From Mesonia sp. (GTDB lineage: Bacteria > Bacteroidota > Bacteroidia > Flavobacteriales > Flavobacteriaceae), in assembly GCA_012964435.1 (NCBI GenBank), contig DTTX01000041.1, positions 109,303 through 149,946 of the forward strand: DNA of 40,644 bases, written 5' to 3'. Shown piece by piece: positions 1-40,644 of this stretch; position 1 is the stretch's first letter; each line of letters opens with the position of its first letter. The notes below the pieces were generated by a model that did not search any database, was not told the origin of the DNA, and saw only the letters and a list, made by a program, of their open reading frames with translations. Position numbers and translations under genes: made by a program.

Positions 1-1177
1 GACGATCTTTTTCTGTAATATAATTCTTTACCAATCTAAAATTGAAATATCCTAATATGGGCGCCGATAAAAATGAAAGTCCGCTAGCAAAATCGGCCAA
101 GTACGTAAAATTTTTATCGGAAAAATAAAGGATAGCTAACGATAGAATAGGAATAACAATTAAACCAATTCGATATAAATTTGATTTCTTCTGAAGAGAA
201 ATTTCGGTTTCTCTCTCTTGCGGAACCATAATTTCTGAAAGTACTCTTGGGTAAGCATCGGCAACGGTAAGTGTGGTACTTAACATCGTGATCAAGGCAG
301 CGATAGAAACTAACAAATAACTCCAATTACCTAATAAATATTGGTATAATTCAATAAGTTGCGTTGCAAAACCAACGCTATTTTTAGAAAAACTTTCACC
401 GCGACCAAACATCACCAAAGCTCCTAAAAGCAAGAACAACAAACCAATAAAAGAAGCAGAGAGGTAACCGACATTAAAATCGATAAAACTATTTTTTACC
501 GATAGTTGTTTGTTTTTGTTTTTCGCTTTTTCTCGCGTCCACATCGAATGCCATACCGAAGCATCTAATGGGATAGGCATCCAACCCATAAAAGCGATCA
601 AAAAACCCATTCCGCCTAAATTCCAATAAGAAGGAGCGGGAGTTACTAAAGCATTTTCTAATGTACCGGCATTAAAGGCAAAAAGCACAGAAATTAGCGT
701 GACTAAAGTGAGTAAAGTCACAATTATTTTCATGCTTAAATCGAGTCCGCTGTATTTTCCTATCCATAAAAGAGCAATACAAAAGCCTAAAATAATTGCG
801 CTCCAAACAAATGGCGACCAACCCAGCTGAAATAATTGCTCTGCTAAACCTGCAGTAACGATCGTGACCGATGCTTGAATAACGAACATTGTTCCGAAAG
901 TGATAAAAATGTAAGTGTGATAAGAAAACTTACCTAATTTTTTGTAACCACTAATTAAGTCTTTACCGGTTGAGGCAGTAAATCGAGGACCAAATTCTAA
1001 AAACGGATACTTAGAAAGACAAGCGAGGAGTAATACCCAAATTAACGAAAAACCAAATTCTGCACCGGCACGAGTAGCTTGCACCAAATGAGAAACGCCA
1101 ATAGCAGCACCGGCCAGTAAAAAGCCGGGACCTAGGTTTTTAAAAATACTTTTCTGAAAAAATGTTTTAATAATCAC
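1..1177 (-). CDS. NRAMP-related membrane transporter (3' end outside window)
   Basis: The reverse strand is open from a GTG at 1177 to the window edge, giving about 392 residues of a polytopic membrane protein. The N-terminus LGPGFLLAGAAIG, followed by RAGAEFGFSLIWVLLLA, matches the first helices of the NRAMP (SLC11/MntH) family, with about ten hydrophobic segments visible in what remains. Known NRAMP metal transporters carry DPGN in helix 1 and MPHN in helix 6. Here the helix 1 site reads GVSHL and the helix 6 region reads GWMPIPLDAS, so the usual Asp/Asn/Met ligands are not seen. I therefore call it NRAMP-related with unknown substrate. GTG is chosen because no ATG lies in frame before the conserved GPG motif. 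The C-terminus is cut off by the window. It is divergent from pyrR. Confidence 0.75.
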   Translation of the reverse strand, partial: MIIKTFFQKSIFKNLGPGFLLAGAAIGVSHLVQATRAGAEFGFSLIWVLLLACLSKYPFLEFGPRFTASTGKDLISGYKKLGKFSYHTYIFITFGTMFVIQASVTIVTAGLAEQLFQLGWSPFVWSAIILGFCIALLWIGKYSGLDLSMKIIVTLLTLVTLISVLFAFNAGTLENALVTPAPSYWNLGGMGFLIAFMGWMPIPLDASVWHSMWTREKAKNKNKQLSVKNSFIDFNVGYLSASFIGLLFLLLGALVMFGRGESFSKNSVGFATQLIELYQYLLGNWSYLLVSIAALITMLSTTLTVADAYPRVLSEIMVPQERETEISLQKKSNLYRIGLIVIPILSLAILYFSDKNFTYLADFASGLSFLSAPILGYFNFRLVKNYITEKDR

Positions 1178-1262
1178 GAGGTTTAGTCTTTCAATTTTAC
1201 AAGAATAAAATTTTTGTGACAAGCTTTCGTGAACTTATATTCTCCAAAAACAATATTTTCTT

Positions 1263-1270
1263 TACTTTTG
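1263..1270 (+). promoter_or_regulatory. -7 box (TACTTTTG) for pyrR
   Basis: TACTTTTG is an exact match to the Bacteroidota -7 consensus TAnnTTTG. It lies 27 bases before the ATG at 1298, so transcription would begin near 1275-1277. That excludes the longer reading frame that opens at 1229. No clear TTG -33 element is visible at the expected spacing, so this is a tentative call. Confidence 0.4.
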
Positions 1271-1297
1271 TTTTTCAGAAAAAGAACACTTCTACAG

Positions 1298-1837
1298 ATG
1301 AGCCAAAAAATTTTACTCAGTGCTAAAGAAATAGAAATTATACTTCATCGTCTGGCTTGTCAACTTATCGAAAATCATCAGAATTTTGAAGAAACAGTAC
1401 TTGTTGGTATTCAGCCGAGAGGTATATTTTTGGCAGAACGCATTCAGCAAATTCTTCAGAATGAATATAAAATTCCTGAAGTAAAAACAGGAAGATTAGA
1501 TATTACTTTTTATAGAGATGATTTTAGAAGAAGCGAGAAGCCATTAGAAGCCAACAAAACTAAAATCGATTTTTTAGTAGAAGACAAACGAGTGGTTTTT
1601 ATAGATGATGTTTTATATACCGGTCGAAGTATACGTTCTGCATTAACGGCAATTCAATCTTTTGGGCGACCTAAAGAAATTGAATTATTAACCTTGATCG
1701 ATAGACGTTTTAGCAGACATTTACCTATACAACCCGACTACAACGGCAGACAGGTAGATGCAATTAATGAAGAAAAAGTAAAGGTAAACTGGGTAGAAAA
1801 CGCAGGTGAAGATTGTGTTTATCTTGTAAATAAATAA
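1298..1837 (+). CDS. pyrR: PyrR: uracil phosphoribosyltransferase / pyrimidine operon regulator
   Basis: 179-residue cytosolic PRTase-fold protein. The PRPP-binding loop VVFIDDVLYTGRSIR (residues 99-113) is the PyrR family signature, and VGIQPRG near residue 36 is the second conserved motif. The family has uracil phosphoribosyltransferase activity, and in Gram-positives it also binds pyr mRNA leaders. I see no obvious pyr attenuator upstream here, so an RNA-binding role is not supported by the sequence. ATG 1298 is preferred over ATG 1229, because the extra 23 residues are not PyrR-like and a -7 promoter box sits between the two. Its stop is 8 bases before pyrB, which indicates an operon. Confidence 0.93.
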   Translation: MSQKILLSAKEIEIILHRLACQLIENHQNFEETVLVGIQPRGIFLAERIQQILQNEYKIPEVKTGRLDITFYRDDFRRSEKPLEANKTKIDFLVEDKRVVFIDDVLYTGRSIRSALTAIQSFGRPKEIELLTLIDRRFSRHLPIQPDYNGRQVDAINEEKVKVNWVENAGEDCVYLVNK

Positions 1838-1845
1838 AAAAATCA

Positions 1846-2775
1846 ATGGGTGAATTAAGTGTCAACCACTTACTGGGCATCAAGTATATTACCAAAGAAG
1901 ATGTCGATTTAATTTTTGAAACGGCAGATCATTTTAAAGAAGTGATCAATAGGCCGATTAAAAAAGTACCATCGCTTCGGGATATTACCATTGCCAATTT
2001 ATTTTTTGAAAATAGTACCAGAACTCGACTTTCTTTCGAGTTGGCAGAAAAGCGTTTAAGCGCCGATGTGGTGAACTTTTCTGCAGCATCTTCTTCGGTG
2101 AAAAAAGGAGAAACCCTTATCGATACGGTCAACAATATTTTATCGATGAAGGTCGACATGGTAGTCATGCGACATCCCAATCCCGGTGCGGGCGTTTTTC
2201 TTTCGCAACACGTCAATGCCAGTATAGTAAATGCCGGTGATGGAGCGCACGAACACCCAACCCAAGCTTTACTAGATTCTTATTCTATTCGAGAAAAATT
2301 AGGAGAAGTAGCCGGTAAAAATGTAGTGATCGTAGGTGATATTTTGCATAGCCGTGTGGCGTTGAGCAATATCTTCGCTTTAAAATTACAAGGAGCTAAC
2401 GTAAAAGTTTGTGGCCCAAAAACTTTAATCCCGAAACATATTGAAAAATTAGGGGTTGAGGTAGAAACCAATTTAAGAAAAGCGCTAGAATGGTGTGATG
2501 TAGCCAATATGCTTCGTGTACAAAACGAACGTATGGATATTAGCTACTTTCCAACAACGCGTGAATATGTTCAACAGTTTGGACTGAATAAAAACTTACT
2601 TGATTCTTTAGATAAAGAAATCACGATTATGCACCCTGGACCAATTAACCGCGGAGTTGAGATTACCAGTGATGTGGCAGATTCTGACCACGCGATTATT
2701 CTAGACCAAGTACAAAACGGAGTAGCAGTAAGAATGGCAGTGATCTATTTGTTAGCGTCAAAAATTAAGCAATAA
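1846..2775 (+). CDS. pyrB: Aspartate carbamoyltransferase catalytic subunit
   Basis: 309 residues, the normal length for the catalytic chain. It condenses carbamoyl phosphate with L-aspartate to N-carbamoyl-L-aspartate, the committed step of de novo pyrimidine synthesis, in the cytosol. The carbamoyl-phosphate loop FENSTRTRLSFE (STRTR at residues 57-61) and HPTQALLD (137-144) are intact, as is the HPGPINRG motif near the C-terminus. It lies 8 bases after pyrR and 3 bases before the next gene, so the three are surely co-transcribed. No pyrI regulatory subunit is adjacent. Confidence 0.97.
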   Translation: MGELSVNHLLGIKYITKEDVDLIFETADHFKEVINRPIKKVPSLRDITIANLFFENSTRTRLSFELAEKRLSADVVNFSAASSSVKKGETLIDTVNNILSMKVDMVVMRHPNPGAGVFLSQHVNASIVNAGDGAHEHPTQALLDSYSIREKLGEVAGKNVVIVGDILHSRVALSNIFALKLQGANVKVCGPKTLIPKHIEKLGVEVETNLRKALEWCDVANMLRVQNERMDISYFPTTREYVQQFGLNKNLLDSLDKEITIMHPGPINRGVEITSDVADSDHAIILDQVQNGVAVRMAVIYLLASKIKQ

Positions 2776-2778
2776 GCG

Positions 2779-3126
2779 ATGAAAATTACCGAGAGAGAAA
2801 ATTATATTGTAGTTGAAGACGATAAAAATGATGTACTAGGTTTTTCTAATTATTTAGAAAATCACGCTTACGACGAGATCAAAGCAAAAAATGTAGTGGT
2901 CGATATTTTAAAATATGGCGAATTATCGTTAGAAGAATTACTTTCTTTTTTGCAATTATCTAATCAGCATCGAGCCAACAATCATTCGTTTGTCATTGTA
3001 AACGATACGATAAATATCGATCAAGTTCCGGAAGAGTTAATGGTGGTACCGACCTTATTAGAAGCCGGTGATGTAATTCAGATGGATGAAATTCAGCGAG
3101 AACTTGGTGGTTTAGATGAATTTTAA
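2779..3126 (+). CDS. Small conserved protein, STAS-like (rnz-linked)
   Basis: 115-residue soluble acidic protein that I do not recognise by name. The pattern of a beta strand (NVVVDIL), a helix rich in Leu/Glu (LSLEELLSFLQLSNQHR), then a strand (SFVIVND) resembles the STAS/SpoIIAA anti-sigma-antagonist fold, but no phosphoacceptor Ser in a DxSG-type motif is evident. It lies 3 bases after pyrB and 31 bases before rnz in the same direction. In related Flavobacteria small proteins at this position are sometimes annotated as ribonuclease Z because of the neighbour; the sequence has no metallo-lactamase motif, so that name would be wrong. Function unknown. Confidence 0.8.
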   Translation: MKITERENYIVVEDDKNDVLGFSNYLENHAYDEIKAKNVVVDILKYGELSLEELLSFLQLSNQHRANNHSFVIVNDTINIDQVPEELMVVPTLLEAGDVIQMDEIQRELGGLDEF

Positions 3127-3157
3127 ATATCTTCCTCAGAAATTTTAAAACCCTTCT

Positions 3158-4066
3158 ATGGAAGTTACTATTCTCGGTTGTTATTCAGCCACACCCAGAA
3201 CCTTCAATAATCCCACTTCGCAAGTTTTAGAGATTAATAATCATTTATTTTTAATTGATTGTGGTGAAGGTACGCAGGTGCAACTTCGAAGAAGAAAAAT
3301 AAAATTCGCCCGTATCAAACATATTTTTATAAGTCATTTGCACGGCGATCATTTTTTTGGACTTGTCGGACTCATTTCTACTTTCGGGTTATTAGATAGA
3401 AAAACAGAGCTTCATATATACGGCCCAAAAGGGATTAAGGAGATTATATTACTTCAGTTGAAGCTTTCAAAATCTTGGACGGGTTTTCAGTTATATTTTC
3501 ATGAACTCGATAAAACTACTCCGGAGCTTATTTTTAAAGATGAAAAAGTTACGGTAGAAACTATTCCATTAGAGCATCGCGTTTATGCCAATGGTTTTTT
3601 CTTCAAAGAAAAAGAAGGCGATCGAAAATTGCTCATCAATGAAGTGCAAAACTACGACATTGATGTTGCTTATTACCGAAGCATTAAAAAAGGTAAAGAT
3701 GTAATTTTAGAAGATGGAAGTGTAATCGCTAATGAAAAATTAACGCTTCCGCCGGAAACTCCCAAAAGCTATGCGTTTTGCAGCGATACCGTTTACAAAC
3801 CTGAAATTGCTGAACAAATTCAGGAAGTTACCGGTTTATATCACGAATCTACTTTTTTAGAACAACATCAGCATTTGTGTGAAAAAACCAAACATTCTAC
3901 CGCCAAAGAAGCTGCACAAATTGCCAAAGCAGCTCAAGCAAAACAATTAATTTTAGGTCATTATTCTACGCGTTACGGGAACATCGAAGTCTTCAAAGAA
4001 GAAGCTGAAACTGTTTTTGATAATGTGATTTTAGCAGAAGACGGGAAGATCATCTCTTTTGGATAG
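3158..4066 (+). CDS. rnz: Ribonuclease Z (tRNA 3' endonuclease)
   Basis: 302-residue metallo-beta-lactamase fold protein of standard short-form RNase Z length. It removes the 3' trailer from tRNA precursors in the cytosol. The metal-binding motif SHLHGDHFFGL (HLHGDH at residues 60-65) is intact. DCGEGTQVQ near 34-42 and the late HSTAKEAA and LGHYSTRY motifs supply the remaining metal ligands and the family signature. It is the last gene of the pyrR-pyrB run; downstream is a 225-base gap with a palindromic repeat. Confidence 0.95.
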   Translation: MEVTILGCYSATPRTFNNPTSQVLEINNHLFLIDCGEGTQVQLRRRKIKFARIKHIFISHLHGDHFFGLVGLISTFGLLDRKTELHIYGPKGIKEIILLQLKLSKSWTGFQLYFHELDKTTPELIFKDEKVTVETIPLEHRVYANGFFFKEKEGDRKLLINEVQNYDIDVAYYRSIKKGKDVILEDGSVIANEKLTLPPETPKSYAFCSDTVYKPEIAEQIQEVTGLYHESTFLEQHQHLCEKTKHSTAKEAAQIAKAAQAKQLILGHYSTRYGNIEVFKEEAETVFDNVILAEDGKIISFG

Positions 4067-4090
4067 TTAATTATAAAATGATGTGTCCAT

Positions 4091-4109
4091 CCTGAATTTG
4101 ATTCAGAAT
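4091..4109. repeat. Palindromic intergenic repeat, copy 1
   Basis: CCTGAATTTGATTCAGAAT contains a perfect CTGAA / TTCAG inverted repeat around a 5-base centre. A closely similar element lies at 7535-7553 and a shorter related palindrome at 21702-21713. All three are in intergenic spaces. The rest of the 4067-4291 gap is AT-rich and I see no gene in it. Confidence 0.5.
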
Positions 4110-4291
4110 CACATTCTTGTATTTAAAACTCCCTAGCTTCTTAGAATTCGATATCAAGAACAGAAGATATAATAAATTAGAAAGACCTAAATTAATTTAT
4201 CAAAAATTCAACTATAAAACACTTCAATTAATATTTTGTAAACTTTCACTAAACACTTTTCCTTTAGCGGCATTTCTGTTAAATTGCAGGT

Positions 4292-4942
4292 ATGGAAAAG
4301 AATTTAGAAAATTATCGAAAATCCTACGATAAATCAGAATTAAAAGAAGAAAATCTTTTAGAAAATCCGTTAGCATTTTTTCAAAAATGGTTCAACGAAG
4401 CAGAAGAATCTCAGCTTGTCGATGAACCTAATGCGATGACGTTGAGCACGATTGGTTTAGACGGCTACCCAAAGAGTAGAGTAGTATTACTTAAAAAAAT
4501 AAAGGAAGAAGGCTTTGTTTTTTATACCAATTACGATAGCGAAAAAGGGCAAGCTTTAGAAAAAAATCCAAAAGTATGTTTATCATTTTTCTGGCCGGCT
4601 TTAGAACGCCAAGTGATTATTAAAGGTGAAGTCGAAAAAGTAAGTGAAGAAGAATCTACATCTTATTTTAACTCTCGACCTGCCGGAAGCCGTTTAGGCG
4701 CGATCGTTTCTCATCAAAGTTCTCCGGTACCAAATCGTGATTATTTAGAAGAAAAACTAACGGAATTAGAAAAAGAGTACCAAGATAAAGAAATTGAAAA
4801 ACCTGCCTATTGGGGAGGTTATGTAGTAAAACCATTCTCTTTTGAATTTTGGCAAGGTCGTCCTAACCGTTTGCACGATAGATTTGTTTATCAACTTTCA
4901 AACAAAAAATCTTGGGAAGAGCCTGTAAGGCTTGCTCCATAA
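4292..4942 (+). CDS. pdxH: Pyridoxamine/pyridoxine 5'-phosphate oxidase
   Basis: 216 residues, the usual PdxH length. This FMN-dependent cytosolic enzyme oxidises PNP or PMP to pyridoxal 5'-phosphate. Visible landmarks are the FMN-binding core (KSRVVLLKKI, then GFVFYTNYDSEKGQALEKNP), the central SRPAGSRLGA segment, WGGYVVKPFSFEFWQGRPNRLHDR and a C-terminal RLAP, all typical. ATG 4292 gives the family's N-terminus (LENYRKSYDKSELKEE). The frame that overlaps its start from 4117 has no coding character. It heads a plus-strand run with the phosphatase 30 bases downstream. Confidence 0.96.
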   Translation: MEKNLENYRKSYDKSELKEENLLENPLAFFQKWFNEAEESQLVDEPNAMTLSTIGLDGYPKSRVVLLKKIKEEGFVFYTNYDSEKGQALEKNPKVCLSFFWPALERQVIIKGEVEKVSEEESTSYFNSRPAGSRLGAIVSHQSSPVPNRDYLEEKLTELEKEYQDKEIEKPAYWGGYVVKPFSFEFWQGRPNRLHDRFVYQLSNKKSWEEPVRLAP

Positions 4943-4972
4943 ACACCCCAACAACCAACTAAAACTAATTTT

Positions 4973-5461
4973 ATGAAGAAACTCATAGTGGTAAGACACG
5001 GTAAATCTTCTTGGAAAAATCCTGACTTAGCCGATCACGATCGACCGCTAAAAAAGCGTGGTTATAACGATGCACAATTAGTGATTAAAGCTTTTAAAAC
5101 CTATTTTCAGCAGCCGGTAAAAATGTTAAGCAGCTCGGCAAAACGTGCCTTAACTACAGCAGAAATGTTTAAAGAAGGTTTAGAAGTGAGCGATGATTAT
5201 TTTGAAGTGAACGCAGATCTTTACACATTTGATGTTTCAGAATTGTTAGAAGTTATTAAAAGCCAATCAGATGAAGATGATAAACTTATGGTTTTCGGAC
5301 ATAATCCTGCGATGACGCAATTGGTGAATTTTCTAGGAGATGAAAATATTGATAACTTACCGACAACCGGATTGGTGGTGATCGATTTTGAAGTTGATCA
5401 TTGGAAAAACATTAATAACGGAATAACTTTAGTGACGCTTTTCCCAAAAATGTTCAAGTAA
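4973..5461 (+). CDS. SixA-type phosphohistidine phosphatase
   Basis: 162-residue histidine-phosphatase-superfamily protein of the SixA subgroup. RHGKSSW supplies the catalytic His9 and VFGHNPAM the second His at 110; the protein has no cap domain, which is typical of SixA. SixA in E. coli removes phosphate from phosphohistidine in phosphorelay or PTS proteins. Its stop TAA directly abuts the ATG of ppk1 with no gap, implying translational coupling. PPK1 works through an autophosphorylated histidine, so a functional link is conceivable but inferred only from position. Confidence 0.88.
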   Translation: MKKLIVVRHGKSSWKNPDLADHDRPLKKRGYNDAQLVIKAFKTYFQQPVKMLSSSAKRALTTAEMFKEGLEVSDDYFEVNADLYTFDVSELLEVIKSQSDEDDKLMVFGHNPAMTQLVNFLGDENIDNLPTTGLVVIDFEVDHWKNINNGITLVTLFPKMFK

Positions 5462-7528
5462 ATGAGAGAAAAAAATCAATATATCAATCGAGAATTAAGT
5501 TGGCTTCAATTTAATGCAAGAGTGCTTCAGGAAGCTGCAGATGAGAGTGTTCCGTTAATTGAGCGTCTTCGTTTTATTGGTATTTTCTCTAATAATTTAG
5601 ACGAATTTTTTAAGGTGCGTTATGCTACGGTAAAACGTATCGAACAAGCCGGTAAAGGTGGTAAAAAAGCCTTGGGTGGCGTTACTGCTTCAGATTTATT
5701 AAAAGAAATCACACAGATCGTGATCGAGCAACAATCTACGAGTTTAGAAATTCTAGATCAAATTCGCGGTGAGCTTGAAAAGCACAAGATCTGTATGATC
5801 AAAGAAGATGAAGTAACCGAGCAACAAGCGCAGTTTGTGCAGGATTATTTCCTTCAGAAAGTGAGTCCGGCTCTGGTTACTATTATTTTAAACGATCTGG
5901 AAGAATTACCTCGTTTAAAAGACAGCGCTGCTTATTTGGCGGTTCGAATGATTTTAGATGAAGATGGAAAAAAAGAAAAAAAATATATTCTTATTGAAAT
6001 TCCGCGTGGTATCGATCGCTTTGTTGAGATTCCTTCCGAAGACGGAAAAAAATACATTATTCTTCTTGACGATTTAATTCGCTTCAATTTAAAAAGTCTT
6101 TTCAGCATATTTAATTACGAAAGTATTTCGGCACATATGATCAAGATCACTCGTGATGCTGAGTTAGATATGGCGGGAGATTTAACCAAAAGTTATATCG
6201 ATAAGTTATTGTCGAGTATTAAAGATAGGATTGAAGGGGAACCGGTTCGTTTTGTGTACGATAAAAATATTGGGGAAGATACTTTAGGCTTCTTGCTTTC
6301 TAAAATGGGCATCGATGATTCCGATAGTTTAATTCCCGGTGGGCGTTACCATAATCGTCGTGATTATATGAAGTTCCCGAGTTTAGGGGCTTCAGATCTT
6401 TTGTATAAAAAATATGCCGCGTTACCAATTAAAGGACTTACATTACAAGGAAGTTTATTAGAGAAAATCGCCCATAAAGATTTTTTGCAGTACACGCCGT
6501 ATCATACTTTTTCTTATACAGTAAAATTTTTAAGAGAAGCTGCTTTAGATCCAAAAGTAAAAGCGATAAGTATTACCATCTATCGTTTAGCTGAAATTTC
6601 TCACATTGCCAGTTCGTTAATCAACGCCGTAAAGAATGGAAAGCAAGTAACGGTTTCTATCGAATTACGTGCTCGTTTTGATGAAGCAAATAACATTCGC
6701 TATGCCGAGCAAATGCAGCGCGAAGGCGTAAAACTTATTTTTGGAGTTCCCGGTTTAAAAGTGCATTGTAAAGCTTGTGTGATTGAGCGTTTAGAACATA
6801 AAAAAGTAAAACGTTACGGTTTTATAAGCACCGGTAATTTTAACGAAGCAACGGCAAAAGTTTATACCGATTATACCTTATTTACTGCAGATCAATCGAT
6901 TTTAAAAGATATTTCGAAGGTTTTCAATTTCTTCGAGATCAATTATAAGGTAAATAAATACAAGCACCTTATTGTTTCTCCACATTATTCCAGAACCACA
7001 TTCGAACGCTTGATCGATAAAGAAATTACCAACGCTAAACTAGGAAAACCAAGCGGAATAAAAATCAAGCTGAATAGTTTGTCAGATTACAAAATGATTG
7101 ATAAATTGTATGAAGCAAGTCGCGCCGGAGTGAAGATTAAACTTATCGTTAGAGGTATTTGCAGTTTAATTCCCGGGGTTGAAGGAATGAGTGAAAATAT
7201 TGAAGCCATCAGTATTATCGATAAATATTTAGAGCATCCGCGTTTGTATATTTTTGAAAATGGCGGAGAACCCAAAACCTATATTTCTTCTGCCGATTGG
7301 ATGACGAGAAACCTTGATAATCGTGTAGAAATTTCTTGTCCGATCTATCAAAAAGATATTCAGCAAGAATTATTAGATACCTTTAATATTTGCTGGAGCG
7401 ATAATGTAAAAGCCAGAGATTTTTCAGCAATTGAAGAAAACGCATATAAAACCGACAACCAGGCAAAAGTTAGGAGTCAGTTTGCTACGTACGACTATTA
7501 CTTAGAAAAGCTGGCTAGTAAAGAATAA
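5462..7528 (+). CDS. ppk1: Polyphosphate kinase 1
   Basis: 688 residues, matching the family length. It reversibly transfers the ATP gamma-phosphate to polyphosphate. The N-terminal signature INRELSWLQFNARVL, then FSNNLDEFFKVRY, the body motif ISITIYRLA and GLKVHCKACVI are all present. His435 (GLKVHCK) and His592 (LEHPRLYIFENGG) fall at the same numbering as the phosphorylated and catalytic histidines of E. coli PPK. The C-terminal NLDNRVE motif is intact. It starts immediately after the sixA-like stop codon and is followed 106 bases later by ppx, forming a synthesis/degradation pair. Confidence 0.98.
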   Translation: MREKNQYINRELSWLQFNARVLQEAADESVPLIERLRFIGIFSNNLDEFFKVRYATVKRIEQAGKGGKKALGGVTASDLLKEITQIVIEQQSTSLEILDQIRGELEKHKICMIKEDEVTEQQAQFVQDYFLQKVSPALVTIILNDLEELPRLKDSAAYLAVRMILDEDGKKEKKYILIEIPRGIDRFVEIPSEDGKKYIILLDDLIRFNLKSLFSIFNYESISAHMIKITRDAELDMAGDLTKSYIDKLLSSIKDRIEGEPVRFVYDKNIGEDTLGFLLSKMGIDDSDSLIPGGRYHNRRDYMKFPSLGASDLLYKKYAALPIKGLTLQGSLLEKIAHKDFLQYTPYHTFSYTVKFLREAALDPKVKAISITIYRLAEISHIASSLINAVKNGKQVTVSIELRARFDEANNIRYAEQMQREGVKLIFGVPGLKVHCKACVIERLEHKKVKRYGFISTGNFNEATAKVYTDYTLFTADQSILKDISKVFNFFEINYKVNKYKHLIVSPHYSRTTFERLIDKEITNAKLGKPSGIKIKLNSLSDYKMIDKLYEASRAGVKIKLIVRGICSLIPGVEGMSENIEAISIIDKYLEHPRLYIFENGGEPKTYISSADWMTRNLDNRVEISCPIYQKDIQQELLDTFNICWSDNVKARDFSAIEENAYKTDNQAKVRSQFATYDYYLEKLASKE

Positions 7529-7534
7529 GATTTA

Positions 7535-7553
7535 ATTCTGAATTTATTTCAGA
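7535..7553. repeat. Palindromic intergenic repeat, copy 2
   Basis: The stretch reads (T)TCTGAATTTATTTCAGAA with arms TTCTGAA and TTCAGAA around TTTAT. It matches copy 1 at 4091-4109 at most positions in the same orientation. It lies just after the ppk1 stop and could fold into a hairpin, but no U-tract follows, so I treat it as a dispersed repeat rather than a terminator. Confidence 0.5.
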
Positions 7554-7634
7554 ATGATAACATTAAATGTTTCTTTCAAAATATTCTATATTTAGAAATA
7601 AGCGACATTTTAAAAACTTAAAAGAAAACTATAC

Positions 7635-8546
7635 GTGTTAAAAATAAGAAAATACGCCGCCATCGATATAGGTTCAAACGCCGTAAGACTTTTAGTTTCT
7701 ACGATCACAGAACCAGAAAATAAAGAAACCACTTTCAAAAAAACATCTTTGGTTCGTGTGCCAATTCGTTTAGGAGCCGATGTTTTTGTAAACGGAAAAA
7801 TTTCTGAAGAAAATATGATCCGGATGAAAGACACGATGCGTGCGTATAGTTTATTGATGAAGTCTCATAAAATTGAAAAATATAAAGCCTGTGCCACTTC
7901 TGCGATGCGTGATGCTAGCAATGGAGAAGAATTAGCAAGTCAGGTTTTAGAGGATTGCGGTATCGATATTGAAATTATCGATGGTGAACACGAAGCTGCC
8001 ATCATCGCCGCCACAGATTTACACGAACTTATTCAAGACGATAAAACCTATTTATATGTCGATGTTGGTGGTGGGAGTACTGAATTCACTTTATATTCTG
8101 GTGGGGAAACTATTGCCTCTCGAAGTTTTAAATTAGGAACGGTAAGATTGCTGAATGAAATGGTAGACGATTCGCTTTGGCAAGAAGTTGAAGCTTGGAT
8201 AAAAGCAAAAACCAAACCCTACACAAAAATCGCTTTAATTGGTTCAGGTGGAAATATTAATAATATTTTTAAAAGCAGCGGAAAGAAGTTAGGTAAACCT
8301 TTAAGTTACTTATATTTAAGTTCTTATTATCAGTTACTTAACTCATTAACTTACGAAGACCGTATTTCTCAGTTAGGGATGAATACCGATCGTGCCGATG
8401 TAATTATTCCGGCTACAAAAATTTACCTTTCAGCGATGAAATGGAGTCGATCTAAAAGTGTTCACGTACCAAAAATCGGTCTTGCCGACGGAATTATAAA
8501 ATCGCTATATAACGACGCTAAAAAAGAAGAAATGGTTTTAGATTAA
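7635..8546 (+). CDS. ppx: Exopolyphosphatase / Ppx-GppA family phosphatase
   Basis: 303-residue ASKHA-fold enzyme corresponding to the short, two-domain Ppx form. It hydrolyses terminal phosphate from polyphosphate or (p)ppGpp. Nucleotide/phosphate loop YAAIDIGSNAVRLL at the N-terminus, ATSAMRDASNGEEL near residue 90, YVDVGGGSTEF near 139 and GSGGNINNI near 205 are all as expected. The start is a GTG at 7635, because no ATG precedes the AAIDIGS motif. The end overlaps the convergent miaE stop by 4 bases. It follows ppk1, supporting a polyphosphate role over a purely GppA-type one. Confidence 0.93.
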   Translation: MLKIRKYAAIDIGSNAVRLLVSTITEPENKETTFKKTSLVRVPIRLGADVFVNGKISEENMIRMKDTMRAYSLLMKSHKIEKYKACATSAMRDASNGEELASQVLEDCGIDIEIIDGEHEAAIIAATDLHELIQDDKTYLYVDVGGGSTEFTLYSGGETIASRSFKLGTVRLLNEMVDDSLWQEVEAWIKAKTKPYTKIALIGSGGNINNIFKSSGKKLGKPLSYLYLSSYYQLLNSLTYEDRISQLGMNTDRADVIIPATKIYLSAMKWSRSKSVHVPKIGLADGIIKSLYNDAKKEEMVLD

Positions 8547-9127
8547 CCGTGAATATTTTTACCGGCACTAAAACTATTAATGATCTTTGCTTCGTAATCT
8601 AGAAGCGATTGCCATTTCTCATCAACTTGCTCTCGATCGCCATATTTTCTGGCAAAGTTTAAGAACATAGTGTAATGATTGGCTTCACTGATCATTAATT
8701 TTTTATAGAATAATTTTAGCTCTTTATCTTCTAATTGTTCGGTAAGCAATTTAAAACGTTCGCAACTTCTTGCTTCAATTAAACCGGCGTAAAGCAAACG
8801 GTGAATGAGTTGATCTAAACGACTGCCGCCTTTCGGAAAAAACTTCATTAATTCTTGTACGTAAGGATCGGGTTTGTACCAACCTAACTGAAAACCTCTT
8901 TCTAGAATTTTATCGTGAACCATTTTAAAATGACTCATTTCTTCCTCGGTTAATTCGATCATGGCTTGTACCAATTCAGGATATTCAGGGTAATTGATGA
9001 TGAGAGAAATTGCTGTGGAAGCAGCTTTTTGTTCACACCAAGCGTGATCGATTAAAATATCGTCGATATTTTTTTCTGCAATATTTGCCCACCTTGGATC
9101 GGTAGGAAGTTTTAAACCAAGCATCAT
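8543..9127 (-). CDS. miaE: tRNA-(ms2io6A)-hydroxylase MiaE
   Basis: 194-residue ferritin-like diiron protein. MiaE hydroxylates the isopentenyl group of ms2i6A37 in tRNA with O2. Ligands are visible in the expected two-repeat pattern: Glu32 (HAWCEQKA), E63xxH66 (EEEMSHF), Glu118 (EARSCERF) and E148xxH151 (SEANHY). The start MMLGLKLPTDPRW is typical. It lies 2 bases after the dnaX stop in the same direction, so the two are probably co-transcribed, and its end overlaps the convergent ppx by 4 bases. Confidence 0.93.
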   Translation of the reverse strand: MMLGLKLPTDPRWANIAEKNIDDILIDHAWCEQKAASTAISLIINYPEYPELVQAMIELTEEEMSHFKMVHDKILERGFQLGWYKPDPYVQELMKFFPKGGSRLDQLIHRLLYAGLIEARSCERFKLLTEQLEDKELKLFYKKLMISEANHYTMFLNFARKYGDREQVDEKWQSLLDYEAKIINSFSAGKNIHG

Positions 9128-9129
9128 AA

Positions 9130-10878
9130 TTATATATCTAGATCGAAAGTTGTTCTTAATTTATCGATGAGCGGATTTTTCTCTTTCAATTTTTCAAACT
9201 TATCACGTGTGGTAAAAGCGTATTTTTTAGTAGCTTTTTCATTTACGTCAATTTCAAGTTTGATGGTGGTATTTTGAATTCTCTTTTTTATAAAATTCAT
9301 CAAATTACCTTGAGCTTTTTTCAGCTCGATCTTCATCGTATCGTTTGGTAATTCTATATGAATTGTTTTGCCAACAAGTGTTGGTTTATCGGTATCGACT
9401 ATCGAGGCCAATATTTTTTTACCTCTTTTACTTAATTTTTCAACATATTCTGCCCAAGCTTCTTGTATTTGCTCTTCTGTAAAAGCTTCGGTTAATTCTT
9501 CAGTTGGTAAGGCTTGTTTCTCTTTTTGCTTTTGCTCGTGTTCTTTTTTTTGACCAATACTTTTAAGCGATAATCCTGAAGGTCTTTTTCGTTGTGAGAG
9601 ATCGACCTTAACCGAATTTTTTTCGGGTTGAACAGTTGTTGTGCTTTCTTTTTCTTCTGAAGGAAGTTTCGCTTTAACCGCTGTCGCTTTTTGCGGTTCA
9701 GGATGCTCATTGGTTTGGATAACCTCTTTCGCTTGCGAATCTATCTTTTTTGCAGGAATTTTTTCAGTAGAAATAAAATTTTCCGCAGGAATTATGAATC
9801 GCTTAGAATTTTTTTTTTCTCCATCAAAAGTGATAGAGGCCAATTGCATTAAGCAAAGTTCAACAAGTAATCGCGGGTTTCGACTGGTTTTGTATTTTAG
9901 ATCACATTCATTAGCCAGATCGATCGCTTGCATTAAAAATTCTTGCGGTGCTTCTTGTGATTGTTTGAAATAAAGCGTTTTAACTTGCTCACCAACTTCT
10001 AATAAACTTATAGTAGCTTGGTTTTTACAAACCAATAAATCTCTAAAATGCGAAGCTAAACCGGCAATGTAATGATGACCGTCAAAACCTTTTGCCAGAA
10101 TTTCATTGTATTGAACCAGTAAACCGGGAATGTCATTTTTCAGAATAAAATCGGTCGATTTAAAATAGGTCTCGTAATCGAGAACATTTAAATTCTCGGT
10201 TACGGCTTCACGCGTTAAGTTATTACCGCTAAAACTGACTACACGATCGTAAATTGAAAGGGCATCACGCATCGCTCCATCTGCTTTTTGAGCAATGATG
10301 TGTAATGCATCATCTTCTGCATTTACACCTTCATTTTCAGCAATCTTAGCAAGATATTCTTTAGCATCGGTTACCGTAATTCTTTTAAAGTCGAAAATCT
10401 GACAACGAGAAAGAATTGTAGGGATAATTTTATGCTTTTCTGTAGTGGCTAAAATAAAAATAGCGTGTTTTGGTGGCTCTTCTAAAGTCTTTAAAAAGGC
10501 ATTAAAAGCTGAAGAAGAAAGCATATGAACCTCATCGATAATATATACTTTATACTTTCCTACCTGTGGCGGAATTCGTACTTGATCGATAAGGTTACGA
10601 ATATCGTCTACAGAGTTGTTAGAAGCCGCATCTAATTCAAAAATATTAAATGCATAATCTTCGTCTTTATTTTCTGTAGCTTGTTGGTTAATTTTCTTAG
10701 CCAGAATTCTGGCACAAGTTGTTTTACCTACACCACGAGGTCCCGTAAATAGTAAAGCTTGCGCTAAATGATTATTTTCAATAGCGTTTAATAACGTATT
10801 GGTAATTGCTTTTTGACCAACTACGTCTTCAAAAGTTTCGGGCCTATATTTTCTGGCAGAGACAACAAAATGTTCCAT
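9130..10878 (-). CDS. dnaX: DNA polymerase III subunit gamma/tau
   Basis: 582-residue clamp-loader ATPase. Walker A GPRGVGKTT (46-54), Walker B DEVHML (115-120), the arginine-finger SRC motif near 156 and domain III are intact, followed by a charged Lys/Glu/Pro-rich linker (about 355-470) and a C-terminal tau region. The four-cysteine zinc module that usually sits between Walker A and the ELDAASN motif is missing; the segment reads KKINQQATENKDEDYAFNIF. A run of ten A residues on the coding strand occurs at residue 354-357, exactly where the AAA+ core ends, and shifted frames stop at once (see findings). It lies next to miaE and is divergent from rnpB. Confidence 0.97.
   Translation of the reverse strand: MEHFVVSARKYRPETFEDVVGQKAITNTLLNAIENNHLAQALLFTGPRGVGKTTCARILAKKINQQATENKDEDYAFNIFELDAASNNSVDDIRNLIDQVRIPPQVGKYKVYIIDEVHMLSSSAFNAFLKTLEEPPKHAIFILATTEKHKIIPTILSRCQIFDFKRITVTDAKEYLAKIAENEGVNAEDDALHIIAQKADGAMRDALSIYDRVVSFSGNNLTREAVTENLNVLDYETYFKSTDFILKNDIPGLLVQYNEILAKGFDGHHYIAGLASHFRDLLVCKNQATISLLEVGEQVKTLYFKQSQEAPQEFLMQAIDLANECDLKYKTSRNPRLLVELCLMQLASITFDGEKKNSKRFIIPAENFISTEKIPAKKIDSQAKEVIQTNEHPEPQKATAVKAKLPSEEKESTTTVQPEKNSVKVDLSQRKRPSGLSLKSIGQKKEHEQKQKEKQALPTEELTEAFTEEQIQEAWAEYVEKLSKRGKKILASIVDTDKPTLVGKTIHIELPNDTMKIELKKAQGNLMNFIKKRIQNTTIKLEIDVNEKATKKYAFTTRDKFEKLKEKNPLIDKLRTTFDLDI
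9809..9818 (-). promoter_or_regulatory. A10 slippery run in dnaX (candidate recoding site)
   Basis: The coding strand reads GAT GGA G, then ten A, then TTCTAAG. In the normal frame this is DGEKKNSK. Adding one A (the -1 frame) gives Glu-Lys-Lys-Lys-Phe-stop. Losing one A (the +1 frame) gives Glu-Lys-Lys-Ile-Leu-Ser-Asp-Ser-stop. Either would yield a protein of about 358-361 residues with the AAA+ core only, that is, gamma-like. Transcriptional slippage on an A9 run in dnaX is established in Thermus thermophilus. Confidence 0.5.
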
Positions 10879-10986
10879 TGGAACAAAAATAGAAATACTC
10901 GGGATATTTGTGATTGAGCAAAGCAGTTTTTTCGAAATAATTATTCACAATTTGTGAGTTATAATTTTTCAGCTTGTATAATCTGC

Positions 10987-10994
10987 TATATTTG
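10987..10994 (+). promoter_or_regulatory. -7 box (TATATTTG) for rnpB
   Basis: TATATTTG matches TAnnTTTG exactly and ends six bases before the first base of the RNase P RNA P1 helix at 11001, the distance expected between a Bacteroidota -7 box and its start site. A canonical -33 TTG at 17-23 bases is not obvious. Confidence 0.65.
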
Positions 10995-10999
10995 CAGAA

Positions 11000-11297
11000 T
11001 GCAGGCCGCCTTATCGCTGAATAGTTTTATTCAGAGGAAAGTCCGGACACCGTAGGGAAGCATAGTGGTTAACAGCCATCAGCCGAAAGGTTAGGACAAG
11101 TGCAACAGAAAGAATGTACAGGTAATGCTGTAGTGAAACCAGGTAAACTCTATGCGGTGCAATACCATGTATACCGGCGTTTAAGATTGCCCGATCGATG
11201 CCGGAGGGTAGGTAGCTAGAGATTTTTGGTAACAAAAATTCCAGATAAATGATAAGGACTCGTTTTTCGAGGACAGAATCCGGCTTATAGGCCTGCT
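11000..11297 (+). ncRNA. rnpB: RNase P RNA (class A)
   Basis: The catalytic RNA of ribonuclease P, which cleaves 5' leaders from pre-tRNA. The 5' end GCAGGCC (11001-11007) pairs with GGCCTGC (11290-11296) to form P1. The universal core GAGGAAAGTCCGGACAC is at 11034-11050, and the 3' core ACAGAATCCGGCTTAT lies near 11273-11288. A T-run (11299-11305) just after P1 can serve in termination. Its 3' end touches the stop codon of the convergent 124-residue gene. An open frame on the opposite strand inside it is not a gene. Confidence 0.95.
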
Positions 11298-11670
11298 ATT
11301 TTTTTAGTATTTCGTAAATCCAGCTTTTAGCTTCTTCAATATTATCGAAAACAGAAAAAGGTTTTTTAAAAAAACTTTTTTCATAAAGGGCAGTTTCTCT
11401 ACCAATTTCACTATAATAGACAATTGCCATTGCGCTTAACCTATCGTGAAAAGAAGAAGTTAGGTAGGTGGTTGGATTTAAGTTATAATTAAAGATCCTG
11501 TTACCTATATAACCAAATTTTTTATCGGGATAATATTTATCGAAGATCATTAAGAACCAGTTGAGCTCTTCAATATCGAACACAATGTCGTCTTTTATAG
11601 ATGAAATAATAAAATCATCATATAACTCTACATAAGCAATATCTTCGTCTATAATCTTAAATGGCTCCAC
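11296..11670 (-). CDS. Hypothetical protein, possible STAS-like fold
   Basis: 124-residue soluble protein that I do not recognise. It has alternating strands and helices (ELYDDFIISSIKDDIVFD, then helix IEELNWFLMIFDKYY) and ends with a helix EEAKSWIYEILKK, which recalls the SpoIIAA-like/STAS-like proteins common in Flavobacteriaceae. It lies 10 bases after rsmD in the same direction and its stop touches the 3' end of rnpB. No catalytic motif is seen. The gene is plausible because codon pattern and spacing suit the operon. Confidence 0.7.
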   Translation of the reverse strand: MEPFKIIDEDIAYVELYDDFIISSIKDDIVFDIEELNWFLMIFDKYYPDKKFGYIGNRIFNYNLNPTTYLTSSFHDRLSAMAIVYYSEIGRETALYEKSFFKKPFSVFDNIEEAKSWIYEILKK

Positions 11671-11680
11671 TCAGTTAGAT

Positions 11681-12217
11681 TTACTTCTTAAAAAATGAAA
11701 ATACAGAGTTACCGTATTTTCTACTTTCTGAAAAATGATTGGTTTCAGATAGATCGGTAAATTTAGAATGTTCGATGATTAACACTCCATCTTCATTTAA
11801 TAATGAATTTTCGAATATATAATAAGGAATTTTTTGAAAATCTGCAAGTTCAAAATCGTAAGGTGGATCGGCAAATATTATATCGGATGATGATCTTACC
11901 TTTTCTAAATATTTAAATACATCGCTTTTTACAGTGTGGATATCTACTTCTAATTCTTTTGCGGTTTTGTTGATAAATTTTACGCAGCCATAATGCTGAT
12001 CTACCGCTGTGATTTGTGAAGTTCCTCTAGAGGCAAATTCGTAAGAGATATTCCCGGTTCCTGCAAAAAGATCTAGTAGGATAGTTTCGTTAAAATCAAT
12101 TTGAAAATTAAGAATGTTGAATAAGGCTTCTTTAGCCATATCGGTTGTAGGCCTTACGGGTAAATTTTTAGGAGCTATTAATCGTTTGCCTTTAAATTTT
12201 CCGGATATAATTCTCAT
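11681..12217 (-). CDS. rsmD: 16S rRNA (guanine966-N2)-methyltransferase RsmD
   Basis: 178 residues, the usual size. RsmD methylates G966 of 16S rRNA in the assembled small subunit. The N-terminal MRIISGKFKGKRL, the RPTTDMAKEALFNIL segment, SAM motif I LDLFAGTGNISYEFASRG and the catalytic DPPYDF motif are intact. Its start overlaps the stop of the DUF3822 gene by 4 bases (ATGA type), so they are translationally coupled. Confidence 0.95.
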   Translation of the reverse strand: MRIISGKFKGKRLIAPKNLPVRPTTDMAKEALFNILNFQIDFNETILLDLFAGTGNISYEFASRGTSQITAVDQHYGCVKFINKTAKELEVDIHTVKSDVFKYLEKVRSSSDIIFADPPYDFELADFQKIPYYIFENSLLNEDGVLIIEHSKFTDLSETNHFSESRKYGNSVFSFFKK

Positions 12218-13056
12218 AGAAGATTACTTAGTAAAAATAGATTATGTTTTGGGTTAATTACTTTTTGAGATAAATTACTGATTTTTTCAGTTAGAAATGA
12301 GGTGTTTAAAAAACTAATGTTTTTAATATATGTATATAAATATTGGTAAGTATCATCAATTTCAGAAACATTTCCACTAACTAAAAGCTGAAGTTCTTCG
12401 GTATTAAATTTTAATTGTTCTAAAGTAAATAGCACAAAATATATAAAATCTTGAGATGTATAATATTCAAAAGAATTTGCAAGTATTAGCTGTTTATCTC
12501 TTACACAACAAATATCAAATCTTTTAGTTTGAAGATGAATAAATACTATTTCGCTAGCATCAATTTTTTCAGCTTGATCTAGGCAAAGATCTATAAATAG
12601 AGTAGAGGAATGCTTGTAATTGAACGTACCGAACTTTTCAAATAGATAATTATTTATGTTCGTGTAAGGAATATAAACATTATTGGCAGAAAGCTTAGTC
12701 AACTCATCAAAAGCAATAAAATCAGTTTTTAAAATCTTAGTATTAAACTTTAAGTAATCGGTGAGTTGATCTTCAGAAAAATATACTTGAGGCACTAAAC
12801 TGTATAGGTTATTGGCAAAAAGTACATCTACATCTTTAATTCTAACCTCAATATTTTCTTCAAGATGAAATTTGAAAGCGATTTTTAATTCATCTAATAT
12901 CTTTTCAGGATCTAAAGAGTCGATAAAATCTTTAGAATAAAAATATTCAACAGTATTCTCTTTTTGATTTAGGGTACAAAAAGAAAGTCCATCTTGAGAA
13001 ATCAAGATGGACAATTTTAAATCTTTATGTTGTAGACTATTTGTCGTTGTCACCAT
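12214..13056 (-). CDS. DUF3822 family protein
   Basis: About 280 residues of a Bacteroidota-specific family usually found beside rsmD. It begins with KLSILISQDGLSFCTL, and an ASKHA-like beta-rich fold is plausible (LKLSILIS, FIDLCLDQAE), but no nucleotide-binding motif is clear. Function is unknown; neighbours suggest a link to rRNA modification or envelope maintenance, which is inference. Two starts are possible: ATG 13077 (overlap of 41 bases with the upstream gene) and ATG 13056 (20 bases). I prefer the shorter overlap. Confidence 0.8.
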   Translation of the reverse strand: MVTTTNSLQHKDLKLSILISQDGLSFCTLNQKENTVEYFYSKDFIDSLDPEKILDELKIAFKFHLEENIEVRIKDVDVLFANNLYSLVPQVYFSEDQLTDYLKFNTKILKTDFIAFDELTKLSANNVYIPYTNINNYLFEKFGTFNYKHSSTLFIDLCLDQAEKIDASEIVFIHLQTKRFDICCVRDKQLILANSFEYYTSQDFIYFVLFTLEQLKFNTEELQLLVSGNVSEIDDTYQYLYTYIKNISFLNTSFLTEKISNLSQKVINPKHNLFLLSNLL

Positions 13057-13687
13057 ATTTTCTTGGCCAGTTACCATTGGTATTAACCTCTGTCATAGAA
13101 CCTAACTGAATATATTCTCCTCTTACGTTATCTACTGTAAGCATTTGTTTTTCTTGATTTAATAAATGCTCATCTTGATCTGCTAAAACGTCGGCTTTAT
13201 CAATTTTTACTTCAAAAACAGGAATATAACTATCGTTTTTATAGATTTTACCTGCTTCGATTTCAAATTTCTTTCCATCGGTGTAAGGTACATTCATCAT
13301 CGTTTTGTAACGATCAGATTTTTTGAATAAAGAATCTTTAACAGCAGTGTAACCAAGTGTATCGATAATCGTTTCAGATTTATACTCATCTACACCGTAA
13401 GTTGCTTTATACTCTTCATCTAATACAGTAGTATCTCTACGTTGAGTAACTACAAATTCTGCTGTATCGATAAATTGCACTAAACTATCCCAATCGCCAC
13501 TATATTTACCCACAACTTGTTTATGAGCTAATTGAGCTTTACGTATATCTTTTAATTTATCAATTACTTTAGGATATCTGGCATCTCTTACTTTGTTGAA
13601 TTGAATTGGCTCGTAAACTGCATTAAAAGTTAGGTAACCTAAAAATCCAATAACGACCCATAATAGTAATTGAATAACAATTTTCAT
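13037..13687 (-). CDS. Conserved hypothetical protein with N-terminal membrane anchor
   Basis: 216 residues. One hydrophobic helix (residues about 3-22, VIQLLLWVVIGFLGYLTF) is followed by a hydrophilic, Lys/Asp/Tyr-rich domain that would sit outside the inner membrane as in a type II anchor. After the helix comes ARYPKVIDKLKDIRKAQLAHK with VVGKYSGDWDSLVQF, which resembles the pseudopilin-like start and conserved core of a Bacteroidota family of unknown function. It overlaps the DUF3822 gene. A -7 box lies 39-46 bases upstream of its ATG, so this is probably the first gene of the four-gene minus run. Confidence 0.78.
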   Translation of the reverse strand: MKIVIQLLLWVVIGFLGYLTFNAVYEPIQFNKVRDARYPKVIDKLKDIRKAQLAHKQVVGKYSGDWDSLVQFIDTAEFVVTQRRDTTVLDEEYKATYGVDEYKSETIIDTLGYTAVKDSLFKKSDRYKTMMNVPYTDGKKFEIEAGKIYKNDSYIPVFEVKIDKADVLADQDEHLLNQEKQMLTVDNVRGEYIQLGSMTEVNTNGNWPRKYGDNDK

Positions 13688-13725
13688 ATTTAATGAATTT
13701 AATTTTGTTTAAATATTGTTGTACG

Positions 13726-13733
13726 CAAATCTA
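13726..13733 (-). promoter_or_regulatory. -7 box (TAGATTTG) for the 13687-11296 operon
   Basis: On the minus strand TAGATTTG matches TAnnTTTG exactly. It lies 39-46 bases before the ATG at 13687, giving a leader of about 30 bases. No convincing -33 TTG is seen. Confidence 0.45.
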
Positions 13734-13779
13734 CAATTTTTTTTTATTCGTAAAAGTTTCCAAGTCAAAAAAGCCTGAT

Positions 13780-13787
13780 TATATTTG
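13780..13787 (+). promoter_or_regulatory. Promoter of the RecD-like helicase
   Basis: TATATTTG matches TAnnTTTG exactly, and a TTTC (one mismatch to TTTG) lies 19 bases upstream at 13757-13760. The start site would be near 13794, about 19 bases before the ATG at 13813. Confidence 0.5.
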
Positions 13788-13812
13788 ATTTTTTAGAAAG
13801 CTTATCAAATTA

Positions 13813-15237
13813 ATGACTTCCACAGAATTTTATAAACTTTTAATCTCAGATTTTCCTTTTACGGTTACTACACAACAAGATGTAGCACTTCAAAAATTGT
13901 CTGCTTTTATTTTATCAGAAAAAACCGATCAACTTTTTATCCTCAAAGGTTATGCCGGAACGGGTAAAACTTCAATAATTGGTACGATTGTTAAAAATTT
14001 ATGGAAGGTAACGATGAGTCCGGTACTTGCCGCACCTACCGGTAGAGCTGCAAAAGTGATGAGTAATTACTCGGGTTATCAAGCACAAACCATTCACCGA
14101 AAAATTTATTACCCTAAAAAATCTAGTGGGGGTAAAATGCAATTTGTGCTTCAAAAAAATAAGCATAAGAATACCGTTTTTATTATAGATGAAGCTTCGA
14201 TGATCTCAGATTTTGGTGGTGATGCTAAACTATTTGAAAACGGATCGCTTTTAGACGATTTAATCGATTATGTATATTCCGGTAGAAATTGTAAACTTAT
14301 TTTTATTGGTGATACCGCCCAGTTACCACCGGTAAAGTTAGATTTGAGTCCGGCTTTAGATCAAGATAAGTTAAGTTTAAGTTATCAAAAAGATGTCGAC
14401 CATATTGAGTTGAATGAAGTTGTTCGACAACAACAAGAAAGTGGAATTTTGCATAATGCTACTTTAATTCGAGAGGCGATTAAAAATCAGTTTTTTGAAG
14501 ATTTTAAATTTGAATTAAATATTGCCGACGATTTTGTGCGTCTTGTTGATGGTTATGAAATTATGGATGCCATTAACGATTCTTACAGTTCTGGAGGTTA
14601 CGAAGAAACTGCCATCGTAGTAAGGTCTAACAAGCGGGCAAATATCTATAATGAACAAATTAGAAGCCGAATTCTCTTTCAGGAAAACGAAATTGCAGCG
14701 GGAGACTTTTTAATGGTGGTAAAAAATAATTATTTCTGGGTAAAACCTAGTTCTGATGCAGGTTTTATTGCTAACGGAGATATTATTGAAATACTAGAAA
14801 TATTTGAAATAATCGATCTTTATGGCTTTCGTTTTGCTGAAGTAAAAGTACAAATGGTCGATTACCCAAAAATGAATCCTTTTGAAACGGTATTGATTCT
14901 AGATACGCTTACGGTAAATGCACCATCTTTAACTTATGAGCAATCCAACGAATTATATCAAGAAGTTCAAAAAGATTATGCAAATGAAACTTCAAAATAT
15001 AAGAAGTTTCAGAAAGTAAAAAACAATAAGTACTTTAATGCTTTACAGGTAAAGTTTAGTTATGCTATGACTTGCCACAAGTCTCAAGGCGGGCAATGGG
15101 ACAATGTTTTTGTAGAACAACCGTATTTAAAAGATGGAGTAAATGAAGATTACTTGCGCTGGTTATATACAGCCTGTACGCGAGCAAAAGAAAAATTGTA
15201 TCTCATAGGTTTTAAAGATAATTTTTTCAATAGCTAA
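13813..15237 (+). CDS. RecD-like superfamily 1 DNA helicase
   Basis: 474-residue ATP-dependent helicase of the RecD/Dda type. Walker A GYAGTGKTS (46-54), motif Ia APTGRAAKVMS, TIHRKIY, the Walker B region FIIDEASMIS, motif III FIGDTAQLPPV, motif V CHKSQGGQWDNVFVE and motif VI YTACTRAKEKLYLIG are all in order. It lacks the long N-terminal domain of RecD2, so it is closer to Dda/PIF1-like single-unit enzymes. Likely role in replication or repair on single-stranded DNA; partners RecB and RecC are not nearby. It stands alone between divergent promoters. Confidence 0.92.
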   Translation: MTSTEFYKLLISDFPFTVTTQQDVALQKLSAFILSEKTDQLFILKGYAGTGKTSIIGTIVKNLWKVTMSPVLAAPTGRAAKVMSNYSGYQAQTIHRKIYYPKKSSGGKMQFVLQKNKHKNTVFIIDEASMISDFGGDAKLFENGSLLDDLIDYVYSGRNCKLIFIGDTAQLPPVKLDLSPALDQDKLSLSYQKDVDHIELNEVVRQQQESGILHNATLIREAIKNQFFEDFKFELNIADDFVRLVDGYEIMDAINDSYSSGGYEETAIVVRSNKRANIYNEQIRSRILFQENEIAAGDFLMVVKNNYFWVKPSSDAGFIANGDIIEILEIFEIIDLYGFRFAEVKVQMVDYPKMNPFETVLILDTLTVNAPSLTYEQSNELYQEVQKDYANETSKYKKFQKVKNNKYFNALQVKFSYAMTCHKSQGGQWDNVFVEQPYLKDGVNEDYLRWLYTACTRAKEKLYLIGFKDNFFNS

Positions 15238-15264
15238 ACCGTTATAAATTATAAATAAGGTTTT

Positions 15265-15291
15265 TAGATTTGGTCTAAAAATTTAAATTTG
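15265..15291 (+). promoter_or_regulatory. Two tandem -7 boxes before the KdsB-KdnB fusion
   Basis: TAGATTTG (15265-15272) and TAAATTTG (15284-15291) both match TAnnTTTG exactly and lie 44-51 and 25-32 bases before the TTG start at 15317. Neither has a clear -33 TTG at the usual distance. Confidence 0.4.
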
Positions 15292-15316
15292 AGAAATCAT
15301 ATAAAAGTAAAATTAC

Positions 15317-17188
15317 TTGGATAAAAATAAATTAAAGGTAATCGCGATGATTCCGGCTCGATATGCCGCAACGAGATTCCCAGGCAAGCTAATGCAAGAT
15401 CTTAATGGTAAATCTGTTATCTTAAGAACCTATGAGGCTGCTTTAAGTACAAATCTATTTCAAGAAGTATATGTTGTTACCGATAGCGATATAATTTTTA
15501 ATGAAATTACAGCTAACGGTGGTAAGGCAATTTTAAGCAAGAAAGCGCACGAGTGCGGAAGTGATCGTATTGCTGAAGCCGTGGAAGATATGGATGTTGA
15601 TATTGTAGTAAACGTTCAAGGTGATGAGCCATTTACAGCTCAAGAAAGTTTAAAAAAAGTATTAGATGTTTTCTACAGTGAAGATGCAGATCAAATAGAT
15701 TTAGCGTCTTTGATGACTCCTATAAAGATAAATGATGAAATTACCGATCCTAATACAGTAAAAGTAATTGTAGATCAAAATAACTTTGCCTTATATTTTT
15801 CAAGGTCACCAATACCATACCCAAGAGATCAAGATGTTTTTACGACTTACTTTAAACATAAAGGCATCTACGCATTTCGTAAAAGTGCTTTGATGGATTT
15901 CTATAATTTACCTATGAAAAGTATTGAAGCTTCAGAAAAAATTGAATGCTTACGTTATTTGGAGTACGGTAAGAATATTAAAATGATAGAAAGCGAAGTA
16001 GTAGGAGTAGAAATAGATACTCCGGAAGATCTTGAAGCTGCTAAACAACTACTATCTTCTCAAGAAAGAAAACTATTATCAGAAGATAATGATCTTTCAA
16101 TTTCAAAACCAAAACATAAAAATTTCCCGATGGTTCCTCGAGTTTTATTCGGTAAAGGTTGTTTTGATCAATTACCTGAAATTCTAAATGAAAAACGTTC
16201 TATTGGAGCACCATTTATTTATTTGGTAGATGATGTTTTTGAAAATAATAAATCATTTATTGAAAGAATAAAACTTAAGGGAAATGATAAAATATTCTTT
16301 GTCTCTGCTGAATATGAGCCTAAAACCAATCAAGTAGATGTATTAGTTGAAAAAATTAAAACCGAGTTCCAATTATTACCCAGCGGAATTATAGGAATTG
16401 GAGGTGGAACTTTAATGGACTTAGCTAAGGCTGTATCTATTTTACTTAAAAATACTGGTTTAGCTGAAGATTATCAAGGTTGGGATCTAGTTTCTAAAAA
16501 AGCAATTTATCATGTTGGTGTTCCTACAGTTTCCGGTACAGGAGCAGAAGTTTCTAGAACTACCGTGCTAACAGGACCTAACAAAAAACTAGGTATAAAC
16601 TCAGATTTTACTCCGTTTGATCAAGTAATCCTAGATTACGATCTTACTCTTGGAGTTCCTAAAGATCAATGGTTTTATACAGGGATGGACTGTTATATTC
16701 ATTGTATAGAATCTTTAAATGGAACTTACTTAAATACATTTAGTGAAAGTTATGGTCAAAAGGCTGAAGAATTATGTTTAGAGATTTTCTTGGGAGATCA
16801 TCTTTCAGACGAACAAATGAGAGCTAAATTAATGATGGCTTCTTGGCACGGCGGGATGAGCATTGCTTATTCTCAAGTAGGTGTTGCTCACGCGATGAGT
16901 TATGGCTTAGCCTATGTTCTCGGTACAAAACACGGAATAGGAAATTGTATAGTTTTCGATCATTTAGAAGAATTTTATCCTGAAGGGGTTAAGATATTTA
17001 AACAAATGAAAGAAAAGCACGGTATCAAATTACCACAAGGTCTTTGTAAGGATTTACCAGAAAAGGATTTAAATACAATGATAGAGGTTTCTCTACAAAT
17101 GGATCCGCTTTGGGAAAATGCTTTAGGTAAAAACTGGAGAGAAATTATGACACCAAAAAAAATGCGTGAGCTCTATTTAAAAATGTAA
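15317..17188 (+). CDS. Fusion: CMP-Kdo synthetase (KdsB) + KdnB-like Kdo 8-dehydrogenase
   Basis: 623 residues with two complete enzyme domains. Residues about 1-245 are Kds[22 protein letters not shown] near 97-104 and a C-terminal [13 protein letters not shown]. KdsB activates Kdo with CTP to CMP-Kdo for lipopolysaccharide. A linker of about 25 residues follows. Residues about 268-623 are an iron-containing alcohol dehydrogenase: [15 protein letters not shown], nucleotide motif [24 protein letters not shown] and metal ligands Asp458, His462, His525 and His539 (spacing as in FucO). The closest known functional relative of this pair is KdnB of Shewanella, which oxidises C8 of Kdo on the way to 8-amino-Kdo. 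Start is a TTG; no ATG precedes the PARY motif except one inside it. No aminotransferase (KdnA) is in the window. Substrate specificity of the second domain is inferred. Confidence 0.9.
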
Positions 17189-17193
17189 GTTAG

Positions 17194-18504
17194 TTAATTA
17201 CTCACCGCACTTTTATAAACTTTTAGACAACGTTCCCGAGCTTCTTTATGGTCAACCATAGGTTCGGGATAGTTTTTTGTTCCATATTCCGGAACCCATT
17301 TTTTGATGTATTTTTCTTCTTTATCGAACTTTTCTTTTTGAGACATGGGGTTAAAAATTCTAAAATAGGGAACTGCATCGACGCCGCTTCCGGCAACCCA
17401 TTGCCAGTTTCCTACGTTAGAAGACATTTCGTAATCCAACAACTTTTCAGCAAAATAGGCTTCGCCCCAACGCCAATCGATTAATAAATGTTTACAAAGA
17501 AAACTTCCTACGACCATTCGAACGCGATTATGCATAAAACCGGACTCATTTAACTGTCGCATCCCAGCATCAACTAAAGGATAACCGGTTTTTCCTTCTT
17601 TCCATTTTTTAAATTCACTCTTATTGTTTCGCCATTCGATACGATCGTATTTCTTTTTGAAAGCATCGGTGACCGTTTCTGGGAAATGATAGAGAATTTG
17701 CATAAAAAATTCACGCCAAATGAGTTCTTCAAAAAAAGTTTCATCTTTCACTTGAATTGCCTTTTTTACCATTTTTCGAACACTTACTGTTCCGAATCTT
17801 AAATGTGTACTCAAATGTGAAGTAGCATCTTTGGCCGGCAAATTTCTTTTATCGTCATATTCATTCATCATCGTTTTAGTTACGATGTAATCAGGAACTT
17901 CAATCGATGATTTTTTAAAACCAATATCACTTAATGAGAGATTGGGTAAACGTGTATTTTTAATCAGATTGTCTAAATAATCATTGGTATAAAAAATACG
18001 TAAGTTGTCTTCACTGAAATTACTTTTCCAGGTTTTCATATAAGGTGTGTACACCAAATAAGGATCGCCGTCTTTTTTAACGACTTCATCTTTTTCAAAA
18101 ATCACCTGATCTTTATACGTGGTGAATTTTATGTCTTTATCTTCCAATAAAGAGGAAATTTTTTCATCACGCTCTTTCGCATAAGGTTCGTAATCACGGT
18201 TCGTGATTACTTCAGCAATAGAATAATCTTTTATAAGTTGTTGGAATACTTTTTCCGGTTTTCCTTCATACATCGCAATAGAACTATCGTAATTTTCCTG
18301 AAGTTCTTTTCGCATAGTTTGTAATTGCTGAAAAATAAAAGTTACCCGAGCATCATCATCAGGTAGATCTTTTAAAATTTCAGTATCAAAAATAAAAATG
18401 GGTAAGACAGGATAGTCACTTTGTAAAGCACGATAAAAACCAATATTATCATCTAATCGCAAATCGCGTCGAAACCAAAAAATAGTATATTTCTCTTGAC
18501 TCAT
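17194..18504 (-). CDS. phr: Deoxyribodipyrimidine photo-lyase / cryptochrome family
   Basis: 436-residue class I photolyase-type flavoprotein that repairs UV-induced cyclobutane pyrimidine dimers using blue light. The N-terminal alpha/beta antenna domain starts IFWFRRDLRLDDN. The FAD-binding helical domain holds WREFFMQILYHFP, FMHNRVRMVVGSFL and LDYEMSSNVGNWQWVAGSG, including the conserved Trp/Asn residues for lesion and FAD contact. The start codon overlaps the stop of the SDR gene by one base (TAATG), so expression is coupled. It is the last gene of an SRPBCC-SDR-phr operon. Confidence 0.93.
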   Translation of the reverse strand: MSQEKYTIFWFRRDLRLDDNIGFYRALQSDYPVLPIFIFDTEILKDLPDDDARVTFIFQQLQTMRKELQENYDSSIAMYEGKPEKVFQQLIKDYSIAEVITNRDYEPYAKERDEKISSLLEDKDIKFTTYKDQVIFEKDEVVKKDGDPYLVYTPYMKTWKSNFSEDNLRIFYTNDYLDNLIKNTRLPNLSLSDIGFKKSSIEVPDYIVTKTMMNEYDDKRNLPAKDATSHLSTHLRFGTVSVRKMVKKAIQVKDETFFEELIWREFFMQILYHFPETVTDAFKKKYDRIEWRNNKSEFKKWKEGKTGYPLVDAGMRQLNESGFMHNRVRMVVGSFLCKHLLIDWRWGEAYFAEKLLDYEMSSNVGNWQWVAGSGVDAVPYFRIFNPMSQKEKFDKEEKYIKKWVPEYGTKNYPEPMVDHKEARERCLKVYKSAVSN

Positions 18505-19199
18505 TAGCTTAAATTTAAATTCGAAAGTCCGCCGTCGACTCCTAAAATCTGTCCGGTCATCCAGCTACTTTTGTCACTCATTAAAAAAGCGGTCATTTGA
18601 GCAATATCTTCCGGTGTTCCTACACGTTTCATCGGATGTCTTTCTGCCATTTTCTTTTTCTTTTCTTCTTTATTGAGCAATTTTTCAGCAAGCTGTGTAT
18701 CGGTTAGGGAAGGAGCGATCACATTTACACGAAGACTTGGAGCATATTCTGCGGCTAACGATTTTGCAAAACCTTCAATAGCACCTTTTGCAGCAGCTAC
18801 GCTGGTATGAAAAGGCATTCCAACCTTTGCGGCAACCGTACTGTAAAAAACCAAACTGGCGTGTTCCGCATTTTTGAGTTTAGGTAAAAGTCCGTTGATC
18901 ACTTTTACTAATGAAATAAAATTCAGCTGAATTTCATGCTCAAAATCTTTCGGTTTCAACATCTTAAAAGGCTTTAAATTAATGCTTCCCGGAAAGTAGG
19001 CGAGACCATCAATTTTTTCAGGCAGGTCAAGTTCTTCAATTTTATCTCCTAACACATCAAATTCTAAATGTTTCACATCTAGATCGCTTAAATTTTCATT
19101 GCTGCGTGAGGCGACAATGACGTGATGATCTTCTGCTAAAAGTTTTGCAGTAGCTAGACCAATACCTTTGCTTCCGCCAATAAGTAGAATATTTTTCAT
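18504..19199 (-). CDS. Short-chain dehydrogenase/reductase-like protein lacking the catalytic Tyr
   Basis: 231-residue Rossmann protein. NAD(P) motif GGSKGIGLATAKLL (residues 8-21) and the C-terminal WMTGQILGVDGGL are standard for classical SDRs. At the active site Ser120 (FYSTVAAK) and Lys138 are present, but the position four before the lysine, normally Tyr of YxxxK, is Val134 (HTSVAAAK). It may therefore bind cofactor without normal reductase chemistry, or use another residue such as Tyr119 or His131. It sits 10 bases after the SRPBCC gene and overlaps phr by one base. Confidence 0.85.
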   Translation of the reverse strand: MKNILLIGGSKGIGLATAKLLAEDHHVIVASRSNENLSDLDVKHLEFDVLGDKIEELDLPEKIDGLAYFPGSINLKPFKMLKPKDFEHEIQLNFISLVKVINGLLPKLKNAEHASLVFYSTVAAKVGMPFHTSVAAAKGAIEGFAKSLAAEYAPSLRVNVIAPSLTDTQLAEKLLNKEEKKKKMAERHPMKRVGTPEDIAQMTAFLMSDKSSWMTGQILGVDGGLSNLNLS

Positions 19200-19209
19200 G
19201 TTACAGTGT

Positions 19210-19671
19210 TTAATATTTTCCGAATAATTCTTCTAACTTTTGCTGTCTATAGCTAAAAATTTCTTCCAATTTATTCTTCACGATAAAAGGATGTACCAAT
19301 TGCCCTAAAAAGCCAAATGGAAGCTTGTAGTGAATAATATCTTCCATTTCAACACCGCCTTCAATTTCTTTAATAAAATGTTTGTGATGCCAAAGTTTAT
19401 AAGGGCCAAAACGTTGTTCATCAACAAAAAACTCGTTATCTTTTACGTGAGTAATTTCAGTTACCCATTTGGTTTTAATACCGGCGACGGGCGTTACAAT
19501 ATATTGTATAACTTGACCTTGATACATTTTACGGTCGGCTCCATCAATAATATCAAACCCCATATAATCGGGAGTGATCGTTTTTAAATTAGCCGGATCT
19601 GATAGAAACTCCCAAGCTTTAGCTTTACTTATAGGAAGTTTTTGCGTTTTGTGAAGTTTATAAATTTTCAT
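19210..19671 (-). CDS. SRPBCC/START-like ligand-binding protein
   Basis: 153 residues with the helix-grip fold pattern of the SRPBCC superfamily (polyketide cyclase / CoxG-like). It starts with LPISKAKAWEFLSDPANLKTITP, the typical first strand-helix unit, and ends in a long C-terminal helix (VKNKLEEIFSYRQQKLEELF). Members bind hydrophobic small molecules; ligand is unknown here. It is the promoter-proximal gene of the photolyase operon, an arrangement common in Flavobacteria. A 30-bp palindrome lies 23-52 bases upstream of its ATG. Confidence 0.85.
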   Translation of the reverse strand: MKIYKLHKTQKLPISKAKAWEFLSDPANLKTITPDYMGFDIIDGADRKMYQGQVIQYIVTPVAGIKTKWVTEITHVKDNEFFVDEQRFGPYKLWHHKHFIKEIEGGVEMEDIIHYKLPFGFLGQLVHPFIVKNKLEEIFSYRQQKLEELFGKY

Positions 19672-19693
19672 AAAACTAAATTACAGTATATTT

Positions 19694-19723
19694 TGTTTAA
19701 TATTTAAATTTAATAGTTAAACA
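19694..19723. promoter_or_regulatory. 30-bp imperfect palindrome upstream of the photolyase operon
   Basis: The arms TGTTTAA (19694-19700) and TTAAACA (19717-19723) flank a palindromic core TTAAATTTAA (19704-19713), with 24 of 30 positions symmetric. It lies 23-52 bases before the SRPBCC start, on the other side of which DUF2911 begins at 19801. This is the shape of a dimeric regulator's operator, possibly MerR/LitR-like, but the regulator is not in the window. Confidence 0.45.
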
Positions 19724-19800
19724 AAAGTTATAGTTTAGTTTCTTATTTTAGAAATGAAAAACGCTTAACTTTACCAAAAATTAAAACAGATTAACTAATC

Positions 19801-20640
19801 ATGAAAAAAACACTTTCTTTCTTTTTATTTATGCTTGCGGCAATCACTATGCAAGCTCAAGTACAAGCTCCACAACCAAGTCCGCACGCTAAAATCTGGC
19901 AAACTGTAGGTTTAACCGAAGTAACAGTAGAATATTCTAGACCTTCAATGCGCGGGCGTGATATTTTTGGTGATTTAGTACCATTTGATAAAAAATGGAG
20001 AACCGGAGCCAACGAGAATACAACTATCTCTTTTTCTGACGATGTCACTATCGACGGAGAAACGCTGACAAAAGGCACGTATGCGATTTACTCGGTACCG
20101 GGGAAAAACTCTTGGGAGATCATGTTTTACAAAAAAACAGATAACTGGGGTTTACCACAAGCCTGGGATAATGCTCAAGTAGCTTTATCTACAAAAGCAC
20201 AAGTAACCAAAATGCCTTTTAAGTTTGAAACCTTTACCATTGTTATTGATGAATTAAAAAATGATTCAGCGGTATTTAATTTGTTATGGGAAGATACTGT
20301 AGTTTCTTTCACTTTTGAGGTGCCAACTGATGCTAAAACAATGGAAAGTATTGAAGCTGCTTTAAATGGACCAACCGCTAGAGATTATTATGCTGCTGCC
20401 GATTATTATTACTCAAGCGGTAAAGATCTTGAGCAAGCTTTAGAATGGATCAATAAAGCTACGGAAGATAATGCTACTTTCTGGATGTTACGTAAAAAGT
20501 CTCTAATTGAAGCAAAATTAGGAAAGAAGAAAGATGCCATTAAAACGGCTAAAGCTTCTTTAAAAGCTGCAGAAGCTGCCGGAAATGATGATTACGTAAA
20601 AATGAACGAAGATTCTTTAAAAGAGTGGGAAGCTAAGTAA
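19801..20640 (+). CDS. DUF2911 domain protein with C-terminal TPR-like helices
   Basis: 279 residues with a clear signal peptide (MKKTLSFFLFMLAAITMQAQ), so exported to the periplasm. Residues about 30-175 are the DUF2911 beta domain, recognised by VEYSRPSMRGRDIFG, GANENTTISF and TKGTYAIYSVPG. The C-terminal part (about 185-279) is helical and TPR-like (YYAAADYYYSSGKDLEQALEW). Function unknown; the family is widespread in Bacteroidota. It is a single-gene unit ending in a strong terminator. Confidence 0.9.
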   Translation: MKKTLSFFLFMLAAITMQAQVQAPQPSPHAKIWQTVGLTEVTVEYSRPSMRGRDIFGDLVPFDKKWRTGANENTTISFSDDVTIDGETLTKGTYAIYSVPGKNSWEIMFYKKTDNWGLPQAWDNAQVALSTKAQVTKMPFKFETFTIVIDELKNDSAVFNLLWEDTVVSFTFEVPTDAKTMESIEAALNGPTARDYYAAADYYYSSGKDLEQALEWINKATEDNATFWMLRKKSLIEAKLGKKKDAIKTAKASLKAAEAAGNDDYVKMNEDSLKEWEAK

Positions 20641-20664
20641 ATTTCTCTCTTCTATATAAACTTA

Positions 20665-20700
20665 TAAAAAAACGGTGCTTTTAGAAAAGCACCGTTTTTT
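20665..20700. terminator. Bidirectional terminator between DUF2911 and the Gfo/Idh gene
   Basis: AAAAAACGGTGCTTTT, loop AGA, AAAGCACCGTTTTTT: a long stem flanked by A and T runs, so it works in both directions. It lies between two convergent stop codons (20640 and 20704). Confidence 0.9.
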
Positions 20701-20703
20701 TAT

Positions 20704-21690
20704 TTAATACTCCAACCCAATTTTCTCACGAATTTGATCGAGTAGAGAAATTAGGTGTAAGCTTTTTTCGAAAGTCATAACTGTACTTTCGGTTTTATTT
20801 TCGCTAAGCATTTCTTGTACGTGAGCAGCTTCATAATTATAACCTAAGGTAGCTACAGGAAATTCAATGAGTTCTTTTTTACCATCTTTAGTTGTGATCT
20901 CGACCGAGCTTGGTGGTTCGTGAAAACGACTGGTAAGTTTTACGGTTGCTTCTTCCAATTCAATCACACATTCGGTGGGTGTTTTTCCAAGCAACGTACT
21001 TTTTAGATGGGCTTTTACGTTGTTTGCGTAGCTAAAAGTTATTGTGCATTCTTCATCGACTCCAGTTTCACTAAATTTTGCAGAAGCTTCAATGTTTTGC
21101 GGAATTCCGATAAGTGTCATCGCAGCAAAAACAGGATAGATACCAATATCTAATAAACTGCCACCACCTAAATTTTTGTTGAAAAGACGTTTATCTAAAT
21201 CATATGGAGCTTTAAAACCAAAATCTGCTGTTAGCGATTTTATTTCTCCGTATTTTTTCTGTTGAATTATCTCTAAAACGTATTGATAATGGGGTACAAA
21301 ATGCGTCCACAGAGCTTCCATTAAGAACACATTTTCAGCTTTTGCAGTTGAAATCATTTCTTCCACTTCGGTTTTATTTATTCCAAAGGCTTTTTCGCAA
21401 AGCACCGCTTTTTTTGCTTTGAGGCAAGCAATGGTTAACTCTTTATGAAAAACGTGAGGCGTGGCGATATAAATTACATCAATTTCCGGATCTTCGATCA
21501 ATTCAGTATAACTTCCGTAGTAATTTTCTGCGTGAAAATCTTCTGCAAATTCTTCTGCTTTTAGCAAAGATCGACTGGCAACAGCTTTTAGGTTTGCGCC
21601 TTCAACACTTTGTAAATCGGTAGCGAATTTTTTAGCGATCTTCCCTAAACCTAAAATTCCCCAATTGTAATTCGTTTTCATAAAAATCAA
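20704..21690 (-). CDS. Gfo/Idh/MocA family oxidoreductase
   Basis: 328-residue NAD(P)-dependent sugar or related oxidoreductase. The Rossmann motif WGILGLGKIAKKFATDL lies near the N-terminus, and LCEKAFG near residue 100 is the family EKP-type catalytic lysine motif (here EKA). The C-terminal GGGSLLDIGIYPVFAA is typical. The first ATG at 21690 gives MIFMKTNYN; ATG 21681 is equally possible. It lies 84 bases after the symporter in the same direction; the gap has a small CTGAA/TTCAG palindrome. Confidence 0.9.
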   Translation of the reverse strand: MIFMKTNYNWGILGLGKIAKKFATDLQSVEGANLKAVASRSLLKAEEFAEDFHAENYYGSYTELIEDPEIDVIYIATPHVFHKELTIACLKAKKAVLCEKAFGINKTEVEEMISTAKAENVFLMEALWTHFVPHYQYVLEIIQQKKYGEIKSLTADFGFKAPYDLDKRLFNKNLGGGSLLDIGIYPVFAAMTLIGIPQNIEASAKFSETGVDEECTITFSYANNVKAHLKSTLLGKTPTECVIELEEATVKLTSRFHEPPSSVEITTKDGKKELIEFPVATLGYNYEAAHVQEMLSENKTESTVMTFEKSLHLISLLDQIREKIGLEY

Positions 21691-21701
21691 GATTTTGTAG
21701 T

Positions 21702-21713
21702 CTGAAAGTTCAG
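21702..21713. repeat. Short palindrome related to the intergenic repeat
   Basis: CTGAAAGTTCAG has the same CTGAA / TTCAG arms as the elements at 4091 and 7535, with a 2-base centre. It lies in the gap before the Gfo/Idh gene. Confidence 0.3.
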
Positions 21714-21774
21714 TCGAAATAATAGTTGATGATTACAGTCAAACCAATTTGTTATTTCAGTATATAAAAACAGT

Positions 21775-23457
21775 TTAACTTTTTGCGTAGTTTTTTGAAT
21801 TTGAAAGCACTTCAATTAAAATAGCGATCGACATCACTAAAGCGCAACCAAACATATTTAACCATAAATAAGGCATCCAATCGTCCCACCAACCAATTAG
21901 GACGATAATTTGTGTAATAATGGCTGCCATAAATGTTGAATTACTTCTTACAAACTTCACGAAAAAGGCGAGTAAGAAAATCCCTAATACATTTCCGTAG
22001 AAAATAGAACCAATAATATTGACCAACTGAATTAAATTGTCAAACAAGTCTGCCGTACAGGCAATGATCACCGCCAAAATCCCCCAAATGAGTGTAAAAA
22101 AGCGAGAAGCATTGAGAAAATGCTGATCACTTTTATCTGAAGAAACATTACGTTTATAAAGATCGATGGTCGTAGTTGAAGCTAAAGAATTTAATTCTGA
22201 AGCGGTGGAAGACATGGCTGCAGAAAGAATAACCGCCAACAACAAGCCAATTAAACCTTTGGGTAAATTATTCAGAATAAAATGAATAAAAACATAATCT
22301 TTATCGTTGGTTTCTACATCTTTTTCTGTTTTATCAATAAGTTTTACACCTTCGGCTCGTAAATTTTCTTCTTTCTTATTTAAACTTCGAATTTCTTGTT
22401 GAATTGGTGCTTTTTCTTCGGTATTGATCAATGCATAATTCAACTGAACTTTTTCTTGACGATTGTTTTCTAATTCTTGTTGAAGTTGTCGGTATTCATC
22501 TGCGTATTCAGAATTTAGAACTTCCTTTTCTCCGGCCGGATTAAAGTTGAGCGGAGAAGCGTTAAACTGATAAAACACAAACATCATTACGCCTATAAGC
22601 AATATGAAAAATTGCATGGGTACTTTTAGAAAACCGTTAAAAATAAGTCCCATTTGGCTTTCTTTTAAAGAACTAGCCGAAAGATAGCGCTGTACCTGAC
22701 TTTGATCGGTACCAAAATAGGAGAGGGCAAGAAACGTCCCGCCAATGAGTCCGCTCCAAAACGTATAACGATTATCCCACTCGAACGAGAAATCGAGCAC
22801 ATTCAATTTATCATTAGCTGCTGCAATTTCTAAAGCATTTGAAAAAGTGATATCCTGCGGAAGATCGTTAACAATTAATACAAATGCGATAATTAGACCA
22901 AGAAAAATGATTCCCATTTGTTGTTTTTGGGTAACGCTAACCGCTTTTGTTCCGCCGGAAACGGTGTAAATTACAACTAAACTACCAATGATGATATTGA
23001 GGGTGATCAAATTCCACCCTAAAACTGCTGAAAGAATAATGGATGGCGCAAAAATGGTAATTCCCGCCGCTAAACCACGCTGAATTAAAAATAGTAAAGC
23101 CGTTAAGGTTCTGGTTTTTAAATCGAATCTACTTTCTAAATATTCGTAAGCAGTATATACTTTTAAGCGATGATAAATAGGGATAAAAAACATACAGATC
23201 ACGATCATCGCAATGGGAACACCCAAGTAAAATTGCACAAAACCCATCCCGCTGTGAAAAGCTTGCCCGGGAGCCGATAAGAAAGTAATTGCACTGGCTT
23301 GCGTTGCCATTACCGATAAACCGACCGTCCACCAGCGAGCTTCGTTACCGCCTTTTAAAAAATCACTCACATTTTTACTTCCGCGAGTTTGGTAATACCC
23401 AAAAATCACAATAAATGCAAGCGTAGCGACTAAAACAATACTATCTAAAATGTGCAT
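21775..23457 (-). CDS. Sodium:solute symporter with coiled-coil loop insert
   Basis: 560-residue SSS-family (SLC5-type) inner membrane transporter, with about 13 helices. VGLSVMATQASAITFLSAPG, then GGTKAVSVTQKQQ and LSYFGTDQSQVQRYLSA, are family signatures. Between two membrane helices, residues about 306-388 form a highly charged segment (EYRQLQQELENN, PIQQEIRSLNKKEENL) predicted as coiled coil, which typical SSS proteins do not have. The substrate is not evident; PIG-L and Gfo/Idh neighbours suggest a sugar or amino-sugar derivative. The ATG lies 11 bases after the stop of a 36-residue membrane peptide. Confidence 0.9.
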   Translation of the reverse strand: MHILDSIVLVATLAFIVIFGYYQTRGSKNVSDFLKGGNEARWWTVGLSVMATQASAITFLSAPGQAFHSGMGFVQFYLGVPIAMIVICMFFIPIYHRLKVYTAYEYLESRFDLKTRTLTALLFLIQRGLAAGITIFAPSIILSAVLGWNLITLNIIIGSLVVIYTVSGGTKAVSVTQKQQMGIIFLGLIIAFVLIVNDLPQDITFSNALEIAAANDKLNVLDFSFEWDNRYTFWSGLIGGTFLALSYFGTDQSQVQRYLSASSLKESQMGLIFNGFLKVPMQFFILLIGVMMFVFYQFNASPLNFNPAGEKEVLNSEYADEYRQLQQELENNRQEKVQLNYALINTEEKAPIQQEIRSLNKKEENLRAEGVKLIDKTEKDVETNDKDYVFIHFILNNLPKGLIGLLLAVILSAAMSSTASELNSLASTTTIDLYKRNVSSDKSDQHFLNASRFFTLIWGILAVIIACTADLFDNLIQLVNIIGSIFYGNVLGIFLLAFFVKFVRSNSTFMAAIITQIIVLIGWWDDWMPYLWLNMFGCALVMSIAILIEVLSNSKNYAKS

Positions 23458-23468
23458 TTATAATGGTT

Positions 23469-23579
23469 TTACAAAAATAAATTCATAAATACATAGAACA
23501 AAACCACATAAATCGCATTGGCTATTAAAAGCCAGCCGTAAGATTTTTTCCAGTGATATTTTTCAGGTTTTTCTTGCAT
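23469..23579 (-). CDS. Small single-pass membrane protein (36 aa), candidate symporter partner
   Basis: An open frame of 36 codons plus stop on the minus strand: hydrophilic MQEKPEKYHWKKSYG, then one hydrophobic helix (WLLIANAIYVVLFYVF) to the C-terminus MNLFL. Its ATG overlaps the stop of the PIG-L gene by one base (TAATG) and its stop is 11 bases before the symporter ATG, so it fills the gap exactly. The position, positive-charged N-terminus and TM are those of a small accessory subunit, but function is inferred. It is too short for ordinary gene callers. Confidence 0.7.
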   Translation of the reverse strand: MQEKPEKYHWKKSYGWLLIANAIYVVLFYVFMNLFL

Positions 23580-26065
23580 TATTTCCCAAGCGATAAAAGG
23601 TTTGCAAATAATTTATAAGCTCCTGAAACTCCTGCCGGAAATTCTCTAAAAAAGCTTAAACCGGTATATACATAATGTCCTTTACCGTAATTGGCAACCA
23701 ATAAACTTCCTTTTAATTCTTCTTCACCTTCGTCTTTCATTCCTAAAATAGGGGTAAACTCTTCACTCCATTTATCAGGAAAATACAATCCACGTTCTTG
23801 CACCCAACCTTCAAAATCTTTTTTTGTGATTTTGTTAGGCGTATTTAAAACCGGATGATCTTTCGCTAAGAAATTCACTTTAGAAAATTCATCTGTTACG
23901 CGATCGTAAGAAAGCTGAAGCGAGTAAGGAGCAATATTTTCGGTAATTAAACCTCGATGTTTGTTGTATTGAACCACCATCGTTCCGCCATTTTTTACAT
24001 AATCGAACAACGTTTGTTGCTTAAAAGCTAATTCATCTTGCGTATTGTATGCGCGAATGCCAACAACAACCGCATCAAAATCTTGAAGTTTTGCAGTCGT
24101 GATTTCTGAAGGTTTTAGCAATTCTACATCATAACCAATGGCGCGTAAACTCTCAGGAACCACATCGCCGGCACCTTGAATGTAAGCGATCTTATTTCCT
24201 TTTTTCTGAATATTTAGTTTGATCACTTTTGTTTTTGCGGGTAACATTACCGTTTGCTGAGGAATATGATCATAACTAATTACATTTACTTCTTTGCTAA
24301 ACAGCTCTTCGCCGTCTTGAAAAACGGGTTGTATGAATGCTTCATCATCATTTTCCGGTGGAGTTAAAGTGAAAGTAAAGGTTTGAGAAGCTCCTTTTTG
24401 AGCTAAATTCACTTCCATAGATTGCGGACTCACTTGCCAATTTTCAGGAAGATCTAGCGATAATTTTCCACCTAGATCGTTTTTATAAGCGGTCACTTTT
24501 ACATTTACCTGTTTGGGTTTATTGTCTTTAAATATTAAGGTTGAATTTTCTAAAGCTACAGAAACTTCAGGAACAATTGCCAAAGGTTCACACACTTCAC
24601 CATCTACAGGATCGTTGGTTTTATAAACCAAATCTCTAGTGAAACTGATGTTTTTTCCGTCAATTTTCAACACAAATTCCGCTTGAATTGGTGCCGGTGT
24701 TTCTGGTAAACCGATTAAAGATTCGTCTTCCACAGCATACATTCCTAAACTACTCGGTGCGTTTAACCAATAAGGATTGGTGTAATTGATCGAGGAAGGA
24801 ATTTTGGCTGAAATACTTTTATAAAAAGGCTCGTTATTGGTTAATGTTGAATTAATTTGAACCTCTTCCTTTAAATGTGAAAATGAAATTTTTTCAAGTT
24901 GAATTTTCGCCGAACTTCTATTAGTGGCTTCCAGATTAATTTTTAGGACTGAATTTTTCGTAGCAAATTCAGTGGAAGTGTTTGCCTCTAGATATAAACC
25001 GGCGCAAGCGGTAATAATATGAGTGATTTCTTCAGTTTTAATGACTCGCCAATGCTTATTTTCTAATTGCTGAATGAGTTGGTAAGCTTCCATTAACTGC
25101 GGAAGACTTTCTGAAGGATTTTCAAAATTGTAGTTTTCTTCAACTTCAGCTAAGATCTTACTGATCTTTTTGCCTCCTTTTACACGGGACCAAGTGGTAT
25201 TAATGCCTGCAAAAATATCTCCGTTTTCGGGGAAATCTCCTTTGATTAATTCGATATATTCAGTCGATTTACCACGTTCAGAAGTATTCCCGAATCCTTG
25301 AGATTTATGTTCACTTCGACTTAGGGAAGCGATTTCAGAATTAGACATTCCGCGAGTTGGGTAATACGTGCCAATATCGTATTTGAGAAAGTTAGATTTA
25401 TCGGCAGCTTCAAATTTTTCTTGACTACCGTAAAACCACCACGAAGTGTTGAAAAATAAGCGTTTAGGTTGCCAAGTAGAAAAGTTTTCTAATTGTTCCG
25501 GATAAACATTTTTATTAGCAGCTTTGTCAAAAGCTTCTACACTTAACATAGCAGAAGTCGTGTGATGCCCGTGCGTGCTGCCCGGCGTACGATGGTCGAA
25601 TCTGTTAATTATAATATCAGGCTGAAATTTTCGAATAGTCTTGATCACATCACGCATGACTTCATCTTCATTCCAGATCGCTAAAGTTTCTTTTGGCGTT
25701 TTAGAATAACCAAAATCGTTGGCTCTCGAGAAAAATTGCTCACCACCGTCTATTTTACGAGCAGCTAATAATTCTTCGGTACGAATTACACCGAGTAACT
25801 CTCTAATTTCGGGTCCGATTAAGTTTTGACCGCCATCACCACGTGTTAGCGAAAGGTATGCTGTTCTTGCGTGAACTTTGTTAGAAAAATAGGAGATGAG
25901 TCGGGTATTTTCGTCATCGGGATGTGCTGCAAAATATAAAACCGAACCTAAGAAGTTGAGTTTTTGTATGCTTTCAAAAATTTCTGAACTGTTAAGTTTT
26001 TCGGGATTTTGTGCGTTTGAAAATTGATAGGTAATAAGTAAAAATAACAGAATGATTTTTTTCAT
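23579..26065 (-). CDS. PIG-L family deacetylase, exported
   Basis: 828 residues. Signal peptide MKKIILLFLLITYQFSNAQ, then the LmbE/PIG-L zinc deacetylase domain with AAHPDDENTR (AHPDDE at 47-52), DGGQN and, further on, the NRFDHRTPGSTHGHH motif with the late zinc-site histidines. Residues about 380-600 contain beta-sandwich-like repeats (including an NEW-type LENSTLIF segment). The C-terminal 200 residues resemble a ThuA/glutamine-amidotransferase-like fold (VVGIRAYNTQDEL, VANYGKGHYVYTGLSF). It probably deacetylates an N-acetyl sugar conjugate in the periplasm. Its stop is coupled to the 36-residue peptide and then the symporter. Confidence 0.9.
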   Translation of the reverse strand: MKKIILLFLLITYQFSNAQNPEKLNSSEIFESIQKLNFLGSVLYFAAHPDDENTRLISYFSNKVHARTAYLSLTRGDGGQNLIGPEIRELLGVIRTEELLAARKIDGGEQFFSRANDFGYSKTPKETLAIWNEDEVMRDVIKTIRKFQPDIIINRFDHRTPGSTHGHHTTSAMLSVEAFDKAANKNVYPEQLENFSTWQPKRLFFNTSWWFYGSQEKFEAADKSNFLKYDIGTYYPTRGMSNSEIASLSRSEHKSQGFGNTSERGKSTEYIELIKGDFPENGDIFAGINTTWSRVKGGKKISKILAEVEENYNFENPSESLPQLMEAYQLIQQLENKHWRVIKTEEITHIITACAGLYLEANTSTEFATKNSVLKINLEATNRSSAKIQLEKISFSHLKEEVQINSTLTNNEPFYKSISAKIPSSINYTNPYWLNAPSSLGMYAVEDESLIGLPETPAPIQAEFVLKIDGKNISFTRDLVYKTNDPVDGEVCEPLAIVPEVSVALENSTLIFKDNKPKQVNVKVTAYKNDLGGKLSLDLPENWQVSPQSMEVNLAQKGASQTFTFTLTPPENDDEAFIQPVFQDGEELFSKEVNVISYDHIPQQTVMLPAKTKVIKLNIQKKGNKIAYIQGAGDVVPESLRAIGYDVELLKPSEITTAKLQDFDAVVVGIRAYNTQDELAFKQQTLFDYVKNGGTMVVQYNKHRGLITENIAPYSLQLSYDRVTDEFSKVNFLAKDHPVLNTPNKITKKDFEGWVQERGLYFPDKWSEEFTPILGMKDEGEEELKGSLLVANYGKGHYVYTGLSFFREFPAGVSGAYKLFANLLSLGK

Positions 26066-26151
26066 CTGGGAGCGTCTTTTTTAGAAATCTCCCAAATATA
26101 AGAAGTTTAGAAATGCTGTAGAAATTAGAATTGATAACTTCTTCTATTGTT

Positions 26152-26547
26152 TTAATAGAAATAAGCCACCCAAAATAAAACACTCACATATAACCAAAGT
26201 ACAACAAAGAAAATATGAACGAAAGTTTCAAATGTTTTTCCTTTCCATAATTGGTTTGAATATCCGAAAAACTGTATAAAAAGTCGTAAGCTCCAGAATA
26301 TTGCAAGTCCTAGACTTATAGTTTTGCCGAGTTTTGTTGTTGTTAATTCTATTGCAGAAGTTAAACATAACAATCCCATAAGCAATACAATAAGTGCTAC
26401 AAAAAATGTATGAATACTCATCATTTGTCTATTAACTAGACTAAGTGATTTCAATTCTATCTTCCAATTGAAGTATCTAGGGAATATAAGGTGAATCAAT
26501 GCGAGTAAAATAAATAATACTCCAATAATTTTTAAATGAATTACCAT
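26152..26547 (-). CDS. Hypothetical four-helix membrane protein
   Basis: 131 residues, almost entirely hydrophobic, with four predicted helices (LKIIGVLFILLALIHLIF; FFVALIVLLMGLLCLTSA; ISLGLAIFWSLRLFI; FVHIFFVVLWLYVSVLFWV). I do not recognise a named family. It begins 7 bases after the methyltransferase gene stop and is the last gene of the tight cassette 28442-26152. Confidence 0.75.
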   Translation of the reverse strand: MVIHLKIIGVLFILLALIHLIFPRYFNWKIELKSLSLVNRQMMSIHTFFVALIVLLMGLLCLTSAIELTTTKLGKTISLGLAIFWSLRLFIQFFGYSNQLWKGKTFETFVHIFFVVLWLYVSVLFWVAYFY

Positions 26548-26554
26548 TTATTCA

Positions 26555-27307
26555 TTATTTAGAACTTTCAAAAATTGACATAAATGGAGTGAATTTTCTT
26601 TCTTTGAATGAAAGAAGGCCCGCGTTAGTGAAAGCTTGTTTCCAAGTCTTTCTTGAAAAGAAGTGAGTGAAGCCAACTGAAAAAGCAAAGAAATTAGGAA
26701 TGTCCCTTAAATGTTCTACCGTAATGATTTTGCCATTTGATTTACAAATTCTGTTACATTCTTTTAAAAAAGCTACTCTTTCTTTTTCTTCTCTTATTTC
26801 GTGAGCGGCAGAAAGAAGAAAAACTAAGTCTGTTGAATTATCTTCTAAAGGAATTTTATTCGATTTTATATCTTTAGTATTAGGGTAAACCAAACTTACT
26901 TTTCTAGCTCTTATTATTGCAGGTTCTGTATGTTTCTTTTGATCGTAAAAATCGAAAACTTTCAAGTCTGCATCGGGAAATTTATCTTTCAGAATAAAAC
27001 TTGTTTCATCAAAACCAGCATTAATATTCACGATTTGTTTTGGTTTAGACTTATCAAGAGATAGTTTCTTTAACCAATTAAAGTTGTAGTAACCAGAAAA
27101 ATCATAAACATATGCAGAGATTATTAGTGGCATAAGTAAACCATAGGTAAAAGCGATACTTATAATCCAATACCAAATGCTCGGAAAGTCTAAGAGATAT
27201 ATGATTAAAATTAAAGCAATCCAAACTAAGATTCCGATGACATAAAAATGTCTATTAAAGCTTAAAATATTTAGAACACCTTGAAATTTTCTTCTTTTTA
27301 ATTCCAT
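26555..27307 (-). CDS. Membrane-anchored class I SAM-dependent methyltransferase
   Basis: 250 residues. Two N-terminal membrane helices (about 20-65; VIGILVWIALILIIYLL and WIISIAFTYGLLMPLII) precede a Rossmann methyltransferase domain starting at PKQIVNINAGFDETS, a divergent motif I lacking the usual GxGxG. Later FLLSAAHEIREEKERVAFLKEC and SNGKIITVEHLRD correspond to motifs II-III of UbiE/Ubi-like enzymes. Substrate unknown, probably a membrane lipid or quinone-like molecule given the anchors. Its start overlaps the DUF2071 stop by 10 bases. Confidence 0.8.
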   Translation of the reverse strand: MELKRRKFQGVLNILSFNRHFYVIGILVWIALILIIYLLDFPSIWYWIISIAFTYGLLMPLIISAYVYDFSGYYNFNWLKKLSLDKSKPKQIVNINAGFDETSFILKDKFPDADLKVFDFYDQKKHTEPAIIRARKVSLVYPNTKDIKSNKIPLEDNSTDLVFLLSAAHEIREEKERVAFLKECNRICKSNGKIITVEHLRDIPNFFAFSVGFTHFFSRKTWKQAFTNAGLLSFKERKFTPFMSIFESSK

Positions 27308-28032
27308 TTTTCTAATTTTCCTTTTTTCCAGTGATAAGGTACATTTTCAATCTCAAAGGCGTTAGCTAAAACAGCACCTTTTAATTGTAAAGAATTCAAA
27401 AAGCTAAAATGATATTCAGAAACTGCTAAGGGTTTAGGTTTCCAGTTTTTTCTGACTCCTAAAATGATTAAAACACTATTTTCTTTTTTATTAAATGTAA
27501 ACGTGTGTGGTAAAGGACCGGCAAATTTTCGAGCATCCTTCCAATCTTTAAATGGAGATTTTGTAGGTAGTTGTATATCGTCTACGCTTTTATCTATAAC
27601 TAATTTGAAATCTGATTTCTTTGAAGATATTATTTTATTTTTTGCATTTTCTGTTTGACTAATATCGGTTGTGGTATAATTGTAATGTGTAAAGATATTG
27701 CCGAAAAACTGCATCTTCTTTTTATTGGTTTCAGATTTAATAATATATAAACCTCTTAGTCTTTTACCCGCTTTATTTCTGTATTTCACAAAGATTCTAA
27801 AACCAATCAGAAAAAAATCATTTCCCATAAATTCAGGAAAGTTTTTAGGTCGAAGATTCTTGGTCTGCACCATTGCAATTGCAACAAATGCCCATTTATT
27901 ATCATAGGTGTCTAATTCAAGATGATCTGGTATTAAATCTTCAAGCTCTTCTTTGGGAACTGCAAAAGTCAAGACTATAGAACTTTTGAAAAAAGCATCG
28001 ACAGCAAATGGGTGATTTTTTAAAAAATTCAT
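27298..28032 (-). CDS. DUF2071 (YqjF-like) protein
   Basis: 244 residues related to DUF2071/YqjF and acetoacetate-decarboxylase-like folds: LTFAVPKEELEDLIPDHLELDTYDNKW is the typical opening and FFLIGFRIFVKYRNKAGKRLRGLY the central part. The catalytic lysine of acetoacetate decarboxylase cannot be assigned here. No enzymatic activity is established for the family. Its ATG overlaps the stop of the DoxX-like frame by 4 bases (ATGA type) and its stop overlaps the methyltransferase start by 10 bases. Confidence 0.85.
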   Translation of the reverse strand: MNFLKNHPFAVDAFFKSSIVLTFAVPKEELEDLIPDHLELDTYDNKWAFVAIAMVQTKNLRPKNFPEFMGNDFFLIGFRIFVKYRNKAGKRLRGLYIIKSETNKKKMQFFGNIFTHYNYTTTDISQTENAKNKIISSKKSDFKLVIDKSVDDIQLPTKSPFKDWKDARKFAGPLPHTFTFNKKENSVLIILGVRKNWKPKPLAVSEYHFSFLNSLQLKGAVLANAFEIENVPYHWKKGKLEKWN

Positions 28033-28424
28033 ATAGATTCAATTTTTTTATTCAGCTTAAATTCATTTAGATATATTATGAATACAAATAGGAGTGCGAA
28101 GAGAAAATTAAACTTTCCCCATAATAATAAGTTAGGCACTAAAATAAATTCTAAAACATTCATTGCCATAACAGCTGTTATTTGAATAATCGCATTTAGC
28201 CTAGACTTAAATTTAGAAATTACCCATAAAGCCATTATGACTTCTAAAATACCTATTAAAATTGTTAAAGTTCTTGAATATTCATCACCTAAAATTTCAG
28301 CAACAATTTCAGTATGCCTAGGTACAAAATTTAAAATTTTACATACTAAACCATTAATTAACCAAACAATAGCAATAAATGCAGTAAGTGTAAAGTGAAG
28401 CGTTTTGATTAGCTTTTTCTTTGA
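28029..28424 (-). CDS. DoxX-like membrane protein with no canonical start codon
   Basis: The minus frame is open from 28442 (after a TAG at 28445-28443) to the TGA at 28029-28031, giving up to 137 residues with a DoxX-like pattern: KKKLIKTLHFTLTAFIAIV, then a polar loop VCKILNFVPRHTE, two more helices and LEFILVPNLLLWGKF. The region before the first ATG (28235) contains a full first helix and the loop, but no ATG, GTG or TTG in frame. Either it starts at a rare codon, or it is a start-less pseudogene, or only the last 68 residues are made. The chosen 5' end is approximate. Confidence 0.55.
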   Translation of the reverse strand, partial: SKKKLIKTLHFTLTAFIAIVWLINGLVCKILNFVPRHTEIVAEILGDEYSRTLTILIGILEVIMALWVISKFKSRLNAIIQITAVMAMNVLEFILVPNLLLWGKFNFLFALLFVFIIYLNEFKLNKKIESI

Positions 28425-28449
28425 GTTTAAACTATAAAGATACTAAAAA

Positions 28450-28998
28450 TTACAATGCATCTTTCCCTTCATCTGGAGAATCGATAAAGGCATCTTTTTT
28501 TACTAATGAAACTGCTTTTTGAAGAATTAAATTATTCGGGTAAGTAATTAACTCGCCTTCTGAAGTTCTTAAATGAATTTGAAAAGCCTTAATATCTTCA
28601 ATAATGGCGATCACCGGAAAATCTTTATCGTGAATCTTAATTTCGTCTCCTATTTTATAAGGAAAAGAAAAGAACATAATCACTCCCGAAGTAATATTGC
28701 TAAGAATCGACCAAACTGCAAAAAGACCAATCCCGATCACTGCAAAAACCGATGAAAATACTAAAGTTACATCTCGAACTTGAACGCCCCAAACCAAGAG
28801 CAAAACAAAAATTGCCAGAAAGAACACCAAGAAGTTAATGTACCTTACCATTAATTGTACGCGCGCCAAATTAATATTCGATCGCTTTCCTACTTTATTG
28901 GCTGCTGTAGTTAGTATAAAACGAAAAACAATTAAAAAAATAAACGCCGCAAGCGTATAAATAAACTCATCGTGAAACTTATCGAAAAGCGCTGACAT
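28450..28998 (-). CDS. Small MscS-type mechanosensitive channel
   Basis: 182-residue inner membrane protein. Three hydrophobic helices (about 15-30, 50-70, 80-110) lead to the pore-lining helix region VFAVIGIGLFAVWSILSNITSG, followed by the beta domain IKIHDKDFPVIAIIEDI, FQIHLRTSEGELITYPNNLI typical of MscS. It is shorter than E. coli MscS because the C-terminal alpha/beta vestibule is cut down. It relieves hypo-osmotic stress. It lies between Maf and the DoxX-like cassette in the same direction. Confidence 0.9.
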   Translation of the reverse strand: MSALFDKFHDEFIYTLAAFIFLIVFRFILTTAANKVGKRSNINLARVQLMVRYINFLVFFLAIFVLLLVWGVQVRDVTLVFSSVFAVIGIGLFAVWSILSNITSGVIMFFSFPYKIGDEIKIHDKDFPVIAIIEDIKAFQIHLRTSEGELITYPNNLILQKAVSLVKKDAFIDSPDEGKDAL

Positions 28999-29057
28999 AT
29001 ATTCGGATTTTCATACAAATATATACGTTTGCCGCATTGAAAATTCTGTAAGTTCGG

Positions 29058-29639
29058 TTAAAATTTCAATAATTCGTCGTAGAGTAAATGAGTGGGCATT
29101 CCCATGACGGTAAAGTAAGAACCTTCAATTTTTTGAACCCCGATTTGACCGATCCATTCTTGTATTCCGTAGGCGCCGGCTTTATCGAAAGGTTGATGAT
29201 TTTCAATGTAATGTTCAATTTCTTCAGAAGAGAGTTCTTTAAAGTAAACTACTGTTTTGTCGCAGAAAGTTTTTGTTTTTTGAGTCGATTTTAAACAAAC
29301 AGAAGAAATTACTTCGTGGGTTCTTCCTGATAAATTCTGAAGCATTTTTGTAGCTTCAGTTTTATCTTTTGGTTTTCCTAAAGCTTGATCGTCGATGCAA
29401 ACAATAGTATCGCCGGTGATTAAAATTTCATTTTCAGCTAAATCATTTTCAAAAGCTTTTGCTTTTAATTCGGCTAAAAATAGAGCGATTTCTTCCCCTT
29501 TTAATTCATCTGGATAAATCTCTTCCACCGGTTTTAATCTAATCTCAACATCTAAGTCGAGATCTTTTAAAAATTGTTGTCGGCGTGGAGAACCAGAGGC
29601 GAGTAAGATTTTCTTTTGCGTAAGTTTTTCTTTCAGCAT
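29058..29639 (-). CDS. maf: Maf family nucleotide pyrophosphatase
   Basis: 193 residues, the usual Maf length. The N-terminal LLASGSPRRQQFL motif and the GDTIVCIDDQALGKP block (catalytic Asp) identify a house-cleaning NTP pyrophosphatase that hydrolyses dTTP, UTP or modified pyrimidine nucleotides. AGAYGIQEWI and FTVMGMPTHLL are intact. It lies 9 bases after the UbiA gene in the same direction. Confidence 0.95.
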   Translation of the reverse strand: MLKEKLTQKKILLASGSPRRQQFLKDLDLDVEIRLKPVEEIYPDELKGEEIALFLAELKAKAFENDLAENEILITGDTIVCIDDQALGKPKDKTEATKMLQNLSGRTHEVISSVCLKSTQKTKTFCDKTVVYFKELSSEEIEHYIENHQPFDKAGAYGIQEWIGQIGVQKIEGSYFTVMGMPTHLLYDELLKF

Positions 29640-29648
29640 CTCAAAAAA

Positions 29649-30560
29649 TTATAAAAGAATAAATTGGTATAAGCCAATAGAAATAAGTCCGAAAAACATA
29701 ATTAGCTTCAGTACAAAACTTAGATGTTTATAGTGTTTTTTATCGGTTGCAGCCCAAATTTTAACCATCACGTAGAGTAGTGGAGCCACGATTAAGACCA
29801 ACGCATACATTAACGAATAGGTGTGATGGTATAAATATTCATATAAATAATATAAAACGGCAACTAAAGGTAATACCGCAACTGCAAAGATTATTTTGTT
29901 GGTGCGATCTTGACCTAACGCAATAGGTAACGTATGAATACCTGCTTTGTGGTCGCCATTAATATCTTGTTGATCTTTTACCATTTCTCGAACCCAATTC
30001 AGTAAAAAAGCGAAAACAGCATAATCGATTAAAATTGAAAATATGGTTTGTTGAGAGACTTTATTTTGCGTAGTGATCGCCGGCATTAAATCGTAAAGCC
30101 CAACAATAATTATCGTCATCGCTACTAAAAGACTAATGAGAATATTGCTGAGAACTAAGTAACTTTTTAGAGATTTAGCGTATAAATAGAGCAAAGCAGA
30201 AGTTAAAATAAAAATAGCTGTAAACGATGGTTTCTGAATCATATTCGATAGATAAAAACCAAGAAGAACTCCAATAATCGTTAAGCCAAAATATAAATTG
30301 TAAGCTGCTTTTTCTGAAACTTTCTTACCAACGATCACTTTATTAGGTTTATTAATAAGATCGGCTTCTACATCAAAAATATCATTGATCACATTTCCTG
30401 CGGCTGCTAAACAAACGGTAGCAATAACCAATAAAGCGAAACCAAAACTATTTAAGGTAATAGCGATCCCAAAAGGCTCAAACAAGTAATATTTAATAAG
30501 TACTTGCGTAAGAATGATCATTAATAAATTTGGAAATCGTATAAGTTGGAGGTATTTCAT
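29649..30560 (-). CDS. UbiA-family prenyltransferase (geranylgeranylglycerol-phosphate geranylgeranyltransferase-like)
   Basis: 303-residue polytopic membrane protein with about eight helices. The two aspartate-rich motifs are NDIFDVEAD near residue 60 and DQQDINGDHKAG near 190, which bind the prenyl diphosphate through magnesium. Flavobacterial homologues in this operon are commonly annotated after the archaeal ether-lipid enzyme. The sequence alone cannot fix the acceptor, which could be a quinone precursor or a glycerol ether. It lies between the KdsC-like HAD and Maf genes. Confidence 0.85.
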   Translation of the reverse strand: MKYLQLIRFPNLLMIILTQVLIKYYLFEPFGIAITLNSFGFALLVIATVCLAAAGNVINDIFDVEADLINKPNKVIVGKKVSEKAAYNLYFGLTIIGVLLGFYLSNMIQKPSFTAIFILTSALLYLYAKSLKSYLVLSNILISLLVAMTIIIVGLYDLMPAITTQNKVSQQTIFSILIDYAVFAFLLNWVREMVKDQQDINGDHKAGIHTLPIALGQDRTNKIIFAVAVLPLVAVLYYLYEYLYHHTYSLMYALVLIVAPLLYVMVKIWAATDKKHYKHLSFVLKLIMFFGLISIGLYQFILL

Positions 30561-30583
30561 GGAGTTGGGTTACAGTTTTATTT

Positions 30584-30618
30584 AGTTGACAGTTGACAGT
30601 ATTCAGTTAGCAGTTTTT
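30584..30618. repeat. Five tandem heptamers (AGTTGAC-like)
   Basis: AGTTGAC, AGTTGAC, AGTATTC, AGTTAGC, AGTTTTT lie end to end in the 74-base gap between the HAD and UbiA genes. Too short and degenerate to be a CRISPR. Function unknown; similar gttgacag arrays are familiar in flavobacterial intergenic DNA. Confidence 0.55.
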
Positions 30619-30634
30619 TGTTACTAACACCTAA

Positions 30635-31159
30635 TTATTCGTTGCTCATTACTTCATCTACCCATTTTCCTTGAACTTTCATCACTTGCTCAATAAGATC
30701 ACGAACGCAACCTTCACCACCTTTTTTGTGAGAAATATAGCTTGAGATCCCTTTCACTTCAGCAACAGCATCTTGAGGGCAAGCCGGTAGGCCGATTAAT
30801 TTCATGGCGAAGGTATCGGGAATATCATCGCCCATATAAGCTACATTTTCAGCATTAATATTATAGATATCAAAAAACTCATCTAAACATTCTACTTTAT
30901 CTTCTACGCCTAAATGAATATCGGTAATGCCTAAACCACGTAAACGCTTGCGTACGCCTTCATTTTTTCCGCCGGAAATAATACAAACCGTATAGCCGTT
31001 TTTTAAAGCTTTTTTCATCGCGTAACCATCTTTTACGTTCATAGATCTTAGCATTTCTCCATCGGTAGAAACCAATACAGAACCATTGGTAAGAACGCCG
31101 TCTACATCGAAAACAAAAGTGGTAATATCGTTGAGTATTTCTTTATAATTTCTTTCCAT
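30635..31159 (-). CDS. kdsC: HAD hydrolase, KdsC-like (3-deoxy-manno-octulosonate 8-phosphatase)
   Basis: 174-residue C0-type HAD phosphatase. Motif I FVFDVDGVLTNGSVL, motif II CIISGGKN, the conserved lysine region and motif III GDDIPD (YMGDDIPDTFAMKLIG) are in order, and GEGCVRDLIEQVM at the C-terminus is the KdsC signature that reaches the neighbouring subunit's active site. It would dephosphorylate Kdo-8-phosphate to Kdo, one step before KdsB. It overlaps the DUF2520 gene by 17 bases. Confidence 0.87.
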   Translation of the reverse strand: MERNYKEILNDITTFVFDVDGVLTNGSVLVSTDGEMLRSMNVKDGYAMKKALKNGYTVCIISGGKNEGVRKRLRGLGITDIHLGVEDKVECLDEFFDIYNINAENVAYMGDDIPDTFAMKLIGLPACPQDAVAEVKGISSYISHKKGGEGCVRDLIEQVMKVQGKWVDEVMSNE

Positions 31160-31910
31160 CTTGCTGAATTATTGATTGGGTGAGCAATTTATAAATTTCC
31201 TTATAATCGGCATTATTTAATTGCGCTAAATGCTGTTTTATGGTGGCTTGGTCGTTTCTTTTTGCTGGTCCGGTTTGCACACTTTTTGGAGAATGAAGCG
31301 TAGCTTTTTGTGCGGTCTCTTTAATTAGAGCACTTAAAACTTCAAAAGGAACTTCATTTTGATTGCACAGGTCTTCTGCGATCGAATACATATAATTGCT
31401 GAAGTTACAAGCAAAAACGGCTGCAAGGTGTAATTTTTTGCGTTGTTCAGAAGAAATTTCAAATACTTTTTCTGAAATTGAATGGGCTAATTGTTTTAAA
31501 ACCGGAAAATCTTTAGCTGCTGAAGTTTCTATGCAAATCGGTATCTCTTTAAAATTTACTTCGGTCTGTTTTGAAAAAGTTTGCAGCGGATAAAACACGG
31601 CATTTCTTTTTGCGGAAGCAGAAAGCGGAACACTTCCCGAAGAATGTGCAACGATTCCATCAAGATGTGAAAGTTGAGAAAGTTTAGAAATTAGGGCTTC
31701 GATCGCATCATCTTTTATGCAAACTAGAAATACATCGGCGTTTTTTAATTGTGCTAAATCGCTTGTAGTTTGTGTGTTACTTTTAAACACTTCAAGTGAT
31801 GCTTCGCTACGGTTATACACCTGAATTACTTCAACATTTTTAGCCTTTTTAAAAGCTTTGAAAAAATGTGTAGCAACATTTCCTGCGCCAAGAATTACAA
31901 CTTTTATCAT
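31143..31910 (-). CDS. Rossmann-like DUF2520 family protein
   Basis: 255 residues. N-terminal dinucleotide-binding motif VVILGAGNVATHFFKAF, then LVCIKDDAIEALISKL and AHSSGSVPL, followed by a helical C-terminal domain (DUF2520). The arrangement recalls pyrroline-5-carboxylate reductase and 6-phosphogluconate dehydrogenase relatives, but the reaction is unknown. It is the first gene of the run DUF2520-HAD-UbiA-Maf-MscS, and is divergent from ccsBA. Confidence 0.88.
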   Translation of the reverse strand: MIKVVILGAGNVATHFFKAFKKAKNVEVIQVYNRSEASLEVFKSNTQTTSDLAQLKNADVFLVCIKDDAIEALISKLSQLSHLDGIVAHSSGSVPLSASAKRNAVFYPLQTFSKQTEVNFKEIPICIETSAAKDFPVLKQLAHSISEKVFEISSEQRKKLHLAAVFACNFSNYMYSIAEDLCNQNEVPFEVLSALIKETAQKATLHSPKSVQTGPAKRNDQATIKQHLAQLNNADYKEIYKLLTQSIIQQDGKKL

Positions 31911-31977
31911 TCGGCTAAAATATTAAATTCTTTAAGCTTCTTAAAATTAACATTTAATTGAGATTTTGAAAGAAATA

Positions 31978-32011
31978 TTGAAGGCTAATCGGTATAAAAT
32001 GGGTAAATTTG
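31978..32011 (+). promoter_or_regulatory. Promoter of the ccsBA gene
   Basis: -33 TTG at 31978-31980, 23-base spacer, -7 TAAATTTG (32004-32011), an exact TAnnTTTG match. Start site near 32018, about 16 bases before the ATG at 32034. Confidence 0.5.
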
Positions 32012-32033
32012 CAGCGTTTTTAAAGCACTCCTC

Positions 32034-35000
32034 ATGATTCAAAAAAAGATTGCGAATATTCTATTCTCTACGCGATTAATGGCCATATTATTTATTGTTT
32101 TTGCCTTAGCAATGGCCGTAGGAACTTTTGTCGAAAATTCTTATACCACAGCAACCGCTCGTGAATGGATTTATAATACCTGGTGGTTCGAAGCGATTAT
32201 GCTTGTTTTTGCCATCAACTTTTTAGGGAATATCAAGCGTTACCGTCTTTGGAGTTGGAAAAAAGCCAGTACGTTAATCTTACACTTAGCGTTTTTCTTA
32301 ATTATTATTGGCGCTGCGATTACACGATATATTGGTTACGAAGGCGTAATGCCTATTCGTGAAGGCGAAGTATCTAACGTAATGCTTTCAGAAAAAACCT
32401 ATTTGTCGCTAAAAATAGATGGTGAATTTAATGGCGAACCTTTACGACGCTCGGTAGAATTGCCCTTAAATCTAGCTCCCGGTATCGATAATCATAAAAC
32501 CGTAACAACAGATTTTAAAGGACAAGAAATTAAATTTGAAGTAATTGAGTTTATAGATGGTGCTGAAGAAGGTCTAGTAGAAGATGAAAACGGAGAAAAC
32601 TTTTTAAAAATCGTTGAAGCCGGTGGTGGCCAACGTCACGATCATTATTTAAAAGAAGGAGAAGTAGCGAGTATTCATAATATTTTATTCGCCTTTAATA
32701 AAGAAACAGAAGGTGCGATCAATTTTATCGTAGAAAATGGAGAATACAAAGTTTCTACTCCGTTTGAAGGGGATTACATGCGAATGGCCGATCAGAAAAA
32801 AGGGGCGGTTTTAGCAGATACGCTTCAAAATTTAAACTTACGTTCACTTTACAATGTAGCAGGTATGCAATTTGTAATTCCAGATCCTGTGGTAAAAGGT
32901 CGTTACGATATGGTGCCTTCAGAACCTAAACAAAAAGGGCAAGCCGATGGAGTGGTTCTACAAATCACGACAAGTGGCGAAACCAAACAATTAAAACTTT
33001 TAGGTGCTAAAGGAATTGTAAATGATCTGAAAGAAGTTGAAGTAGGAGATTTCGAGATCTATGCACGCTACGGAAGTAAAGAATACGAATTACCATTTGC
33101 ACTGAAGTTAAACGATTTTATTGCTGAAAAATATCCGGGAACAGAAAATAATCCAACACCAAGTTATTCAGCATTTAAAAGTAGAGTAGAGTTGGTCGAT
33201 GATGGTGAATCGAAACCTTACGATATTTATATGAATCACGTCTTAGATCATAAAGGTTATCGTTTCTTTCAGTCTTCTTTTGATACCGATGAAAAAGGAA
33301 CTGTTTTATCTGTTAACCACGACTGGTGGGGAACTTGGGTAACTTACATTGGTTATTTCTTGCTATATATTGGTTTAATGTGGATTTTATTTGACAAAGG
33401 TTCTCGTTTTGGAGAGTTGAAAGCAAAATTAGAGAAAGTAAAAGCCAAGAAAGCCAAAATGTTAGGAGTTGTGGCAATTTTATTAAGTTTTAATGGTTTT
33501 GCACAACAAGATGTAACTTCAGGCAAAATTAATGAAGAAGATCACGTTCATCAACAAGATCTTACTACAGAAGAACATGATCATACGCACGAAGTAACAG
33601 AAGATGCTGAAGGCGCTCACGATGATTCCGTAGAAAATCACAATCATCAAACACAAATGCCTACTAATCTTTCAAAAGAAAAGGTAGACGAGATGGTGAC
33701 TAATAATGCAATTTCTGATGAACACGCCTCAAAGTTTGGCCGATTAATTATTCAGGATGCCGGCGGAAGAATGAAACCTGCCAACACTTATTCTTCAGAA
33801 TTATTAAGAAAAATAAGTAAAAGCGATAGTTACGAAGGTTTAAGCAGCGATCAAGTATTATTCTCGATGTTTGAAAATCCTACGCTTTGGTACAATGTTC
33901 CGTTAATTTATGTAAAGCGAAAAAATGATAGCTTACATAACATTTTAGGAGTTGAAAAAGGTGCTAAACATATTCCGTTAGCAAGCTTTTTCGATCAGAC
34001 AGGAATGTATAAACTTTCTCCATATTTAGAAGAAGCTTACCGAGCGGAGGTGAAAAATCAATTTCAAAAAGATTTTATTTCTGCCGATAAAAAAGTGAAT
34101 TTGCTTTACAGCGCTTTAGAAGGAAAGGTTTTAAAGATCTTCCCAATACCCAACGATTCTAATAACAAATGGCTTTCATACCCTGAAGTAATGGAGTCTG
34201 AAGGTAAATTTACCGGAGTAGATTCGCTTTATGTAACTCAAGTGTTGCCACTTTATATGCAAACTATTCAAACGGCAAAAGGTACGGGTGGTTACAAAAA
34301 AGCTAATGAAGTTTTAGAAAGTATTAAAGGCTTTCAGAAAAAATATGGGGAGCAAGTGATGCCATCAGATCGCAAAGTCGATTTGGAAATCATGTACAAT
34401 AAATACGATGTTTTTCGTGGTTTATTCTGGCAATATATGTTAGCAGGATCGCTCATGTTCATTTTTGTAATTCTTCAAATCTTTTACGATAAAAAAGGAT
34501 TAAAAGCTGTAGTGACGATAAGTAAAGTCGCCATTATTGTATTGTTTGCATTGCATACCGCAGGATTAATTGCGCGTTGGTATATTTCTGGTCACGCACC
34601 GTGGAGTGATGCTTATGAGAGTATGATCTATGTGGCTTGGGCTACAATGTTCTTTGGATTAGCTTTTGGTCGTAAAAGTGATTTAACGTTTGCATCAACA
34701 GCATTTGTATCTTCTATGATCTTAATGGTCGCCCATTGGAACTGGATGGATCCTTCGATCGCTAATTTGGTACCGGTATTAGATTCTTATTGGTTAATGA
34801 TTCACGTAGCGGTAATTGTTGCCAGTTACGGTCCGTTTACTTTAGGGATGATTCTTGGTTTAGTTTCGTTGATCTTAATGATCTTAACTAACGAGAAGAA
34901 CCGAAAGAAAATGAGTTTAAACATACAAGAACTCACCATTATTACAGAGCTTTCACTAACCGTAGGTTTAGTCATGCTTACCATTGGTAACTTTTTAGGA

Positions 35001-35333
35001 GGTCAATGGGCAAATGAAAGTTGGGGTAGATATTGGGGCTGGGATCCTAAGGAAACCTGGGCATTAATTAGTATTATGGTTTACGCTTTTGTAATCCATA
35101 TGCGTTTGGTACCTGGTTTACGTGGTCGTTTTGCCTTTAATTGGGCTTCAGTTTTTGCTTTTGCTTCGATTTTAATGACCTATTTTGGAGTGAATTTTTA
35201 CCTTACCGGTTTACATTCTTACGCTAGCGGAGATCAAATTATTAGTTACCAATTTATCATCGGTTCTTTTGTAGCTTGGTTAATTATCGGGCATTTTGCG
35301 AAAAGAAAGTATGATAAATATTTGAAGAAGTAA
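32034..35333 (+). CDS. ccsBA: Cytochrome c biogenesis fusion protein (ResB + CcsA)
   Basis: 1099-residue inner-membrane protein for system II attachment of haem to c-type cytochromes. The N-terminal ResB-like part (helices near residues 10-30, 50-65, 80-100, then a long periplasmic region and a helix near 440) is followed by a second part with a signal-like helix (AKMLGVVAILLSFNGFA, near 475-490). After a His/Glu/Asp-rich linker (about 502-545, with HVH, HDHTH and HNH clusters) comes another periplasmic stretch. The CcsA part begins near residue 800 and contains WGRYWGWDPKETW (about 997-1009), the WWD-type haem-handling motif, with conserved His residues in helices. It is a single-gene unit with its own promoter. 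Confidence 0.93.
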   Translation: MIQKKIANILFSTRLMAILFIVFALAMAVGTFVENSYTTATAREWIYNTWWFEAIMLVFAINFLGNIKRYRLWSWKKASTLILHLAFFLIIIGAAITRYIGYEGVMPIREGEVSNVMLSEKTYLSLKIDGEFNGEPLRRSVELPLNLAPGIDNHKTVTTDFKGQEIKFEVIEFIDGAEEGLVEDENGENFLKIVEAGGGQRHDHYLKEGEVASIHNILFAFNKETEGAINFIVENGEYKVSTPFEGDYMRMADQKKGAVLADTLQNLNLRSLYNVAGMQFVIPDPVVKGRYDMVPSEPKQKGQADGVVLQITTSGETKQLKLLGAKGIVNDLKEVEVGDFEIYARYGSKEYELPFALKLNDFIAEKYPGTENNPTPSYSAFKSRVELVDDGESKPYDIYMNHVLDHKGYRFFQSSFDTDEKGTVLSVNHDWWGTWVTYIGYFLLYIGLMWILFDKGSRFGELKAKLEKVKAKKAKMLGVVAILLSFNGFAQQDVTSGKINEEDHVHQQDLTTEEHDHTHEVTEDAEGAHDDSVENHNHQTQMPTNLSKEKVDEMVTNNAISDEHASKFGRLIIQDAGGRMKPANTYSSELLRKISKSDSYEGLSSDQVLFSMFENPTLWYNVPLIYVKRKNDSLHNILGVEKGAKHIPLASFFDQTGMYKLSPYLEEAYRAEVKNQFQKDFISADKKVNLLYSALEGKVLKIFPIPNDSNNKWLSYPEVMESEGKFTGVDSLYVTQVLPLYMQTIQTAKGTGGYKKANEVLESIKGFQKKYGEQVMPSDRKVDLEIMYNKYDVFRGLFWQYMLAGSLMFIFVILQIFYDKKGLKAVVTISKVAIIVLFALHTAGLIARWYISGHAPWSDAYESMIYVAWATMFFGLAFGRKSDLTFASTAFVSSMILMVAHWNWMDPSIANLVPVLDSYWLMIHVAVIVASYGPFTLGMILGLVSLILMILTNEKNRKKMSLNIQELTIITELSLTVGLVMLTIGNFLGGQWANESWGRYWGWDPKETWALISIMVYAFVIHMRLVPGLRGRFAFNWASVFAFASILMTYFGVNFYLTGLHSYASGDQIISYQFIIGSFVAWLIIGHFAKRKYDKYLKK

Positions 35334-35381
35334 GATTAGAAATTTTTCTTTTAAAATAATCATTGATGTAAAATCAATATC

Positions 35382-35411
35382 AAAAATCAGTACATTCGTG
35401 CTGATTTTTTT
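35382..35411 (+). terminator. Hairpin with U-tract ending at the ykgJ start codon
   Basis: AAAAATCAG (35382-35390), a 10-base loop with a short internal pairing, then CTGATTTTTTT (35401-35411). This looks like a rho-independent terminator for ccsBA, but the T-run ends at the base before the ATG at 35412. Confidence 0.65.
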
Positions 35412-36014
35412 ATGTCAATTATACGTAAAGTGAGAGCGGTTGAACGGATATACGACGGCCTCAGTAAAGAGATTGAAACTTTTCAACAAGCTTCTCAAAT
35501 TCATTGTTTAGCGGGTTGCGGTAAATGTTGTAATAAAGCAGATATAGAAGCGAGTCCGTTAGAATTTTTACCCTTAGCATTTCATTGGTTTCTAAATCAC
35601 GAAGCAGAAGTTAAACTGCAAGTATTACAGCAAAATTCAACTTCTATTTGTTCGCTTTACACTTCTTCAATTGAAAATTTAACGAAAGGGAGTTGCGAAC
35701 ACTATGTTTACCGCGGACTAATTTGTAGATTATTTGGTTATGCTGCGGCCAAAGATAAATTGGGAGAGCTGCGCTTAATTACTTGCAAAATTATAAAAGA
35801 ACAGCAAGTAGATCATTACACCAAAGCTGTTGAACTACTTAAAAAAGGAGGTGAAGTTCCTATCTTTTCAGATTATTATAAAAAGCTTTTGCAGATAGAT
35901 TTTTATTGGGGAAATCAGGTTTTGCCGGTAAATAAAGCCATCGAAAAAGCTTTGGAGATCGTATTGAATTATTATGCTTACCGACCTTTTCCGAAGTTTA
36001 AAAAAGCGAGTTAA
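35412..36014 (+). CDS. YkgJ-type cysteine cluster protein
   Basis: 200 residues. The motif CLAGCGKCCNK near the N-terminus (Cys32, Cys36, Cys39, Cys40) plus later cysteines (SICSLY, GSCEHYVYRGLICRLFGYA, ITCK) defines the YkgJ zinc/iron cysteine cluster family. Function is unknown; some members are linked to Fe-S or zinc binding. The start ATG follows directly on the T-run of a terminator-like hairpin, so it has no room for an ordinary leader between the two. It ends in a bidirectional terminator shared with fumC. Confidence 0.85.
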   Translation: MSIIRKVRAVERIYDGLSKEIETFQQASQIHCLAGCGKCCNKADIEASPLEFLPLAFHWFLNHEAEVKLQVLQQNSTSICSLYTSSIENLTKGSCEHYVYRGLICRLFGYAAAKDKLGELRLITCKIIKEQQVDHYTKAVELLKKGGEVPIFSDYYKKLLQIDFYWGNQVLPVNKAIEKALEIVLNYYAYRPFPKFKKAS

Positions 36015-36015
36015 T

Positions 36016-36050
36016 AAAAAAAGCACTTCTCATTTTGAAGTGCTTTTTTT
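36016..36050. terminator. Bidirectional terminator between ykgJ and fumC
   Basis: AAAAAAAGCACTTC, loop TCATTTT, GAAGTGCTTTTTTT: a 14-base-pair stem with A and T runs on both sides, placed between the convergent stops at 36014 and 36073. Confidence 0.92.
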
Positions 36051-36072
36051 ATTAAATTTTAGAAGTGAAAAA

Positions 36073-37470
36073 TTACTTCATTTCACCCACCATATCTTCA
36101 GGTTTTACCCACTCGTCAAATTCTTCAGCAGTAGTATACCCTAAGTTTACGGCTTCTTCTTTTAATGTAGTTCCGTTTTTATGTGCGGTGTTCGCAATTT
36201 CAGCAGCTTTGTAATATCCAATTTTGGTATTTAAAGCTGTTACTAACATTAAACTGTTTTTTAGTAACTCATCGATACGCTCTTGGTTCGGCTCGATTCC
36301 GCTAGCACAATGCTCTTCAAAAGAAACACAAGCATCACCAATTAATTGAGCACTTTGTAATAAGTTAGCTGCCATTACCGGCTTAAACACATTCAGTTCA
36401 AATTGACCTTGTAAACCACCAACTGTAGCAGCAACATCGTTACCCACTACTTGCGCGCAAACCATAGTTAATGCCTCACATTGCGTTGGATTTACTTTAC
36501 CCGGCATAATAGAAGAACCCGGTTCGTTAGCCGGAATAATAATTTCGCCAATACCACTTCTTGGTCCGGAAGCTAACATTCTTATATCGTTTCCGATTTT
36601 ATTTAATGAAACCGCGATCTGTTTTAAAGCTGCGTGTGTTTCAACTAAAGCATCGTGTGCCGCTAAGGCTTCAAATTTATTTTCTGCGGAAGTAAAAGGC
36701 AGTTCTGTAAATTCTGCAATAAATTCAGCAACCGTTTCTGCATAACCTTTTGGCGTGTTTAAACCAGTTCCTACGGCAGTACCACCTAAAGCTAATTCAC
36801 CTAAATGCGGAAGCGTATTTTCTAAAGCTTTTAAACCGTGATCTAACTGCGATACATAACCGCTAAATTCTTGACCAAGGGTTAGGGGAGTAGCATCCAT
36901 AAAATGCGTACGACCAATTTTTACGACATTTTTAAATTCTTCAGATTTTTTATGAAGCGTATCTCTTAATTGTTTTACTCCGGGAATGGTTACTTCAACC
37001 ACTTTTTTATAAGCTGCAATGTGCATTCCGGTAGGGAAGGTATCGTTAGACGATTGAGATTTGTTTACATCGTCGTTAGGCTGAAGTGTTTTTTCTCCTT
37101 CACCAACAGTTTTTCCTGCAATTTGGTGTGCGCGGTTGGCTACAACTTCGTTTACATTCATATTACTTTGCGTACCAGAACCGGTTTGCCAAATTACTAA
37201 CGGAAATTGATCGTCGTGCTTTCCGGCAAGAATTTCATCACAAACCTGAGCGATATAATCTCTCTTTTCGGTAGCAAGAACACCTAATTTTTCGTTGGTA
37301 TAAGCCGCTGCTTTTTTTAAATAGGCAAAACCATATATAATTTCTAAAGGCATCGAAGCTGCCGGACCAATTTTGAAGTTATTTCTAGAACGCTCGGTTT
37401 GAGCACCCCATAATTTATCGGCAGGTACTTTAACCTCGCCCATCGTATCTTTTTCTATTCTATATTCCAT
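36073..37470 (-). CDS. fumC: Fumarate hydratase, class II
   Basis: 465 residues, the standard length for the iron-independent homotetrameric fumarase, which interconverts fumarate and malate in the TCA cycle. Substrate and catalytic regions [42 protein letters not shown] and the signature [17 protein letters not shown] are intact. The mature protein has no targeting signal, so it is cytosolic. A -7 box lies 26-33 bases upstream of the ATG. Confidence 0.97.
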
Positions 37471-37495
37471 TTGTTGATTAATTTTTTAAGCTCAA

Positions 37496-37503
37496 CAAAT
37501 TTA
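37496..37503 (-). promoter_or_regulatory. -7 box (TAAATTTG) for fumC
   Basis: On the minus strand TAAATTTG matches TAnnTTTG exactly, with a predicted start near 37489 and a 20-base leader. No clear -33 is visible. Confidence 0.5.
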
Positions 37504-37615
37504 ATGATTTAGTTTTTTTTAGACGAGTTGTTCAGGAAGTAAAACGCAGGTTTTTAGATGAATTATCTTTTCAATTTAAAAAATATTAGAAATGTTAATA
37601 TTTTTCGAGGTTTAG

Positions 37616-37647
37616 TTGTGATATTTCAGATAGAAGTTTTATTTTTG
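37616..37647 (+). promoter_or_regulatory. Promoter of the 60-residue membrane protein
   Basis: TTG at 37616-37618, 21-base spacer, TATTTTTG at 37640-37647 (exact TAnnTTTG). Start site near 37654, about 20 bases before the ATG at 37674. Confidence 0.5.
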
Positions 37648-37673
37648 AAGCAAATTCTTGAAATCTAGAAATT

Positions 37674-37856
37674 ATGTTTGAGTTTGATCAATACCTTGGC
37701 TTTTTAGCATTTTTAACCATCGCAACTATCGGATTTTGGTTAATGATATTTTTAATTAGTTTCGTTGTGCCTTACTGGATCGGTGGTTCTATTATGGAAA
37801 TGATTAAAGAAAAGAAAGAAGAGAAACGCAAAAAGAGAGAAGCGCTCAACTCATAA
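37674..37856 (+). CDS. Small single-gene membrane protein (60 aa)
   Basis: MFEFDQYLGFLAFLTIATIG, then a continuing hydrophobic stretch to about residue 38 that could span the membrane once or as a hairpin, then a very basic/acidic tail (MIKEKKEEKRKKREAL). I do not recognise a family. The evidence that it is real is a promoter-like element directly upstream and a strong terminator 17 bases downstream, so it forms its own transcription unit between fumC and the outer membrane gene. Confidence 0.6.
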   Translation: MFEFDQYLGFLAFLTIATIGFWLMIFLISFVVPYWIGGSIMEMIKEKKEEKRKKREALNS

Positions 37857-37873
37857 TTTTCAATATAACTTAT

Positions 37874-37907
37874 AAAAAAAGGAAGCTAATTTAGCTTCCT
37901 TTTTTTG
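37874..37907 (+). terminator. Terminator after the 60-residue gene
   Basis: A-run, GGAAGCTAA, one base, TTAGCTTCC, then a run of eight T (37899-37906). Strong hairpin with T-tract; A-run on the other side allows bidirectional use. Confidence 0.9.
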
Positions 37908-37983
37908 TGGGGTAATTCTAAATAACATTTAGAATTTTCTGTGGGGCTTGTCTTAATAAAAATCGAGGGTATGCAAAAAGTTG

Positions 37984-38016
37984 AACGCTTCAAACTTTAA
38001 AGGTCTGAAGCGTTTT
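37984..38016. terminator. Hairpin downstream of the TonB receptor gene
   Basis: AACGCTTCA (37984-37992) pairs with TGAAGCGTT (38006-38014). On the minus strand it lies just beyond the stop at 38029 and is followed by a weak T-run, so it may terminate the receptor transcript. Confidence 0.55.
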
Positions 38017-38028
38017 AAGTTGTATTTA

Positions 38029-40521
38029 TTAGAATTCACCTTCTTCGTCCATTCCGCCACCGCCTTGTTGGCCTCTTTCTCTCATTCTGTCTTCTCTAGA
38101 TTGGTTGAATCGGTAGATCAAAGATACAGTGAACTGGCGTTGTCTCCATTGAAATTCACTATCTGAAGTAAAGTTTTCACTTACTGTATAAGATCTTCTT
38201 TTTCTTGAGTTAAATGCATCTCTAACATTAAAAGTTGCGGTAAGTTTATCTTTGATCACTTCTTTACTTAATGCCAAGTCTAAAGAGAAAATCCCTTCGT
38301 TTTCTGTCTGAGCATTTTGGCGTGGACCCATATAAAAACCGTTGGTTTGTATATCTATTTCTGCAGGTAAAGTGTATTTAGCACTAAATCTACCAAACCA
38401 ACTGGTACTTTCTGTCCCGTAATCTACGTCTTGATAAAAACCTTCAGTTTCAAATCTAAAAAAGTTAAAACTACCATTGAATCTTAATTTTCTAGATGGA
38501 TTGTAAATGGCACCGATCTCACCACCAATTCTTTGCTCGGTAGCTAAGTTAATAGGTAAATTTCTAATAATATTTACTCCGTCGCTAGTTGTCTGTCCGG
38601 TTTCTTGCTGAATACGCTCAAATGCGTCTGTTTCTCTTTGATAATAAACAGATGTATTAAAAGTAAGCTTATCCCATTTTTTAAGATAACCTAAATCGAA
38701 CGTATTAGAAAATGCAGGATTTAAGTCAGGATTTCCTTGAAAGACATTTGTTCTACTAGATCTTGAAGGAAACGGATTAATGAACCAACCCCTTGGTCTG
38801 TTTATTCTTCGATTATAACCTAAAGTGATATTTTCATCTTCAGTAATTTCATAAATTAAATTTACGGTAGGGAATAGACCTAAATAATTCTTCTCGAAAG
38901 TAGGATCAAATTCTATCCCGATCTCTTCAACTAATTCTTCTTGTGTTAGATAATCTGAATAGGCATCTCCTTTTAGTTGAGTATGTTCTAAACGAAGACC
39001 AAGTAAAAAGGAAAACTTTTCACCTAATTTATTTCCGTATTGAGAGTAAGCTGCATAAACATTCTCATCATAATCAAAGTTATAAGATTGACCTTCGTTA
39101 ATAAAAAACTCTTGTGTTTCTAAATCGAAGTCTTCTAAAGTATAAGCTGTTTTTTGAGCTTCGGTATTAATTCTAATTCCTGCTTCAAATTGTGCATCGC
39201 CTTTTGGTAATACGTAATCTGCTTGAAGTAAAAATTCATTTTGGCGTTCGTTCTCAAAAATACGTTGGCGATCTAAAAGTTCTTCAACAGGTAGGTCTTG
39301 TGTTTCAATAATGTTGTTTGGTTTATCTTCATTATCGTAAGAATATTGAAGATCGGCAGTTAATTTATGGCCTTCATCATTAAAGTTATTGATGTAATTA
39401 ATTGCTCCTTGGTAAGTTTCTTCTTTTTCACCTTCAATTTGATTTCTTGAAGTTGAACTGTCAAAACCACCATCGATGTATCGGTTACTATAAGCATTTG
39501 TTTCATCTTCATCATCTCCCCATCTACCAAAAAAAGTACCGGTTATTGATGAATTTTCTGAAAGATAATATTCCATTCCTAAGTTGGTGTTCAAGCCTTT
39601 TCTTAAGCGGTCATATTCACGTTCTTCATAAATTCTATCATAGGTACCCGAAAAATAATTGTTATCAAATTCTGCATTACCGGGAGAGTTTCTGTAGTAA
39701 ATACCTGTATTGTTAAAGATATTGAATTTGTCTGTTCTTAAATTAAGCGTGGTAGAAACTGAATTATTTGTAGGATATCCCAAGGTTGTAGAAATTGAAC
39801 CATTTAAACCTAAGGTTTTCTCCTTTTTAAGAATGATATTCAAAATACCGGCGGTACCTTCAGCATCATATCGAGCCGACGGACTTGTAATTACCTCAAC
39901 TCGCTCAATAGCATCTGCCGGTAATTGTTGAAAAATAGTAGTATCGTCAAAACCAGCCATTGCTGATGGTTTCCCGTTAATAAGAATTCTAACATTCTCA
40001 TTACCTCGAAGGCTTATTGCGCCCTCAACATCTACAGAAACCGAAGGAATATTTTGTAAAGCATCGGTCACGGTACCACCTCGTGTGGTAAGATCTTTAC
40101 CTATATTATAAATCTTTTTATCTAAACGAACTTCTACCTGAGTGGTTTCTGCTCTTACAACAACTTCATCTAAACTGTCTGAATTTAAACCTAAAGAGAT
40201 CGTACCTAGATCTAAATCTGAATTTAAAGTTCTGTTCTCGAAAGTTTTTGTTTCAAAAGAAATAAACTCAACATTTATATCGTAATTACCTTCATAAACT
40301 TCGATATCGAAGTTACCATCAAAATCGGTAACACCACCTTGTGGCGATCGTTCTCCGGTTCTATCTATAAACGTTACAGTGGCATACTCTAAAGGAACTG
40401 CTGCATCTTTATCGACAACGGTTCCTGTTACATTAACTTTGTCTTGGGCGTTTGCAAAGTGGGTTAAGCTAAGGGTAAATAGTAAAATGATAGATTTTAC
40501 TAAAAATAGTTTTTGGGTCAT
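38029..40521 (-). CDS. TonB-dependent receptor-like outer membrane beta-barrel protein
   Basis: 830 residues from ATG 40521. Signal peptide MTQKLFLVKSIILLFTLSLT to about residue 26 (ANAQ), a CarboxypepD-regulatory-like domain (VNVTGTVVDKDAAVPLEYATV), a plug domain (VDVEGAISLRGNENVRILIN, and QQLPADAIERVEVITSPSA) and an OMP_b-brl_3 type barrel with aromatic strands (FNTSVYYQRETDAFERIQQ). The barrel ends in SLIYRF, after which comes a charged and glycine-rich tail ending in GEF. Substrate is unknown; no SusD partner is nearby. An upstream ATG at 40560 would add 13 residues before the signal peptide and is less likely. Confidence 0.9.
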   Translation of the reverse strand: MTQKLFLVKSIILLFTLSLTHFANAQDKVNVTGTVVDKDAAVPLEYATVTFIDRTGERSPQGGVTDFDGNFDIEVYEGNYDINVEFISFETKTFENRTLNSDLDLGTISLGLNSDSLDEVVVRAETTQVEVRLDKKIYNIGKDLTTRGGTVTDALQNIPSVSVDVEGAISLRGNENVRILINGKPSAMAGFDDTTIFQQLPADAIERVEVITSPSARYDAEGTAGILNIILKKEKTLGLNGSISTTLGYPTNNSVSTTLNLRTDKFNIFNNTGIYYRNSPGNAEFDNNYFSGTYDRIYEEREYDRLRKGLNTNLGMEYYLSENSSITGTFFGRWGDDEDETNAYSNRYIDGGFDSSTSRNQIEGEKEETYQGAINYINNFNDEGHKLTADLQYSYDNEDKPNNIIETQDLPVEELLDRQRIFENERQNEFLLQADYVLPKGDAQFEAGIRINTEAQKTAYTLEDFDLETQEFFINEGQSYNFDYDENVYAAYSQYGNKLGEKFSFLLGLRLEHTQLKGDAYSDYLTQEELVEEIGIEFDPTFEKNYLGLFPTVNLIYEITEDENITLGYNRRINRPRGWFINPFPSRSSRTNVFQGNPDLNPAFSNTFDLGYLKKWDKLTFNTSVYYQRETDAFERIQQETGQTTSDGVNIIRNLPINLATEQRIGGEIGAIYNPSRKLRFNGSFNFFRFETEGFYQDVDYGTESTSWFGRFSAKYTLPAEIDIQTNGFYMGPRQNAQTENEGIFSLDLALSKEVIKDKLTATFNVRDAFNSRKRRSYTVSENFTSDSEFQWRQRQFTVSLIYRFNQSREDRMRERGQQGGGGMDEEGEF

Positions 40522-40593
40522 TTGTTTGTTCTTTGCTTTTAAGACAAGCAAAGACTCCAAATGTTTAATTCTAAATCGTTAAAATTGCGTTAA

Positions 40594-40624
40594 TAAAAAA
40601 AGCCTCTACAATTTTGCAAAGGCC
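40594..40624 (-). terminator. Possible terminator of the gene beyond the window edge
   Basis: GCCT (40602-40605) and AGGC (40620-40623) can pair, and the A-run 40595-40601 is a T-run on the minus strand. It would terminate an upstream minus-strand gene lying to the right of the window. The stem is short. Confidence 0.4.
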
Positions 40625-40644
40625 CAAGACAAAGTTAATGTAAC

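Follow-up and report, generated by a model that had tools for sequence, protein, structure and literature searches.

It is established that KdnB oxidises Kdo at C8 and that KdnA aminates the product, as reported by Gattis 2013 and Zachman-Brockmeyer 2016. In Shewanella a cytidylyltransferase specific for the 8-amino form (Kdo8N) is a separate activity. In the cited parts of two sources, the Kdo residue joining lipid A to the core is regarded as nearly universal, and the 8-amino form of Kdo as peculiar to Shewanella (PMC6357163; PMC4465638). The former terms Kdo8N a hallmark of Shewanella; the latter states that, Shewanella excepted, every Gram-negative has Kdo in its LPS, and it names Shewanella as the exception to labelling with 8-azido-Kdo. 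Kdo8N is reported for Shewanella in passages of two further papers (PMC3210612; PMC4052302), the second of which, where it deals with Shewanella, also mentions “other bacterial species”. KdnB is listed as a separate subfamily of iron-type alcohol dehydrogenases (Fe-ADH), FeADH3/cd08184, in a table of PMC5125639, and this table line agrees with KdnB oxidising Kdo at C8. Our literature search, which covered titles and the starts of abstracts and included few subscription papers, returned no report of Kdo8N from Bacteroidota, none of a KdsB-KdnB fusion, and no paper combining Mesonia, lipopolysaccharide and Kdo.

The window analysed here, the whole stretch of 40,644 nucleotides from a Mesonia sp. 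genome (G000), carries a gene in which a CMP-Kdo synthetase (KdsB) is joined to a KdnB-type domain. The enzymes are known, their arrangement in one protein is new, and the gene is composed as follows:

15317..17188, plus strand: KdsB-KdnB fusion gene, a single open reading frame of 623 aa with a TTG start, stop codon included
15335..16063, plus strand: KdsB domain of CMP-Kdo synthetase type, aa 7-249, the sole KdsB detected in the genome
16010..16012, plus strand: Glu232, two residues before the conserved Asp234, which marks the KdsBs of KdnB genomes
16064..16111, plus strand: linker, approximately aa 250-265, of varying length among fusions
16112..17179, plus strand: KdnB domain, Kdo 8-oxidase/dehydrogenase type by homology, aa 266-621
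16688..16690, plus strand: Asp458, predicted metal ligand by homology
16700..16702, plus strand: His462, predicted metal ligand by homology
16889..16891, plus strand: His525, predicted metal ligand by homology
16931..16933, plus strand: His539, predicted metal ligand by homology

The frame has no internal stops, and the fusion of the relative G014 also starts with TTG. Pfam matches cover both halves (CTP_transf_3 at aa 9-221, E 1e-48; Fe-ADH at aa 275-440, E 1e-24; ADH_Fe_C at aa 454-556, E 1e-11). The KdsB half is complete and scores above the NCBIfam cut-offs for TIGR00466 (182.4 against 155.2 bits) and NF003952 (259.3 against 193 bits). Thus, the open reading frame and the Pfam and NCBIfam matches agree with the initial annotation, which had described one uninterrupted frame holding a complete KdsB and a complete Fe-ADH. 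The four metal ligands it had named are found at the claimed positions: alignment to 5k8c places the same residues at D458, H462, H525 and H539, which are invariant in all 99 aligned fusions. The Asp pair D103 and D234 of the KdsB domain is likewise kept in 99/99. In the cited part of PMC3149649 the Mg-binding Asp residues of Aquifex KdsB are D95 and D219; mapped by motif and alignment offset only, D103 and D234 are the predicted counterparts of this pair, and Asp234 should, by the same offset, be the Mg-A ligand (Aquifex D219).

The second domain is of the KdnB kind, as had been proposed. A phmmer search against PDB sequences placed 3rf7 (E 8e-130) and 5k8c (E 5e-126) far ahead of the next Fe-ADH (7e-23), so that the best match did not fall in an unrelated Fe-ADH subfamily. 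The entry 5k8c is the KdnB of Shewanella oneidensis, named 3-deoxy-alpha-D-manno-octulosonate 8-oxidase in the PDB; 3rf7 is Sden_2133 of Shewanella denitrificans and of KdnB type. A Foldseek search with the predicted structure of the fusion ranked the same two entries at the top (3rf7, 52% identity, TMt 0.93; 5k8c, 50% identity, TMt 0.92), and the other half matched KdsB structures. The AlphaFold model behind this search, built on a 39-row alignment from which L163 (internal stop), L145, L172 and L177 had been dropped, is of moderate confidence (mean pLDDT 76, pTM 0.66). Short stretches in both halves fall under pLDDT 50, as does the linker region (aa 250-273). The gap between 5E-126-level and 7e-23-level matches together with the Foldseek ranking rules out a generic Fe-ADH domain.

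The initial annotation had found no KdnA-like aminotransferase in the window and had suggested that one might lie elsewhere. A DegT-family search of the genome gave 13 matches, and KdnA was located at G000:C32:26245-27435, with 5k8b as best PDB match (E 7e-135; next 2e-54). A fusion whose KdnA partner has been lost is thereby rejected, KdnA being present on another contig. A KdsB-family search returned the fusion as sole match. The stand-alone KdsB that the annotation had proposed to look for was not detected in this draft genome of ∼90.5% completeness, so that a second KdsB serving plain Kdo may have escaped detection. With KdnA in the genome and the fusion as the only detected KdsB, the product of the pathway is most likely CMP-8-amino-Kdo (CMP-Kdo8N). 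Of the two end products previously considered, Kdo8N is thus favoured and an 8-oxo or other derivative has become less likely.

We propose that the fusion is a bifunctional enzyme of the Kdo8N pathway and give this reading a probability of roughly 85%. The KdnB domain would act on free Kdo and oxidise its C8, giving the 8-aldehyde, which KdnA, encoded elsewhere, would aminate to Kdo8N. The KdsB domain of the fusion would then couple Kdo8N to CMP, from which it could be transferred to lipid A. Glu232, two residues from the active-site Asp, could pair with the C8 ammonium and so tune KdsB to the amino sugar. Through the fusion, the oxidase and the activating enzyme that matches it would become a single allele. 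Since the fused domains are steps 1 and 3 and KdnA is step 2, the earlier suggestion that the fusion couples C8 oxidation to activation cannot refer to a direct hand-over that bypasses KdnA.

To what extent do the two enzymes occur together? In 60 genomes including G000, the set with KdnA (E 1e-70) was identical to the set with KdnB (matches at least 47% identical, other Fe-ADHs at most 30%): 24 had both and 36 neither. Among 397 genomes drawn evenly from the Flavobacteriaceae and searched at E 1e-110, KdnA was found in 251 and KdnB in 255; 246 had both, 5 KdnA only, 9 KdnB only and 137 neither. Of the 14 discordant genomes, eleven have a listed completeness below 90%; the other three, G231 (96%), G282 (99%) and G401 (93%), all have KdnB and no detected KdnA. 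When 395 genomes were drawn evenly from the phylum, 27 had a KdnA match (E 1e-85), 11 within the family (G000 included) and 16 outside it, the latter comprising 10 at least 50% identical and 6 at 40–46%. One genome, G552, has a KdnA-like protein (40%) and at E 1e-25 gave no match to KdsB or to KdnB. The predicted pathway genes are common in flavobacteria. These counts bear on whether the Fe-ADH domain might act on another sugar, or deliver 8-oxo-Kdo as end product. Substrates of Fe-ADHs are not readable from sequence alone, and G282, G401, G231 and G329 have a KdnB-type domain with KdnA not detected. Set against the ∼50% identity to the KdnB 5k8c, the strong co-occurrence with KdnA and the physical fusion to a Kdo-activating enzyme, such a substrate or product is very improbable.

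The fusion is not peculiar to this Mesonia and occurs widely in Flavobacteriaceae. Matches at E 1e-180 or better were found in 42 of the 397 family genomes and are uninterrupted across both domains in 39, G000 included; of the remaining three, G290 and G183 are interrupted by stops, and in G293 the match begins only at residue 223. As the same uninterrupted architecture recurs in 39/397 genomes and in named isolates of several genera, an assembly chimera is ruled out. The named genera among the best 80 loci include Aequorivita, Aquimarina, Altibacter, Ulvibacter, Cochleicola, Aureisphaera, Luteirhabdus, Patiriisocius and Mesonia. KdnA was detected in 37 of the 39 genomes with an uninterrupted fusion and was not detected in G231 and G329 (96% and 76% complete). 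In a plasmid search, none of the 1331 matching records covered 80% of the query.

The benefit of the fusion may lie outside catalysis, so that it fixes only the expression ratio and the joint inheritance of KdnB and the matching KdsB, with no hand-over between them. Amination by KdnA separates the two fused steps, the short linker varies in length and is modelled with low confidence, and most genomes with KdnA and KdnB manage unfused (the fusion is uninterrupted in 37/246). The fusion has, on the other hand, been kept in many genera, though this is not direct evidence against such a role. We regard the matter as evenly balanced. In the unfused family genomes examined the usual order is kdsB, a HAD hydrolase (present in 19/20 regions), sometimes a CAT-like acetyltransferase, then kdnB. 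Examples of the accompanying genes are a HAD hydrolase at L010:2627-3328, a CAT-like acetyltransferase at L013:835-1449 and a PlsC-like acyltransferase at L005:3343-3879.

We compared 23 KdsBs from genomes with KdnA and KdnB with 21 from genomes without them, leaving out six far rows as well as G031 and G036, which were set aside because they stood among the KdnA/KdnB rows on a tree already seen. Only alignment columns 147 and 232 fully separate the two sets. Column 232 holds Glu in 23/23 of the former, and Gly (20) or Ser (1) in the latter. Column 147 is Cys, Ser, Ala, Thr or Val within the fusions, so no single residue marks it. Glu was also found in 14/14 additional genomes with KdnA and KdnB, of which ten belong to other families, in 5/5 more checked afterwards, in 20/20 family genomes picked by KdnB (one, G282, without detected KdnA) and in 99/99 aligned fusions. 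Fifteen of the 113 fusion loci were not recovered by the motif, and 13 of these are one long open reading frame with the Glu motif (L094 and L095 were not among the loci read). None of 30 further family genomes without KdnA has Glu; 28 have Gly, three of these read by eye because the motif pattern missed them, one has Ser and one Ala. Genus-mates differ as predicted: G168 has Glu and KdnA and G356 has Gly without KdnA, and the same holds for G372 and G191, respectively.

On a tree of 124 KdsB rows, Glu is present in all 71 KdnB-linked rows (six of them, the fusions L099, L100, L120, L138, L155 and L173, had no KdnA test, and G282 is without detected KdnA) and in 1 of 53 rows without KdnA, 14 of which (G484 and higher handles) had no KdnB test. 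The trees carry 19 of the 99 aligned fusions, picked by hand; G092 (Gly) and G156 (Ala) were read and are absent from the 124 rows, and divergent KdsBs were left off (9 from the first tree, 13 from later ones, G042 among them). All KdsBs compared are from Bacteroidota. Both this tree and a smaller one of 76 rows are quick trees, the larger without a mixture model, and their branching is provisional. Residue 232 changes four times on the 124 rows, and three independent pairs on well-supported branches are all concordant (sign-test p 0.25). Once ancestry is counted, the association with Glu is therefore statistically weak.

The single exception among the rows without KdnA is G036, which has Glu and neither KdnA nor KdnB; its KdsB (G036:C1:3930896-3931621, L030) is stand-alone and Glu-marked in a single-contig genome that is 100% complete. 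It either breaks the Glu rule or reflects a recent loss. G031, which stands among the KdnA/KdnB rows in the smaller trees, lacks KdnA and KdnB and has Gly. A divergent KdnA/KdnB group is formed by G042, G517, G566, G609, G665 and G797, with KdnA 42–46% and KdnB 45–48% identical to those of G000. None of the seven KdsBs in these six genomes has Glu: that of G042 is 31% identical, and those of G566, G517, G609, G797 (two) and G665 are off the tree as well. These may not be true KdnA/KdnB; otherwise the Glu rule breaks down in this group, and it then holds in 71/78 instead of 71/71. The kdnB-kdnA pairs are adjacent in G517:C20, G566:C7, G609:C65, G665:C1 and G797:C36 (KdnB loci L294-L298), and G797 has a second KdsB beside its pair (C36:42669-43433). 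These divergent pairs may belong to a second pathway, one that makes an 8-amino ulosonic acid.

We propose Glu232 as a specificity residue of KdsB. The KdsB domain might alternatively be unselective and activate both Kdo and Kdo8N, with Glu232 an inherited lineage mark that has no effect on specificity. The Glu-bearing KdsBs cluster on the tree, which leaves few independent changes, G036 retains Glu, and the KdsBs beside the divergent KdnA/KdnB group do without it. The 3/3 concordance of the independent pairs, the two pairs of genus-mates and the placement of residue 232 two positions from the conserved Asp speak against an unselective domain, which we consider the less probable reading.

The relatives within Mesonia place the fusion in a slot between two conserved neighbours:

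13813..15237, plus strand: helicase (AAA_30/UvrD_C_2), left border of the slot in 15/15 Mesonia relatives
17194..18504, minus strand: DNA photolyase, right border of the slot in 9/15 Mesonia relatives

In all 15 relatives a kdsB or a fusion follows the same helicase gene, and in nine the photolyase lies on the other side, three with the fusion and six without. No photolyase was found in the stretch examined in G001, G006, G007, G009, G012 and G013, so the right border differs there. Two further proteins encoded in the window (13037-13687 and 19210-19671, both minus strand) are conserved by the slot in many Mesonia relatives and have no Pfam match (E 0.001). Four of the 16 Mesonia genomes have the fusion and KdnA; the other 12 have neither. 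In all four, kdnA lies between nitroreductase and ribBA genes; in 11 of the 12 without it, nitroreductase and ribBA are neighbours with no kdnA between them, and in G004 no nitroreductase was found beside ribBA.

The closest of the 15 relatives, G011, is 98% identical to G000 in the helicase and 96% in the photolyase; its KdsB is 69% identical, there is no KdnB, and kdnA is absent from its own site. Nucleotide identity between the two genomes is 91–98% through the helicase to ∼15150, 59–79% across kdsB, and 92–97% in the photolyase windows from 17189. With clades picked by flank identity once the tree was known, the AU test rejected the KdsBs of G000 and G011 as sisters (p 0.0002) and those of six close species as one group (p 0.0002). 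A separate AU test did not reject all 16 Mesonia KdsBs as one clade (p 0.35). The same slot in Mesonia thus holds either the fusion or a stand-alone Gly-type KdsB, which is a slot exchange. The fused rows form one group on the 76-row tree (SH-aLRT 86). On the 124-row tree ten stand-alone KdsBs of KdnA-negative genomes, eight from Mesonia and those of G022 and G069, fall inside the fused group (95), provisionally as if they had come from a fusion minus its KdnB half.

Taken together, the fusion itself is of less interest than how widely the predicted Kdo8N pathway occurs, the exchange at the Mesonia slot and the Glu/Gly marker. The genes predict Kdo8N for a large share of Flavobacteriaceae (246/397 with both KdnA and KdnB), many of which are marine. 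A more far-reaching reading is that in most Flavobacteriaceae the sugar next to lipid A is Kdo8N, toggled in evolution by swaps of kdsB alleles in one slot, Glu-type (alone or fused) accompanied by kdnA and Gly-type with kdnA absent, the Glu or Gly by the catalytic Asp setting which sugar is activated. We hold this tentatively, at a little under even odds. The genes also provide natural close pairs, Mesonia with and without the pathway, and the hypothesis that one residue governs which substrate KdsB chooses. Were KdsB selective, KdnA and KdnB would be expected to be essential in such genomes, and labelling with 8-azido-Kdo would be expected to fail, as the cited part of PMC4465638 reports for Shewanella.

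Compared with described systems, the KdnB domain shares 50–52% identity over its length and the same four metal-ligand residues with 5k8c and 3rf7, which are also its best structural matches. Their chains are KdnB alone (358 and 375 aa), whereas the Mesonia KdnB is the C-terminal part of a fusion with KdsB. The KdnA of G000 aligns with that of Shewanella oneidensis (5k8b) over residues 1-390 of 403 and is unlinked to the fusion, lying between nitroreductase and ribBA. Like the KdsBs of E. coli (NC_000913 kdsB) and of the structures 1gqc, 3k8d and 2y6p, the Mesonia domain is complete and conserves the active-site Asp pair; it differs in being fused and in being the single detected KdsB of a genome that carries KdnA and KdnB, and two residues before the Asp it has Glu where E. 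coli KdsB has Gly. The unfused Flavobacteriaceae clusters, ordered kdsB, HAD hydrolase, (CAT-like acetyltransferase), kdnB and PlsC-like acyltransferase, have the same kinds of KdsB and KdnB with a Glu-type KdsB, and their KdnA is unlinked in many and adjacent in some (G168). There kdsB and kdnB are separate genes, mostly with one or two genes between them, whereas in Mesonia they are fused.
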